This document shows positions 1 to 52,939 of a DNA stretch of 52,939 nt, one piece after another. How positions within the stretch are numbered: the stretch's first letter is position 1; each line of letters begins with the position of its first letter. The notes under the pieces are model-generated. The model made no database searches and was not told the DNA's origin. It was given only the letters and a program-made list of their open reading frames with translations. This DNA comes from Longibacter salinarum. GTDB lineage: Bacteria; Bacteroidota; Rhodothermia; Rhodothermales; Salinibacteraceae. A program made the position numbers and the translations under genes. The DNA is taken from assembly GCF_002554795.1 (NCBI RefSeq), contig NZ_PDEQ01000008.1:135001-187939 (forward strand), in the 5' to 3' direction.

Positions 1-2
1 TT

Positions 3-161
3 GAACCTGGACGCCGCGTCGCAAGCGGAAGAGAAGTTCGCCTTTTTGCGACGCCTGACTCGACGGCCGTTCCAGAACCTCAGCCACGGACGCCGCCGTC
101 GGATACCTCTTCGACTGAACCATCCGATGAGTCTGACGAGTCGAATGACATCTCGTTCTAG
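3..161 (+). CDS. C-terminal end of a PASTA-domain-like protein (partial)
   Basis: Frame 3 is open from the window edge to a TAG and encodes 52 residues. The first part reads EPGRRVASGREVRLFATPDS, which matches the end of a PASTA repeat (proline-glycine, then a 'V.SG..V.L' strand). It is followed by a Pro/Ser/Thr/Glu/Asp-rich tail ending in NDISF. PASTA domains sit on the outer side of the membrane and bind peptidoglycan or its precursors, usually in Ser/Thr kinases, penicillin-binding proteins or stand-alone anchored proteins. Which of these this is cannot be told, because the rest lies outside the window. An alternative ORF in frame 1 over the same bases has an Arg-rich composition and looks like a shadow. 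The call rests on one half-repeat. Confidence 0.5.
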   Translation, partial: EPGRRVASGREVRLFATPDSTAVPEPQPRTPPSDTSSTEPSDESDESNDISF

Positions 162-191
162 ACTTGATGCTCGTACGAGGCAGCATTAATG

Positions 192-227
192 AAAAAGGGC
201 CTTCCCATTTCGGGGCAGCCCTTTTCT
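192..227 (+). terminator. Intrinsic terminator after the PASTA-like gene
   Basis: AAAAGGGC and GCCCTTTT form an 8-bp stem with an inner CCC/GGG pairing, ending in a T-run, 31 bases after the stop codon at 161. The A-run on the other side would also let it act from the minus strand, for transcripts from pyrR. The bases from 228 to 386 show nothing else. Confidence 0.7.
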
Positions 228-386
228 CATATACCGAATCTGCGCGTCGCCCGATACGTGTTGGCGATCTCCGTGCGGACACACGCACCTTAGCGCTGTT
301 GTAACACAAACGTATGTCCTATTAATGGGGATACCACAATACGTCAGGTCACCCGTCGCTATGCCATTGCGTTTTCCGGTCCGGCG

Positions 387-902
387 CTAGTCTTCGACCG
401 ACACGTTCAGGTTTTCGCCCGTATCGACGCGAACCTGTTCGTCGTGCTTCGTCTGGATCAGGCGCCCTACATAATCGGGCTGAATGGGATACTCTCGGTG
501 TCCCCGGTCGATCAGAACGACAAGTTGAATCGATGATGGTCGGCCGTACTGGATCACCGCATCAAGGGCCGCGCGGGCCGTTCGTCCGGTGAATAACACA
601 TCGTCGACAAGAATAACATCGCGGCCGTCGACATCCGGGGCGCCATCGGTTACGCTCGGGCGCTTTGCCCCGTCGGGCTGATCGTCGCGGAACGGTGTGG
701 TGTCCAGCTCATGAACCGGGACATCGTGCCCCTCGATATCTGCAATCTCTTCGGCGAGCGCCTCTGCAAGCGGAACGCCACTTTTCAGAATGCCGAACAA
801 CTCAAGGGTTGAGGCGCCACGGTTGCGTTCGACCAGTTCATATGCGAGGCGGCGAAGCGTGCGCCGGACCCGCTTCGTCGACATGATTTCGACGGTCGGC
901 AT
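387..902 (-). CDS. pyrR: PyrR: pyrimidine operon attenuator / uracil phosphoribosyltransferase
   Basis: 171 residues from the chosen ATG. The phosphoribosyltransferase PRPP-binding loop is clear at about residues 96-109 (VILVDDVLFTGRTARAA), preceded by a hood region with LGILKSGVPLA-type sequence and followed by the PyrR-typical RGHREYPIQPDYVG near residue 137. Proteins of this family convert uracil plus PRPP to UMP; many also bind pyr mRNA to control pyrimidine genes. RNA-binding activity here is not shown by the sequence. A TTG four codons upstream (914) is an alternative start; I prefer the ATG. It is last in a minus-strand run tmk-fur-pyrR with short gaps (111 and 65 bases), so co-transcription is likely. 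No pyr genes adjoin it. Confidence 0.93.
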   Translation of the reverse strand: MPTVEIMSTKRVRRTLRRLAYELVERNRGASTLELFGILKSGVPLAEALAEEIADIEGHDVPVHELDTTPFRDDQPDGAKRPSVTDGAPDVDGRDVILVDDVLFTGRTARAALDAVIQYGRPSSIQLVVLIDRGHREYPIQPDYVGRLIQTKHDEQVRVDTGENLNVSVED

Positions 903-967
903 GAAGGGCTGCAATCCAGAAAAAGAGATGGAGTGGTACTTCGGCTCGGTCGATATTCTGCGCCTTC

Positions 968-1471
968 TTACTCGCCCGCCGCTTCGGCTTTTGCCGGCTC
1001 GTCGTCACTCGACCGATTCGGGCAATTCTCCCGGATGCAGTGGCCGTACATGTTGAGCGAGTGGTGCTTGATTTCGAACTCGTAGATCTCAGCGACCATC
1101 TCCTGGATGCTCTGAAGGCGCGGGTCGCAGAACTCGAAGAGCTCATTGCAATCCATGCAAATCAGGTGGTCGTGCTGCCAGTAGCTGTACGCGCGCTCGT
1201 ACTTCGCCTGATTCTTTCCGAACTGATGGCGAACGACCAGCTCGCATTCCAGCAGCAGTTCCAGGGTGTTGTAGACGGTGGCTCGGCTCACGCGTGTGCC
1301 GTCCTGCTTGAGACGAAGGTACAGCTCGTCCGCATCGACATGATCGTCTGTCTTGTAGATCTCTTCGAGAACCGAGAAGCGTTCTGGCGTCTGGCGCTTG
1401 TTTCGCTTTTTGAGAAATGCCTCGAAGATCGATCGCACTTCGTCGAGCTTCTGCTGCGGCAACGTCGACAT
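968..1471 (-). CDS. fur: Fur-family metal-responsive repressor
   Basis: 167 residues from ATG 1471 (an in-frame start at 1504 would add 11 residues). The N-terminal winged helix ends in SRATVYNTLELLLE (about residues 62-76), the standard Fur recognition-helix region. The C-terminal half carries HDHLICMDC, with two cysteines at about 105 and 108, and a second cysteine pair in HCIRENCP at about 145 and 150: the structural zinc site of Fur/PerR/Zur proteins. The acidic tail after the last cysteine is short and unconserved. It represses genes in response to iron, zinc, manganese or peroxide; the sequence does not settle which metal. Fur is the default because the sequence has no obvious PerR or Zur hallmark. 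It lies between tmk and pyrR, apparently by chance. Confidence 0.88.
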   Translation of the reverse strand: MSTLPQQKLDEVRSIFEAFLKKRNKRQTPERFSVLEEIYKTDDHVDADELYLRLKQDGTRVSRATVYNTLELLLECELVVRHQFGKNQAKYERAYSYWQHDHLICMDCNELFEFCDPRLQSIQEMVAEIYEFEIKHHSLNMYGHCIRENCPNRSSDDEPAKAEAAGE

Positions 1472-1582
1472 GAGCGTCCGTGTGAAACCTGAAGTATCAT
1501 ACATGAACGGGATTCGGCTCGACCGTATATGCCGCCCGAAGTCCGTGTCGGATGAACCGTCGCTCCATCATGGGGTTCCTCT

Positions 1583-2230
1583 CTATGCCCCTGTGCGAGC
1601 GGAGTCAAGCAACCGATCTACGTCTGCTCGAATCTTCCCCTGAATGCCTGAGATTGAGTCTTCTCCATCCAGGCGAAGGAAGCGTTCAGGTTCGTTTCGT
1701 GCCAGGATGTCGTATGCGCTGGCGACGCGTGTGTAGAAACTCTCTGGTGCGCCTTCCATACGGTCCGGCCCCGTTCGTTGGCTGCTTCGACGGTCCAGCG
1801 CCGTTTGCGCATCTACCTCGACAAGGTAGGTGCGATCCGGCACGAGTCCGCCTGTTGCGCGGCGATGGAGTTCCTTGAGCCACCCATTGTCGACCTCGCT
1901 CACAGCGACATCCCGGCCCGCCCCCTGATAGGCGGTGCTGGAATCGTAGAAACGGTCGCAGATGACGATGCGCCCGGCTTCGAGAGCGGGGCGGATCTTT
2001 TCGCGAGAGAGCTGCGCGCGGGCCGCGGAGAACAGCAGGAGCTCTGCCATCGGCTCGATGTCCACGTCTTCGTCGAGTAACAGCGTCCGCACACGTTCGG
2101 ACAGGTCCGTGCCGCCGGGCTCTCGGACGATCAGAGGCTGATAACCGGCATCGACGAGGTACTCACGGAGCAGTTCAACCTGCGTGCTCTTGCCGCTGCC
2201 GTCAATTCCCTCGAATGAAATGAGTAGCAT
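1583..2230 (-). CDS. tmk: Thymidylate kinase
   Basis: 215 residues, the normal length. It phosphorylates dTMP to dTDP with ATP in the cytoplasm. The P-loop FEGIDGSGKST is at residues 6-16, the substrate motif REPGGT at 36-41, and CDRFYDSSTAYQG at 91-103 is the DR(Y/F) dTMP-binding signature. The LID region contains Arg residues in the DRRSSQR segment. The ATG at 2230 starts directly before the P-loop strand, so no earlier start is needed. It is first in the minus-strand run tmk-fur-pyrR, putting two nucleotide-metabolism genes together. Confidence 0.96.
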   Translation of the reverse strand: MLLISFEGIDGSGKSTQVELLREYLVDAGYQPLIVREPGGTDLSERVRTLLLDEDVDIEPMAELLLFSAARAQLSREKIRPALEAGRIVICDRFYDSSTAYQGAGRDVAVSEVDNGWLKELHRRATGGLVPDRTYLVEVDAQTALDRRSSQRTGPDRMEGAPESFYTRVASAYDILARNEPERFLRLDGEDSISGIQGKIRADVDRLLDSARTGA

Positions 2231-2633
2231 GAACGTCTAATCGTCATCATGGAAACAACCCGGCACCTCGTATACCGGCACGCGCGCGGACCGGTAGCCC
2301 TGTGTTGCCGCTTTATGTTCGGACTTGAGCTAGATGATTGGAAATGCTCATCCGGAGGCAACGAATAGCGCATTCCGATTTGCTGCAACACGTCTCAGGG
2401 CACTTTCCATCCGCTGTGTCGTTCCCTTTGAATGCGCGTGCATGTTTAGTTTCGAGCGAATCTGGCGCACCTTTACTCACAACAAAAGGTGATACTCCAG
2501 CACATCGTCTCTTCTTGCAACTGAACAGGTGTGCGCAGTATAATATACCGACTCCGGGTCCTTGTCGGATTACACATCCACTGGGCTCTCTTTGCACAAC
2601 GTGCTCCACCGACGAACCAGCTACCGGCGCGAC
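2231..2633. other. Gene-free divergent promoter region
   Basis: About 400 bases between tmk (minus) and the TPR gene (plus). Small open frames here have no recognisable protein. It is more AT-rich than the genes on either side and holds the promoter-like pair described separately. Confidence 0.5.
2515..2544 (+). promoter_or_regulatory. Possible promoter of the TPR gene
   Basis: TTGCAA at 2515-2520 and TATAAT at 2539-2544 are separated by 18 bases, a housekeeping-type pair that would start RNA near 2551 and leave a leader of about 80 bases before the ATG at 2634. Bacteroidota primary promoters often use a different -7 motif (TAnnTTTG), so this is a resemblance only. Confidence 0.35.
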
Positions 2634-4046
2634 ATGAGCATGTTCGACTTCGGCTTCGACGACTACGAAGACTCGGCATACGAGTCTCACGTACGCGAAC
2701 TCGTCGCGTCCTACGAGGACGACCCTGATTCGTACTTCGACTCCAGCGCTCTGGAGGACATTGCTACCTTTTATTTCGAGAGCGGAGAACTGGAGAAGGC
2801 GCTAGAGGTGATCGACCATCTACTCCACCTCCATTCGTATACATCCGACGCGTGGATGCGTCGCGGCATCTTGCTGAATAACCTCGGTCGGCATGAGGAG
2901 GCGCTGGCGGCATATGAGGAAGCATTGTCGCTGAATCCTGTTGATACGGAGACGCTCATCAACAAAGGAATTACGTTGGACAGTCTGGGGCGCACCGAAG
3001 AAGCGCTGACGGCGTACGAGGACGCGCTCTCGATTAATCCGCTTCACAGCGAGGCTCTCTTCAACCGGGGCATCACGCTGGAACGAGATGATCAGCTTCA
3101 GGCGGCGGTGCGAGCATTCGAAGCCTGTGCCGACATCGAGCCGGAGCACCCGGAAGTCTGGTATGAGCTCGGGTACTGTTTTGATCGACTCACGCAGGAC
3201 GAACGGAGCGTTGAGTGCTACGACAAGCATCTGGACGTTGACCCCTTCTCGCAGGATGCGTGGTACAACCGCGGCATCGTGCTGAACCGCATGGGTCGCT
3301 TCGAAGACGCCGTATCCAGCTACGAGATGGCGATCGCGATCCAGGACGACTTTGCGTCGGCTCATTACAACCAGGGGAATGCCCTGGCCAATCTCGGCGC
3401 ACTCGATAGGGCGGTCGAGAGCTATAAGCGTGTGCTGGAACTGGAAGGTCCGGACGCGGCGACGTTTTATAATATCGCGCTCGCGTACGAGGAACAGGAG
3501 GCATTCGACGACGCCTTCTCATACTACGAGCGCGCTATCGACGAAGAGTCGTCGTATCCCGAGGCGTGGTACGGACTCGGAAGCTGTTACGATGCCTACG
3601 GTCAGTTCGACTCCGCAATCGAGTGCTTCGAGCATGCATTGCAGCTCGAACCCGGCTCTCCGAAATTCTGGCGTGCAAAAGCCGATTCTGCATACAAGGC
3701 CGGCCGAGTGAATGCCGCGCTCGATGCGTATCGCAATGCGGTTGACCTTGATAACACGAACGAACACGCCTGGGTCGGCTATGCGGAAACGCTCTTCGAA
3801 TCTCAGCGTCCGGAGAAGGCGCTTGAGGCATACCGGCAAGCCCTCCAGCTTGCGCCGGACTCCGCCGGCACGTACTTCCGCCAGGCCAAAGCCCTTCTCG
3901 CGCTCGGGCGGGCCGACGAAACCATTCGCTCCCTGAAAACCGCATTCCAGCTGGATCCAGCGACGAAGGAAGAATTTCGATTCGCCTACCCCGATCTGTA
4001 CCGAAACGACCAAGTTCGCCAGATGCTGGGGCTCGACCGACGCTGA
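2634..4046 (+). CDS. Tetratricopeptide-repeat protein
   Basis: 470 residues from ATG 2634 (a TTG at 2562 would add 24 unlikely residues). After an acidic N-terminus (MSMFDFGFDDYEDSA) nearly the whole protein is TPR units of 34 residues with the usual W/LG/Y/A/F/A/P pattern, for example NNLGRHEEALAAYEEALSLN and NRMGRFEDAVSSYEMAIAI; about twelve can be counted. There is no signal peptide or membrane segment, so it should be a cytoplasmic scaffold for protein partners. Such proteins are common in Bacteroidota, and partners cannot be inferred. It heads a plus-strand series (TPR, DUF368, OmpA, EEP) but a good terminator follows it, so it is probably transcribed alone. Confidence 0.9.
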   Translation: MSMFDFGFDDYEDSAYESHVRELVASYEDDPDSYFDSSALEDIATFYFESGELEKALEVIDHLLHLHSYTSDAWMRRGILLNNLGRHEEALAAYEEALSLNPVDTETLINKGITLDSLGRTEEALTAYEDALSINPLHSEALFNRGITLERDDQLQAAVRAFEACADIEPEHPEVWYELGYCFDRLTQDERSVECYDKHLDVDPFSQDAWYNRGIVLNRMGRFEDAVSSYEMAIAIQDDFASAHYNQGNALANLGALDRAVESYKRVLELEGPDAATFYNIALAYEEQEAFDDAFSYYERAIDEESSYPEAWYGLGSCYDAYGQFDSAIECFEHALQLEPGSPKFWRAKADSAYKAGRVNAALDAYRNAVDLDNTNEHAWVGYAETLFESQRPEKALEAYRQALQLAPDSAGTYFRQAKALLALGRADETIRSLKTAFQLDPATKEEFRFAYPDLYRNDQVRQMLGLDRR

Positions 4047-4082
4047 TCCCCCGCAGTCACCTCTTTTGCCTCAACGACCTCC

Positions 4083-4111
4083 AGGCCGGTGCTCTATGCA
4101 TCGGCCTTTTT
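4083..4111 (+). terminator. Intrinsic terminator after the TPR gene
   Basis: AGGCCG (4083-4088) pairs with CGGCCT (4102-4107), with an inner TGC/GCA pairing, and is followed by a T-run. It lies 36 bases after the TPR stop and 47 before the next ATG. Confidence 0.7.
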
Positions 4112-4157
4112 GCGTACTGCGCACGACGCTCTATTCTGTTTTCGTCTCTTCCCCTCT

Positions 4158-5063
4158 ATGATTCGCTCCCTTCTACGCTTCTTTGCCTCCGGCCTGCTTA
4201 TGGGCGGCGCGGACATCATTCCCGGTGTCAGTGGAGGCACGATGGCGCTCATCGTTGGCGTCTACGAACGATTGGTCGCGGCCGTAAGCTCCGCAACGTC
4301 GCTTGCGGTTGCCCTCGTTCGCCTGGACTTTGCCGATGCGCGCCAACATGTTCGCGAAATCCCGTGGATTCTGGTTCTACCACTCGGGGCAGGCATCGTA
4401 GTCGCCGGAGCCATCGGCGCTCGGACGATCCCGCCGCTGATGGACGCCCACCCGCAACAGATGAACGGGCTCTTCCTCGGGCTCGTCGCGGCGTCGCTTG
4501 TCATCCCCGCGCTGCGGATCGACCGGTTTCGGCCGATGTACCTCGCGGTCGCGATTGTCTTTGGCGTCGTAACCTTCTTCCTCGTCGGGCTTCCCGTTTT
4601 CGCGACCGACGCCCCGTCGCTGCTGCGCGTCTTCGGTTCTGCGGCTATAGCGATTTGCGCGATGATCCTGCCGGGCATTAGCGGCGCCTTTCTACTGAAG
4701 GCGATGGGCATTTACGAGCCGACTCTCGAAGCGCTAAATGGCGTGCTGGAAATGAATGCTGCCCACCTTCCGTACGTACTGACCTTCTGCGCGGGCGCTG
4801 CCTCTGGGCTCGGCGCATTCGCGAAAGTGCTGGATTGGCTCCTCGAACATCGGCACGACCTGACGATGGCGGCGCTGCTCGGTCTGATCGCAGGCGCACT
4901 TCGCGCCCTCTGGCCGTACGTCAACGCGGATGGCGGTCTTCGCGGACCGGTCCCCGGTGAGCCGATTCTCCCCGTTATCGGTCTCGGCATTGCAGGTTTT
5001 GCTGCCGTAATCGGGTTGATCTGGTGGTCCCGGAAGGATACGGTCCAGGCAAGTGTCGAATGA
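4158..5063 (+). CDS. DUF368 membrane protein, PopT-type polyprenyl-phosphate transporter
   Basis: 301 residues from ATG 4158; the in-frame start at 4089 lies inside the preceding terminator and is rejected. The N-terminus has the DUF368 signature GADIIPGVSGGTMALI (about residues 17-32), and the same type of re-entrant motif recurs near residue 170 (MILPGISGAFLLKAMGIYE), as expected for an inverted-repeat transporter fold. About eight hydrophobic segments follow. Proteins of this family have been shown in other bacteria to recycle undecaprenyl phosphate across the inner membrane for peptidoglycan and surface-glycan synthesis. That role is established for the family, not proven here, but it suits a window rich in envelope genes. 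It is followed by an OmpA-like lipoprotein. Confidence 0.88.
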   Translation: MIRSLLRFFASGLLMGGADIIPGVSGGTMALIVGVYERLVAAVSSATSLAVALVRLDFADARQHVREIPWILVLPLGAGIVVAGAIGARTIPPLMDAHPQQMNGLFLGLVAASLVIPALRIDRFRPMYLAVAIVFGVVTFFLVGLPVFATDAPSLLRVFGSAAIAICAMILPGISGAFLLKAMGIYEPTLEALNGVLEMNAAHLPYVLTFCAGAASGLGAFAKVLDWLLEHRHDLTMAALLGLIAGALRALWPYVNADGGLRGPVPGEPILPVIGLGIAGFAAVIGLIWWSRKDTVQASVE

Positions 5064-5174
5064 TCGCCCATCCACGTCCGGGCCCACCTCAATTTTCTCT
5101 TCTCCATGCCCTATGTTGGACCGGCGTGCGTTCTCGCGTGTGCTCTGATACATTCTCCTCGACGTATCGCCCCC

Positions 5175-5861
5175 ATGCGCCTTTTTCTATCTTTCTCTCT
5201 TGTCCTCACCCTTCTAATTACCGGATGCAGTTCTACGGAGACTGCGTCTACTCCCTCCGCTGATCCTGGTACCCCCGAAGAGCCGCTCCAGACGGAGGTT
5301 GTCCGGTTGCGAGATGAGGTCCGGACGCTCCGCGACTCGCTCCAGTTTTACGACGACGTCGATTCCGGGCAATACTACCGCGAATTGCGGGCCCTGCGCG
5401 ACCAGACGGCGCGGATGACGTACGAACTGGATGCCCTTCGCGACGGCGGACAAACGCTTTCGGAGCGACGAGTGGATCAGCTTTTTCAGCCTGCTTCAGC
5501 CACACTTACGGAGGGTGGCTTGGAAGCACTGAAGCCGGTCGCCGCCCAGCTGCGTCAGGCGTATCCCGAACGCGAAGTTCGAGTCGAAGGACACTCGGAT
5601 GATACGCCGCTCGGTGAGTCGATGAAAGAGACGTACCCATCAAACTGGGAACTCTCCACCGCTCGAGCCGCTGCCGTCGTGCGCGCGCTGATCGATCTGA
5701 GTGGACTCGATGCCAACCAATTTGTAGCCGTCGGGTATGGCGCTACTCGTCCGGTCGCCAGCAACCGAACGGCGTCGGGGCGCCGGGCCAATCGTCGCGT
5801 TCGCGTGGCCGTTCTGCCACAACCGCGCGACTATTCACGCCCGTTCGAGACGTCCTGGTAG
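5175..5861 (+). CDS. OmpA-family peptidoglycan-binding lipoprotein
   Basis: 228 residues from ATG 5175. The N-terminus is a lipoprotein signal, FSLVLTLLITGC with the lipobox Cys at residue 18. A Ser/Thr/Pro linker follows, then a coiled-coil-like stretch (about 40-95, with VVRLRDEVRTLRDSLQFYDD), then an OmpA C-terminal domain (about 105-225). The domain shows the peptidoglycan-binding core VEGHSDDTPLG, the NWELSTARAAAVVRAL helix, and GYGATRPVASNRTASGRRANRRV, the expected final Arg-rich motif. It would be anchored in the outer membrane and grip diaminopimelate-type peptidoglycan. A longer in-frame start at 5106 lacks a sensible signal and is rejected. Confidence 0.92.
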   Translation: MRLFLSFSLVLTLLITGCSSTETASTPSADPGTPEEPLQTEVVRLRDEVRTLRDSLQFYDDVDSGQYYRELRALRDQTARMTYELDALRDGGQTLSERRVDQLFQPASATLTEGGLEALKPVAAQLRQAYPEREVRVEGHSDDTPLGESMKETYPSNWELSTARAAAVVRALIDLSGLDANQFVAVGYGATRPVASNRTASGRRANRRVRVAVLPQPRDYSRPFETSW

Positions 5862-5955
5862 TCACCGAGTCCTCCTTCAATCAGACGAATGAAGACGCTC
5901 GTCCCCCGGTGCGCCCACGTGACAAATCGCTCTTTTTCCCTACGGATCGCTTTCC

Positions 5956-6972
5956 ATGGCTCGTTTTCTTCGCACCGCAGGTGCCGTGATCGTCGTCCTG
6001 CTGCTTCTCTTCGTCGGCTTCTGGTTCTGGGCGTCGTCAGGGACGCTTCCCGAAAGCGAACGTGCACAGGTCAATAACTACGGGTCGTCCACTTTCCCGT
6101 CCGACACCGTGTCGGTGATGACGTACAACATCGGCTACTTGTCGGGCATGACGAACAACGAGCCGGTTGAACGAGAGAAGGCGCTGTACGACCGGAACCT
6201 CGAGACGGCGATCGAACTGATCGAGACGGCAGACCCAGACATCGTTGCTTTCCAGGAGATTGATTTTGCCGCTGCGCGATCGTTCGGCGTTCACCAACTC
6301 GACACGCTCGCACAACGCCTGTCGTACCCAACCGCGGCAAAGGTGGTTAACTGGGACGTTCGTTATCTACCGTTTCCGTACGGCTGGCCGTCCGTCCACT
6401 TCGGACAGGTCATTTCCGGTCAAGCGGTGCTCAGCCGGTACCCAATCGTCAAACACGAACGCACTGTGCTTGCAGAAACCTCGCGTCCGTACGTGAGCCG
6501 CGTGTTCTACCTGGACCGACTGGCGCAGCAAACCGACATTGTTGTTGGCGAAGACACATTGTCGGTGGTCAACGTGCACCTCGAAGCTTTCGAAGACTCC
6601 GTTCGCCGTGTGCAGGCGACAGAAGTTCGTGCGCTGCTCCAGCCGCTGGTCGCATCGCAGCGACCGGTGCTTTTGATCGGCGACTTTAACGCGATACCGG
6701 ACGATCCCAACGATAAAACGCTCCAGCTCGCGACGGCGGGATTCGATCTAAAACGTGCAATGCCGTCGGTCTCGTCCCCGAGTGGCACATATCCGGCCCG
6801 TGATCCGAAGGCGATGATCGACCACATCTTCTATACGCCCGCTCACATTGAGCCCATTGCGACCGCAATTCACTGTGGACCAGCGGATGATCCGCCATCG
6901 GACCACTGCGCAGTCAGCATGCGCTTCGCCCTCTCCTCGGATTCCACGGCCGAGATGTCGACCGCTCCGTAA
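5956..6972 (+). CDS. Membrane-anchored endonuclease/exonuclease/phosphatase family protein
   Basis: 338 residues. One N-terminal membrane segment (about residues 9-27, VIVVLLLLFVGFWFWASS) is followed by a full EEP fold. Visible motifs in order: MTYNIGYL (about 55), FQEIDF with the metal-binding Glu (about 99), VNVHLEAF (about 206), LIGDFNAIPDDPN (about 240), DHIFYTP (about 289) and SDHCAVSMRF (about 317). These are the Mg-binding and catalytic Asp/Asn/His residues of the superfamily. Most of the enzyme should sit in the periplasm. The family includes phosphoinositide, sphingolipid and nucleotide phosphodiesterases, and the substrate cannot be predicted. It converges with the next gene, leaving only four bases between stops. 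Confidence 0.85.
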   Translation: MARFLRTAGAVIVVLLLLFVGFWFWASSGTLPESERAQVNNYGSSTFPSDTVSVMTYNIGYLSGMTNNEPVEREKALYDRNLETAIELIETADPDIVAFQEIDFAAARSFGVHQLDTLAQRLSYPTAAKVVNWDVRYLPFPYGWPSVHFGQVISGQAVLSRYPIVKHERTVLAETSRPYVSRVFYLDRLAQQTDIVVGEDTLSVVNVHLEAFEDSVRRVQATEVRALLQPLVASQRPVLLIGDFNAIPDDPNDKTLQLATAGFDLKRAMPSVSSPSGTYPARDPKAMIDHIFYTPAHIEPIATAIHCGPADDPPSDHCAVSMRFALSSDSTAEMSTAP

Positions 6973-6976
6973 GGGG

Positions 6977-7258
6977 TCAAGGGCCGATCACGCGCAGGAG
7001 AACGTGGACAAACGACGCCACGCCGCCCAATGCAGTGCACGCAACGCCGAGACGCGCAAAGTGGGGTCGATGATCGTTGGCGAGTGCGAGGAGAAGAACC
7101 CCGACGCCGAGAAGTGCACTCAACGAGGCGAGACCGACATCGCCAAGAATCGCGAGAATGCCCGCGAGGAAAACAAAGGCGATGACGCTAAAAAGCGTTG
7201 AGGTAGAAACCGTCGTAGGCTCCGGACCAGCACCCGGATCAGAAGGCGGCTCGGACAT
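6977..7258 (-). CDS. Small membrane protein of unknown function
   Basis: 93 residues from ATG 7258 (a start at 7294 would add a Ser/His-rich stretch). After a polar N-terminus with several Pro/Asp residues come three hydrophobic segments (about 22-38, 43-60 and 72-90). No family is recognised. It and the next small membrane protein lie downstream of hemH on the same strand with similar size and topology, so the three may be co-transcribed. A role with haem or respiration is only guilt by association. Confidence 0.65.
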   Translation of the reverse strand: MSEPPSDPGAGPEPTTVSTSTLFSVIAFVFLAGILAILGDVGLASLSALLGVGVLLLALANDHRPHFARLGVACTALGGVASFVHVLLRVIGP

Positions 7259-7364
7259 AGAACAAGAAGAGCTGTGAGACAGCCAGAGATGCAAGAACCA
7301 CGTCTGCGGTTCGATCAGATGGACGCCTCCCGGTATCGTTCAGTTCCGATGAAGACGAGCGCAG

Positions 7365-7628
7365 TCATGCCGGAGCGACCAGCGTACCGATTGCATCGAT
7401 CAGCATAAACGCGACGGCAAGGGCAAAGCAGACGTAAGCAAACCGGCGCTGACGCGGATCATCTTCTGCCTCTGCGCCCGCCAGCAAGATGAGTCCGCCA
7501 CTCAGGGTCACTGCAGCGGCGATCATCCAGGTATCGCGAAAATAAACAAAAGGAAGCCCCGTCACCGCCACAACGAGTGCGGCGATGCGGAGCGTCTTCG
7601 GATCGAGGATCGAGGTTGTATCCGACAT
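7365..7628 (-). CDS. Small three-helix membrane protein of unknown function
   Basis: 87 residues from ATG 7628 (the preceding TTG is possible). Three hydrophobic segments: LRIAALVVAVTGLPFVYF, AAAVTLSGGLILLAGAEAE and YVCFALAVAFMLIDAIGTLV, separated by a short charged loop with DDPRQRRF. No family is recognised. It begins 33 bases after the hemH stop on the same strand, so co-transcription with hemH is likely. Confidence 0.7.
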   Translation of the reverse strand: MSDTTSILDPKTLRIAALVVAVTGLPFVYFRDTWMIAAAVTLSGGLILLAGAEAEDDPRQRRFAYVCFALAVAFMLIDAIGTLVAPA

Positions 7629-7661
7629 CAAAGGACAATCGGTCGGCGTTCCGTTTCTCGG

Positions 7662-8930
7662 TCAGGCCGTCGCAGGCTCGCGCGACGCCGACTCTTCTGT
7701 ATCCGCCGTCCAGTTGCGCGCTTCGGCGATCTTTTCGCACTGGTGACAGCGGATATCCCGATCCTTCGCCTTGAAACACGGGCGCGTGCTCCATGGCGCG
7801 GGAGCTTCGGGAAGGTTGAGCTGCGCAGCCGTGACCTCTGCCAGGGTTTCGATGAACTTGGGGTGGCTGTTGAGCGCCGGCATCACGTGGTAATGTGGAA
7901 TCACCACGCCGTCGTCCTCCTCCAGCTCCTCCGGAATCTCGATCGCTAGCTCGTAGCTCGTCTCAATGTGCTCCGTCACGAAGGCGACGGGAATCACGAG
8001 GATAGCGTCTTTTCCTTGCTCCTCGTGGAGTCGAATGAGTTCATCGGGTGTGCCGGGTGTCAGCCATTCGGCGGGGCCGACCTTGCTCTGGAATGCCGTC
8101 GTAAACTCGCGGTCATGGCCTCTCTCCTCCATGACGTGCTTTACGGTCGAGTGCACGAGGCAGCAGTACGGATCGCGCCGCTTCTTCATTTCCTTCACCG
8201 GCGTCCCGTGGGCCGAGAAGAGAAGGTGTACGTCGTCGCGGATCTCTTCAGGGAATTTCTTCAGCCCCTCGTCGATGCGGTCAGAGATGGCCTGTACGTA
8301 TTTCGGATACGCTGCGTACTCGAACACGTACGACGTCGGCCATTCCGGAATTTCGCCGGCCTTTTCCAGCTCTTTCCAGTAGGAGAGCGACGCACCCGTC
8401 GTCGTCTTCGAATACTGCGGATACAGTGGGAGAAGTACGACTTTGTCGACGCCGTCCTCCTCCATTTGCTCGGCCGCTTCCTCGCTAAACGGCTTCCAGT
8501 ACCGCATCGCGATGTACGTCTTGAACGTCGCGCCCGAGGACTCGCCGTAGCGCTCGTTCAGCATCTGCTCAAGATGGTCGGACTGCTCCCGGGTGAGATC
8601 GTTGATGGGGGAGCCACCGCTGTCCTCGATTTCCGCGTAGTCTTCTGCGACAGATGGCGCGCGAAGTTTCGAGATCAGCCGGCAAACGGGGTGGCGCAAG
8701 AACCCGGGCAGTGGGATGTCAATAATCGCCGGGTCCATGAACAGATTGTACAAAAACGGGCGAACCGTATCCTGCGAGTCCGGTCCTCCGAGATTTAGCA
8801 AAACTACGCCGACAGTGTCGCCCGGCTGGACGTCTAACGCGTCCGCGGAGAAGAACGACCCATCGACGATGCGCTGGTCCTGATTGTAGTTTTCGTAGTT
8901 GTAGCGACGCAGAAACTCGCGGGGCGTCAT
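7662..8930 (-). CDS. hemH: Ferrochelatase
   Basis: 422 residues, longer than the usual 310-370. It inserts ferrous iron into the porphyrin ring at the end of haem synthesis. The core begins at about residue 40 with VGVVLLNLGGPDS, then FLYNLFMDPAIIDIP; the catalytic histidine is in LLFSAHGTPVKEMKKRRDPY near residue 245, and the second metal-binding motif is VIPVAFVTEHIETSYELAIE near 323. The extra length is a 38-residue N-terminal extension (RRYNYENYNQDQR) and a C-terminal tail with CHQC near residue 400. Some bacterial ferrochelatases hold a [2Fe-2S] cluster through C-terminal cysteines, but the pattern here is only suggestive. ATG 8930 is the only good start. Confidence 0.95.
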   Translation of the reverse strand: MTPREFLRRYNYENYNQDQRIVDGSFFSADALDVQPGDTVGVVLLNLGGPDSQDTVRPFLYNLFMDPAIIDIPLPGFLRHPVCRLISKLRAPSVAEDYAEIEDSGGSPINDLTREQSDHLEQMLNERYGESSGATFKTYIAMRYWKPFSEEAAEQMEEDGVDKVVLLPLYPQYSKTTTGASLSYWKELEKAGEIPEWPTSYVFEYAAYPKYVQAISDRIDEGLKKFPEEIRDDVHLLFSAHGTPVKEMKKRRDPYCCLVHSTVKHVMEERGHDREFTTAFQSKVGPAEWLTPGTPDELIRLHEEQGKDAILVIPVAFVTEHIETSYELAIEIPEELEEDDGVVIPHYHVMPALNSHPKFIETLAEVTAAQLNLPEAPAPWSTRPCFKAKDRDIRCHQCEKIAEARNWTADTEESASREPATA

Positions 8931-8970
8931 GGGCGGACGGGATCAGTGGGGTGCATCGAGATGACAGGGA

Positions 8971-8986
8971 CGACGTATGTACGTCG
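8971..8986. promoter_or_regulatory. Palindrome upstream of hemH, possible operator
   Basis: CGACGTA-TG-TACGTCG is a perfect 7-bp dyad with a two-base centre, 41 bases upstream of the hemH ATG. It has the size and place of a repressor site. It does not resemble a Fur box, and no regulator is identified. Confidence 0.3.
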
Positions 8987-9515
8987 AAGTGCTGCGACCG
9001 TGCACACGAAGCGTGGAATATTGCACGCGTGTAACGATCATGAGGATCGCGCGGACGCCATGTCTTCTGGCTGGTCCGCGGGCTCGAAGGAAGACGATAA
9101 ACGCTTGCTATGGAAGTGGGTTCAGGTCCACTGAATTTCAACATCCCCTGTGCGGCTGGCCCTGACTCAGGGACCAGCCTTCGACCAGAGTGATTATCGT
9201 GCAGCACACTCGCCCAAACCACAGCGGAAAGGCGAAAGAATAAACATACCCACATATAAACCCACATTTTGCCCCGACTGGCACCCGGGGCGAAATACTA
9301 GTCGCGAGAGTATCGAGATCGCCCCGAAACGCGACTTCTACCGAACGCCACCCAACCCCTGGATCACGGCACGATGTCGCCGCACAAGACAATCTGAAGG
9401 GTCGTTTTTGTGAAGGAATGGTTCAGATATGTGCTTTTGCCCCATCATTCGCAGAATTGATGAAGCGAGCGTGGTGGCCATGAAATGATCCGGTGCTTCT
9501 TCAGGAAGAAGAGTT
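8987..9515. other. Gene-free region with one strong hairpin
   Basis: No convincing protein in any frame. At 9155-9180 GGCTGG-CCCTG and CAGGG-A-CCAGCC form an 11-bp stem with one bulged A and a three-base loop. No T-run follows on either strand, so a simple terminator is doubtful. Confidence 0.45.
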
Positions 9516-9710
9516 CAGAACCTGTTTGGCGGACAGCCTTCGTCCATCCAACGGTACGGACCTCCCGACGGTCGGTCCTCGCGAGGCTTTCACCACCAGG
9601 CTCGGGTGATCTCGCGCACTGTGTTTACTGCGTCATTGCGAGAGGATCGAATGATAGACATGAATGGGTACGCTAAAGATTTCAAAGTGCATCCGCCAAA
9701 CAGGTTGTCA
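9516..9710 (+). repeat. Dispersed inverted-end element, copy A
   Basis: About 195 bp bounded by AACCTGTTTGGCGGA (9519-9533) and its exact reverse complement (9692-9706). The inner part shares with copies B and C the block GGACAGCCTT...GGACCTCCCGA.GGTCGGTCC near its left end and CATCCGCCAAACAGGTT at its right end. The middle is divergent and without an open frame. The last three bases, TCA, are also the stop codon of the RND exporter on the minus strand, so the element abuts or truncates that gene. No clear target-site duplication is seen. Confidence 0.75.
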
Positions 9711-12344
9711 GTCTTCCGTTCGGGCCGTTGGGACCGTTGCCGCCGAGTCTGTCGCCGACGCACGATCTCCGCCATTCTCGTCGTCCGTGCTCTGGCGATA
9801 CCACTGGCCCATTCTATCTTCGAACCATTGCAGTAATGCAGGAAGGAAGACGACCGCCGATAGAAGGGTCGTACCAATTCCCACAACGGCGAGCGACCCA
9901 ATCGAATTGAGCCCAGGATGAAAGCTGAGTAGCAGTCCACCGAATCCCATCATGGTTGTAAGTGAACCGATAGTCACGTGCTCGCCCGTTGAGCGAAGCA
10001 CCTGAAAAATCGAGCCCCAGCCCTCCTCGCGATAGCGGTGCACCAGGTGGACGCCTGCGTCATTGCCAATTCCAAGAACCGCCGGCAGGACGATCATATT
10101 GTAGAAGTTGAGTTGCAGGCCGAAGATTTCCATGAGCAGCAGCATCCACAGAATTCCCACGACGAGCGGGACGAGCGCGAGGGCGGCCCAGCGCACGCTG
10201 CGGAAGTTCAGATACATGAGAAGTGCGACAATCAGGAAGGTGCCGAGGACCATCCAGGGCGCCTCGCTTCGCATAATCCGCAGCATATCTGCCGCTACCA
10301 GGGAGGTCGATGCAGCGTGGTAGACCTCGCCCTCATTTGTTCGAATTGTGCCCACATCCTCGAGGAAGGCAATCGATTTACGCCCGTCCGACAGACCGAC
10401 CGACGGGTAAATGATAACAAATGTGCCGATTTCCCCCGACTTGGTCGTAAACTGCTTGCGCAGGAAGTCGGGCAGTTCGATCAGTTCGATTGCGTCCCTC
10501 GTCTGCGCGGCGCGGCGGAGCTTATCGATGGCTTCGCCTTCCTGCCCTTTCAGGTACTTGTTGTTCTCCAGCAGGTCACGGATGTTCGCGATGCGCTGGA
10601 GCTTCGCCTGACGAGCCGTGTCCGCGAGCGGGAAGCGCTCCTGCAGACTTTCGACGCTAAGAATGGTCGGCGAGGTTGTGTCGCGACGTGCCTTTTCACG
10701 AACGGCTTCCACGATCTCCGGCACGTCCTCCTGCGAGTCCGCAAGGATATACGCCGGGTTTCGCTTGGACGGACCGCTGGTCGTGTCCGGTGGCGAAATA
10801 CGACCGATCACCTCGGCTCGCTCTTCATATTGCGTATAGTCTGGCTCCAGCGCACCGAAGTCGTACTGAAATCCGACCTGAGGAATCATGATCACGGCCG
10901 CCACTACGGCCAGGACGCTGCCGACCACAATCGGGCGAGCGGCCGGGAAACGGCGATCCTCACGGGTCGAAGTGCGGTTATGCCGGGGTTCGCCGTCGCC
11001 GGATCTGGCCATCGCGACGTTGCTCCGGAGGTCAAGCAGATTCCCGCGCTCGAGTAGCCCCAGAAGCGCCGGCATCACGATCGTCATGGCGATGAGGGCG
11101 AAAATAACGCCCGTTCCGGCGATGGCACCAAACTCAGAGAATCCCTTGAAGTCGGCAGGCGTGAGCACGTACAGGGCGGACGCGGTGGTCAGTGCACCGA
11201 CGGTAATCGCCTGTCCGGTGGACACGAACGTCTCCTCCGCGGCGCTGGTGATGCTTCGACCTTCCGCGCGCTCCTCCGCGTAGCGCCCGTAAAAGTGGAT
11301 GCCAAAGTCGATCCCCAGGCCAAAGAGGACAAGGCCCAGCGTCGAGGTCATGAGCGTTAAGCGCTCGAACATCAGATAGGCAAACCCGCCGGTCCATGCC
11401 AGACTCATCAACAGCGGCAGACCGATCACAAGCGCCATGATGGGCGTACGAAAAAGCTCCTGCAGCATGACGCGAGGACGGAATCCCCCGCCCCCGGTAC
11501 GCGCCATGTTCGCTTTGTAGAAAAAGTATCCAACGACAAGCAGGATTACGGCAAGGACGCCCGTCCCGAAGGATCCAGCCACATCATTCTGAATCGTCTT
11601 CACTTCGACCAGGCGGCGGTACAGACGCCCGGCGAGCGTCACCTCCATCTCCGCATTGTACGCGTCTGGCTCCATCTGGTCGACAAGTCCACGGAGATCG
11701 CTATAGAGTTGCTCGATGAAAGCAATGTCCGTGTTCGTGCCGCCCGGGTAAAAGCGCAGAACGAGGGTTGTGGAGTCCGGCGACACAGGGTACCGCTTCC
11801 CGACGAGATCATCGTACATTGCTTCGAGCTCTCGCCCCGATGCCTCTCCATCCTCTTCTTCCTCGTCGTCGAGATCGAAGTAGAACGGGTTCGCCTCGAG
11901 TTTCGCCTGCTCGATTTGTTCATCGAGATAATTCTCGACCTGCCTCAACTCTTGATCTGACGCAAAGTAGAGTGCGTTATCCTTCAGGTACTCCACGTCC
12001 CGCTTGTATTCCACACGCGTGAGATACGACTCGCCATCCGGCCCTTTCAGGTCGAGCGCTTTCGGAATCAGCGCCTCGGCGAACTCCTTATTCGCTTCGA
12101 ACGACGGGCTCGTAATGCCCACGGCGACGTCACTTTCGCCCCCGACGGTCTCTTTCAGCTCGTTCAGCGCCTGCACCGACGGACGATCTTCGGGGATGAG
12201 GTTCGCAAGGTCTGAATCGATGCTGAGGTTCCGCGCGAGCATGCCCCCCGCCGCCGTAAGCAGAGCAGCGGCCAGGAGGACCCAGCCAGCATTGCGAACG
12301 ACGCCGCGTATGAAGGGACGAAGCGATTCGAAAAGGCGATGCAT
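9708..12344 (-). CDS. RND-superfamily exporter of the MMPL/HAE3 type
   Basis: 878 residues with the RND layout in duplicate: a membrane helix at about 15-37, a large periplasmic loop (40-240), five helices (about 255-440), then a second helix (about 475), loop and five helices to about 850. The key motifs are GLGIDFGIHFYGRYAEE in the first half and GIGNDAGVHLVHRYREEG in the second, at the helix-4 position where proton-relay acidic residues sit. The first half resembles a sterol-sensing-type bundle. HAE3/MMPL proteins move lipids or hydrophobic compounds such as hopanoids out of the inner membrane; the cargo here is unknown. The C-terminal 40 residues are polar and end in RTED, where the stop codon lies in repeat copy A. 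DUF3047 protein gene lies upstream. Confidence 0.9.
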   Translation of the reverse strand: MHRLFESLRPFIRGVVRNAGWVLLAAALLTAAGGMLARNLSIDSDLANLIPEDRPSVQALNELKETVGGESDVAVGITSPSFEANKEFAEALIPKALDLKGPDGESYLTRVEYKRDVEYLKDNALYFASDQELRQVENYLDEQIEQAKLEANPFYFDLDDEEEEDGEASGRELEAMYDDLVGKRYPVSPDSTTLVLRFYPGGTNTDIAFIEQLYSDLRGLVDQMEPDAYNAEMEVTLAGRLYRRLVEVKTIQNDVAGSFGTGVLAVILLVVGYFFYKANMARTGGGGFRPRVMLQELFRTPIMALVIGLPLLMSLAWTGGFAYLMFERLTLMTSTLGLVLFGLGIDFGIHFYGRYAEERAEGRSITSAAEETFVSTGQAITVGALTTASALYVLTPADFKGFSEFGAIAGTGVIFALIAMTIVMPALLGLLERGNLLDLRSNVAMARSGDGEPRHNRTSTREDRRFPAARPIVVGSVLAVVAAVIMIPQVGFQYDFGALEPDYTQYEERAEVIGRISPPDTTSGPSKRNPAYILADSQEDVPEIVEAVREKARRDTTSPTILSVESLQERFPLADTARQAKLQRIANIRDLLENNKYLKGQEGEAIDKLRRAAQTRDAIELIELPDFLRKQFTTKSGEIGTFVIIYPSVGLSDGRKSIAFLEDVGTIRTNEGEVYHAASTSLVAADMLRIMRSEAPWMVLGTFLIVALLMYLNFRSVRWAALALVPLVVGILWMLLLMEIFGLQLNFYNMIVLPAVLGIGNDAGVHLVHRYREEGWGSIFQVLRSTGEHVTIGSLTTMMGFGGLLLSFHPGLNSIGSLAVVGIGTTLLSAVVFLPALLQWFEDRMGQWYRQSTDDENGGDRASATDSAATVPTARTED

Positions 12345-12473
12345 GAAAGCCGAGGTTGGGTGAGATCAGAACAAATACCCGACTGAATTCGAAAGCCGGG
12401 CGACAGAAGGGTGTGCGTCGGATCAGCGGTCGTGCAGGCCACAGCTGGCTGGACGACGCCTGGATGTCATCTG

Positions 12474-13253
12474 TTATTTGCGCTCGAACGGTGGCAGAAG
12501 ACGAATATCGTCGAAGTGAACTTCAGCCGTGTCATCGGTGGTGTCGGAATCGCTCCAGAACGTGATCGAAAGCGGTCGGTTGGGCGGGTCCTCGCCGAAG
12601 ACCTGACGGTAATCGCTGGGGATGTCTCGCATGACCTCTTTCCACTCGCCCATGCGAGGTTCTCTTGCCGAATCCACAACGATCACTTTGAGCGGTCCGA
12701 AAGATACGACCGAGCCCACGGGAAGCGACGAGCTATAGGTGTATTTGATGCTCTTCGGGCGTCCGAGCCAGTCGGACCCAAACGTCACGTAGAGAGCGCC
12801 TCCTGTATCATTCTCTCCCCGCTCGCTTGCGCCATCCGGAAGTTTCACGGCTCGCCATCGCCATGCGATCCGTGAATGGGTTTTCAGATTCCAGTCAAAT
12901 TCCTTACCGTTGCGCTGCGTGTAGCGGAGCGCTTCGCCTTTGGTCGAGACGCGGAGGTATCGATTCCCAGACTGTTTTTTTACTTCGACCGTCTCGCCGG
13001 GATCGCTCGCCTGATCATATGAAATGACACTCTTATCACGCTTCACAAAAACCCACTGCTCCGGAAAACTTCCGGGTTTATACGACTCGAAATCATCTAC
13101 AATGATCGGAGACGGTGCAGCCTGTTGCTCTGCCGCGTCACTCAACGGCTGAGCCTCGACGGCAGACGGAGCGGCTGATGCACTCAGCAGCACGCCGATC
13201 AAAACGGAAACAAGGAGAACGAGGGGCGGGCTCTCCAAGACCGGCGCTTTCAT
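12474..13253 (-). CDS. Exported DUF3047-type protein
   Basis: 259 residues from ATG 13253 (ATG 13271 adds six residues; 13412 is too early). The N-terminus is a signal peptide (LVLLVSVLIGVLLSASAAPSAVEA, cleavage near residue 35, shown as two runs around the hydrophobic core LVSVLIGVLLSASA). The mature part starts IVDDFESYKPGSFPEQW and has the DUF3047 features SRIAWRWRAVKLPDGA, a GALYVTFG strand, a SIKYTYSSSLPVG strand and a C-terminal FDDIRLLP. The fold looks like a carbohydrate-binding jelly roll, and the function of DUF3047 is not known. It lies 129 bases upstream of the RND exporter on the same strand, so a periplasmic role alongside it is reasonable inference. Confidence 0.8.
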   Translation of the reverse strand: MKAPVLESPPLVLLVSVLIGVLLSASAAPSAVEAQPLSDAAEQQAAPSPIIVDDFESYKPGSFPEQWVFVKRDKSVISYDQASDPGETVEVKKQSGNRYLRVSTKGEALRYTQRNGKEFDWNLKTHSRIAWRWRAVKLPDGASERGENDTGGALYVTFGSDWLGRPKSIKYTYSSSLPVGSVVSFGPLKVIVVDSAREPRMGEWKEVMRDIPSDYRQVFGEDPPNRPLSITFWSDSDTTDDTAEVHFDDIRLLPPFERK

Positions 13254-13766
13254 CAGAGCGGTACGCTCCATAGTAAGACATGCTTTTGTTCGAAGAACGG
13301 GATGACATAGCCGCTCGCCAAGTCGAAGAGGTAACGAGTCCACCTTCGCACGAGCAATGATTAAACGGCGGACACGCTGCAATTCGTGCTCGGGTCCACC
13401 CACCGCATACACGATTTCAGTATCGGCGGTGTTTAACTGTGAGCACGGGGGCTAGTTTGACGTTTATACCTCTAACGTTCGCAATATCACCTGTTTGAAC
13501 TGAAGCACACAGTTACGTTACAGCAGAACCGAAAGGGAAATTCCTCAAGATATAATTGCTTGCTCAGCACCAACCACAAGGAGGTTCAAGACACGCCAGT
13601 GCCTCCATTGGCGTACATCCCTAGCTGGTATTTCGGGATGTCGCATAAGGGAAAACCTCACGTCAAGCTGGGCCGAATCTATCACTTGGACTCGGGCCCA
13701 TTGCCCGTTCTTACGTGAAGAGCGGGCTTCCCCGTCAAGTAGCACTGTAGATTCCTTGCGCGACCT
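13254..13766. other. Divergent promoter region, no supported gene
   Basis: About 500 bases between the DUF3047 gene (minus) and the first small anchored-protein gene (plus). An open frame at 13545-13895 on the minus strand overlaps the latter gene and has no recognisable feature, so it is not called. The stretch 13430-13560 is AT-rich and is the likely promoter area. Confidence 0.45.
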
Positions 13767-14291
13767 ATGAATCCATATCAGAGATCTCTCCGCGTAGTTT
13801 CGGGCACTCTTCTCGTGTACGTCGTGCTCGTCGCCACTCATCTCGGCGAGTTTTGGCCATTTAGCATCTACCCCATGTTCTCGAAGGCGGGTCAACCCTG
13901 GTCGCGAGCTATCGTGCGTGAAGTCCCGACCGATGCCGATGCTACATCCTGGGAAAGCATTCGTCTCGACCAGCTGCCGGGGACAGCCTTTCCTATGCGC
14001 CCCAATGGCATCAACCAGAACGATATCGCCAATTATATCTCAAAAACGGACGTATGGACTCATTCCCGACTCCGGGGATTCCGGAGTCTTTTTGAAGGCA
14101 CGCATTCATTCGATCGACCGCTTCGTGCTTACAGAGTCCGAGGAACCCTGGCCGGTGACAGTGTCGATGTTTGGGTGACGCCCCTCTTAGAAATGACTGC
14201 GGACACCACGTTCTTTCATCCATCCGTAGCTGTCGATCTATCCCCCCGACATGAACAGTCCGCTTACGCCAGCACAACATCTGACCGCTAA
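13767..14291 (+). CDS. Small membrane-anchored protein, first member of an HTTM-linked pair
   Basis: 174 residues. One N-terminal membrane segment (about 9-29, VVSGTLLVYVVLVATHLGEF) is followed by FWPFSIYPMFS and then a soluble, probably periplasmic, domain of about 135 residues with no known family. The aromatic-proline stretch just after the membrane segment resembles that of the second small protein of this cluster (EPWPAVVLPGF at the same place), although the rest differs. The polytopic HTTM-like gene begins 71 bases later on the same strand. I infer that the two work together. The start is the ATG at 13767; the opposite-strand ORF over the first 129 bases is a shadow. Confidence 0.75.
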   Translation: MNPYQRSLRVVSGTLLVYVVLVATHLGEFWPFSIYPMFSKAGQPWSRAIVREVPTDADATSWESIRLDQLPGTAFPMRPNGINQNDIANYISKTDVWTHSRLRGFRSLFEGTHSFDRPLRAYRVRGTLAGDSVDVWVTPLLEMTADTTFFHPSVAVDLSPRHEQSAYASTTSDR

Positions 14292-14362
14292 CCCTCCTAC
14301 TTCTGGAGCAATCTTGACTTCGACGACTTCTTCCCGCTCTATCCCTGCCGCATGGTGCCGAC

Positions 14363-15280
14363 ATGAAGAATTACGCCCGGGCGCTGAGTCATCAGCTCTT
14401 TGACTTCAATCGTGATGAAACGTGGGGAGACATTTGGCATGTTCGGCTCGTGGAGCTGTTTCTGATTGGCTACACGCTTGACTTCTGTTGGACCTGGGGG
14501 ACATATATCCAGAACAACATCACGGAGGTGATGCTACCGCTCGGAATCGCCGAGCATATTGACATCTCTTTTCTCTTCGACCACAATCTGGCGATCTGGA
14601 ACGCCGCGATCATTACGGCACTGCTGTTTCTTGGACTTTTCCGCCTGTGGCGCCCTGCATACGGTGTAGCCATCGTACTCTTCCACCTGCAGTATGTGGC
14701 CCGCAACTGCCTAGGCGAGATCTCTCATGGTTCCAACCTCGTCGGGATGGGCATCCTCCTTCTGGGTCTCGCGCACCTGTTTTTCACCGGGGCGTCGGAA
14801 CGGCGACGGTTTTTAATGGGATCGCTGTATTTCTTCATTGGTCTCGGCTACACCTCGGCTGCAGTGTGCAAGCTCGTCGGGACCGGCATCTACTGGCCCG
14901 ATGGTCACCACCTCATCATGTGGATCACCGAGCGAAGAGTGGACGTGATTTCGAAGTTCGGTGCCTTCCAGCCAAACGGACTCCAGAATCTCGTACTTGG
15001 CGATTACCGCTGGGGCACCCTCATCCTGATGTTTGGTCTTCTCGCGGAGGCGAGCAGTTTCCTGATGTGGTTTAGAAAACTCCGCTACGTCATCGTGATG
15101 CTTGTCTTCTCCATGCACATTGGCATTGTGGTCTCGATGAACATCTTCTTCGAGGCATCGACGTACTTTTTGCTTCTACTTGGGCTGCCCTGGCACGACC
15201 TGCTTAACTTCGGTCGAGACAAACTTCTGGGTTTTCCGAAGCGAGAGGTATCAGAAACTGCTCCGCCGTTGATGGGATGA
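14363..15280 (+). CDS. Polytopic HTTM-like membrane protein, first copy
   Basis: 305 residues with about seven hydrophobic segments. Hallmarks of the HTTM (horizontally transferred transmembrane, vitamin K-dependent gamma-carboxylase-related) group are visible: a conserved lysine region YTSAAVCKLVGTGIYWPDG near residue 170, and MHIGIVVSMNIFFEAST near 252. The same HxG(I/V)xxxMNIxF motif occurs in the polytopic protein encoded 2 kb downstream. True VKD carboxylases carry a large lumenal domain that is absent here, so enzymatic carboxylation is not implied; the reaction is unknown. It sits between two small anchored-protein genes on the same strand. Confidence 0.72.
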   Translation: MKNYARALSHQLFDFNRDETWGDIWHVRLVELFLIGYTLDFCWTWGTYIQNNITEVMLPLGIAEHIDISFLFDHNLAIWNAAIITALLFLGLFRLWRPAYGVAIVLFHLQYVARNCLGEISHGSNLVGMGILLLGLAHLFFTGASERRRFLMGSLYFFIGLGYTSAAVCKLVGTGIYWPDGHHLIMWITERRVDVISKFGAFQPNGLQNLVLGDYRWGTLILMFGLLAEASSFLMWFRKLRYVIVMLVFSMHIGIVVSMNIFFEASTYFLLLLGLPWHDLLNFGRDKLLGFPKREVSETAPPLMG

Positions 15281-15412
15281 CCGTTGAGGATCTCTCATTT
15301 CGCACGCAATAAGCCGCACCTGCCTCAACCCAAAACCGATTCAAGACCGCATACAACTCGCTTTGCGGCATCGCTGAAATCGAATCTTTCTTTCCCTACT
15401 ATCTCATCGGTA

Positions 15413-15901
15413 ATGACCAAAGCGACCGTTCAGCGCCTGTTTGTCTTTATTTTTGCCGGCCTGATCGCTCAATACGCTCTTGTCGGCGTGATGGGTACTG
15501 TGGCGTCCGAACCCTGGCCTGCAGTTGTACTACCGGGATTCAAATCGGTATACGACAATGGAGACGAAATTGTATTTGACAAGGCCTCGATACAGATCCG
15601 CTTTACAGACGGAGGGTCGGCAATTGTTCGCACACCTATGTTTTTGCATGAAATGCCCGGATCGCACCACGCAGTTTTCCTATCGAGGCAATGCCGCCCG
15701 GCCTCCCTCAGTGGGACCCGTGCTACAGAGCGATGCATGCGCGATGAAAAGCGGCAGTGGTTCGTCTCCCGCGCACACACATTCTTTCCAGATCGATCGG
15801 TGAAGAGCGTGGACATCGTGTGGTCTCGCCTCCGATTTGCCCCTAACGTTGATGCAGAACCGCGTCATACACCGCTCGACACCCTCCGGCTCAGTGTCTA
15901 A
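15413..15901 (+). CDS. Small membrane-anchored protein, second HTTM-linked pair
   Basis: 162 residues from ATG 15413 (the in-frame start at 15284 lies four bases after the previous stop and adds 43 residues without a signal-like stretch). A membrane segment at about 9-30 (LFVFIFAGLIAQYALVGVMG) is followed by ASEPWPAVVLPGFKSVYDNG and a soluble region with three cysteines. No family is recognised. The (E/F)WP...P.F motif after the membrane segment recalls the protein at 13767-14291. The partner HTTM-like gene starts 62 bases later. Confidence 0.72.
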   Translation: MTKATVQRLFVFIFAGLIAQYALVGVMGTVASEPWPAVVLPGFKSVYDNGDEIVFDKASIQIRFTDGGSAIVRTPMFLHEMPGSHHAVFLSRQCRPASLSGTRATERCMRDEKRQWFVSRAHTFFPDRSVKSVDIVWSRLRFAPNVDAEPRHTPLDTLRLSV

Positions 15902-15963
15902 ACGCCCTCTGGTGCGTTTACTGCCTACTAACGAAGAATTGCTTTCTGGCTGAGGTTTGTCCA

Positions 15964-17109
15964 ATGGCTACGTTGTCGTCTTGGCTTCACCACCGAATAT
16001 TTGACTCGTGCAAGGTAACAGCAGAGGGACTCGCTCTTTATCGCATCGCGACCGCGAGTTTCGTCTTACTGTTCGGAGGGCCCGGATTCAATCCGTACTT
16101 CGCGTTTGCCCCGTTCGCAACGCTTCCGGATGCGATGTACTTGCCGCCCCCGGGTGTGATGCAACTGATTCCCGGATTCCCGTCGGAGGTGTTTTTTCAA
16201 ACACTTCAGGTGATGATCGTTCTCGCCTGGGTTGCCATTTTATTTGGATACCAAACGCGAATTGCGTCGCCGCTGGCGACTGTCTTAATGCTCGTGGGAT
16301 TTGGCTACACCTATTCGGTCGGCAAGATAAATCACAACATCCTGTTCGTGCTGCTTCCGTTTGTCATGGGCCTATCGAATTGGGGAGCTGCCTTTTCAAT
16401 CGATGCCAAGAGAGGTCGCGTTTCTCCTGATACCGCAAGCTGGCCCATTCCGCTCATGATGCTCCTAACCGGGTTTGCCATGTTTACTGCTGGCTTTCCT
16501 AAAATCTTGGGCGGGTGGCTCGACCCCGTGACGCAGGCAGCACGGAGCCGTTTCGTGAAGGGCTTTTTTGTAAACGACCGGACCGACCTTCTTGCAGAGG
16601 CGGCGTTGACGGTCCAGAGCGACGTTCTATGGGAGCTACTCGATATAGCCACTGTGGCCTTCGAGATCGGATTTCTCTTTGCTCTCGTAAGTCCGTGGTC
16701 AACACGGCTGTTTGCAGCCGGCGCAGTGTTCTTCCACACAGGCGTGATGCTCATCATGAACATTGCCTTCCCCACCAATTTCATCGTCTACGCGGCCGTT
16801 CTGCCATGGTCTCGCATGGCAGAACCCGTTCACACATGGGTGTCTAGGTTACGTCCTTTTAGTACAGCAAGGTACGTCTCTGCAGCGGGTATCGTCGCTA
16901 TTTTCTTCACAATCGTAGGTTCTCCTCTTCTCTGGCTCGACTTCGGCCTTGCGTCCGACCTTCAACCGGTCGACATCCTGGTTGTGGTCCTCGGTCTGCT
17001 TACAGTGCTGGCTCTTGTCATCCTGAAAATGTGGAACCGCAGTGTGAGACTCGGCCACGAATTATATCGCCCGCTTAAACCCAACGTCGAATCGTCGAGC
17101 CAGCAATAG
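15964..17109 (+). CDS. Polytopic HTTM-like membrane protein, second copy
   Basis: 381 residues with eight or nine hydrophobic segments. Near residue 115 it has SVGKINHNILFVLLPFVMG, near 163 MFTAGFPKILGGWLDP with a conserved lysine and GGW, and near 257 FFHTGVMLIMNIAFPTNF. These match the order of motifs in the protein at 14363-15280 (KLVGTGIYWPDG, then MHIGIVVSMNIFFEAST), so the two are distant homologues rather than chance neighbours. The long C-terminal part adds two more membrane helices and a basic tail. No reaction can be assigned; DoxX- or HTTM-type membrane proteins are the nearest known groups. It ends 293 bases before a glycosyltransferase gene. Confidence 0.72.
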   Translation: MATLSSWLHHRIFDSCKVTAEGLALYRIATASFVLLFGGPGFNPYFAFAPFATLPDAMYLPPPGVMQLIPGFPSEVFFQTLQVMIVLAWVAILFGYQTRIASPLATVLMLVGFGYTYSVGKINHNILFVLLPFVMGLSNWGAAFSIDAKRGRVSPDTASWPIPLMMLLTGFAMFTAGFPKILGGWLDPVTQAARSRFVKGFFVNDRTDLLAEAALTVQSDVLWELLDIATVAFEIGFLFALVSPWSTRLFAAGAVFFHTGVMLIMNIAFPTNFIVYAAVLPWSRMAEPVHTWVSRLRPFSTARYVSAAGIVAIFFTIVGSPLLWLDFGLASDLQPVDILVVVLGLLTVLALVILKMWNRSVRLGHELYRPLKPNVESSSQQ

Positions 17110-17187
17110 AGTCGCTGGAAAGGAAATATCCTAGACCCTAAATCGCGCTTTCGCAATGCTGCGTGAATCCGACCGCGCCAACCGCAG

Positions 17188-17225
17188 GATACAGCGTACC
17201 CCTCACATGAGGGGTACGCTGTATC
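17188..17225. promoter_or_regulatory. Perfect 18-bp inverted repeat (hairpin or cruciform)
   Basis: The arms GATACAGCGTACCCCTCA (17188-17205) and TGAGGGGTACGCTGTATC (17208-17225) are exact reverse complements with only CA between them. It lies 78 bases after the second HTTM-like gene and 177 before the glycosyltransferase ATG. There is no T-run, so a standard terminator is doubtful; a factor-independent stop, an RNA processing site or a protein site are all open. Confidence 0.7.
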
Positions 17226-17402
17226 GGAGAGTTGCGTCATTCGTCATCCTTGCATCTTGGTGATCCTTTCCCACTTGCGTTAGAAAGGATTGGAAGCCAC
17301 GCTCAGCGACGCTACATGCACCTGAGCTATAAAAACGGATCCAGAAACGCATCTGCTGGTAGGTCCGTCCCCTCTGGCTCTTGCTTCTACCGGTTTACGC
17401 TC

Positions 17403-18545
17403 ATGCGACTCCTCTTTGTCACGCAGGATTTTCCTCCGGCTGTCGGCGGAATCCAAACGTACTCTTGGGAACTGGTTCGCCGGTGGTCAGATGTTGGAGC
17501 TGTTCACGTGATTGCCCCGAGTCACAAAGATGCTAGCGATGTCGATACTTCCCTTTCGGCACGAGTCACGCGCGTACCGACAGCTCCGGAAACGTTGCCC
17601 CTGCGTGGCATCCCGTCGATCATTCGAGTAGCCCGCTCATTTCAGCCGGATATTGCTTTTCACGGCCAGTGGCATACACTGGGAGCCTCACTGCTTGCAC
17701 AACGTCTTACGGGCTTCCCCCGACGAATCGTATGTGCTGCCCATGGGCGCGAACTTCTATTCAACCCACTGCACTCTATTCCACTCGTACGATCGACCTA
17801 TACCCTTCTGCGGCGGTCGCTGCTGCGGATACCGGATCTGTTCGTTCCTGTGAGTCGCTACACGGCGGACCTTCTCCATAGCGAAGGAGTGGACCCAGCA
17901 CGTACTCACGTTATGCCTAATGGCGTTGACCCAACACGCTTTCAGCCACTCACGCACTCGAACGTGCGGGCGCAGTTGGATATGGCCGACCGCCCCACAC
18001 TTTTGACGGTTGGACGACTCGTGCCGCGAAAAGGCCTCGACACTACGATCTGCGCCCTCCGTTCCGTTCTAAAAAGCGTTCCTGATGCGCAGTATCTCAT
18101 TGTTGGCTCAGGCCCAGACCAGGAACGACTTCAGCATCTCGTCTCCCATCACGACCTCACTGACTCTGTTCATTTCATCGGACGTGTGGCGTGGGACAGT
18201 CTTCCACAGTACTATAACGCAGCAGATGTCTTCGTCATGCCCTCGCGCGAAGACCCGCCGGATGTCGAAGGCTTCGGGCTCGTATTTCTTGAGGCGAATG
18301 CCTGCGGGACCCCCGTCGTGGGTGCCGCCGCGGGTGGGGTGCCTGATGCCATTATTGATGGAGTCACCGGCTACCTTGTGCCTCCCGCAGACCCGGATGC
18401 CCTAGCAGATGTACTCGTTGATCTGCTCAAGCATCCGGCTCGCGCACGAGAGATAGGACAAGTTGGACGCCTGCACACGGAAGGAGAAGCCAGTTGGGAT
18501 CACGTAGCCAACGCGATGTTGCACGAGATCCGGGCAACACTCTGA
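17403..18545 (+). CDS. Glycosyltransferase family 4 (GT-B fold)
   Basis: 380 residues from ATG 17403; the in-frame start at 17232 adds 57 unrelated residues and is rejected. The N-terminal domain opens with LFVTQDFPPAVGGIQTYSWEL, shown here as two parts (LFVTQDFPPAVGG and IQTYSWEL), the typical acceptor-domain glycine loop. The C-terminal domain has LLTVGRLVPRKGLDTTI (near 205), FIGRVAWDSLPQYYNAADVF (near 268) and the donor-binding EGFGLVFLEANACGTPVVG near 298, with the E-x7-E arrangement of retaining GT4 enzymes. It should transfer a sugar from a nucleotide donor to a cell-surface glycan or lipid. It opens a region with Wzi, flippase-like, methyltransferase and GT2 genes. Confidence 0.93.
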   Translation: MRLLFVTQDFPPAVGGIQTYSWELVRRWSDVGAVHVIAPSHKDASDVDTSLSARVTRVPTAPETLPLRGIPSIIRVARSFQPDIAFHGQWHTLGASLLAQRLTGFPRRIVCAAHGRELLFNPLHSIPLVRSTYTLLRRSLLRIPDLFVPVSRYTADLLHSEGVDPARTHVMPNGVDPTRFQPLTHSNVRAQLDMADRPTLLTVGRLVPRKGLDTTICALRSVLKSVPDAQYLIVGSGPDQERLQHLVSHHDLTDSVHFIGRVAWDSLPQYYNAADVFVMPSREDPPDVEGFGLVFLEANACGTPVVGAAAGGVPDAIIDGVTGYLVPPADPDALADVLVDLLKHPARAREIGQVGRLHTEGEASWDHVANAMLHEIRATL

Positions 18546-18792
18546 GCGGAGACGAGCGAAGTCCCTCGGTAATGAGCGCGTCTTGAGCGTAATATTGCGC
18601 ACGGATGACTGTTTTCAGCGTATCTTCAGTACGCTCGGCCCGACCCGTGATGCTTGGCATCGATCATGCCTCATACAGATGTCCCCGCATTTGCACACGA
18701 CCGATGGGGCAGCATTTCGTGGTCGGGCAACTCTAGTATGTTGATTCTCTGCCGGACGCTTTCTCTTCTTTCCCTGTGCCATTTCCTATCCA

Positions 18793-19782
18793 ATGCCCCA
18801 TCGACTCCGCCACCTTTATGGTTCTCTGAAAGAAAGGTGGCAAACGGTCTCGCAGAACCCCACGGGGCAGAAAGTAATAAAGGTATTCCGTTGGGTGGTC
18901 GTTGGGGCAATAGCAAGCTACTTAGTCTACCAGCTTAGCGAGCTGGGCTGGCGCAAGCTCTGGACGTCGTTGCCGACGACGCCGGCCTTTTACATCCTGC
19001 TCGTTCTGATGTACGTCACACTTCCCGTAACCGAAGCCGTGATCTACGGAAAGGCCTGGGAGGTCTCATCTCGAAAGCTCCTTCCGGTCCTCTTCCGGAA
19101 GCGCGTCCTTAACAACGACGTGCTTGGCTATTCGGGAGAAGCCTATTTCTTCCTGTGGATGCAGCGGAATTCGCAGATCGAGCGGCGCCGCCTGCTGACG
19201 ACGATCAAGGACAACATGATCATTTCGTCCGTCGCGTCCACGTCCGTCGCCTTTTTGCTCCTCGCGGCGTTCTTCCTATCGGGGCAGGTCCAACTGCTGG
19301 AGCAGTATCTTCCGGACGCCACGTCGACCCTTGCCGCAGCTGTTGCAATCATCATCGTTGTGGTAGCCGTCGGTCTCGCCTTCCGCAGGGCCATTTTCTC
19401 GCTGTCGGCCTCCTTGCTCGGCGTATTTGCGCTCGGCCACCTGGCCCGGTTCGTCTTCAACAACGGGTTCCAGGTCACGCAGTGGGCGCTCGTGATTCCG
19501 GAGGTCCCGCTCGGCACGTGGATCACGTTGCTTTCGCTCTACATCATCATCAACCAGGTGCCCCTTATCCCGGCACGTGGTCTCTTCTTCGTGACAGCGA
19601 GTGTGGAGCTTGCGGGAACGCTTGAAGTTCCTGCTGCCGCTGTCGCCAGCATGCTGCTGGCACAGAACCTGATCGATCGCGGGCTCAACTTTCTGGTATA
19701 CATCGGAACCACCGCCGCAGAGGCTACGGGGAGTGAACCCACCCCGGATGATGAAACTGCCATTCCAGAGGAGATTCGCTAA
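18793..19782 (+). CDS. Flippase-like polytopic membrane protein, copy 1
   Basis: 329 residues with about seven or eight hydrophobic segments. After a basic N-terminus (RLRHLYGSLKERWQ) comes YLVYQLSELGWRKLWTSLPT, then ILLVLMYVTLPVTEAVIYGKAW, resembling the start of lysyl-phosphatidylglycerol-synthase-type flippase domains (PF03706-like). RKRVLNNDVLGYSGEAYFFLW (about 100-120, one residue beyond a 20-mer if read whole) is strongly conserved in the paralogue at 23667-24701. The tail is acidic. Members of this wide group are thought to move lipid-linked substrates, but the assignment is by resemblance. It is 26 bases upstream of the Wzi-family gene, so co-transcription is likely. Confidence 0.75.
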   Translation: MPHRLRHLYGSLKERWQTVSQNPTGQKVIKVFRWVVVGAIASYLVYQLSELGWRKLWTSLPTTPAFYILLVLMYVTLPVTEAVIYGKAWEVSSRKLLPVLFRKRVLNNDVLGYSGEAYFFLWMQRNSQIERRRLLTTIKDNMIISSVASTSVAFLLLAAFFLSGQVQLLEQYLPDATSTLAAAVAIIIVVVAVGLAFRRAIFSLSASLLGVFALGHLARFVFNNGFQVTQWALVIPEVPLGTWITLLSLYIIINQVPLIPARGLFFVTASVELAGTLEVPAAAVASMLLAQNLIDRGLNFLVYIGTTAAEATGSEPTPDDETAIPEEIR

Positions 19783-19807
19783 CTGCTGTTTGGTCCACTT
19801 CCACTTC

Positions 19808-21286
19808 ATGCCGCTCTTTCGTCCTCCCGCCTCGGTTTCCGCTATCGGGCAAAACGCCAGGATCGCCATCGTTCTGATCGTGATGGCTCTCTTCTGCGGT
19901 TCGCCTGTCGCCCATGCCCAGACGACATCGTCGGACACGACGACGGCTTGGACCGTCCGGCTGGGAGCAGATGCCCTGCTGGCGTCGGACGACGGCCCAG
20001 CGTTCTGGGCGTACAGCAATCAGTATGGGACGGTAGACCGCACGTCGTCGAACGGACTCATTCGGGCCTTCGCAGAGCGTCGCACATCCTTTTCCCCTTC
20101 ACTAACGTTCGCCACGGGAAGCGAAGTGATTGCGCGCACGTCGGAGAACCCGGACGCATTTGCCCACCAACTTTACGGACGGCTCCGGTATCACGACTTC
20201 GAGTTGCAGGCCGGCTGGTGGGAAGACGCGCCGAGCGGACTGCTCCATCCGACGCTATCCATCGGCTCGCTTGGGCGTAGCCGCCACGCTCCAACCCTGC
20301 CGAAAATCGCCCTTCGCGCGCCATCGTATGTAGATGTGCCGGGAACGAATGAGGCTCTCGCCGTCAAGGGGTACTTCGCTCACGGCTGGCTGGGCGACGA
20401 TCGCTACGTGCCGGGCTCGCTGCTTCAGGACAAGTCGCTCTATTTCCGGGTTTTCCGTCCCGACCAGCGTGCACAGCTTCACGTCGGCCTGCTCATGCAC
20501 ACGATCTGGGCCGGGACGCATCCGCGGTACGGTGATCTGCCCGACGGACCCATCACCTTTCTTCGCGTGATGGGAGGCCGTGCTGGCGACGTTGATGCCC
20601 CAGATATCGAGCAAGACGGATCCCTCGGCGCATCGTCGGCCGGCTACGATCTAGGCGCATCGTTTTCGTATGGAAGCACGGATGTCCTCCTCTCCCGATA
20701 CTTCCACCACACCGATCGGCCCTCCCTCTTTTTCCGCAACCCATGGGACGGGATCTGGGGACTTCGGGTCGAGCGCCCTCAGGGACAGCTTCTGGAAACG
20801 GTTCTCTGGAATCACCTGCGCACCACGCGGCAAAACGCCAGGTTTTCGCAGGGGGAAGAGCGCGGAGAAGACACGTACTACAACAATTCGCTGTACTTGA
20901 GCGGGTGGACGTACGAGAACTGGGTGCTCGGATCACCGCTCATGTTGAAGAATGAGAACGGTCCGGGCGTCTCAAACAATATCGTGGTAGCGCACCACCT
21001 CGGCGTTGCGGGTCAACTTCCCGGTGACGTGGACTACCGACTGAAGGCAACCTACAGCCGGAATTACGGAGCGCAGCACGTCTGCAGTGATGCAAGTTGC
21101 ACCCAGCGGATCGACCGTCGAACACCGCGCACAGATCAGTACTCTCTCATGGCGGATTTTTCGAAAACGGTAAATGCACTTACTTTTCGAGCAGCGGTTT
21201 TCGCCGATTCTGGCGCGCTGTACGCCGATCGTACGAGCGTTCTGATTGGATTCTCATGGAAAGCGACCGGTGGGCCGATCTTTTAG
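19808..21286 (+). CDS. Wzi-family capsule-assembly outer-membrane protein
   Basis: 492 residues from ATG 19808 (the start at 19733 would overlap the upstream gene). A signal peptide (about 20-40, IVLIVMALFCGSPVAHA, cleavage before QTTS) is followed by an all-beta barrel. Wzi-like features include GADALLASDDGPAFWAYSNQ at the mature N-terminus, LRYHDFELQAGWWEDAP, alternating aromatic strands through the middle, FFRNPWDGIWG near residue 310, and SVLIGFSWKATGGPIF at the end. E. coli Wzi is an outer-membrane lectin that holds capsule on the cell surface; Bacteroidota homologues are usually longer, as here. It follows the flippase-like gene and precedes the MaoC gene on the same strand. Confidence 0.85.
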   Translation: MPLFRPPASVSAIGQNARIAIVLIVMALFCGSPVAHAQTTSSDTTTAWTVRLGADALLASDDGPAFWAYSNQYGTVDRTSSNGLIRAFAERRTSFSPSLTFATGSEVIARTSENPDAFAHQLYGRLRYHDFELQAGWWEDAPSGLLHPTLSIGSLGRSRHAPTLPKIALRAPSYVDVPGTNEALAVKGYFAHGWLGDDRYVPGSLLQDKSLYFRVFRPDQRAQLHVGLLMHTIWAGTHPRYGDLPDGPITFLRVMGGRAGDVDAPDIEQDGSLGASSAGYDLGASFSYGSTDVLLSRYFHHTDRPSLFFRNPWDGIWGLRVERPQGQLLETVLWNHLRTTRQNARFSQGEERGEDTYYNNSLYLSGWTYENWVLGSPLMLKNENGPGVSNNIVVAHHLGVAGQLPGDVDYRLKATYSRNYGAQHVCSDASCTQRIDRRTPRTDQYSLMADFSKTVNALTFRAAVFADSGALYADRTSVLIGFSWKATGGPIF

Positions 21287-21370
21287 GGTGGGTTTTCCCC
21301 TCGTTCCTCCATACCTTTGCGACATAGCCCCGTCCGAAACCACAGCGCGAACAAGTACCCTGCTTTCCTG

Positions 21371-21817
21371 ATGCCCAACACCTACGAGACGATCCAGGTC
21401 GGCGATTCTTATAAGTGGAATAAGGTCGTCACGGCGGAGGACGTAAAGTCGTTCGCACAGATCACCGGTGACGACAACCCGATCCATGTCGACGAGGACT
21501 ATGCAAAAGAACACTCCCGCTTCGGCCGCCCTGTCGTGCACGGTGTTCTTTTGCTTGGCCTGATTTCTAAAGTTCTGGGTCGCGATTATCCTGGCCACGG
21601 CAGCATCGCTGTCGCGATCTCTTGTCGCTTCCTCCGCCCCGTGACAGTTGGCTCGGAAGTTACGGTCGAGATCAAAGTATCTGAGAAGCTTGAGTCCAGC
21701 AAGCACATCAAAGTGAAGGTCTACATCTACAAGGAGAACAAGATGGTCCTCGGGGGCGAAGGCCGCGTCATTCCACCGACCGAAGAAGATGGCGAACTGC
21801 AGATGCCCGAGAAGTAG
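21371..21817 (+). CDS. MaoC-family hydratase, PhaJ-like
   Basis: 148 residues from ATG 21371. This is a single hot-dog domain with the hydratase-2 motif: FAQITGDDNPIHVDEDYAKE (about 25-44) containing the catalytic Asp/His pair, then FGRPVVHGVLLLGLISKVLG. Related (R)-specific enoyl-CoA hydratases add water to trans-2-enoyl-CoA for polyhydroxyalkanoate or fatty-acid metabolism. Size and motif fit PhaJ better than the double-domain enzymes. It lies between two outer-membrane protein genes, and a link to envelope lipid metabolism is only suggested by position. An ORF start at 21317 is rejected as too long. Confidence 0.88.
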   Translation: MPNTYETIQVGDSYKWNKVVTAEDVKSFAQITGDDNPIHVDEDYAKEHSRFGRPVVHGVLLLGLISKVLGRDYPGHGSIAVAISCRFLRPVTVGSEVTVEIKVSEKLESSKHIKVKVYIYKENKMVLGGEGRVIPPTEEDGELQMPEK

Positions 21818-22134
21818 TCGCTGATGCCGGGGCCGGACGAGGTTCAACACCGGCCCTCCGTCGCGAACTCTTCTGCATCGTCTCCCTCCTCTCTTCCGGT
21901 GATCCTGCCGCGGCGCCGTCGTTCCGCGGATCTGCACCGGTTGTCGCCGAATACGTCAGGCACGCTCCTCCCCACCGGTCGGCCTTCCAGACAAAGGCCA
22001 CGAAGGCCTCTCCGCGAGCCGTCTGTCGACCGTTCATGTACCGCTATCGGCCCACTCTGTACGTTCTTTTCCCGCTGCCCCCCGTCCCCTTGCTCGTTTT
22101 CTCGCTCCGGCGCTCCCCGTGTCGCCCGCTCCGC
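21818..22134. other. Gap before the large beta-barrel gene
   Basis: 317 bases with no supported gene or terminator. The frame of the next gene is open back to 22036, but the extra 33 residues are Pro/Arg-rich and precede a better signal peptide, so they are treated as non-coding leader. Confidence 0.4.
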
Positions 22135-23655
22135 ATGACGCACCTGCTATCCATCGTTGGCCTGTTGGTCGCCGCTCTGCTGACGCCTGCCGTTGCCGAG
22201 GCATCGCGCCCGGTTGTGGCGGATACGACGACGGCCGACTCCGCACGCACGCCGATATCCGTCGACGAGCGGCCGGCGGAGCGCGAGATTTGTCCTGTCG
22301 GGTGCACGCCCGTACCGAACCGTGTAGACTATTCGCCGCTTCCCCCGCAGGCCACACTCTCGTACTGGGCGCAGTCGCGACGGCTCATGATTCTGGATCG
22401 GGAGCACTCCGTGGGCAACCGCTTCTTCGACCGAGGCGTCTTTCGGCATGTCACGCCGTTCACAGATCGCGAGTACGAGCTCGATCTGATGGCCTACCGG
22501 TTCAGCCCATTCGAAAACGCACAATGGACACGGGCATCCGGTGGGCTGCGGATGCGAGCCGGCAGTGTGGAACGCGACCTCTGGGCGATCAAGACCGAAA
22601 TCAAAAACACCGTTGCGCTCGGTGATAGCGCCCGGCATTACTTCACGATCGATGGCATCATTCAGGAGGACCCGCAGGTGCAGCGATCGTGGCTGCAGAT
22701 GAGCTATGCCTATCGTCTCGCGCCGCACCACGCGGTCGGACTACGACACACGTTCTCCCAGTACAAATATGACCTGGACGTCACGCCCTATTACGCCTAC
22801 GCATCTCCTAAATGGGGGCAGGCATCGGTCGGCCTCACGTTCCTGAATGCGTATAGCAACTTTATCTACGAGCGCCTCGGCATTAATGAGGAGGTGCTGG
22901 ACATCGTCCGCGTCTACGAGACGAAGCCCCTTCTTCTCGAGCTAAGCTACTCCTCGCCCACAACCTACGCGTTGCGTGGAGAATTCCATGCGGGACTGCA
23001 ACCGAAGACGCGAAGCCTCTACTTTTCTCAGACGGCAGATTCGTACCGCTTTCGGGACGCGGAGACTGCCCACTATCTCGGGGCTCTCCTTGAGTACCGG
23101 CTCGACCCCGTCACGGTCGGCGTCTACGTTCAGCAAGACGGTTCGTCGCTTGCCCGAGAGACAGCGGGAGACAGCCTCGACACATCATATCGGACGGAGC
23201 AGACGCAGCGGAGAGTCGGTGCGTACGTGCGCACGTCATGGCGCAAATTCCGGCTTGAGGCCAACGCGTTTACGGGCTTCTACGACGACATTCAGTCGGG
23301 CGACAACTTCGAGATGTCCACACTCGATGAGGCCTTCGCCTTTACAACAGAGACCAACGGCGTTCATTCGCGCCTCGTCTATGAACCGGAGGGATTGCCG
23401 TTTTTCGGCGTCGAGTACCTGACGTTTCTTCGGCGCCTTCCCGCAAACGCCCGGGCCCTGGTCCCGTGGTCTGGCAAATACTGGGACATCGGTCCCGACA
23501 ACTACCGGCTCGTCGGCCTGATTGGCTACCGCTTCGGTCGCGGTTCGGTCGCGATGGGCATCGGCTACGATACGGACGGCGACTTCAACGCGGATAAACC
23601 GGCGCCCCTCAAGCGGTTCGACAACGGCTTCTTCCGCTTTGCGATGACGTGGTAG
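22135..23655 (+). CDS. Large beta-barrel outer-membrane protein of unknown family
   Basis: 506 residues from ATG 22135. The signal peptide THLLSIVGLLVAALLTPAVA (cleavage near residue 24) is followed by a region with a Cys pair (REICPVGCTPVPN) and then alternating amphipathic strands rich in Tyr and Trp. It ends in the run RFDNGFFRFAMTW, a terminal aromatic beta-signal typical of outer-membrane barrels. No porin, TonB-receptor plug or enzyme motif is seen. The last 34 codons (23554-23655) have a close copy at 26867-26968 (see the pseudogene), so at least one paralogue once existed nearby. It follows the MaoC gene and converges with the second flippase-like gene, leaving 11 bases between stops. 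Confidence 0.8.
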   Translation: MTHLLSIVGLLVAALLTPAVAEASRPVVADTTTADSARTPISVDERPAEREICPVGCTPVPNRVDYSPLPPQATLSYWAQSRRLMILDREHSVGNRFFDRGVFRHVTPFTDREYELDLMAYRFSPFENAQWTRASGGLRMRAGSVERDLWAIKTEIKNTVALGDSARHYFTIDGIIQEDPQVQRSWLQMSYAYRLAPHHAVGLRHTFSQYKYDLDVTPYYAYASPKWGQASVGLTFLNAYSNFIYERLGINEEVLDIVRVYETKPLLLELSYSSPTTYALRGEFHAGLQPKTRSLYFSQTADSYRFRDAETAHYLGALLEYRLDPVTVGVYVQQDGSSLARETAGDSLDTSYRTEQTQRRVGAYVRTSWRKFRLEANAFTGFYDDIQSGDNFEMSTLDEAFAFTTETNGVHSRLVYEPEGLPFFGVEYLTFLRRLPANARALVPWSGKYWDIGPDNYRLVGLIGYRFGRGSVAMGIGYDTDGDFNADKPAPLKRFDNGFFRFAMTW

Positions 23656-23666
23656 CAACGACTGGA

Positions 23667-24701
23667 CTACGATGGATCTACCTCGCCGGCGGAGCGCAGC
23701 GCGTCTTCTGTGGTAGCGTCCTCCTTGTCAGCTGCCTCCTCCATCGATGTCAAGCTGGAATCGTCTACTCCAATCTCTTCTCCACCGTCTTTCACAGACA
23801 GTGCTGTAAAAAGCGCAAAGTTAAGCACGCGGTCAATAACACTGCGAGAGAGCAGCATTCCAGCCACAACCGCGACGGGGACACCGAGAGACTCAGATGC
23901 TTGAATGCCAACGCCAGCAAATACAAGGTCGCGTGATGGGATGAACGGGATTCGATTTAAGGCGACCAGAATCACGAGCAACGTTGCCCAGGCCTGAAAA
24001 GGCGCATCTGGAACGACGACCCACCACTGAATCACCTGCACCACGCTGGTGACGACGAAGCGGGCGAAGTGAATGCTCAGAACGTATCCCAGCGTTCCCG
24101 CCCCCAGCGTGAAAAGAGTTTTCCGGAAGCGGACAAAGAGGCCGATGATCATGATGAACGCCAGTCCGCCGAGCGCGATATAGCCCGGTGTTGCGTTTCC
24201 GATTAGCTCTTCTAGAGCCACCCATCCGAATGAGAGAAAGCTCACGAGGATTAGCGCCGCAACCGTGATCGAGGCAACCGAAGACAGAATCAGATTATCT
24301 TTAATCTCGCCGGCAATCTGCCGGGTCGGTCGGCTGAGGCGCTTCCGGGCATGGGCGAGAAGAAAGAACTCGCCTGAATATCCAACGACATCCGCGTTAA
24401 GGACACGCTTTCGCATCATCAGTGAGAGAATGTCGAGCTTCGGCATCTCCCAAAGTCGTCCGTAAATCGCGGTTTCCGCAACCGGCAGCGTACAATAGAT
24501 CACTAAGATGGTAAGGTAAAAGTAGGGCGTTGTAGGCAAGGATCGCCACAACTCCCCCCATCCAATCTGGGTCAGCTGGTAGATCAGGTACATGATGACC
24601 CCGCCGACCACAAGGTACCGCAACCAGCGCAGAAGCACTTTTCCACGATCAGAGTCCGTAAAGCGCCGAACCCGTTCGCGAAGTGTATCTAAATCAGTCA
24701 T
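23667..24701 (-). CDS. Flippase-like polytopic membrane protein, copy 2
   Basis: 344 residues from ATG 24701 (a TTG one codon earlier is possible). It is a clear paralogue of the protein at 18793-19782: YLIYQLTQIGWGELWRSLPT, VIYCTLPVAETAIYGRLWE and RKRVLNADVVGYSGEFFLL align without gaps, and both have the same seven or eight membrane segments and an acidic tail. The N-terminal 25 residues are charged and cytoplasmic. The two copies point in opposite directions and lie 3.9 kb apart, with Wzi, MaoC and the large barrel between them. It is first in a minus-strand group with the methyltransferase and GT2 genes upstream of it. Substrate unknown. Confidence 0.75.
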   Translation of the reverse strand: MTDLDTLRERVRRFTDSDRGKVLLRWLRYLVVGGVIMYLIYQLTQIGWGELWRSLPTTPYFYLTILVIYCTLPVAETAIYGRLWEMPKLDILSLMMRKRVLNADVVGYSGEFFLLAHARKRLSRPTRQIAGEIKDNLILSSVASITVAALILVSFLSFGWVALEELIGNATPGYIALGGLAFIMIIGLFVRFRKTLFTLGAGTLGYVLSIHFARFVVTSVVQVIQWWVVVPDAPFQAWATLLVILVALNRIPFIPSRDLVFAGVGIQASESLGVPVAVVAGMLLSRSVIDRVLNFALFTALSVKDGGEEIGVDDSSLTSMEEAADKEDATTEDALRSAGEVDPS

Positions 24702-24777
24702 CAACTATTTCTCCGATCCTATCTTCTTTCCGGACGTCGTCACTGCGGACTGTACCGCATAAGCACACGGTTTCGAT

Positions 24778-25584
24778 TCAAGATGTCCGGTATAACACGG
24801 CCGTCCCGTACGGGCTTTTCTCGATTTCAGGCGGCCCTGTCTCCAGTTCGCTCGCCCATCGGTCGGCTATTTCGCTCTCGTCAGGACGGTATGCATCGTC
24901 CAGCACAATCACGGCGTTACCGCTGAGATTGTCTCTTAGCACCGGTACAGCAGGATACCGGGCCAGCGAACGAGTGCTCTGAGGTGGGCCATCTACGAAG
25001 AGCACATCAATCGGAGGTAGATCGACGTCGCCAACGTCATACCAGGGCCAAACCTCTCCGCCGATCTCTGTATCAACCAAGGGGGCGTGAATGACGTCGA
25101 CGCGATGACTTAAGCCATGCTTCTCGATCTGAGACCGCGTCATTTCGGTATATTCTGCTGAGTGATCGAGCGAGATGACCCGACCACGGTCCAGTTGCTC
25201 CATAACATAGCTCATCACCACAGTTGATGAACCACTTCCAACCTCTAGGACAACCTCGGGCTGTTTGTCGCGAACCAGACGAATCAACGTAGCTGCGAGC
25301 TGCGGCGAAATGGCCCATTCGGTAAGATCCGGTAGAGGTGCTTCAACATCCAGCATCTCGTAGACGAAGAGAAGCGCCTGGATATGTTCATTCTGGGCAA
25401 TGTCGTCTTTCGCCCGGCTCCGGTACACATTGAGGACAAGGCCGACAATTCCAGTTAACCCGGCCACTAAGGTTGCAAGAACAGCAACCTCGGCGTTGAC
25501 GAGGTAATACACCCCGGCTGACAAAAGTATTAAAATGGCGGCATAAGCAACCGTGATCTGAGTATCCTGGTGCTTAAAATTCAT
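24778..25584 (-). CDS. Membrane-anchored class I SAM-dependent methyltransferase
   Basis: 268 residues. Two N-terminal membrane segments (about 12-29 and 33-52) are followed by a cytoplasmic Rossmann domain. The SAM-binding glycine loop VVLEVGSGSSTVVMSYVME is near residue 111, an acidic residue follows the second strand (VISLDHSAEYTEM), and PPIDVLFVDGPPQSTRS near 188 is the fourth-strand motif of the Methyltransf_24/O-methyltransferase kind, often seen in surface-glycan loci. Targets could be sugar hydroxyls or a lipid carrier; this is inference. It lies between the GT2 and flippase-like genes on the same strand, 76 and 152 bases apart. Confidence 0.82.
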   Translation of the reverse strand: MNFKHQDTQITVAYAAILILLSAGVYYLVNAEVAVLATLVAGLTGIVGLVLNVYRSRAKDDIAQNEHIQALLFVYEMLDVEAPLPDLTEWAISPQLAATLIRLVRDKQPEVVLEVGSGSSTVVMSYVMEQLDRGRVISLDHSAEYTEMTRSQIEKHGLSHRVDVIHAPLVDTEIGGEVWPWYDVGDVDLPPIDVLFVDGPPQSTRSLARYPAVPVLRDNLSGNAVIVLDDAYRPDESEIADRWASELETGPPEIEKSPYGTAVLYRTS

Positions 25585-25736
25585 TCAGGTCGGAGAATCA
25601 AGCGAAAAAGTACTGACAGAGTGAACGTGACGGCAAACGGATGGCTCAGACATGGTAACGGCTGGGCCCGTAGAGCCCAGCCTCAACTGCCCTCGTTCCA
25701 CCCTCCCATCGACAGAAGAGGGTCTCTCGCGCACGC

Positions 25737-26546
25737 TCATTTTGCAGCGCGGATAGCATCCGCATCAAAAATACCTGACGCGATCGAGTCTTCGAGATAA
25801 AGTTCAAAGGCCTCCTCCATCTTGGAGGTTAGACGGAAGCGCGGGTGATTAAAGACATCCCCTCGGATGTATGCGTGCCAGGCATATAACAGAAGCTGCT
25901 TCGGGGTATTTCGCATCCGGCGCAAGAAGTGATCCTGCTCCCAAAGATTGCCGCCGTGAGAATAACGAAGATACAAATACGCTTCTTCGATCGGCAGGAC
26001 TTTATATCGATGCTTCTGCCATGCATTTACAAAATCCGTATCGCTCGTCCGACGAAGGTTAGGATACCGGATGTTAGCATTCCTCCGATGCATAATCGTT
26101 GGAGGGACGCCATCGGGCAGAGGCCCGATAAAGGGGTGATCGAAATACTCCTCTGAATCGACGTGCATCAGCGTCCCCTGAAGCGTGCAGGCATCATACC
26201 CTTCTTGTAGCACGCGTGCCTGCCGCTCCACACGCTCTGGATGAGACCAGTCATCATCATCCCACTGGGGAACCACAAACTTCCCGGTTGCAAGTTCAAG
26301 CGACTGGTTTCTCAGCGCACCAATCCACATGTCCGGTTCACGCTCAACATGGCGATACACGACATCACCGTCGAGATCAAAGGACTCGACAACCTCCTGA
26401 ATAGGCGTTTCGCCGTTGTCCAACACCACCAGCTCCGTGTTTTCGTACGTCTGGTTCGCGTAGCACCGTAGTGCACGCTTTACCAGTTGTGGTCGGTCGG
26501 CCGTTACAAGAAGACAGCTAACTTTCGGAAGTGAGGACGGGGGCAT
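25737..26546 (-). CDS. Glycosyltransferase family 2 (GT-A fold)
   Basis: 269 residues. It opens with KVSCLLVTADRPQLVKRALRC, split here as KVSCLLVTADRP and QLVKRALRCYANQTYENTEL, then VVLDNGET, the nucleotide-binding start of GT2 enzymes. FVVPQWDDDDWSHPERVERQ (near residue 90-109) holds the DxD metal-binding motif within DDDD. The C-terminal half has the HRRNANIRYPN and LYLRYSHGGNLW segments, and no membrane helix. It likely adds a sugar to a lipid-linked or secreted glycan. It leads the minus-strand trio GT2, methyltransferase, flippase-like protein. Base composition appears less GC-rich than in the housekeeping genes around the window, consistent with transfer. Confidence 0.88.
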   Translation of the reverse strand: MPPSSLPKVSCLLVTADRPQLVKRALRCYANQTYENTELVVLDNGETPIQEVVESFDLDGDVVYRHVEREPDMWIGALRNQSLELATGKFVVPQWDDDDWSHPERVERQARVLQEGYDACTLQGTLMHVDSEEYFDHPFIGPLPDGVPPTIMHRRNANIRYPNLRRTSDTDFVNAWQKHRYKVLPIEEAYLYLRYSHGGNLWEQDHFLRRMRNTPKQLLLYAWHAYIRGDVFNHPRFRLTSKMEEAFELYLEDSIASGIFDADAIRAAK

Positions 26547-26863
26547 ACGGAATGTTCCTACTGGCGATTGAGAAGATGACGCAAGACCGTGAGGCTATAG
26601 TCGCCGACGCACGTATCGTGCTTGCGCATTTGTCATTAGCTGAATACTAGACCTCGAATCCGAAACGCCTGAACGAAGCCCAGCCATGTTCGTGAGGTAA
26701 GCACGGTCTCTTCGAATTAGTGACATCTGCATGGGTTTCTTTCACATTCACGTTCATCATACACCGTACGACACACCGCAAATGCATTCTTCTCTCCGAT
26801 CCATGTAATGCAGACCCTTTACTTGGGGAAGCGCAACTGTCATGCCGGTTGACCCAACCCACG
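26547..26863. other. Gap upstream of GT2, no supported gene
   Basis: About 317 bases. An open frame from 26720 runs into the pseudogene fragment, but its first 48 codons do not resemble the paralogue and look like ordinary non-coding sequence. This is the likely promoter area of the GT2 gene. Confidence 0.4.
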
Positions 26864-26968
26864 GCCATGGGCATCGGCTACGATACTGACGGCGACTTCA
26901 ACGCGGATAATCCGGCGCCGCTGAAACGCTTCGACAATGGCTTCTTCCGCTTCGCAATGACGTGGTGA
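26864..26968 (+). pseudogene. Remnant 3' end of a second large beta-barrel gene
   Basis: 34 codons starting AMGIGYDTDGDFNADNPAPL and ending FRFAMTW, then TGA. From the Met on, 32 of 33 residues match the end of the barrel protein at 22135-23655. At DNA level the matching 99 bases differ at nine sites, all of them third codon positions, and only one changes the residue (Lys to Asn). So the fragment descends from a functional paralogue that was kept by selection and later lost its 5' part. Homology begins at 26864 and stops at the stop codon. A remnant of the dispersed element follows. Confidence 0.85.
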
Positions 26969-26994
26969 TGAGCGTTAGGGCGTTGGGACGTTGG

Positions 26995-27034
26995 CGCGTT
27001 GGATGGCCGACGGCTGTCCGCCAAGCAGGTTCTG
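26995..27034 (-). repeat. Remnant of the dispersed element, copy D
   Basis: On the minus strand, reading from 27034, the sequence CAGAACCTGCTTGGCGGACA followed by GCCGTCGGCCATCCAACG matches the left end of copies A and B. It breaks off after about 40 bases into a short GTTGG-rich stretch (26973-27005). The right end is missing. It lies 27 bases past the stop of the barrel pseudogene, with the missing right end on that side. Confidence 0.65.
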
Positions 27035-27067
27035 GTCTGTGAAAGGAATTGGACATGCTGAAAATAA

Positions 27068-27108
27068 ACGGGGCGACCGTGCCGAATGATGGCAGCGGTC
27101 GCCCCGTT
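27068..27108. terminator. Strong bidirectional terminator after the M48 gene
   Basis: AACGGGGCGACCG and CGGTCGCCCCGTT form a 13-bp perfect stem with an inner GCC/GGC pairing, with an A-rich side at 27061-27068 and a T-rich side after 27106. It lies 28 bases past the metalloprotease stop and serves the minus strand. Confidence 0.8.
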
Positions 27109-27135
27109 TCTCTGTTTTGACGATGTCGGTGCCGA

Positions 27136-28671
27136 CTAATTCGGCAGCTTCAGTGGCTGGCCGCGCTCGATCGTCTGCTGCAATTCGACCTGGTTCAGGA
27201 TGGCCAGGTCTTCCGAGTTCATCTCTTTCGGCAGACGGCTCGGCTCGACGAACTGGGAGAAGGCTCGCCGCGTGTCGGCGTCGCGAATCGCAATGCGCGC
27301 CGGTTCCACGTTGAGCTTCGCCGGATCGCGCAGCTGGTCGAACCCGCGCATCGTCCGCTCGAATTCGCTTTCGTACTGGTTGTACCGTTGGGATGTCGTG
27401 ATGCCGGTGAAGCGGTACACGTTGTCGTCGTACGCGATAAAGTAACTCAGTGCACGCACCTCTCCTCCCTGCTGGGTCTTTCCGCTCACCAGGAGACGCT
27501 CGGCGTTCAGCCCGTTGATGCTGGTTGAACTCCTGTCTACGGTTGTGAGACCTTCTTGTCCTGCGAACGCCGTCGCTGCAGCGCGAGGCGAGTCTTCCTG
27601 GGAGAAGCTGAAGGTGACGTAGGCGGATTGGTCCGGCTCAACCACAGCAACCTGGCGCGGCTGATTAATGACCTGCCAGCCAGCGGGATATGGAAAGCTG
27701 AAGCGCAGATCAGGATGATAAAACGTATTGTCTTCCGTGAATCCCTGTCTGGGGTTCTTGCCGAGAATGATGCGTGCGATGGCGTTGTAGTACGGCCCCT
27801 GATCAATCTCATTTGCGGGCTCAGCGACGCGCCCCTGCCATTCCTGTGCGAGACGCACGATGCTTGTCTCGCGTTCGCCCGGATCCGGATGTGTCGACTG
27901 CCACGAGGGAATCGACTGCCCGGACTGATCGCGCTTCCGCTTCAGAGTCGTGAAGAAGTCCGCGCCCTCGGACGCCTCGTATCCAGCCTTGACGGCGTAT
28001 TCGACGCCGAGTCGGTCCGACTCACGCTCATTTTCCCGACTGTACTTTAGCGAGAACAGCTGCGCTGCCTGGCCACCGAGCCCCATGATGCTGCGCGCGG
28101 TTTCCCCGCCAAAGGCGAGTCCCCCCGCGACGCCCGCACCGAGCACTCCGAGCTGCGTGAGCTGCTGACGACCCGCCTGCTGCGATGCGTGTCGGGCGGC
28201 GACGTGAGCAATTTCGTGGCCGAGGACGACGGCGAGCTGCGCCTCGTTGTTCAGGTGCGCTAGAAGCCCGCGCGTGACGTATACGTAGCCGCCGGGCAAT
28301 GCGAAGGCGTTAATCACCTCACTGTCGAGGACACGAAACGTAAACTCCGCATTCCGAAACTTGTCTGGCGTGTCGGGGCGGCGCATGTGGCTCACCGCCA
28401 GCACATCCTGCGCAATTCGGTCCACGTATCGCTGGAGCTCCTCACTCTCGTAGACGCCAAACTGCTGCTGAATTTGCTGGTCGGCCTGTTTGCCCAGTTG
28501 CAACTCTTGCTCCCAGGAATACCCCATCGCCCGCGTGTTGCCCGAAACGGGGTTCACGCCCGTTGTGCAGGCCGGAACAGTGAGCGAGAGTGCAGCCGTC
28601 ATCAAAAGGAGAAACGTCCACCGCATCCAGCGTGTGCGGTGAGAAACAGACGGTGGCGAGGTCGAAGACAT
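27136..28671 (-). CDS. M48-family zinc metalloprotease lipoprotein
   Basis: 511 residues from ATG 28671. The signal WTFLLLMTAALSLTVPACTT contains a lipobox-like VPAC, so the protein is probably lipid-anchored in the periplasm. The M48 domain (about 45-260) has VVLGHEIAHVAARHASQQAG with the HExxH zinc site, preceded by NAFALPGGYVYVTRGLL and followed by RENERESDRLGVEYAVKAGY with the third zinc ligand: BepA/LoiP-like order. The C-terminal 230 residues hold a DUF-like beta domain (FSFPYPAGWQVINQ) and a last helical part with RAFSQFVEPSRLPKE. Relatives do quality control of outer-membrane proteins; that is family knowledge. It is read toward a strong terminator. Confidence 0.9.
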   Translation of the reverse strand: MSSTSPPSVSHRTRWMRWTFLLLMTAALSLTVPACTTGVNPVSGNTRAMGYSWEQELQLGKQADQQIQQQFGVYESEELQRYVDRIAQDVLAVSHMRRPDTPDKFRNAEFTFRVLDSEVINAFALPGGYVYVTRGLLAHLNNEAQLAVVLGHEIAHVAARHASQQAGRQQLTQLGVLGAGVAGGLAFGGETARSIMGLGGQAAQLFSLKYSRENERESDRLGVEYAVKAGYEASEGADFFTTLKRKRDQSGQSIPSWQSTHPDPGERETSIVRLAQEWQGRVAEPANEIDQGPYYNAIARIILGKNPRQGFTEDNTFYHPDLRFSFPYPAGWQVINQPRQVAVVEPDQSAYVTFSFSQEDSPRAAATAFAGQEGLTTVDRSSTSINGLNAERLLVSGKTQQGGEVRALSYFIAYDDNVYRFTGITTSQRYNQYESEFERTMRGFDQLRDPAKLNVEPARIAIRDADTRRAFSQFVEPSRLPKEMNSEDLAILNQVELQQTIERGQPLKLPN

Positions 28672-28779
28672 CGACGAAGTGTACGGTTGTGAGCGGATGG
28701 TTTCGTGTCTGAAAGACAGCATAACAGCTAATGGAGCAGACCAGACAAAAACCGGTGCGTTCCGCCCGCCGAAAGGTCG

Positions 28780-30036
28780 TTACGTCTGCTGCGTCTCCGT
28801 GGCTGGAGACTGTGCTGCCTGTCTGTCCGCCTCGTCCGATTCACCAGACGCGCCGCCATTCACTGTGTCGCCCTCCTCTGAATGAGTCTCGGGAGTGACG
28901 CGAGCCGCTCCGTCGACCCGGGTCACGTGCATCGACCGGTGCATTGGACGGCTAAAGTCAATCGTATGCGCGAACGGAGCTCGTCGGGTCGCCGTGATCA
29001 GGCTTTGCCCGATGACATCCGACAGGAGGAGTTCCAGGAAGACATCGGTTCGCCGCGCATCGAGCTTGCCGAAGGCGTCATCAAGAAGCAGAATCGGCTG
29101 GGTGTCGAGGCGGTCGGTCAGGTACAGGTACTGAGCGAGCTTCAGCGCCATCGCAAAGGTCCGATGCTGCCCCTGCGAGCCGTAGCGCCGCACCTCAAGG
29201 TCGTCCAGGCGAAAGACGAGCTCGTCCCGCTGCGGCCCGACGAGCGTGGTCCCACGCTGATGCTCATGGTCTCGCTTGCGTTCGAGCTCCGCGCGGAAGG
29301 TCTCCTCAATGTCCTCCAGCTCGGTGCCGTCCGCAAAGCCCCCGATCGTGTCGTATTCGATCGTCGGCTCCTCCGCTACCGCATCAATGCGTTCGTACGC
29401 ATCCACCAGATACTCGCGGAAGGTGTGCAGAAACGCGTTTCGTCGGTGAATGACCCGGCTTCCAATCGAAATGATTTTCTCGGTCCACGGCTCGATCAGC
29501 GGCTCGGGCGGTGGACTCGGGCGCTTCTTGTACTGTCGCAACACCTCATTCCGCTGCTTGCGTGCGCGACGGTACTTCATCAGGTCGTCCATGTAGACGG
29601 GACGAGCCTGACTCAGAATGTTATTCAGAAACCGACGCCGTTCGCTCGGGCCTTCGGCGGTAAGCGCGTGGTCTTCCGGGGAAAAAACAACGACCGGCAG
29701 CATGCCCACGATCTCGGTGAGACGATCGAGCGGAGCGCCGTTCACGAACACCTTCTTCCCCTCGCTCGGGACGTACACCATCCGGACGCGCGTCTCCGTC
29801 GACCGGACACCCTCGAACAGCCCTTCCACCTCCAAATACGGGGCGTTCTGGCGGACCACATAGCGGTCGTTCGACGCCGCAAAGCTCTTTGTCAGGCACA
29901 CGTAGTGGATCGCCTCCAGCACGTTCGTCTTGCCGACGCCGTTCGCTCCATGCAGCAGGTTCACCTTCGGCCGAAGCTCGAGGGTGGTTTCGTCGTGCGC
30001 CCGGAACGAGCGCAACCGAAGCGTGCGAAGAATCAT
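28780..30036 (-). CDS. recF: DNA replication/repair protein RecF
   Basis: 418 residues, about 50 longer than usual because of a polar Ser/Glu/Thr-rich tail (from about 370). It is an SMC-like ATPase that loads RecA at gaps together with RecO and RecR. The Walker A motif is HGANGVGKTNVLEAIHYVCL (about 29-48), the RecF-type FSPEDHALTAEGPSERRRFL is at about 118-137, the signature YGSQGQHRTFAMALKLAQY near 285, and Walker B is ILLLDDAFGKLDARR near 317. The start ATG 30036 matches the family N-terminus (LRLRSFRAHDET). RecF genes often sit near dnaA and the origin; here it is near parS but without dnaA. Confidence 0.95.
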   Translation of the reverse strand: MILRTLRLRSFRAHDETTLELRPKVNLLHGANGVGKTNVLEAIHYVCLTKSFAASNDRYVVRQNAPYLEVEGLFEGVRSTETRVRMVYVPSEGKKVFVNGAPLDRLTEIVGMLPVVVFSPEDHALTAEGPSERRRFLNNILSQARPVYMDDLMKYRRARKQRNEVLRQYKKRPSPPPEPLIEPWTEKIISIGSRVIHRRNAFLHTFREYLVDAYERIDAVAEEPTIEYDTIGGFADGTELEDIEETFRAELERKRDHEHQRGTTLVGPQRDELVFRLDDLEVRRYGSQGQHRTFAMALKLAQYLYLTDRLDTQPILLLDDAFGKLDARRTDVFLELLLSDVIGQSLITATRRAPFAHTIDFSRPMHRSMHVTRVDGAARVTPETHSEEGDTVNGGASGESDEADRQAAQSPATETQQT

Positions 30037-30546
30037 GAAGGTACAGGCGGGACGAAAGTCTACGGTCGGAAATGATACGTGACGTTACAGCGCTTCGTTC
30101 GTCATGAAGCCATAACCGAAAGGGAATGGCCTCACGTCGCCTCCGGCGCAATAGACTCGCACATTCAGGCCACATGCATACGTCCGCAATCCATCCCCAA
30201 GTCGTTCTCGATGGACTTAATGGCACTTATTTTACCATCGGATGCAATTTTAGGGCACGAATATCCATTCGTCAATGCAATGGTGTCTAGTTTTATAATC
30301 GAGGTTACAGACAGACGGGATACGATATACATCCGGTCATACTGTATAACGACGCATGCCTTGATGATCAGGCTTTGACGTCACGTGTGATTGCCGATTA
30401 ATCTCGGTACGTCTTACTATCTCGGCGCCATCGGGGACGCTCCCGGGTTGTGGCGTGGCACCATCCCTTGGGTCGTGCAACGCATGCGGGGCCGGTCGTC
30501 GGTGTGGGCGCCAGCTCGCTTCGTCCGTTGACCGATACCGGCACTT
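30037..30546. other. Gene-free AT-richer region between recF and the ABC exporter
   Basis: About 510 bases. From 30220 to 30360 the sequence is clearly more AT-rich than its surroundings, with several TATA-like runs. No reading frame here resembles a protein, and no DnaA-box cluster is visible. It probably contains the divergent promoters. Confidence 0.5.
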
Positions 30547-32328
30547 ATGTCCATTGCCTCTTCTGAGTCTCCGTCTTTATCTTCTGCAGCTCATCACGTC
30601 TGGCGTCTGCTTCATCTCATCCGTTCGTACTGGACGCCGTTGCTCAAGGGCATCCTGCTGGGTCCCATCGTTGGATTCCTCGGCATGGCCACGCCGTATC
30701 TGTCGAAGCTGCTGATCGACGAGGTCTATCCGTCGCAGGACGTCGGTCTCATGCACGTTCTCGTTGGAGGCATTCTGGGCGTTACCGTGGCGTCGACAGC
30801 GATTCGGTATCTGCAGCGTATCTACAACGTGCACTTCGAAGTGGAGCTGCGAAATAAGATCCGGCTTCTCTTCTTCAACCACATGCAGCACCTCCCCACT
30901 TCTTTTTTTAACGATCATAAAGTGGGTGAAATAACGTCGCGTTTTAAGGATGCATCCGGGGCGCTCATCACGCTGACGACCCTCTTCCGCACGAGTATTA
31001 CCCAGGGCATTTACCTGCTTCTCGTGCCCCCCTTCCTGTTTTACCTGCACTGGAAGCTGGCCATCGTGGCCGTCATCGCCATTCCTGCGACGGTTGCGGT
31101 CGTCACCATCGCCGGAAACAGGTGGCGAGAAGCCTGGCAGGACGCGTCGGAGGCGTACGCTGATCTCTACGCGCACAACGTGGAGACGCTCAGCCAGATT
31201 CGGATGGTAAAGTCACTTTCCGTGGAGCACACCATGTTCGAGCGGGCACGCGACCACATGACGCGGGCGACGGAGACACATCGGCGCTCCAGCAACATCG
31301 GAGAGGCCGTGCAGGCCGCGAACGACGGGCTTCGCTCCTTCAATATGGCCCTGTTCACCTGGCTCGGCTGGACGTTCATTCTCGACGGCTCGCTGACGCT
31401 CGGCAGTTACATCGCCTTCACCGCGTACGTCGGCTTCCTCTACGACCCGCTCAAGCAACTCGTCGACCTCTACGCGAAGCTGCAGCAGTCCTCGGTCAAT
31501 CTCTGGCGTATGTTTGAGTATCTCGACATCGAGCCAGAACAAGATCCCACGCGCGTGTACGAAAATGTACCGACCCCGATCAAGCGCCGACTGTACGGCA
31601 AGGTCGAATTGCGCGATCTATCGTTCGGATATGACGATGAGGCGATCCTGGAGGAAGTCAACCTGGTCGTCGAACCCGGCGAAAGCGTCGCGGTCGTGGG
31701 CCCAAGTGGCTCAGGCAAGACGACGCTGCTCCGTCTCCTATCCGGCCTTGAGCAGCCGACATGCGGTGACATCCTCCTGGACGACACGGAAATGGACGCG
31801 CTTCCCCTTGCGGATGTCCGCCGTCAGGTGATGCCCGTGTGGCAAGAACTCACGCTGTTCGAGGGAACGATTCGTTCCAACCTGACCCTCGGACTGGATG
31901 ACGTCACAGATGCCGAACTCGACCGCGTCACGAAGCTCTGCCAGGTGTACGATGTCATTCAGAACACGGAGAACGGCTACGATACTGCCGTCGCGGAATG
32001 GGGCGCCTCTCTGTCGGGCGGTCAGCGCCAACGGCTGGTCCTCGCGCGGGCTTTGCTCCGGAAGGCGCCCGTGTACCTGCTGGACGAGGTGACGTCGAAC
32101 CTCGACATGGAGACAGAGGCCGCTCTGCTCCCCGCGATGTTCGAGGCGCTTCAAGACGAGACGGTGCTCTTTGTGACGCACCGCGTGGAGTCCGCGCGCT
32201 ATGCCGATCGCATCTGCGTCATTGAAGACGGGCGCGTGGTCGGATACGGGACGCACGACCAGCTCCTGAGCACCTGCTCTCGATACGCGGGTCTGTGCGA
32301 CGCGACGCCGCTCCCAATGGCTGCGTGA
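30547..32328 (+). CDS. ABC exporter, fused membrane and ATPase domains
   Basis: 593 residues. Six membrane helices (about 25-310) precede the nucleotide-binding domain, giving a half-transporter that works as a dimer. The ATPase has Walker A VVGPSGSGKTTLLRLLSGLE (near 384), a Q-loop near WQELTLFEGTIRSNL, the signature LSGGQRQRLVLARALLRKAP (near 488), Walker B YLLDEVTSNLD and a switch His in FVTHRVESARY. There is no N-terminal peptidase domain, so it is not a bacteriocin-processing exporter; lipid, drug or peptide export are all possible. The cargo gene is not evident. The next gene is murQ, 108 bases downstream on the same strand. Confidence 0.92.
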   Translation: MSIASSESPSLSSAAHHVWRLLHLIRSYWTPLLKGILLGPIVGFLGMATPYLSKLLIDEVYPSQDVGLMHVLVGGILGVTVASTAIRYLQRIYNVHFEVELRNKIRLLFFNHMQHLPTSFFNDHKVGEITSRFKDASGALITLTTLFRTSITQGIYLLLVPPFLFYLHWKLAIVAVIAIPATVAVVTIAGNRWREAWQDASEAYADLYAHNVETLSQIRMVKSLSVEHTMFERARDHMTRATETHRRSSNIGEAVQAANDGLRSFNMALFTWLGWTFILDGSLTLGSYIAFTAYVGFLYDPLKQLVDLYAKLQQSSVNLWRMFEYLDIEPEQDPTRVYENVPTPIKRRLYGKVELRDLSFGYDDEAILEEVNLVVEPGESVAVVGPSGSGKTTLLRLLSGLEQPTCGDILLDDTEMDALPLADVRRQVMPVWQELTLFEGTIRSNLTLGLDDVTDAELDRVTKLCQVYDVIQNTENGYDTAVAEWGASLSGGQRQRLVLARALLRKAPVYLLDEVTSNLDMETEAALLPAMFEALQDETVLFVTHRVESARYADRICVIEDGRVVGYGTHDQLLSTCSRYAGLCDATPLPMAA

Positions 32329-32436
32329 CGCGGTGAGTATTCGGGGCTTCGGTTTTCCGATGGGACCTTCGTACGTTTCAATGTGCGACGACCTTCGTTG
32401 CCGTCCCTCGTTCATCCCGTCTATGCCTCGCCGTTT

Positions 32437-33360
32437 ATGTCCGACCGCTCCGCCCTCTTCGAGCAGCTTCAACGCCTCGCGACCGAACAACGCAATCCGC
32501 TCTCATCTCACATCGACACGGCGTCGATTCGTGAGATCCTGCGCGTCATCAACATCGAAGACCATCGCGTACCCATCGCGGTGCGCCAGGAGATCCCGCA
32601 CATCGCCGAGGCCGTCGAGATCGTCGTCGACGCGTTCCAGAAGGGCGGCAGGCTCTTCTACGTCGGCGCAGGAACGAGTGGACGCCTGGGCGTAGTCGAT
32701 GCATCTGAAATCCCGCCCACCTTTGGCTCGGATCCGTCGCAGGTGCAGGGCATCATCGCAGGCGGACGCATTGCCGTCTTTGAGTCGCAGGAAGGCGCGG
32801 AGGACGTGGAGGCCGACGGAGCCGCCGCACTCGACGAGCACGACGTTACGTCCAACGACGTGGTCTGCGGCATTGCATCGAGTGGCCGCACGCCCTACGT
32901 CGTCGGGGCAGTCAATCATGCGAAAACGACAATCGGCGCTCGCACGCTGTTCCTCACGACCATACCGCGGGCGGACTTTGCCGTCGATGTGGACGTCGCA
33001 ATCTGCCCCCCGGTCGGACCCGAGGTCGTCATGGGATCGACGCGAATGAAAAGCGGAACCGCGCAGAAGCTCGTGCTCAACATGATCACAACGGCGGCGA
33101 TGATCCGCATGGGCAAGGTTTACGAGAACATGATGGTGGACCTGCAGCGCACGAGCGAGAAACTCGTGGAGCGTGCGCACCGCACCGTGATGATGGTCAC
33201 AGGGCTCGACTACGAGGACGCCGTTGCGGCAGTCGATGCCGCTGACGGTCACGTAAAGACAGCCATCGTGATGGTGCTCGCGGACGTCGATGCAGAGGAA
33301 GCAAGGCGCCGACTCTCCGAGTCCGACGGCTTCGTTCGCCCGGCGATCCAGTCAGCGTAA
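32437..33360 (+). CDS. murQ: N-acetylmuramic acid 6-phosphate etherase
   Basis: 307 residues from ATG 32437; the in-frame start at 32383 is not needed. It cleaves the lactyl ether of MurNAc 6-phosphate to GlcNAc 6-phosphate during cell-wall recycling. The SIS domain shows the family signature VGAGTSGRLGVVDASEIPPT (about 58-77), FESQEGAEDVEADGAA near 108, GIASSGRTPYVVGAVNHAK near 140 and GPEVVMGSTRMKSGTAQKLV near 190. The N-terminal TEQRNPLSSHIDTASI is also typical. A MurQ without visible MurK/AnmK or transporter neighbours implies the rest of the recycling path lies elsewhere. Confidence 0.95.
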   Translation: MSDRSALFEQLQRLATEQRNPLSSHIDTASIREILRVINIEDHRVPIAVRQEIPHIAEAVEIVVDAFQKGGRLFYVGAGTSGRLGVVDASEIPPTFGSDPSQVQGIIAGGRIAVFESQEGAEDVEADGAAALDEHDVTSNDVVCGIASSGRTPYVVGAVNHAKTTIGARTLFLTTIPRADFAVDVDVAICPPVGPEVVMGSTRMKSGTAQKLVLNMITTAAMIRMGKVYENMMVDLQRTSEKLVERAHRTVMMVTGLDYEDAVAAVDAADGHVKTAIVMVLADVDAEEARRRLSESDGFVRPAIQSA

Positions 33361-33844
33361 ACGGTAGGGCGGAGCCATCGATTTTGATCCATTTCGGCGT
33401 GCGGACCTCCGACCGGCTCACTCGCATTTCCCGCCCTGTAGACGAGTCGATTTTCGCCTATCGAAGGCGCAATCTCAACCACCAGCACGGTCTCGTTCGG
33501 GGCACTGATGGGACACAGAACCGGACCACGCAAGCCGCCAACTGAAGGCTGTCATTTCGCCGTCGAACATGCGTCTCGAGACTCGAACTTTGGACGTTAG
33601 ACGTCGCGATATTTCCCGATCCAACCAGACGTCTCACTGGCGATTTGGCAGGCTGAATATTTCTCGATGAGGTCGGGACATTTATCGAACAACCGATCCC
33701 GAAAGAACCATAACGCCACCGGCAAAACCAAGGTCAGAACTTGCTCTTCCTCACGCAAGAACAACCGGTTTCCAGAGACAAACACAGACATTCCCAAACC
33801 TCTGGAACGGGCATTTCCAGAGGCCTAAACCGGCGGCACCCGAA
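33361..33844. other. Gap between murQ and the parS cluster
   Basis: About 480 bases. A minus-strand frame at 33597-33797 could encode 66 residues with one hydrophobic stretch (VLTLVLPVALWFF), but it has no homology signal that I can recognise and is not called as a gene. Nothing else is visible. Confidence 0.35.
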
Positions 33845-33860
33845 CGTTTCACGTGAAACA
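33845..33860. promoter_or_regulatory. parS-like site 1
   Basis: CGTTTCACGTGAAACA matches the bacterial parS consensus TGTTTCACGTGAAACA at 15 of 16 positions and contains the full 14-bp palindrome. ParB binds such sites to position the origin. It is the first of three within 120 bases. Confidence 0.85.
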
Positions 33861-33894
33861 ACAGAGGCCGGAAGGCTTCACGCAACCATCGTTT

Positions 33895-33910
33895 CGTTCC
33901 ACGTGAAACA
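33895..33910. promoter_or_regulatory. parS-like site 2
   Basis: CGTTCCACGTGAAACA, 14 of 16 matches to the parS consensus, with C in place of T at one arm position. It is 50 bases after site 1. Confidence 0.8.
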
Positions 33911-33949
33911 TTACGACCCCCGCTTAAAGCCGCTAAACACGGTTGGACC

Positions 33950-33965
33950 TGTTCCACGTGAAACA
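33950..33965. promoter_or_regulatory. parS-like site 3
   Basis: TGTTCCACGTGAAACA, 15 of 16 matches, with the same T-to-C change as site 2. It is 55 bases after site 2. Confidence 0.82.
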
Positions 33966-34450
33966 ACGAGGCTATTTTTACGCGCAAACCTTGGTTTTCG
34001 CGAATCCTCCAGAACCTTCTCCATGAACAGGGTCGTTTGTCCTAAGCACGCAACCAACCCGAATGGTTACCCATTGCGGGATGACGTGTGACGTGCGACC
34101 ACAGCATGGTATATGCCCGAGCGTTTCAGCGCGAGAAGTCCCCGAGTCGGAAGCTGATATCGCGCCACGATGAACGAGGCGAAGGCCGTCTTCGCGTGCT
34201 TGATCAGACGCCGTTCGTGCACCAGATTGAGAGACGGAGACCGGCGACATCTCGCAGCGCACGCCCACATTTTGAACGCCGATCCTGCCCCGCCGGGATC
34301 GGCCTTTCGGCATGTAATTCCGATACAGATCTCCCCCTGATTAACGCCGGGGTCAGGCGCGTGATCGAGCGGGAACCACAGCCATCGAGCGCGACACGAT
34401 TCGCGCATCCATCGACGCCACACAGCTCTACTCAAGCACCACATTCTTCC
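33966..34450. other. Leader region before mfd
   Basis: About 485 bases. The mfd reading frame is open back to 34088, but these 121 codons are Arg/Ser/Pro-rich and unlike any Mfd N-terminus, so I treat them as non-coding. At 34284-34310 GATCCTGCCCCGCCGGGATC is a short dyad. No gene is seen. Confidence 0.45.
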
Positions 34451-37400
34451 GTGTCACTGACCGACTTTTCCCAGCGCATCAACGCGTCCGACACCGTCCG
34501 CAAACTAGACGACTGGGCGGACGCGGCGATGCAATCTCACAGATCCGACGACACGCAACTGGTTCTCCAGGTCAAGAACGCGGCGGGCTCTCTTCCGGCA
34601 TTTCTCCTGGCACCTCTAACCGGGCGCGCCGAGACGATGGTAGCGCTTATGCCGGACGAGGACGCGGCGGCCTATCTGCAGGCCGACCTCGAGCAGATCA
34701 TCGGAGACGACCCGGTTCTTCGATTCCCGGCCACGCAACGGAAGCCATACGACAATGAGCAGATGACGGACTCCGGTCCGATCATCGAGCGCGCCGACGC
34801 TCTTCAAATACTGGCCGAGGGTTTCGAGGGCATCGTGGTGACGAGCGTGGACGCCGTCGCGGAACTCGTTCCCCCCCCGACGTCCGTCCAGCGCGAAACG
34901 TTCGCCGTCGAACAGGGCGACGAGATTCCGCCGGATGATCTCGTGGAACGCCTGATCGATCAGGGCTTCACCCACGTCGAGTTCGTCGACCATCCCGGAC
35001 AAATCGCGCAGCGCGGTGGCATCCTCGATATCTTCCCCTTCGCCGGAGAGTACCCGATTCGGATCGAGTTCTTCGGCGATGAGATCGACTCGCTCCGTGA
35101 GTTCGACCCGCAGACCCAGCGGTCTGTGAGCCGGCTCACGTCTGCGCGACTCGTGCCCAACCTGGAGCGAGACAACAGTGCGCGCGGTGCGATCCCCCTC
35201 TTCGACTACCTGCCGGACGACACGCTCCTCGCGACCTTCGACGAGGCCCGGGGGCTGGAGCACATCCAGGATCGGTTCGAGCAAGCGGGCGAGTCGTTCG
35301 AGAAAATGATGGCTACGGTCGCGGAGGAAAGCATGGACCCGGACGACCCGGATGCGGACCTCGACCTTCCACGCCCACACGAGAAGTATCTCGACAGCGA
35401 CGGACTCCGCAAGGCGCTTCACGGTCTACCCCGCATCCTCTTCGGCACGTTTACCGATACGGTGCGAACAGATACGGAAACGCGGACGCTGGACGTGGGG
35501 GCTAGACCGCAGCCGTCGTTCAACAGCAACATGGACGTGCTGCGGGAGCAGCTGGCGTCGAACCGCAAGCAGGATCGGCAGACCTTCATCCTGTGCGATA
35601 GCTCGGGCCAGAGCTCGCGCCTCCGGGACCTGCTGGAGTCCGAGATCGACCGCGGGATGGCGCGACTCATGGTCGAGTCGCTGCACGAAGGGTTCGAGTG
35701 GGACGAACTCGATGGAAAAGGCCTCGCCGTCTACACCGACCACCAGGTCTTCAACCGGTACCACCGCCCCTCCACCAAGAAGCGGAAGCAGTACCAGGGT
35801 GGACTCACTGTACGCGACGTGCAGAACCTGAATCCAGGCGACTTCGTGGTCCACGTGGACCACGGCATCGGCAAGTTCGCCGGGATGAAGAAGATCGAGG
35901 TGCGAGGGAAGAAACAGGAGGCCGTACGCCTCAACTTTGCTGACGGGGATGTGCTCTACGTCAACGTCAATGCTCTCTATAAGCTCAATAAATACACGGG
36001 GAAAGAAGGACACCAACCGTCGCTCACAAAGCTCGGCTCCGGTCAATGGGAGAAGACGAAGTCGCGGACGAAAGAGAAGGTCAAAAAGGTCGCGCGCGAC
36101 CTGATCAAGCTCTACGCAAAACGAAAAGCCAGCGACGGATACGCCTTTTCGTCCGACACGGTGTGGCAACGTGAGTTGGAGGCATCGTTCGAGTTTCAGG
36201 ACACACCCGACCAGGCTTCTGCGAGCGAGGCGGTGAAAGAAGACATGGAAGAGCCGGTCCCGATGGATCGACTCGTATGCGGCGATGTCGGATTCGGGAA
36301 AACAGAAGTTGCCGTGCGCGCAGCCTTCAAGGCGGTACAGGATGGCAAACAGGTCGCCGTCCTCGTTCCGACAACCATTCTCGCGCAGCAGCACTACGAT
36401 ACGTTCGTCAAGCGGATGCAGCGGTATCCGGTCACCATCGAGTCGATCTCGCGCTTCCGCACGAAGGCCGAGCAGAAAGACATTCTCGAACGACTCGAAG
36501 CGGGTTCGCTCGACATCGTGATCGGCACGCACCGCCTCACGTCGAAAGACATCGAGTTCAACGACCTCGGACTGCTGGTCGTGGACGAAGAACAACGCTT
36601 CGGCGTCAAGACAAAAGAGGCCCTGCGCAAGATGCGCGAGAATGTAGACACGCTGACGTTAACGGCGACACCGATTCCGCGGACGCTGCAGTTTTCTCTC
36701 CTGGGTGCACGCGACCTGTCGATCATCTCCACGCCTCCCGCCAACCGACAGCCCATCCTCACCGAGATTCACACGTTCGACCGCGACCTCATTCGCGACG
36801 CCATTGTCTACGAGACGAGCCGTGGCGGTCAGGTCTTCTTTATCCACAACCGCGTGAAAACGATTCACGAGGTTGCCGAGATGGTTCGCGCGATCGTACC
36901 CGGGATTCGCGTGCGCGTCGGTCACGGCCAGATGTCGAGTCGCAAGCTCGAGAACGTGATGAAGGGCTTTATCGATAACGACTACGACGTGCTGGTTTCA
37001 ACGTCCATCATCGAAAACGGGATGGACATCAGCAACGCGAATACGATGATCATCAACCGGGCCGACTACTTCGGGCTCTCACAGCTCCACCAGCTCCGCG
37101 GGCGCGTCGGGCGGTCGCAGCGCAAAGCGTTCTGCTACCTTCTCGTCCCGTCGATTCACTCGCTTACGGACGAAGCACGCCAGCGCCTGCAAGCCGTCGA
37201 AGAGTTTTCGGACCTCGGGAGCGGCTTCTCGCTCGCGATGCGCGATCTCGACATCCGAGGCGCAGGCTCCCTTCTCGGTGCCGAACAGAGCGGCTTCATC
37301 GCCGATGTCGGGTACGAGACCTACCACAAGATCCTGGACGAGGCCGTCAAAGAGCTACGCCAGGACGAGTTCGCCGATGTGTTCGATGGCGAGGCCGTGC

Positions 37401-37891
37401 CCCCGGGCCCCGAGACCTCTGTCGACGTCGAAGAAGACGCGTACATCCCGAACGAGTACCTCTCCAACAACGTCGAACGCCTGAACCTCTACCGCCGGAT
37501 CAGCGATGCACCGGACGCCCAGACCCTCGAGGACCTGCGCGAGGAGATGCGCGACCGCTTCGGCCCCTTCCCCGAGGCCGTCGAGCACCTTCTCACGGCC
37601 GCCACGCTCCGCCTCCACGGACAGCGCCTCCGTCTGCCGAAGGTGCTTTACAAGAACGAGCGCCTCTTCCTCTATCTTCCGAGCGAGGACGCGGACCCGT
37701 ACTTCTACGAAAACGTCTTCCAGCCACTCCTGGGCGTACTCACCGAACTGGACCAGCGGTACGTGCTCAAAGATCAGAAAGACAAGAAGCTACTCCGTGC
37801 GATCGTGCAGGATGTGCACACGCTCGACGACGCCGTCGACGTGATGGAAAATCTGCAGCTCGATCAGGAGGTCATCGCCAAGGCGGCGTAG
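34451..37891 (+). CDS. mfd: Transcription-repair coupling factor Mfd
   Basis: 1146 residues from GTG 34451, close to the 1148 of E. coli; the longer frame (1267) is rejected. It removes RNA polymerase stalled at DNA lesions and recruits UvrA. UvrB-like N-terminal modules are visible (GGILDIFPFAGEYPIRIEFF near 190), then the polymerase-interacting domain (LNPGDFVVHVDHGIGKFAGM near 460), then the RecG-like helicase: Walker A GDVGFGKTEVAVRAAF, DEEQRFGV (motif II), TATPIPRTL (motif III), STSIIENGMDISNANT and QLRGRVGRS (V and VI). The C-terminal TRCF domain carries YRRISDAP. It lies just downstream of the parS cluster. Confidence 0.96.
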   Translation: MSLTDFSQRINASDTVRKLDDWADAAMQSHRSDDTQLVLQVKNAAGSLPAFLLAPLTGRAETMVALMPDEDAAAYLQADLEQIIGDDPVLRFPATQRKPYDNEQMTDSGPIIERADALQILAEGFEGIVVTSVDAVAELVPPPTSVQRETFAVEQGDEIPPDDLVERLIDQGFTHVEFVDHPGQIAQRGGILDIFPFAGEYPIRIEFFGDEIDSLREFDPQTQRSVSRLTSARLVPNLERDNSARGAIPLFDYLPDDTLLATFDEARGLEHIQDRFEQAGESFEKMMATVAEESMDPDDPDADLDLPRPHEKYLDSDGLRKALHGLPRILFGTFTDTVRTDTETRTLDVGARPQPSFNSNMDVLREQLASNRKQDRQTFILCDSSGQSSRLRDLLESEIDRGMARLMVESLHEGFEWDELDGKGLAVYTDHQVFNRYHRPSTKKRKQYQGGLTVRDVQNLNPGDFVVHVDHGIGKFAGMKKIEVRGKKQEAVRLNFADGDVLYVNVNALYKLNKYTGKEGHQPSLTKLGSGQWEKTKSRTKEKVKKVARDLIKLYAKRKASDGYAFSSDTVWQRELEASFEFQDTPDQASASEAVKEDMEEPVPMDRLVCGDVGFGKTEVAVRAAFKAVQDGKQVAVLVPTTILAQQHYDTFVKRMQRYPVTIESISRFRTKAEQKDILERLEAGSLDIVIGTHRLTSKDIEFNDLGLLVVDEEQRFGVKTKEALRKMRENVDTLTLTATPIPRTLQFSLLGARDLSIISTPPANRQPILTEIHTFDRDLIRDAIVYETSRGGQVFFIHNRVKTIHEVAEMVRAIVPGIRVRVGHGQMSSRKLENVMKGFIDNDYDVLVSTSIIENGMDISNANTMIINRADYFGLSQLHQLRGRVGRSQRKAFCYLLVPSIHSLTDEARQRLQAVEEFSDLGSGFSLAMRDLDIRGAGSLLGAEQSGFIADVGYETYHKILDEAVKELRQDEFADVFDGEAVPPGPETSVDVEEDAYIPNEYLSNNVERLNLYRRISDAPDAQTLEDLREEMRDRFGPFPEAVEHLLTAATLRLHGQRLRLPKVLYKNERLFLYLPSEDADPYFYENVFQPLLGVLTELDQRYVLKDQKDKKLLRAIVQDVHTLDDAVDVMENLQLDQEVIAKAA

Positions 37892-37900
37892 GCATCCGGG

Positions 37901-38722
37901 TCAACCGCCAAGCAACTCACGCAGCGCCTCGATCCGCTTCCGGTCGGACGCCGCCGAATGCGAGTTGTGGCTCTCGCCGGTCGGAACGAAGCGCTTGGGT
38001 TCATTGGCGGCGTCAAACAGCGCCTGGCCGTGCGAGAACGGCACGATTTCGTCGTTTCGACCGTGCAGGATCAGGACCGGGACATCGATGTCTGCAATTC
38101 TAGCCTCATTGTCGAATTGAATGCGCGAGAGCAGACGCGTCGGCAGAAACGAGTAGTGGTGCGCCGCGATGTCGGGTACCGACGTGAACGCCGACTCCAG
38201 CACCAGCGCGGCGGGCGACGTCTGTGTGGCAAGCCACGTGGCCGGCCCGCCGCCGAGCGATCGACCGTAAAGCACGATGTCCTGCGGGCTTAGCGAGCGT
38301 TCGCCCCTTAACCAGCGCCAGGCGGCCTGCGCATCCCGATATAACCCCTTTTCAGAGGGCGAACCGGTGCTCTTCCCGTATCCCCGGTAGTCGACGAGGA
38401 AGACGTTGTATCCCGCGTCCCAGAGATGGTGCACGAAGTAGACGCGGCCGGAGATGTTGCCCGCGTTGCCGTGGAAGAACAGGATCGTCTTTCCGTTCGG
38501 ATTCGAGGCGGGAATCCACCAGCCGTGCAGGCGTTCGTCGTCCTCGGTCCGTACCGTCACCTCCTCGTACGGCATTCCGACGTCCGCGGGCGTAGCGATC
38601 AGATCTGACGACGGCACGAACAGGAGGCAGTCCTGAAGCGCGAAGGCGAGGAGAACGACGCACGCGTAGAGGCCGAGCAGAACCAGGCCCGTCGCGAAAA
38701 GCGAGGAAGCATTGGTATGCAC
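37901..38722 (-). CDS. Membrane-anchored alpha/beta hydrolase
   Basis: 273 residues from GTG 38722; a TTG at 38764 would add 14 residues, and no ATG fits, so the start is uncertain. A membrane segment at about 9-30 (FATGLVLLGLYACVVLLAFA) anchors an alpha/beta-hydrolase domain. Visible are the oxyanion-side ILFFHGNAGNISGRVYFVHH, FLVDYRGYGKSTGSP, the nucleophile elbow LYGRSLGGGPATWLA with Ser in GRSLGG, LILHGRNDEIVPFSHGQ with the acid, and ESHNSHS with the His. It resembles ABHD13/BEM46-type serine hydrolases. The substrate, perhaps an acyl ester or lipid, is unknown. It converges with mfd, nine bases between stops. Confidence 0.85.
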   Translation of the reverse strand: MHTNASSLFATGLVLLGLYACVVLLAFALQDCLLFVPSSDLIATPADVGMPYEEVTVRTEDDERLHGWWIPASNPNGKTILFFHGNAGNISGRVYFVHHLWDAGYNVFLVDYRGYGKSTGSPSEKGLYRDAQAAWRWLRGERSLSPQDIVLYGRSLGGGPATWLATQTSPAALVLESAFTSVPDIAAHHYSFLPTRLLSRIQFDNEARIADIDVPVLILHGRNDEIVPFSHGQALFDAANEPKRFVPTGESHNSHSAASDRKRIEALRELLGG

Positions 38723-38894
38723 GGTGCGAGTCTCTATAGGACATGATAGCGGAAATAAAGCCAATCAGGATACAGCAGATCGAAGAACTGTCCGGTCGAA
38801 GGGCGCTTCCGCGCATGAATGTATACGGGGTGAGGTATCCCTTCTCTCCCCTGCACATTTCGACCACGCCACAGATAAGAGTCCCAGCCTCTCG

Positions 38895-40094
38895 ATGCAC
38901 GCTAAACTGATACGACGCACCGTTGCCCTTGCTCTTCTCGGCCTTCTTGCGACCTGTTTTACGGTGCAGGCGCAGTCTCCTATCGTCGAAGCCGCAAATA
39001 GCAACGACGAAGCAGTGCTTCAGATTCACGACGACGGTGGCTTCGTGGCCACTGATGCAAGCAACACCGGCAGCATCCCTGCATCGGGCGCCGGTAGACG
39101 GATGATGTGGTATCCCGAAGCCTACGCCTTCCGCGCAGGTCGGGTTTTTGGCACGCAATGGGACGCAGCGAATGTCGGAAACGGTTCAGTTGCCTTGGGA
39201 AGCAATACGACTGCCTCCGGGAGTGCGGCCATCGCACTAGGAAGTTCGTCTACGGCAAGTGGGCCGGTCTCATTCGCAGCGGGAGTTTCTTCAGAGGCAA
39301 ACGGCGATTATTCCATTGCGATGGGGTATCGTGCAGTGGCTGGCGGCTATCAGTCGGTGGCAATCGGCGACGAAGCCGAAGCAAACGACCGGTACGCGCT
39401 GGCTTTGGGTTCGCAGGCGAAAGTCAATAGCTATACCGGCGTCGCGATCGGGTGGAAAGCGTCCACGGGGGCAGCGAACCAAGGTGGAATGGTATTGAGT
39501 GCCGATTACACGGCATCGGGACCTGGCCCCTCGCTGCAGGGTACGGGGCAATTTGCAGCCAACGCCCGCCACTTCTGGTTCGGAGACAATGCGAGTGTCA
39601 CCTACAACAGTGGACACTTGATTTCCACGTCATCCGGCGCGTACCTCACGGATGGGGGCACCTGGACCAACTCGTCGGATTCAACGAAGAAGGCGGAGTA
39701 CCGCCCCGTTGATGGCGAAAATGTCCTGCAGGCGCTCCGCGACATTTCTGTTCAGACGTGGAGCTACAAGGCGGAGTCGGAATCGGTACGCCACATGGGG
39801 CCGACCGCCCAGGACTTCCACGCAGCCTTTGGTCTGGGAGACAGCGAGAAGGCGATCAGCACAGTGGACATCGACGGCGTGAACATGCGCGCCATCCAGG
39901 CCCTGGAGCAGCGCACGCGAACGCTGAAGGAGGAGAATGAAGCGCTCGAGGCACGGGTCGCGCGCCTCGAAGAAGCGATACAGCAGCAGAATGGCGTACT
40001 GGCTGGATTTGGCGGATACGGCCCTGTGGCCCTGCTCGCCTTAGCCATGGTCGGAGCCGCGGCTATCTGGCGCCGTCGCTCGACGGTAGCGTAA
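38895..40094 (+). CDS. Surface protein with YadA-like head repeats and S74-type chaperone domain
   Basis: 399 residues from ATG 38895. A signal peptide (about 10-27, VALALLGLLATCFTVQAQ) is followed by head repeats of about 14 residues of the type found in trimeric autotransporter adhesins: SVALGSNTTASGSAAIALGS, SIAMGYRAVAGGYQSVAIGD. Next comes a peptidase S74/intramolecular-chaperone-like region (SDSTKKAEYRPVDGENVLQ, MGPTAQDFHAAFGL), as in phage tail-spike proteins, then a coiled coil (about 335-370) and a final membrane segment with Arg-rich end (LLALAMVGAAAIWRRRSTVA). It probably forms a trimer on the cell surface or held by the tail. No YadA translocator barrel is present. The T9SS protein gene follows 47 bases later. 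Confidence 0.8.
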   Translation: MHAKLIRRTVALALLGLLATCFTVQAQSPIVEAANSNDEAVLQIHDDGGFVATDASNTGSIPASGAGRRMMWYPEAYAFRAGRVFGTQWDAANVGNGSVALGSNTTASGSAAIALGSSSTASGPVSFAAGVSSEANGDYSIAMGYRAVAGGYQSVAIGDEAEANDRYALALGSQAKVNSYTGVAIGWKASTGAANQGGMVLSADYTASGPGPSLQGTGQFAANARHFWFGDNASVTYNSGHLISTSSGAYLTDGGTWTNSSDSTKKAEYRPVDGENVLQALRDISVQTWSYKAESESVRHMGPTAQDFHAAFGLGDSEKAISTVDIDGVNMRAIQALEQRTRTLKEENEALEARVARLEEAIQQQNGVLAGFGGYGPVALLALAMVGAAAIWRRRSTVA

Positions 40095-40141
40095 AGCATC
40101 TACCCCTGCCGCGCGAGATCTCCTCAACCTGGCCCAGCCCT

Positions 40142-41575
40142 ATGACTACCTTTCTTCTATCCTGTTTACGACAATTGAGGCAGGCGCTACGCGGGAAGCG
40201 TCGCCTCATCACCGTTTTGCTTCTGCTAACGATCGCCGTGCCTGCAGCAGCACAACCTCAACTCACCGTCGAGTCCGGAGGCACCGTCACAGTCTCCAAC
40301 GGCGCGCTTAACCTGGGCGGCGATTTTGCAAATAACGGCACCTTCGACGCCAGCAACGGCACCGTCTCGTTTATCGGCACGACGAACCAGACGTTCAGCC
40401 CTGGCGCCGGTGCGACGATTCAGTCCCTGACCGTCAATCAGGCCTCCGCGAATGCAGTTCTGCTCGCCAACCCCCTCTCCGTCACGGGGCTTCTAACCGT
40501 GTCGAACGGGGACCTCAACCTGAACGGTCAGGTGATCGATCTCGGAACGACCGGAATGCTCGATGAGGCCGATGGACAGACCGTGACGGGAACGAGCGGT
40601 CATATCACAGCCACGCGATTCCTCAACGCCCCGAACGCCGTCAACGTCGGCGGTCTCGGCGCCCGCATCACGTCCGACGAAAACATGAGCGCCACCACGG
40701 TAACCCGCGGTCATGCTCCCCAGACCGGTTCGAGCAGCAACGAGGGAATCGCCCGGTATTTCGACATTCAACCGGGCGTAAACAGCGGTCTGAACGCGAC
40801 GCTCGAGTTTTTCTACGACGACACGGAGCTGAACGGACTCGACGAGACCACACTCGAATTATGGCGCTCCGACGACGGTGGCAGCACGTTTACGGCGCAG
40901 GGCGGGACAGTCTCCCCCTCCGTGGACGTGATCGCTATGAGCGGGATCGATTCCTTCTCTCGGTGGACCGCGACGAGCAGCGGTGCGCCTCTCCCGGTCG
41001 AACTGGCTGGCTTCGACGCCCTCCGCGACGACGATACGGTCACCCTGAGGTGGAAGACACTTTCAGAAAAGAACAGCGCAACATTCGAGATTCAGCGTTC
41101 CACCTCTACGCTCGACGATCCGGGCGATCGCGAATGGTCCGCTATCGGACATAAACAGGCTGCCGGGACGACCGACGAGCCGCAAACGTATCGATTCGAA
41201 GATACGGACGTGCCATACGAAGCGCAGACGGTTCACTACCGCCTCAAGCAGGTCGATGTTGATGGCACGGAAACGTATTACGGGGAGGCCAAGGTGCTCA
41301 TCCGCACAGGAAATAATGTCACGCTACACGGCAACTTTCCGAATCCCGTCCGCAGCGAGACCACCATTCGCTATGAGTTGCCCGAAGCCGGCGAGGTGCA
41401 ACTGGCTGTCTTCGACCTACTCGGCCGCAGAGTGCGGACACTGGTTGACGGACCACAGACGGCCGGGCGAAAGGAGATTCGCATGAACGCTAGCACCCTC
41501 CCCAGCGGCTCGTACTTCTATCGACTCCAGGTCGATTCGCAAACGATGACACGGCGAATGACGGTCGTACGCTAG
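40142..41575 (+). CDS. Secreted protein with T9SS type A sorting domain
   Basis: 477 residues. A signal peptide (about 20-38, LITVLLLLTIAVPAAAQ) opens a beta-rich region with repeated strand units (NGALNLGGDFANNGTFDASN, NGDLNLNGQVIDLG). Near 285 comes LPVELAGFDALRDDDTVTLR, then a fibronectin-like stretch. The last 75 residues form the Por-secretion-system C-terminal domain: NFPNPVRSETTIRYELPEAG, VQLAVFDLLGRRVRTLVDGP, LPSGSYFYRLQ and MTRRMTVVR. Such tails send proteins through the type IX system to the outside. The function of the mature part is unknown; adhesion or matrix roles are usual guesses. The domain shows the genome should encode a T9SS. Confidence 0.9.
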   Translation: MTTFLLSCLRQLRQALRGKRRLITVLLLLTIAVPAAAQPQLTVESGGTVTVSNGALNLGGDFANNGTFDASNGTVSFIGTTNQTFSPGAGATIQSLTVNQASANAVLLANPLSVTGLLTVSNGDLNLNGQVIDLGTTGMLDEADGQTVTGTSGHITATRFLNAPNAVNVGGLGARITSDENMSATTVTRGHAPQTGSSSNEGIARYFDIQPGVNSGLNATLEFFYDDTELNGLDETTLELWRSDDGGSTFTAQGGTVSPSVDVIAMSGIDSFSRWTATSSGAPLPVELAGFDALRDDDTVTLRWKTLSEKNSATFEIQRSTSTLDDPGDREWSAIGHKQAAGTTDEPQTYRFEDTDVPYEAQTVHYRLKQVDVDGTETYYGEAKVLIRTGNNVTLHGNFPNPVRSETTIRYELPEAGEVQLAVFDLLGRRVRTLVDGPQTAGRKEIRMNASTLPSGSYFYRLQVDSQTMTRRMTVVR

Positions 41576-41595
41576 CTCACGATACCGATCGCATC

Positions 41596-41629
41596 GTGCG
41601 CGGATCAGCGTGACGGACGATCCGCGCAC
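41596..41629 (+). terminator. Hairpin after the T9SS protein gene
   Basis: GTGCGCGGATC (41596-41606) and GATCCGCGCAC (41619-41629) are perfect 11-bp arms with a 12-base loop, 20 bases after the stop codon. There is no T-run, so it may be a factor-dependent stop or RNA-stabilising element. Confidence 0.45.
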
Positions 41630-41712
41630 ACTGATCCTGATGGCACGCCCAGGAAACGACTGGAGCCGGCAACTCGAGGATTGCGGTCTTCTCTGAATGA
41701 GGAGAGTGCATC

Positions 41713-41728
41713 CCGTTTCACGTGAAAC
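41713..41728. promoter_or_regulatory. parS-like site 4
   Basis: CGTTTCACGTGAAACA, identical to site 1 over all 16 bases and 7.9 kb away from it. It is alone between the T9SS gene and the WYL regulator gene. Confidence 0.82.
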
Positions 41729-41788
41729 AACCTTAAATATCGGCCTTTAGCGGCCTCAGACGCCAATCCCCGTCCTGGGGCACGCGAT

Positions 41789-42766
41789 TTAGCTATACTG
41801 CTCGGCCACCTTTTCCGCTCGTTCTCGGACCGCTACCTTCAACGCATCGGGCGCTAGCACCTCGGCTTCGATGCCATATCGGAGGAGCCAGCGGGCGACG
41901 TAGTCGAGGTTTTCGAAATAAAATGTGACCTCAATTCGGCCGTCCACCTCTCGCTCCTCCTGTACCTGCGCCGGAATGTAGCGGCGGGCCCGTTCGTAGG
42001 CCCGCTTGTCGAATCGAATGACGACCTCCTCGTGCGCCTGATTCGCGCCCCGCGCCTCCAAATGCTCTTCCAGGTCGAAGCCTTCGGGCGGCTCGAACCG
42101 GTTCATCGTCACATGCATCGACTCCATCCGGTCGAGACGAAAATTGCGGATGTCATCTCGCAGATGGTCGTAAGCAATCAGATTCCACCGATCGGTGTAG
42201 TAGACCAGACCGAGCGGGTCGACCGTACGCTGCGTGACCTCGTCGCGGCTCGGCACGTAATACTGCATCGCGACGGAGAACTGCTGCGCCGCCGCCCGGC
42301 TGAGTTCATACCACCTCCCCTCGTCGTCGTCCGACGGGCCGGGCACCGCGTGTAGCCAGTACGGATCCAGAACGGTCCGCTCCTGCAGACGATCGATGTA
42401 ATCACGCACCTCTTGCGGCAACACCGATCGGATCTTCAGCTCGACCTCGTCCGCCTGCTGACGGAGCGACGGATCCGGCTGCAGCTTCGTGAACTCCGTC
42501 CCGATCAGCAGTGTGGCCGCCTCCTGCGCCGAGAGCATCAACGGGGGAAGCTGGTATCCCTCCAGGATCTCGTAGCCGCCTTCTTCCGCATACGTCAGCG
42601 GAACGCCAGACTCGCTCAGGGCACGGAGGTCACGGAAGATCGTGCGCCGACTCACGCCGAAGTGCTCGGCCAGATCGCGGGACGTCATGTTCGGCCGATT
42701 CTGCAGCAACAGAACCTCGGCAAACAACCGCTCCGTTCGATTTAAGTCCCGATCGTGGCTCGACAT
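41789..42766 (-). CDS. WYL-domain transcriptional regulator (YafY-like)
   Basis: 325 residues. The N-terminal winged helix-turn-helix (about 8-65) has MTSRDLAEHFGVSRRTIFRD and RALSESGVPLTYAEEGGYEI. A WYL domain follows (about 145-235): QFSVAMQYYVPSRDEVTQRT, VYYTDRWNLIAYDHLRDDIR and FRLDRMESMHV, the usual order, though the W-Y-L core reads WNLIAY. The C-terminal WCX module ends in VAVRERAEKVAEQYS. Family members sense a nucleic acid or small ligand and often regulate DNA-damage or defence genes. It has no partner gene in the same operon, so its target cannot be named. Repeat copy B lies 62 bases upstream of its ATG. Confidence 0.88.
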   Translation of the reverse strand: MSSHDRDLNRTERLFAEVLLLQNRPNMTSRDLAEHFGVSRRTIFRDLRALSESGVPLTYAEEGGYEILEGYQLPPLMLSAQEAATLLIGTEFTKLQPDPSLRQQADEVELKIRSVLPQEVRDYIDRLQERTVLDPYWLHAVPGPSDDDEGRWYELSRAAAQQFSVAMQYYVPSRDEVTQRTVDPLGLVYYTDRWNLIAYDHLRDDIRNFRLDRMESMHVTMNRFEPPEGFDLEEHLEARGANQAHEEVVIRFDKRAYERARRYIPAQVQEEREVDGRIEVTFYFENLDYVARWLLRYGIEAEVLAPDALKVAVRERAEKVAEQYS

Positions 42767-42827
42767 GACTGCCCTCGTCCCCCTTGTTCAACGAAATGGT
42801 GTACGCCTAACGGTGGTCTGGCGTTAT

Positions 42828-43032
42828 CAGAACCTGTTTCGCGGACAGCCTTCGGCAATCCGAAAGCACGGACCTCCCGATGGTCGGTCCTCGCGACCCG
42901 TGTAACACGAGGCCTAGTCCATCTCAGACGCCGTGTCTACAACGGCATTGCGAAAGAAAGATCGTCAGTCTGACGATCAACATGAACGGCCGCACTTACG
43001 TTTTCGCAATCCATCCGCGAAACAGGTTGTCA
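42828..43032 (+). repeat. Dispersed inverted-end element, copy B
   Basis: About 205 bp between AACCTGTTTCGCGGA (42831-42845) and its exact reverse complement (43014-43028). The shared left block and right end are as in copy A. A well-formed hairpin CTTCGG-caat-CCGAAAG lies in the block, and GATCGTCAG-T-CTGACGATC (42960-42978) is a perfect dyad inside the middle part, not present in the other copies. The right end lies 95 bases past the rsmG stop (minus strand). No open reading frame of note is inside. Confidence 0.8.
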
Positions 43033-43126
43033 AACAAAGATACACGTCGATCAATCGCATCCGAAGAACAAACTACACGCTGGTACACCACGCCCAGGTC
43101 ACTGTTTTTATTGGTCTTACAAATGT

Positions 43127-43843
43127 CTACTGATCACCTGATGGACTGGGCGGACGCGTCACCGCGACGATTTTCTTCTCCCGAAAGTGGTCGTTCTTCA
43201 GCAGCGGATAGATCCCTTCTTCTACCACGGCGACCCCATCTGCTTCATGGTGGAGTTCCTGAATTTCGACAGACAGATCTCCCCCTTTCAGACAGATCAG
43301 CCCGGGCGGCCAGTGATCACTCGAATCCGCATCGATCGGCGCGACGATGCGCTCGTGCCAACTCCACAGGTCCGCCAGTGGTGCCGTGGCGCGAGACACG
43401 GAGAAATGAGCAGAGCCGGTCCACTCCTCCGCGCGACCGTTCCACGCGAACACGTTTTCAAGTTCCAGTCGCCGCGCGAAGGTCCGAACCGCGCGCACCT
43501 TTTTCCCGACGGAATCCACCGCATAAACGGTGATGTCGGGAAAGGCGATCGCAAGCGGGATGGCCGGCAGACCGCCGCCCGTCCCCCAGTCTACGATCGA
43601 CGAACCGGCCGGGAACGACCGCCGCGTGAGACAGAGCGAGTGGCGGATGTGCTCGTTCCACATCCGCTGAGCGCTCTCTGGCGAAACGAGGTTGACGCGG
43701 CGATTAAACTGCTCAAGCAGGGACTCATACGCCGAGAGCTGTTCGACCTGTGCGTCCGATAGTCCATCGAAGGGGTCCCAGGTGGACTGAGGCATCAGGA
43801 AAGCTAGCAATGAAAAGGGGTGAACACGGGGCCCATCCGCCAT
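43127..43843 (-). CDS. rsmG: 16S rRNA (guanine-527 N7)-methyltransferase
   Basis: 238 residues from ATG 43843; an internal ATG at 43795 (MPQSTWD) is equally plausible and would give 222. It methylates G527 of 16S rRNA. The SAM-binding motif IVDWGTGGGLPAIPLAIAFP (near 85) and VYAVDSVGKKVRAV are family-typical, as are FNRRVNLVSP and the upstream EHIRHSLCL. The later VSRATAPLADLWSW region holds the family R-A motif. It follows mnmG on the same strand (stop at 43862, gap of 18 bases), the classical gidA-gidB pair. In many bacteria parA and parB come next, but here repeat copy B and a WYL regulator follow. Confidence 0.93.
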   Translation of the reverse strand: MADGPRVHPFSLLAFLMPQSTWDPFDGLSDAQVEQLSAYESLLEQFNRRVNLVSPESAQRMWNEHIRHSLCLTRRSFPAGSSIVDWGTGGGLPAIPLAIAFPDITVYAVDSVGKKVRAVRTFARRLELENVFAWNGRAEEWTGSAHFSVSRATAPLADLWSWHERIVAPIDADSSDHWPPGLICLKGGDLSVEIQELHHEADGVAVVEEGIYPLLKNDHFREKKIVAVTRPPSPSGDQ

Positions 43844-43861
43844 GCGTGGTTGCGGGCGGGA

Positions 43862-45850
43862 TCACGTGACCGCGTCAGCGGATGCAGGTGCACCATCGCC
43901 GGAAGCCGAAACGTCGGAATGCGATGAGATCGTACGCTCCTTCGGCAACGGCTTGACACCCTTCTGCTTCAGAAGCACCATCAGAACAGACACGTCGGAC
44001 GCGCGGACTCCGCTGATACGAGACGCCTGACCGAGATTACCGGGTCGGATGCGGTCGAGCTTCTCTCGGGCCTCCTTCGAGATCGTGTCCAGCTCGTGGT
44101 AGTCGAAGTCCTCCGGGATGGGCCAGCGCTCCTTCTCCTCCATCTTCTCGACCATCTGCTGCTGCCGGTCGAGGTAGCCCTCGTACTTCAGGTCGATCTC
44201 GACGAGCCGCGACGCGCTTAGCATGCCCGGCGTCGGCGTAACGACGTCATCGTAGATACCGGCGTGGCGGAGGAGGTCGTCCACATCCACCTGCGGCCGC
44301 TTCACGAGCTGAATGACCGGGCCGGGCTGCGTAATCGCCGATGTACCCTGCTCCTCCAGGTAGTCGTTCACCTGCTCGGGTCGTACGCTGGTCGACTCGA
44401 GTGCCCGGCGCGTGGCTTTTACGGCCTCTTGCTTCTCGACCATGCGATCATACCGCTCCTGTGAGGCAAGCCCCAGCCGGTAGCCTAACTCCGTGAGACG
44501 CTGATCCGCGTTGTCCTGACGCAGCAGGATCCGATGCTCCGCGCGCGAGGTAAACATGCGGTACGGCTCGTCGGTGCCCTTCGCGACCAGATCGTCGATC
44601 AGAACGCCGATGTACGCCTCCGACCGTTTGAGAATGATCGGATCCTCGTCGCGTAGCTTCTGCACGGCGTTGATGCCCGCCATCAGGCCCTGCGCGCCGG
44701 CCTCTTCGTACCCGGTGGTCCCGTTGATCTGGCCCGCGAAGAACAGCCCATCGACGTACTTCGTCTCCAGACTGTAGCGAATCTGGTAGGGCGGGAAGAA
44801 GTCGTACTCGATGGCATACCCGGGGCGCAGCACGTGCACATCCTCAAGCCCAGGGACTTTTCGAATCGCCTCCAGCTGTACGTCCTCCGGGAGACTCGTG
44901 GAGAAGCCGTTGACGTACACCTCATCGGTGTGACGCCCCTCCGGCTCGATAAAGATCTGGTGGGAGTTTTTCTCCGAGAAGCGATCGATCTTGTCCTCGA
45001 TCGACGGGCAATAGCGAGGCCCTTTCGCCTCGATCCGTCCGGCAAACATCGGGCTCCGGTCGAATCCCGTGCGCAGCGTTTCGTGCACCTCCGGCGTCGT
45101 ATCTGTGAGCCAGCAGGAGAGCTGATCCTCCACCGGCGGGAGCTCGTCCGACATGTAGGAGAACGAGGTGGCGTCCTGGTCGCCCGGCTGCTCCCGCATC
45201 ACACTGTAATCGATTGTGCGACCGTCCAGTCGCGGCGGCGTCCCCGTCTTCAGCCGGCCGCTCTCGAAGCCGAGCTCGTGGAGGCAATCTGTGATGCCAC
45301 GAGACGCGCTCTCGCCCATCCGCCCACCGCCGAAGTTCTTTTCCCCGACGTGTATGACGCCGTTGGAGAACGTCCCCGTCGTGAGAATGACCGCCGGGGC
45401 GTGAAAGGACTGGCCCAGGTTCGTGCGCACGCCCTCGATCGTGGAGCCATCCTCGGACGTGAGGACCTCCGTCACCATGTCGGCGCGCATGTAGAGGTTC
45501 GGGATCGCCTCCAGTTCCTCGCGCACCGCCGTAGCGTACGCGGCCCGGTCGCACTGCGCACGTGGGCCCCAGACGGCCGGTCCCTTGCTCCGGTTGAGCA
45601 TGCGAAACTGAATGCCGGCCCGGTCCGTGACCCGGCCCATGAGACCACCCATCGCGTCGATCTCGCGGGCAATATGTCCTTTGCCGATGCCGCCGATGGC
45701 GGGGTTGCACGACATCTGGCCGATGGCGTCGAGCTTCATCGTGATGAGCAGCGTTTTGGCGCCCATGTTGGCTGCCGCGGCTGCCGCCTCGCTGCCGCTG
45801 TGACCGCCGCCGACGACGATGACGTCGTAGTCAAAGTAGTTCTCGTTCAT
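43862..45850 (-). CDS. mnmG: tRNA uridine 5-carboxymethylaminomethyl modification enzyme MnmG
   Basis: 662 residues from ATG 45850 (the frame is open to 45994 but the extra 48 residues are unlike the family). MnmG with MnmE makes the cmnm5 modification at U34 of certain tRNAs. The FAD-binding GxGxxG is at the N-terminus ([20 protein letters not shown]). Other markers: [56 protein letters not shown], and [20 protein letters not shown] near 370. The long C-terminal helical region ends in an Ala/Ser/Asp-rich tail. Its partner gene mnmE lies 1.8 kb away on the same strand, separated by three plus-strand genes. Confidence 0.96.
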
Positions 45851-46022
45851 GAATCCGGGACGACTCGTCGGTAGAGAAAAGAGAGCATCGTAGTAGAGGG
45901 GAACGTCCTCGCCCGCCGATAGGATTCGAGCGCGGGGCAGCCCAATCGAGAAACCTTTCCAAAGGTGAGCGATTTGATGTGAGTGAATGCTCACTCATTA
46001 CTAGATCAGCTCCTATCATCCC

Positions 46023-46460
46023 ATGAGTGTCTCCAAAAAAGCTCTGATTGACGGCCTGAATACGGATCTCGCCCACGAGTACCAGGCCATCCTGATGTAT
46101 AACAGCTACGCCGCGATGGTCTACGGCATGCACCGCCCCACTTTGAAGCAGTTCTTTGAGGGTGAGCTTCCGGAAGAGCTGGCCCACGCGCAGCTGCTGG
46201 CGGACAAAATCACGGCGCTGGGCGGGACGCCGACGACCGAACCAGCCCCGCTGACCCTGGCCAACGAGCCGACAGCCATGCTCCACCAGGTCCTGGAGGC
46301 CGAGTCCGAAACGATCGACCGCTACGTCGAGCGTCGCCGGCAGGCCGAAGAGGCAGGCGAGTACGGCCTCGCGACAGACCTCGACGACATCATCCGCGAC
46401 GAGACCGAACACAAGGAGGAGACGGAGAAGCTTCTACGGGACATCGCAGAAACCGTGTAA
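46023..46460 (+). CDS. Ferritin-like four-helix protein
   Basis: 145 residues. The four helices each carry a di-iron ligand pattern: LNTDLAHEYQAILMYNSYAA (Glu near 19), EGELPEELAHAQLLADKI (Glu/His near 50), VLEAESETIDRYVERRRQAE and DDIIRDETEHKEETEKLL (E..H). It is shorter than bacterioferritin but has its ExxH spacing, so a di-iron store, ferroxidase or Dps-like role is likely. It starts 172 bases from mnmG (divergent) and precedes a c-type cytochrome gene by 49 bases on the same strand. Confidence 0.85.
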   Translation: MSVSKKALIDGLNTDLAHEYQAILMYNSYAAMVYGMHRPTLKQFFEGELPEELAHAQLLADKITALGGTPTTEPAPLTLANEPTAMLHQVLEAESETIDRYVERRRQAEEAGEYGLATDLDDIIRDETEHKEETEKLLRDIAETV

Positions 46461-46509
46461 GCCGCTGCTTCTGCATCCATCGAGCTTTTTTCTTCTCGCT
46501 CCTCACACC

Positions 46510-46989
46510 ATGCGACTTCTCTCCATCCTCACGACGGCGGGTGCGCTCTGCTTTGGCCTTCTCTGGTCGAGCGCGCCCGCCGCGCCTGCTTCTTCCTCCT
46601 CGCCCTTTCGTTCATCGACCTCCGTAGATACGGTCGAAACGAAGCGGCTCCGACTGCTGATGGTGGGACTCGCACAGGACATGGACCGGATCAGCACCGG
46701 CCTCTGGCATGAGGATTACGACCTGATGCAACAGGGTGCTGCAGCCATCGCCCGCCACCCGAAGATCCCGCCCGAGCAGATGAAGAAGATCAAGGCGGCG
46801 CTCGAGAACGAGTTTCAGGCGTTCGTCCAGTACGACAAGACCGTGCACAAGACCGCAGCCGAGCTTGCTGAAGCGGCGTCGAACGAGAATCTGTCGCGTG
46901 TTCTCGACGCCCATACACGTCTCCGGAACGGATGCATGGGATGTCATACTGCGTATCGCGACCGTCTCCGGCCCGTGCTCACCCCCTGA
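46510..46989 (+). CDS. Cytochrome c'-like periplasmic haem protein
   Basis: 159 residues. A signal peptide (about 3-24, LLSILTTAGALCFGLLWSS) precedes a helical domain with MVGLAQDMDRISTGLWHEDY, IKAALENEFQAFVQYDKTVH and, near the C-terminus, a single haem motif NGCMGCHTAYRDRLRP (CxxCH). This placing of one CxxCH in the last helix is that of class II cytochromes c (cytochrome c' and c-556). The protein should bind one haem in the periplasm, for electron transfer or gas binding. It lies between the ferritin-like and TetR genes, suggesting a small redox or iron-related unit. Confidence 0.82.
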   Translation: MRLLSILTTAGALCFGLLWSSAPAAPASSSSPFRSSTSVDTVETKRLRLLMVGLAQDMDRISTGLWHEDYDLMQQGAAAIARHPKIPPEQMKKIKAALENEFQAFVQYDKTVHKTAAELAEAASNENLSRVLDAHTRLRNGCMGCHTAYRDRLRPVLTP

Positions 46990-47043
46990 CCTGAGTCGAC
47001 GGATTTGACGCAGCCGCCCCCACGACCAACACCCTTCGCCCCC

Positions 47044-47613
47044 ATGGCCACAACCAAACGCGACGCAATCATCGAGGCCGCGCTGGCGCTCTTTGCCGAA
47101 AAGGGCGTGGACGCCACCTCGACGCGTGAGATTACCGAGCGCGCGGACACCGCCGAAGGAACACTCTACCGGCACTTTGACGGAAAGGACGATCTGGTGC
47201 GCTCTCTCTTTGAGGAGAACACCTCGCTCTTTCACGACGTGCTCGCCCGCTCTGCGAAGACCGAGACGGAGCCCCGTGAACAACTGAAAGCGATGGTTCG
47301 GGGCATCTTTGACTTTGCGGAACAGTACCCGGCGGCCTTCGCCTACCTGCTTTCCGTTCATGAGGGCGTCCTCAACCGCGTCGACACAAGCCACGAGCCG
47401 CTGCCCATGCAACTGTTCACCAGGACGCTGCGGGCGGGGACCACGTCCGGCGTCTTTCGCGACGTCCCGCCGGTGCTCGCCACCGGATGGATCGTGGGCC
47501 TGGCTCAGCGTGCGATTGTCCTGCAGCGATCCGATCTGCTATCCGCTTCACGGGAAGACGTCACCGCCCAGACCGTCGACGCTACCCTCCGGCTCGTCGA
47601 AACGACACGGTAG
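47044..47613 (+). CDS. TetR/AcrR-family regulator
   Basis: 189 residues from ATG 47044 (a TTG at 47005 would add 13). The N-terminal helix-turn-helix is typical: RDAIIEAALALFAEKGVDAT, STREITERADTAEGTLYRHF, DGKDDLVRSLFEENTS. The C-terminal ligand domain (about 65-185) is helical with no specific signature. It lies 54 bases after the cytochrome gene on the same strand, and might control that small group. Ligand and target are not known. It converges with mnmE, 27 bases between stops. Confidence 0.88.
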   Translation: MATTKRDAIIEAALALFAEKGVDATSTREITERADTAEGTLYRHFDGKDDLVRSLFEENTSLFHDVLARSAKTETEPREQLKAMVRGIFDFAEQYPAAFAYLLSVHEGVLNRVDTSHEPLPMQLFTRTLRAGTTSGVFRDVPPVLATGWIVGLAQRAIVLQRSDLLSASREDVTAQTVDATLRLVETTR

Positions 47614-47640
47614 AACTGCACCGCCCCCAAATCGGACGGT

Positions 47641-49050
47641 CTATTTCCCGATGCAGAAGCGGGAAAAGATCTGCCCCAGCACGTCCTCGTTCGTGATTGT
47701 GCCGAGGATCGACCCCAGTTCGTGAAGTGCCTGCCGGAGGTCCAGCGTAAGCAGATCACCGGACACACCGGCGTCGAGCGCGTTTCGCGCGTTCTGAATG
47801 GCCTCTCGCGCACTCTGCAGGTGGCTGCGGTGACGCTGATTGGTGACGATGAGGCTGGCGTCTGCCCGGCTCAATTGGTCGGCGACTGTTTCGGCCAGCC
47901 GGTCGCGTAGCGGTTCAAGCGCGTCGACATCGCGGCGGGCGGCATCGGCAGACAGGTACAGCACGTCGTCGACAACCTCGGCGGCCCGCGCGGGTTGTCC
48001 GTCGCCGCTCGGCGTCTCCACAAGATCGACCTTGTTGCCGACCACGATCGTTTCGACTGCATGGCTCTCGTCCGCTACGTCGCGTAGAAACGCCTGCTCT
48101 TCAGCGTCTAACCCTTCCTGCAGGTCATACACGTATATGAGCACGTCCGCCTGCTCGATGGACCGCTCCGCCCGCCGGACGCCCTCCGCCTCGATCTGAT
48201 CCGTCGTGTCGCGAAGCCCTGCGGTGTCGACGAAGCGGAAGAGCACGCCGTCGATTTCCACCTCCGCCTCGATCTCATCACGCGTCGTGCCCGGCGTCGC
48301 GCTGACGATCGCCCGATCCCGCCCAACCAACGCGTTGAGCAGCGTCGATTTGCCCGCGTTGGGTCGTCCGCCAATGACGACGCGAACGCCATCTTTCAGC
48401 GTCTCCCCTGTGTCGGCCGTTGCGAGAAGCGTATCGAGAAGGGAGGCAGCGCGACCGAGCAGTTCCTCCAGCCGCTCCCGGTCGGCAAACTCGACATCTT
48501 CTTCTGTAAAGTCGATCTCCAGTTCCATGAGCCCGCAGAGGTCAAGCAACTCCTCGCGGAGTTCGTTCAGCTGCTCCGAATAGCGCCCCTGCAGGTGCTG
48601 AAGCGAGACCTGATGCGCCCGCGTGGACGAGGCGTGGATAAGATCCGCGACGGCTTCAGCCTGCGCGAGATCCAGCTTCCCGTTGAGGAATCCGCGCTGA
48701 GTGAACTCGCCCGGTTCCGCCATGCGCGCGCCGTGCGCGAGGAGCGTCTGCAGCACCAGCTTCGGCGCCAGATCGCCACCGTGGCACGACACCTCCGCGA
48801 CATTCTCGCCCGTGGCCGAGCGGGGCGCGCGAAAGATCGTGACCACGACCTGGTCGACATCCTCCCCGTCGGCGTCGACGATGTATCCGACGTGCGCCGT
48901 GTGCGACTCCGCCTCCGCCAGGTCGGCGCCGCGAAAGCACTGATCCACCACGGAGATCGCGTCGGGCCCGGATGTGCGGATGATGGCCAGGGCGGCGCGT
49001 CCGCGGGCGGTCGCCTGCGCTGCGATCGTGTCAGTCGTGGCGGTGGTCAT
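47641..49050 (-). CDS. mnmE: tRNA modification GTPase MnmE
   Basis: 469 residues. It is the GTPase partner of MnmG in cmnm5U34 formation, using a formyl-folate derivative. The N-terminal folate domain has DTIAAQATARGRAALAIIRT and EPGEFTQRGFLNGKLDLAQA. The G domain has G1 IGGRPNAGKSTLLNAL (about 224-239), G2 with PGTTRDEI, G3 DTAGL, G4 VGNKVDL. The protein ends in the invariant FCIGK, with the functional cysteine. It is read after yidC on the minus strand, with a 700-base gap that contains hairpins. Confidence 0.96.
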   Translation of the reverse strand: MTTATTDTIAAQATARGRAALAIIRTSGPDAISVVDQCFRGADLAEAESHTAHVGYIVDADGEDVDQVVVTIFRAPRSATGENVAEVSCHGGDLAPKLVLQTLLAHGARMAEPGEFTQRGFLNGKLDLAQAEAVADLIHASSTRAHQVSLQHLQGRYSEQLNELREELLDLCGLMELEIDFTEEDVEFADRERLEELLGRAASLLDTLLATADTGETLKDGVRVVIGGRPNAGKSTLLNALVGRDRAIVSATPGTTRDEIEAEVEIDGVLFRFVDTAGLRDTTDQIEAEGVRRAERSIEQADVLIYVYDLQEGLDAEEQAFLRDVADESHAVETIVVGNKVDLVETPSGDGQPARAAEVVDDVLYLSADAARRDVDALEPLRDRLAETVADQLSRADASLIVTNQRHRSHLQSAREAIQNARNALDAGVSGDLLTLDLRQALHELGSILGTITNEDVLGQIFSRFCIGK

Positions 49051-49180
49051 TCTGGCGGTGTTCTTTAGAGCGTTGCTGCCTCAGTCCTGCTGTATGATGC
49101 TATCGAACGTACGTCTCTGGTCTGGCTTACGTTCTTTTGGATGAGCCGTTGAGGCGTTGCTGGTTTTCCGTCCGGTTGGT

Positions 49181-49210
49181 GCCGGTTTTTTGCTTGACCA
49201 AAAAACCGGC
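49181..49210. repeat. Perfect A/T-tract hairpin, left
   Basis: GCCGGTTTTTTG and CAAAAAACCGGC are exact 12-bp arms around CTTGAC. It could act as a terminator in either direction or mark the edge of an inserted block. Confidence 0.65.
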
Positions 49211-49642
49211 GTAAAAAAGTCAAGGCCTGCCGAAGATCGGCTGACGGGCCCGTCCACTTCGCTGAAATTCTTCAAACTCAACCTCTCTGTAGGCCTTCGA
49301 TTCGAAATTAGGCGTATCGCTTCGAGGTTTCAGACAAGAAGAATTTCCCCGCCGATGCGAGTCGCCAATCCGCGGCCCGTGGAAGTGATGGGACGCTCCG
49401 CTTCCAGGCCCCTCGCTTCGCCGATCTTCGCAAGGGCCGAAACTGCGCATAGTCGGGTATCGCTCTTCCTGAAAGTTCGGGACATTCCCCCGGCCTTCCG
49501 CAGTTCGTCGTCTTGAGCGCAGAGACGAAGCCACGACTCGAACGAATCTCTGTCTGAGCCCACTTAGTGGGCGAGTTTAGATTCGTTGAGTGGCGAAGGC
49601 GGAGCGCTAGACGAAGTGCGGACCGCCGGTCGCTTTTTTTGC

Positions 49643-49676
49643 GTCTCGTTTTTTTGGTGACCCAAAAAAATGAGAC
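49643..49676. repeat. A/T-tract hairpin, right
   Basis: GTCTCGTTTTTTTGG and CCCAAAAAAATGAGAC pair over about 15 positions, with one G-T pair, one extra C and a TGA loop. It has the same style as the hairpin at 49181-49210 but a different outer sequence. Confidence 0.6.
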
Positions 49677-49690
49677 AATAGGAGTATGAC

Positions 49691-49725
49691 AAAAAGCCCG
49701 GATCAGCGATCCGCCGACCCGGGCC
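49691..49725 (-). terminator. Intrinsic terminator of yidC
   Basis: On the minus strand GCCCGG...CCGGGC with an inner GGATC/GATCC pair is followed by five T residues (AAAAA at 49691-49695), 28 bases past the yidC stop. Confidence 0.8.
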
Positions 49726-49752
49726 CAAGACAACCAGAACAATCCAGAAGAC

Positions 49753-51681
49753 TTACTTCTGCTGCTCGCGGGCTTCTTCGGCGGCGTCCATCAGGCGACC
49801 GAGGAAGCCTTTGCTCTTGCCGTTCTTACTGGCATCGACGACGTCATCTTCCTGCTCAAGCTGGTAGTTGATCCACTTCTGCTGCGCGGCGGTGACCACG
49901 TTGTAGAACAGGTAGTAGAGGCTCAGCGCCGAGGCGAACTGGTTGAAGATGAAGAAGATGAAGATTGGCATGCCGTACATCAGCATCTTCGCCTGACCGC
50001 CGGCGCTTCCCGGCGTCGACTGCAGGCGCATCGTGACAACCATCGACAGTCCCATCAGCAGCGTAAAGCCGGCCAGGTAGTCGCCGAGGAACGGCACATC
50101 GAACGGCAGCATGATGATCTTATCCGGCGCCGAGAGGTCGGCCGCCCAGAGGAAGCTCTGCTGCCGCAGCTGAATAGACTGCGGGATAAACTGGTACAGC
50201 GCAATAATAATCGGGTACTGGAGGACCATCGGCAGACAGCCCCCGAGCGGGTTCACCCCGGTCTCGCGGTAAAGATTCATCATCTCCTCCTGCTGCTTCT
50301 GCGGGTCGTCGCCATACTTCTCCTTCAGCTCTTCCATCCGCGGCTGAAGCTCGCGCATTTGCGCCATCGAGCGATACGACTTCTTCGTCAGCGGATACAC
50401 CAGCATCTTGACGAATACGGCCATCAGGATCACCACGATGCCGTACGGCAGGTAGCCGCCGAGGTACGTCAGCATCGGGATGAAGAGGAACTTGGCGAGC
50501 GGACGCGTCATCCACTCGAAGAAGTCCCAGCCGTAGTCGACCATCTCGTACAAACCACGGTCGTAATCGACCAGCTGGTAGTAGTAGAGCGGTCCGGTGT
50601 AGAAGTGGAACGTGTCGGTGTCGCGCCGCGCAGACAGGGGCGACATCTGCATCCGGCCGCTGAGCACCTTCGAATCGAGGGCCGCTTCGGACTCCCCGCT
50701 CAGACGATCGCCGACGATCTCGGCGCCGCGGACGTTCTCCGGATTATCCGGCATGATGGCCGCTGTGAAGTACTTGTTTTTCACGGCCATCCACGAGACG
50801 CCGCCGGAGATCTGCTTCTCCGCATGCTGGTCATCTCCCTCCAGACGAACCGACCACAGTTCCTCGTCCGCCCCCATCGCGAAGACGCCCGAGCTGGTAA
50901 GCTCATTCTGTGTGCCTCCTTCCGTCAGCGGGAGACCGCCATCCCATACGAGCTCGTAGCCGTCATTGCTGGCGAAGGCCGTGGCGTTCACTTGCTGGAC
51001 ATCGAGCCCGAGGTCGTAGGAGTCCGGCTGAAAGGTGAACGTCTGCCGGAGCGTCCCTTCCCCTAAGGCCGCTTCAAATGTCAGGCTTCGAGCCTCATCC
51101 GTGATGCGAAGAGTATCGGACTCCACATCGCTTGAGAAGAACAGATCGCGCGTGTCGACCCGGCGGTTCGATGGCGTGGTAAACAGAATCGCCGTCGCTC
51201 CCCGTTCGCTGGTCGAGGCATCGACGAGTTGAACGGGCGTCTCCTGGTCGAAATTCTTGTACTCCTTGAAGGTCAGCTGCTCCAGCGTTCCGCCCTTCGT
51301 GGAGAAGCGGGCCGTGTAGAGGTCCGTCTCCACGACGATGATGCGCTCCGTTCCGGTGCGCGCGGCGGCTGTAACCGCATCGTCCGGAATCGAGGGTTGC
51401 TGCGATTCGGCAGACGTGTCGGCGGCTGCCGTCGCCTCCCCTGCAGCGTCGCCGGTCGTGTCCTGCCCGGACGGGGCGGGCTCAGCGGCTGTATCTGCTG
51501 TGGCAGAAGGCTGGGACGCCGTCTGCGCGGTCGTGTCAGAGGCGGTCGGCTGAGATTGCTCGGGCGGCTGTGGGCCGAACCAGAACGTCCAACCGAACAT
51601 GATCAGCGCAAACAGGACCGTAGCGATGATCAGGTTCCGCTGGTCCTCAGACGAGGGAGTGTTGCGGAGCGAGCGGGGCAC
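49753..51681 (-). CDS. yidC: Membrane protein insertase YidC
   Basis: 642 residues. It helps membrane proteins insert and fold in the inner membrane. The N-terminal helix (about 18-36, IIATVLFALIMFGWTFWFG) is followed by a low-complexity Ala/Thr/Asp/Gln stretch (about 40-90), a large periplasmic beta domain (to about 350) and the conserved five-helix core: YGIVVILMAVFVKMLVYPLT with the hydrophilic-groove Lys/Arg region, NPLGGCLPMVLQYPIIIALY, and YLFYNVVTAAQQKWI near the end. The tail is short and polar. The order rpmH-rnpA-yidC on the minus strand is the standard one. Confidence 0.95.
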   Translation of the reverse strand: MPRSLRNTPSSEDQRNLIIATVLFALIMFGWTFWFGPQPPEQSQPTASDTTAQTASQPSATADTAAEPAPSGQDTTGDAAGEATAAADTSAESQQPSIPDDAVTAAARTGTERIIVVETDLYTARFSTKGGTLEQLTFKEYKNFDQETPVQLVDASTSERGATAILFTTPSNRRVDTRDLFFSSDVESDTLRITDEARSLTFEAALGEGTLRQTFTFQPDSYDLGLDVQQVNATAFASNDGYELVWDGGLPLTEGGTQNELTSSGVFAMGADEELWSVRLEGDDQHAEKQISGGVSWMAVKNKYFTAAIMPDNPENVRGAEIVGDRLSGESEAALDSKVLSGRMQMSPLSARRDTDTFHFYTGPLYYYQLVDYDRGLYEMVDYGWDFFEWMTRPLAKFLFIPMLTYLGGYLPYGIVVILMAVFVKMLVYPLTKKSYRSMAQMRELQPRMEELKEKYGDDPQKQQEEMMNLYRETGVNPLGGCLPMVLQYPIIIALYQFIPQSIQLRQQSFLWAADLSAPDKIIMLPFDVPFLGDYLAGFTLLMGLSMVVTMRLQSTPGSAGGQAKMLMYGMPIFIFFIFNQFASALSLYYLFYNVVTAAQQKWINYQLEQEDDVVDASKNGKSKGFLGRLMDAAEEAREQQK

Positions 51682-51769
51682 AGGCGTGCAGACGGGTTAA
51701 TGGAACGGGAGGCCGTACGCAAAGGCCGTCGCAACCGATGAATTGGGTCGACGACAGCACGTGCGGGGA

Positions 51770-52219
51770 TTATGCGGGGTCCGCGGCCGGGGGCGGAGGG
51801 GACGAGAGGCGATCGGCCAGGCGTTGCATGGCGCGGGGAAGGTCACGCGAGATGGCATCAGCGCGATTGGGGTCTCCCCGAAAGAGTGCCATCACCAGCA
51901 GGACATCGGGGCGTCGCACGAAGAGGTCTACCAGAAGGTGCTGGTGGACCCGGTAGACCTCTCTCAGCAGGCGCCGGACGCGGTTTCGTTCCACGCCGGG
52001 AGAGACGCGGCGTCCGGGCGCAAATCCAATCTGTATGGGCACGTCGTATCCGACTTCGTCCGTGGACGCCGTCCGGTACAGTAACCGGATGGATCCCACG
52101 GCCACGGTCTGCACGTCGTCGCGGCTGCGGTCGAAGAGGGACCGGATCAGTCGCTTGCGCTTCAGGCGGTGCGTGCGCGGAAACGTGAGGCGCGGCGAAG
52201 CGTCGGAATCGTCAGCCAC
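51770..52219 (-). CDS. rnpA: Ribonuclease P protein component
   Basis: 149 residues starting at GTG 52219. It assists the RNase P RNA in 5' processing of tRNAs. The N-terminal RLTFPRTHRLKRKRLIRSLF resembles the family start (RL...RRL), and the RNA-binding signature appears as RNRVRRLLREVYR near residue 77. The C-terminal 25 residues are Pro/Ala-rich and longer than usual. A gap of 27 bases separates it from rpmH upstream, and 88 bases from yidC downstream. The start is GTG because no ATG lies in the right place. Confidence 0.93.
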   Translation of the reverse strand: MADDSDASPRLTFPRTHRLKRKRLIRSLFDRSRDDVQTVAVGSIRLLYRTASTDEVGYDVPIQIGFAPGRRVSPGVERNRVRRLLREVYRVHQHLLVDLFVRRPDVLLVMALFRGDPNRADAISRDLPRAMQRLADRLSSPPPPAADPA

Positions 52220-52246
52220 GTGCCAGGGCTCATTAGGAAGCGGATG

Positions 52247-52411
52247 CTACACAGGCTTGCCGCTGTCCTTGTCGCTGACCGTCAGGTTCTTGCGGCCTTT
52301 CTTGCGGCGACGCTTGAGGATCTCACGACCGCTTTTCGTTTTCATGCGGGCGCGGAAGCCGTGCTTGTTCTTCCGCTTCTTCTTACTGGGTTGGTACGTA
52401 CGCTTAGGCAT
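52247..52411 (-). CDS. rpmH: 50S ribosomal protein L34
   Basis: 54 residues beginning [20 protein letters not shown], then [20 protein letters not shown] and [12 protein letters not shown]. The KRTYQPS start and HGFRARM core are those of L34 in all bacteria, and the tail after LTVSD is about seven residues longer than in E. coli. The gene is short but unmistakable. It heads rpmH-rnpA-yidC. In many bacteria dnaA lies directly upstream; here the upstream DNA holds repeat copy C and an IS110-family gene. Confidence 0.97.
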
Positions 52412-52621
52412 GGCGCTCAGTCTGTTGCTCGGCGAGAAAACTCTGATTCGGTATAACGACGCGTGCGGGGAGTTGTTTTGCCCAGAACACGCGAAGACGC
52501 TGTCAAATCAGCACGATAACCTACGAACCGGAGCGCAGAAAGCAAGCCAGAGGCCTCACCTTAACAGAAAATCGGCGGGGCTGGACGTTTGAAAGTGTGA
52601 ATGTGTTGACGTGTTAACGTG
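52412..52621. other. Upstream region of rpmH
   Basis: About 210 bases, with no gene supported. A TTGACA (minus strand, 52501-52506) lacks a good partner hexamer at the right spacing, so no promoter is called. No DnaA box is seen. Confidence 0.35.
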
Positions 52622-52813
52622 TCGGAGGACAGCCTTTGGCCACCCAAAGGGCCAGACCTTCCAGTGGTCGGTCCTTGCTGCGTTCGCAACACGAGGCGTC
52701 CTCGATTTCGCGCACCGAGTCTACATCGCCCGTGCCAAAGGATCACCTTCAGGCGTGCGAATAAAAACGAACGACCGCGTTTACTTTGTTGCGATCCATC
52801 CGCCAAACAGGTT
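52622..52813 (+). repeat. Dispersed inverted-end element, copy C
   Basis: About 192 bp. The right end TCCGCCAAACAGGTT (52799-52813) is identical to that of copy A. The left inverted end is degraded: the copy becomes recognisable at GGAGGACAGCC. Its first inner hairpin is perfect, CCTTTGG-ccac-CCAAAGG, where copy B has C-G in place of the third T-A pair. The second, GACC...GGTC, is also kept. The right end lies 21 bases past the transposase stop. Confidence 0.75.
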
Positions 52814-52834
52814 ATGGAGCAACTGTCTTAAAGA

Positions 52835-52939
52835 TCAAGAGGTGAGGCCGTGATAATCTGGATTCCACGGCTCTTGTTCGCGCATGATGGCATTGAGCCA
52901 GACGAGCAGTTTGCGCATGCAGGCGACGAGGGCGACCTT
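52835..52939 (-). CDS. IS110-family transposase, C-terminal end (partial)
   Basis: 34 residues to a TGA at 52835, running off the window. The stretch KVALVACMRKLLVWLNAIMR, then EQEPWNPDYHGLTS, is the usual end of the IS110/IS1111 transposase (Transposase_20) domain, whose C-terminal part carries the catalytic serine region upstream, outside the window. IS110 elements use a DEDD catalytic site and an element-encoded bridge RNA to choose target and donor DNA. The 5' end and the element ends cannot be seen. Repeat copy C sits just past its stop codon. Confidence 0.85.
   Translation of the reverse strand, partial: KVALVACMRKLLVWLNAIMREQEPWNPDYHGLTS

Follow-up and report, generated by a model that had tools for sequence, protein, structure and literature searches.

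Tandem pairs of a small single-helix protein and a GGCX-like membrane protein in Longibacter salinarum: putative membrane enzymes split across two genes

Background

Human vitamin K-dependent gamma-glutamyl carboxylase (GGCX) carries out quinol epoxidation and Glu carboxylation. Its K218 acts as the base, H160 lines the active site, and M401/M402 in the TMD-PBD linker wall off the pocket (PMC12589487). Classical HTTM proteins (PF05090, ~430-490 aa, with an AKLNxDW motif) are related to it, and one from the class studied here matches GGCX at 3.7e-51, in a match spanning the transmembrane (TM) domain and the linker/C-domain. In linaridin clusters, HTTM proteins such as CrdG are taken to act in peptide maturation, by a mechanism that is unclear there (PMC9927463). 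In Bacillus subtilis, the pairs SdpA-SdpB and YitP-YitO (TIGR04034, TIGR04033) are encoded by a small gene directly 5' of an HTTM-related gene, which is also the arrangement described here; PF05090 and TIGR04033 both match in the B. subtilis genome, used as a control. A literature search found no paper dealing with HTTM pairs of this split kind, and none linking SdpB with vitamin K.

Here, we analyse part of a window of 52,939 nucleotides from Longibacter salinarum (contig NZ_PDEQ01000008.1), for which an earlier note had reported four plus-strand open reading frames at 13767-17109 encoding 174, 305, 162 and 381 residues. These positions and lengths were confirmed. The products are P1, a small single-TM protein (174 aa; 13767..14291, plus strand), and P2, a polytopic protein of HTTM/GGCX fold (305 aa; 14363..15280, plus strand), as the putative partner and catalytic subunits of pair 1, followed by the small single-TM protein P3 (162 aa; 15413..15901, plus strand), directly 5' of the polytopic HTTM protein P4 (381 aa; 15964..17109, plus strand), with the corresponding roles in pair 2. 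A longer P3 frame from a TTG at 15284 would give 205 aa; the ATG at 15413 was taken as the start because it is common to the family. A divergent DUF3047 gene (12474..13412, minus strand) and a GT4 glycosyltransferase gene (17403..18545, plus strand) provide context outside the unit, and a promoter/terminator scan returned two promoter-like sites, approximately the chance expectation.

Results

Family and fold of the polytopic proteins

P2 and P4, termed HTTM-like in the earlier note, both belong to the HTTM/GGCX superfamily, although scans of P1-P4 as single proteins against Pfam and NCBIfam gave nothing useful. In a six-frame search P4 scored 28.1 bits against PF05090, just over the gathering cut-off of 27.7 (hmmscan of the protein alone does not list the family, owing to its filters), 8 of 17 P4 homologues match the same model with a best E of 3.3e-12, and hhalign relates P4 to classical HTTM over the HTTM domain at 96.8% (E 2.5e-10). 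For P2 the relationship comes from the fold. Because PF05090 was unmatched in all 47 members of its family, P2 is labelled here as having the HTTM/GGCX fold and not as a PF05090 member. Its AlphaFold2 model (pLDDT 93.9, pTM 0.88) aligned with 14 GGCX chains over 240-267 residues (GGCX 31-342) at Z 11.6-13.9, and the next unrelated match had Z 5.9. Values of Z ~14 are possible for unrelated helical bundles; for P2, only GGCX scored so high. Foldseek gave nothing for this model at E<=0.001. Since the P2 and P4 alignments used as profiles found no match among PDB sequences, the link between P2 and GGCX is structural and, by way of P4, profile-based.

Pairwise BLASTP did not detect the relation between P2 and P4, while their family profiles matched at E 2.4e-6 over 258 columns, with a score of 52, compared with 22 on reversal and no more than 39 when the columns were shuffled 30 times. 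The two modules are an ancient paralogous pair; a recent tandem duplication was ruled out by the ~18% identity of P2 and P4 in the profile alignment together with a gene order that varies among genomes, as do the orientation and linkage of the modules.

Conserved equivalents of GGCX residues

The two sequence regions that the earlier note had recognised in both polytopic proteins, a lysine/GxW region (P2 K170..W178, P4 K180..W185) and an exact HxG(I/V)xxxMNIxF, have counterparts in GGCX. In P2, His122 in TM4 (14726..14728, plus strand) is equivalent to GGCX His160 by hhalign and helix order, and is His in 46 of 47 homologues; Lys170 in TM5 (14870..14872, plus strand), present in 47/47, is equivalent to Lys218 by hhalign to P4 and classical HTTM; and Trp178 (14894..14896, plus strand; 47/47) is the probable equivalent of Trp223, displaced by a three-residue insertion. 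The P2 stretch HxGIxxxMNIxF (H252-F263; 15116..15151, plus strand), in which H252, G254, I261 and F263 are invariant, corresponds to the F286-H motif of GGCX TM7. P2 departs from the usual pattern in having K-x7-W instead of K-x4-W, M-H instead of F-H, and Ser or Pro, without Asn, at the Asn159 position.

P4 follows GGCX more closely. His124, in the sequence GK-I-N-H (16333..16335, plus strand), is equivalent to His160, Lys180 (16501..16503, plus strand) to Lys218, and Trp185, in K-x4-W (16516..16518, plus strand), to Trp223, each in 17/17 homologues; Asn123, Asn in 16 of the 17, corresponds to Asn159. The motif HxGVxxxMNIxF (H258-F269; 16735..16770, plus strand) is preceded by F257, the counterpart of GGCX F286, and F257 and H258 are present in 17/17. 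Across both families (47/47 for P2 and 17/17 for P4) the K, the W, the second H and an E are invariant.

The small proteins

P1 and P3 each carry the single hydrophobic segment expected of them, with 17-residue hydropathy maxima of 2.06 and 2.20 at residue 10. In P1 the TM helix spans about residues 8-26 by hydropathy (13788..13844, plus strand), and an orientation with the N-terminus inside and the C-terminus in the periplasm is inferred because the N-terminus is positive. The Trp-Pro/Pro-Phe stretch noticed earlier proved to be part of a motif, ExWPx4PxF, that directly follows the helix and is invariant in both families: E28-x-W30-P31-x4-P36-x-F38 in P1 (EFWPFSIYPMF; 13848..13880, plus strand; 45/45 homologues) and E33-P-W35-P36-x4-P41-x-F43 in P3 (EPWPAVVLPGF; 15509..15541, plus strand; 17/17). 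Five such coincidences between P1 and P3 arose in 43 of 20,000 permutations.

Outside this motif the small part has diversified, as had been proposed. The small families are more diverged than the polytopic ones, the direct profile match between P1 and P3 is weak (score 22.8, with shuffles reaching up to 17.9), and P1 versus P3 was not significant in pairwise BLASTP (the P2-P4 and P1-P3 comparisons gave E 0.12 and 0.32). Profile comparison with the C-terminal region of classical HTTM gave a modest match for P3 (25.9 versus 20.3), while P1 and the fused module described below scored 12.0 and 13.8, under the shuffles. In actinobacteria, DUF5819 is a small partner of HTTM genes; membership of P1 and P3 in that family was ruled out, as neither had a Pfam match at E<=1.

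Pairing and genomic neighbours

P2 lies directly after P1 in 52 of 52 surveyed genomes of the class, with overlapping stop and start codons in 32 of them, and when loci were located with P1 alone as query, P2 followed in 80/80. This linkage bears out the earlier suggestion of a repeated two-gene functional unit, for which unlinked small genes had been named as a refuting observation. P4 is likewise preceded by small TM proteins that bear E-P-[WY]-P. P3-P4 is an accessory pair to P1-P2, found almost only with it: P1-P2 is also present in 18 of 19 P4 genomes (Fisher test 8e-7 when genomes are counted and 0.02 when genera are), which makes it probable that the two pairs work in a common pathway or complex.

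Upstream of P1, the most frequent neighbour is a DUF3047 gene (15/52), and GT4 and GT2 genes are the commonest direct downstream neighbours of P2 elsewhere (11/52 each). An HpnN-like MMPL transporter neighbours 40 of the 52 P1-P2 loci, and GT4, flippase-like and MlaC genes occur within ~9 kb. Among ORFs of at least 80 aa at the 52 loci, no recurrent candidate for an SdpC-like precursor was found near the pairs.

Single-chain forms

Five related genomes encode HTTM proteins that, as one chain, end in a TM helix followed by WP[FI]x[VL]YPTF. These P4-like proteins (L050-L054; 517-568 aa, 5/117 genomes) gave profile matches to P4 (3e-23), P2 (7e-8), P1 (1.8e-5) and P3 (1.2e-4), all above controls. 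Separately, five genomes from a single Rhodothermus-like genus encode a fusion protein of 520-521 aa in which P1 follows P4. The small partner is encoded upstream when it is a separate gene and lies C-terminally in the single-chain forms.

A model of the P4-P1 fusion matched GGCX by Foldseek (E 5.3e-4) and at Z 11.1-13.3, and shows the periplasmic part folded as an alpha/beta domain. The model is poor at residues 171-221 and 387-406, its weak middle reflecting an alignment with only five rows for P4 160-390; when rows of P1 and P4 were aligned together with MAFFT, the P1 WP..MF was repeatedly misplaced on the P4 WP..MF or the rows were scattered. In several entries model residue 397 falls at GGCX 400-402, which would place the P1 WP at the linker, within a low-confidence stretch.

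Discussion

Our favoured reading, which we hold to be fairly probable, is that P1-P2 and P3-P4 are two paralogous GGCX-like membrane enzymes, each split across two genes. P2 and P4 would form the catalytic transmembrane domain, in which Lys (K170/K180) and His (H122/H124) occupy the positions of GGCX Lys218 and His160. P1 and P3 would supply in trans the C-terminal parts of GGCX and classical HTTM, namely the last TM helix, the linker that is embedded in the membrane next to the quinone pocket (where ExWPx4PxF would stand in for GGCX Y-S-W-D-M-M), and a small domain in the periplasm that probably receives the substrate. The placement of the P1/P3 module at the TM9/linker site is inferred from structural alignment in a low-confidence stretch of the model; P1 with P2, and P3 with P4, would form complexes. 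Several observations weigh against this reading: Foldseek by itself returned no significant match for P2, P1 and the fused module lack a direct profile match to the C-terminal region of classical HTTM, the small partner is upstream as a separate gene but C-terminal in single chains, and P2 carries Ser or Pro at the Asn159 position. By analogy with GGCX, the Lys would deprotonate reduced menaquinone, O2 would convert the deprotonated menaquinol into a strong base, and a periplasmic substrate would lose a proton to this base; carboxylation, epimerisation or some other modification of the product could follow. A more elaborate version, in which a vitamin-K-cycle-like enzyme of separable parts uses a menaquinol strong base and a detachable gate subunit (TM9, linker and substrate domain), with two non-equivalent pairs in one periplasmic protein-modifying complex, is offered tentatively and we regard it as rather doubtful.

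The earlier note had left open whether the small protein is a substrate or a partner. The strict pairing of the genes, the greater divergence of the small proteins and the fact that secreted proteins are GGCX targets would all suit dedicated substrates on which P2 and P4 act in the way that GGCX acts on proteins bearing a propeptide. A subunit nevertheless fits better because the small module is fused C-terminally to HTTM proteins, and in two independent ways; moreover, conservation is highest in the membrane-exit motif and not in a modifiable region, and the modelled periplasmic part is folded. A partner is thus the more likely role, and a substrate is improbable. Also unlikely, to a slightly greater degree, is that the pairs mature a secreted peptide, as Bacillus SdpA-SdpB are needed to make the SDP peptide from SdpC. 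In both cases a small-protein gene precedes an HTTM-related gene, the paralogous yitPOM also yields a toxin (PMC6818787), and a related genome encodes an SdpB-like HTTM (TIGR04033 1.1e-8, below cut-off) preceded by a 183-aa single-TM protein with GDWSFGFFS; however, neither P1, P3 and four relatives against the SdpA model TIGR04034 (E<=5) nor P2, P4 and 17 P4 homologues against the SdpB model TIGR04033 (cut-off 178.4 bits) gave a match, no SdpC-like candidate recurs among neighbouring ORFs of at least 80 aa, the recurring neighbours are MMPL/HpnN-like, GT4 and DUF3047 genes, and the distribution across the class is broad, unlike that of a bacteriocin.

Two further readings would dispense with strong-base chemistry or with catalysis altogether, and we give both very little weight. 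DoxD/DoxA share the two-part anatomy, which would allow a DoxDA-type (thiosulfate:quinone) oxidoreductase of a quinone subunit and a small anchored subunit, yet the Pfam DoxD and DoxA models were unmatched, DoxX_3 appeared in just 2 of 47 members of the P2 family at 0.21, and the fold match is to GGCX, including the Lys and His. The transporter, glycosyltransferase, flippase-like and MlaC neighbours are in turn consistent with membrane proteins that merely inherited the HTTM fold and serve, without catalysis, as a scaffold or as an accessory to transporters of envelope lipids or polysaccharides; such a scaffold would have no need of the Lys, His and Trp equivalents that are invariant in both pairs.

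On the reading as split enzymes, the locus offers a natural dissection that bears on what relatives of the human clotting-factor carboxylase do in bacteria, with the gate of the vitamin K pocket apparently existing as a small protein of its own that is invariably found next to its catalytic partner. As the hosts are cultured aerobes (Salinibacter relatives and probably Rhodothermus), subunit swaps, gating and substrate capture are testable. The combination of a small TM protein with an HTTM protein suggests a general rule that might cover SdpA-SdpB too.

Comparison with known systems

The earlier statement that no described pathway has this layout was too strong, given the order of sdpA-sdpB in B. 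subtilis, although the SdpA and SdpB family models do not match P1-P4 and no toxin precursor gene was found here among ORFs of at least 80 aa. Linaridin-cluster HTTM proteins differ in sitting within peptide biosynthetic clusters. Human GGCX (9bvo, 9bur, 9wf3) and P2 are alike in the fold of the TM domain (Z 11.6-13.9), and P2 and P4 share with it the Lys218 and His160 equivalents and the TM7 F-H motif (M-H in P2), whereas P2 is without the Asn159 equivalent. GGCX is one chain with a large propeptide-binding lumenal domain, while the pairs are divided over two genes and are without such a domain; the P2 match ends at GGCX 342, leaving TM9, linker and lumenal domain outside P2, and we propose that their counterparts come from P1/P3, in keeping with the P4-P1 fusion model, where the P1 TM/WP aligns with TM9 and the linker. 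P4 and classical HTTM share the K-x4-W, N-H and F-H motifs, the latter being a single chain with a C-terminal YPGxxxWTEEGYRFSWR module, unlike P4. L050-L054 have a P4-like HTTM domain and then a P1/P3-like TM+WPFxVYPTF module, and unlike P3-P4 they are one polypeptide with an extra N-terminal stretch.

Gene layout and distribution of the pairs

The four consecutive plus-strand genes described in the earlier note are present, at 13767-14291 (P1, 174 residues), 14363-15280 (P2, 305), 15413-15901 (P3, 162) and 15964-17109 (P4, 381), P1 and P3 being small single-helix proteins and P2 and P4 polytopic ones. They are flanked by a divergent DUF3047 gene and an HpnN-like MMPL transporter on one side and a GT4 glycosyltransferase on the other. 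The HpnN/BstA-like transporter and DUF3047 gene (9708-13412), divergent to the pair, keep this arrangement in several families of the class.

The suggested linkage of small to polytopic genes is borne out elsewhere, in 52 of 52 class genomes and 80 of 80 independent loci. Among 117 genomes of the class (Rhodothermia), P1 and P2 homologues occupy an identical set of 52, adjacent and in the order P1-P2 (the P1 count leaves out one weak match in genome G059), with stop and start codons overlapping in 32 of the 52 loci and a gap of at most 30 nt in 44. The independent search, with P1 only across 84,980 species genomes, found P2 directly downstream in all loci kept, with hosts including Salinibacter, Salinivenus, Longimonas, Fodinibius, Gracilimonas, Rhodohalobacter and many Balneolaceae MAGs; Reichenbachiella, Polyangia and KSB1 were each represented by one record so labelled. 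In the Polyangia MAG the order is P1-P2-P1-P2 in tandem (L234:4654-7543), an independent repetition of the module outside the home class, and the P1-P2 locus on the MAG labelled candidate division KSB1 (L220) probably reflects transfer or mis-binning.

P4 homologues occur in 19 genomes of the class (leaving out a single-chain type), with P3 directly upstream in all but two; at those two loci another small protein stands upstream, with SEPYPALKMP or AEPYPALKMP replacing SEPWP. P1-P2 is also present in 18 of the 19 (Fisher 8e-7 over genomes, 0.02 over genera). Module order is P1-P2-P3-P4 in the window and P3-P4-P1-P2 in several genera, while the pairs are convergent in others and unlinked in some. 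Since order and orientation differ, P1-P2 and P3-P4 are two old paralogous modules travelling together: the repeated two-gene module proposed earlier stands in this sense, and not as a recent tandem duplication, which the variable order, orientation and linkage across genomes rule out. One genome of a Rhodothermus-like genus (G028) has lost P1, P2 and P4 and keeps an 82-aa P3 remnant at the syntenic place (L156:9309-9554). Elsewhere, a P4-like gene is split into two overlapping frames of 188 and 249 aa, probably by a frameshift or sequencing error (G115, L153:9169-10348), and a degraded second P1 copy contains in-frame stops (G081:C35:87240-87491).

Identity of the polytopic proteins

Pairwise BLASTP saw no relation between P2 and P4 or between P1 and P3, and family libraries (Pfam, NCBIfam) gave no useful match for any of the four. 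Family profiles built from homologues aligned P2 with P4 over 258 columns (E 2.4e-6); the score of 52 compares with 22 when the profile is reversed and with no more than 39 in 30 column shuffles. P4 lies barely above the Pfam HTTM cut-off in the genome search (28.1 bits, cut-off 27.7); 8 of its 17 homologues match that model (best 3.3e-12), and its profile matches classical, single-chain HTTM proteins of the same phylum (96.8%, 2.5e-10), one of which matches human gamma-glutamyl carboxylase (GGCX) in PDB at 3.7e-51 over the TM domain and linker.

For P2, none of the 47 members has a family match, and Foldseek with its AlphaFold2 model (pLDDT 93.9, pTM 0.88) returned no significant match. VIA-align placed 14 GGCX entries at the top (Z 11.6-13.9, 240-267 residues), the next protein reaching Z 5.9, with the method's own warning that unrelated helical bundles can reach Z near 14. 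We argue that the fold match nevertheless probably exceeds such chance likeness, because of the Z gap, the exclusiveness of GGCX and the agreement of residues. The structural match ends at GGCX 342, short of TM9.

In GGCX, K218 (TM5) is the base deprotonating vitamin K hydroquinone, H160 (TM4) and N159 hold Glu, and the naphthoquinone pocket is lined by F286, F294, F299 and W223 and walled off by M401 and M402 of the TMD-PBD linker (PMC12589487). Traced by an alignment chain from GGCX through classical HTTM and P4 to P2, K218 corresponds to P4 K180 and P2 K170, H160 to H124 and H122, W223 to W185 (K-x4-W, as in GGCX) and W178, F286-H to F257-H258 and M251-H252, and N159 to P4 N123, with Ser or Pro in P2. 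The Lys, Trp, second His and a Glu are invariant in 47/47 P2 and 17/17 P4 homologues, and the first His is kept in 46/47 and 17/17. The P2 model is consistent with this assignment, placing H122 at the start of TM4, K170 at the end of TM5 and H252 within TM7.

The small proteins as probable C-terminal modules

Compared directly, the P1 and P3 profiles match weakly (22.8, the highest shuffle reaching 17.9). E-x-W-P-x4-P-x-F directly after the TM helix is invariant in 45/45 P1 and 17/17 P3 homologues, and the same-letter, in-register coincidence of five conserved residues arose in 43 of 20,000 permutations with conserved positions kept.

Five class genomes (G060, G027, G044, G086 and G034) encode HTTM-related single chains of 517-568 aa (L050-L054), proteins that came up only via similarity to P4. 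Each of the five carries additional N-terminal sequence and closes with a TM helix, then WPF[AG][VL]YPTF or WPIAVYPTF, then a C-terminal domain; L053, the one scanned, had no Pfam match. By profile, their HTTM part matches P4 (99.5%, 3e-23) and P2 (94.6%, 7e-8), and their tail matches P1 (77.9%, 1.8e-5, confined to TM and motif) and P3 (55%, 1.2e-4, 137 columns), all scores exceeding reversed and shuffled controls. Additionally, five genomes, all from the Rhodothermus-like genus, join P1 to the end of P4 in one 520-521-aa frame, whose gene overlaps P3 upstream and P2 downstream by 4 nt. Given these single-chain tails and the P4-P1 fusion, the small protein is most plausibly a C-terminal module that HTTM enzymes can carry either attached or as a separate chain.

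The fusion model, good in the P1 periplasmic alpha/beta domain and poor in the P4 middle and the joint, again matches GGCX best (Foldseek E 5.3e-4, Z 11.1-13.3). Several GGCX alignments place its residue 397, beside P1 W395-P396 in the poorly modelled joint, on GGCX 400-402 of the W399-M402 linker. When profiles were compared directly with the TM+YPG...FSW module of classical HTTM, P3 matched modestly (25.9, shuffles reaching at most 20.3) and P1 did not match.

Proposed function and comparison with known systems

In our reading, the two genes of each pair encode separate parts of a single GGCX-like enzyme, in which P2 or P4 would carry the quinol pocket and Lys base, and P1 or P3 would bring TM9, the pocket-closing linker and a periplasmic domain likely receiving the substrate; candidate reactions include carboxylation, epimerisation or other C-H chemistry. 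Rhodothermus marinus is a strict aerobe whose only respiratory quinones are menaquinones (PMC3035238), and would therefore offer the two co-substrates on which the GGCX reaction depends. Neighbours within about 9 kb of the 52 loci (MMPL/HpnN-like 40, DUF3047 35, flippase-like 34, GT4 33) point to the cell envelope, weakly, as synteny shared within one class.

The closest described layout is sdpA-sdpB of B. subtilis with its paralogue yitP-yitO, which lie within operons making secreted toxins (PMC6818787). The SdpA and SdpB family models have no match here, and no SdpC-like gene recurs near the pairs (52 loci, ORFs of 80 aa or more). A third type of pair occurs in a genome that lacks P1 and P2 (G008, L157:1405-2934), where a single-TM protein of 183 aa containing GDWSFGFFS is followed by an SdpB-like protein whose TIGR04033 match (1.1e-8) stays under the cut-off. 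Linaridin clusters also include an HTTM protein, whose role is unclear (PMC9927463). The literature searched contained no description of split HTTM pairs.
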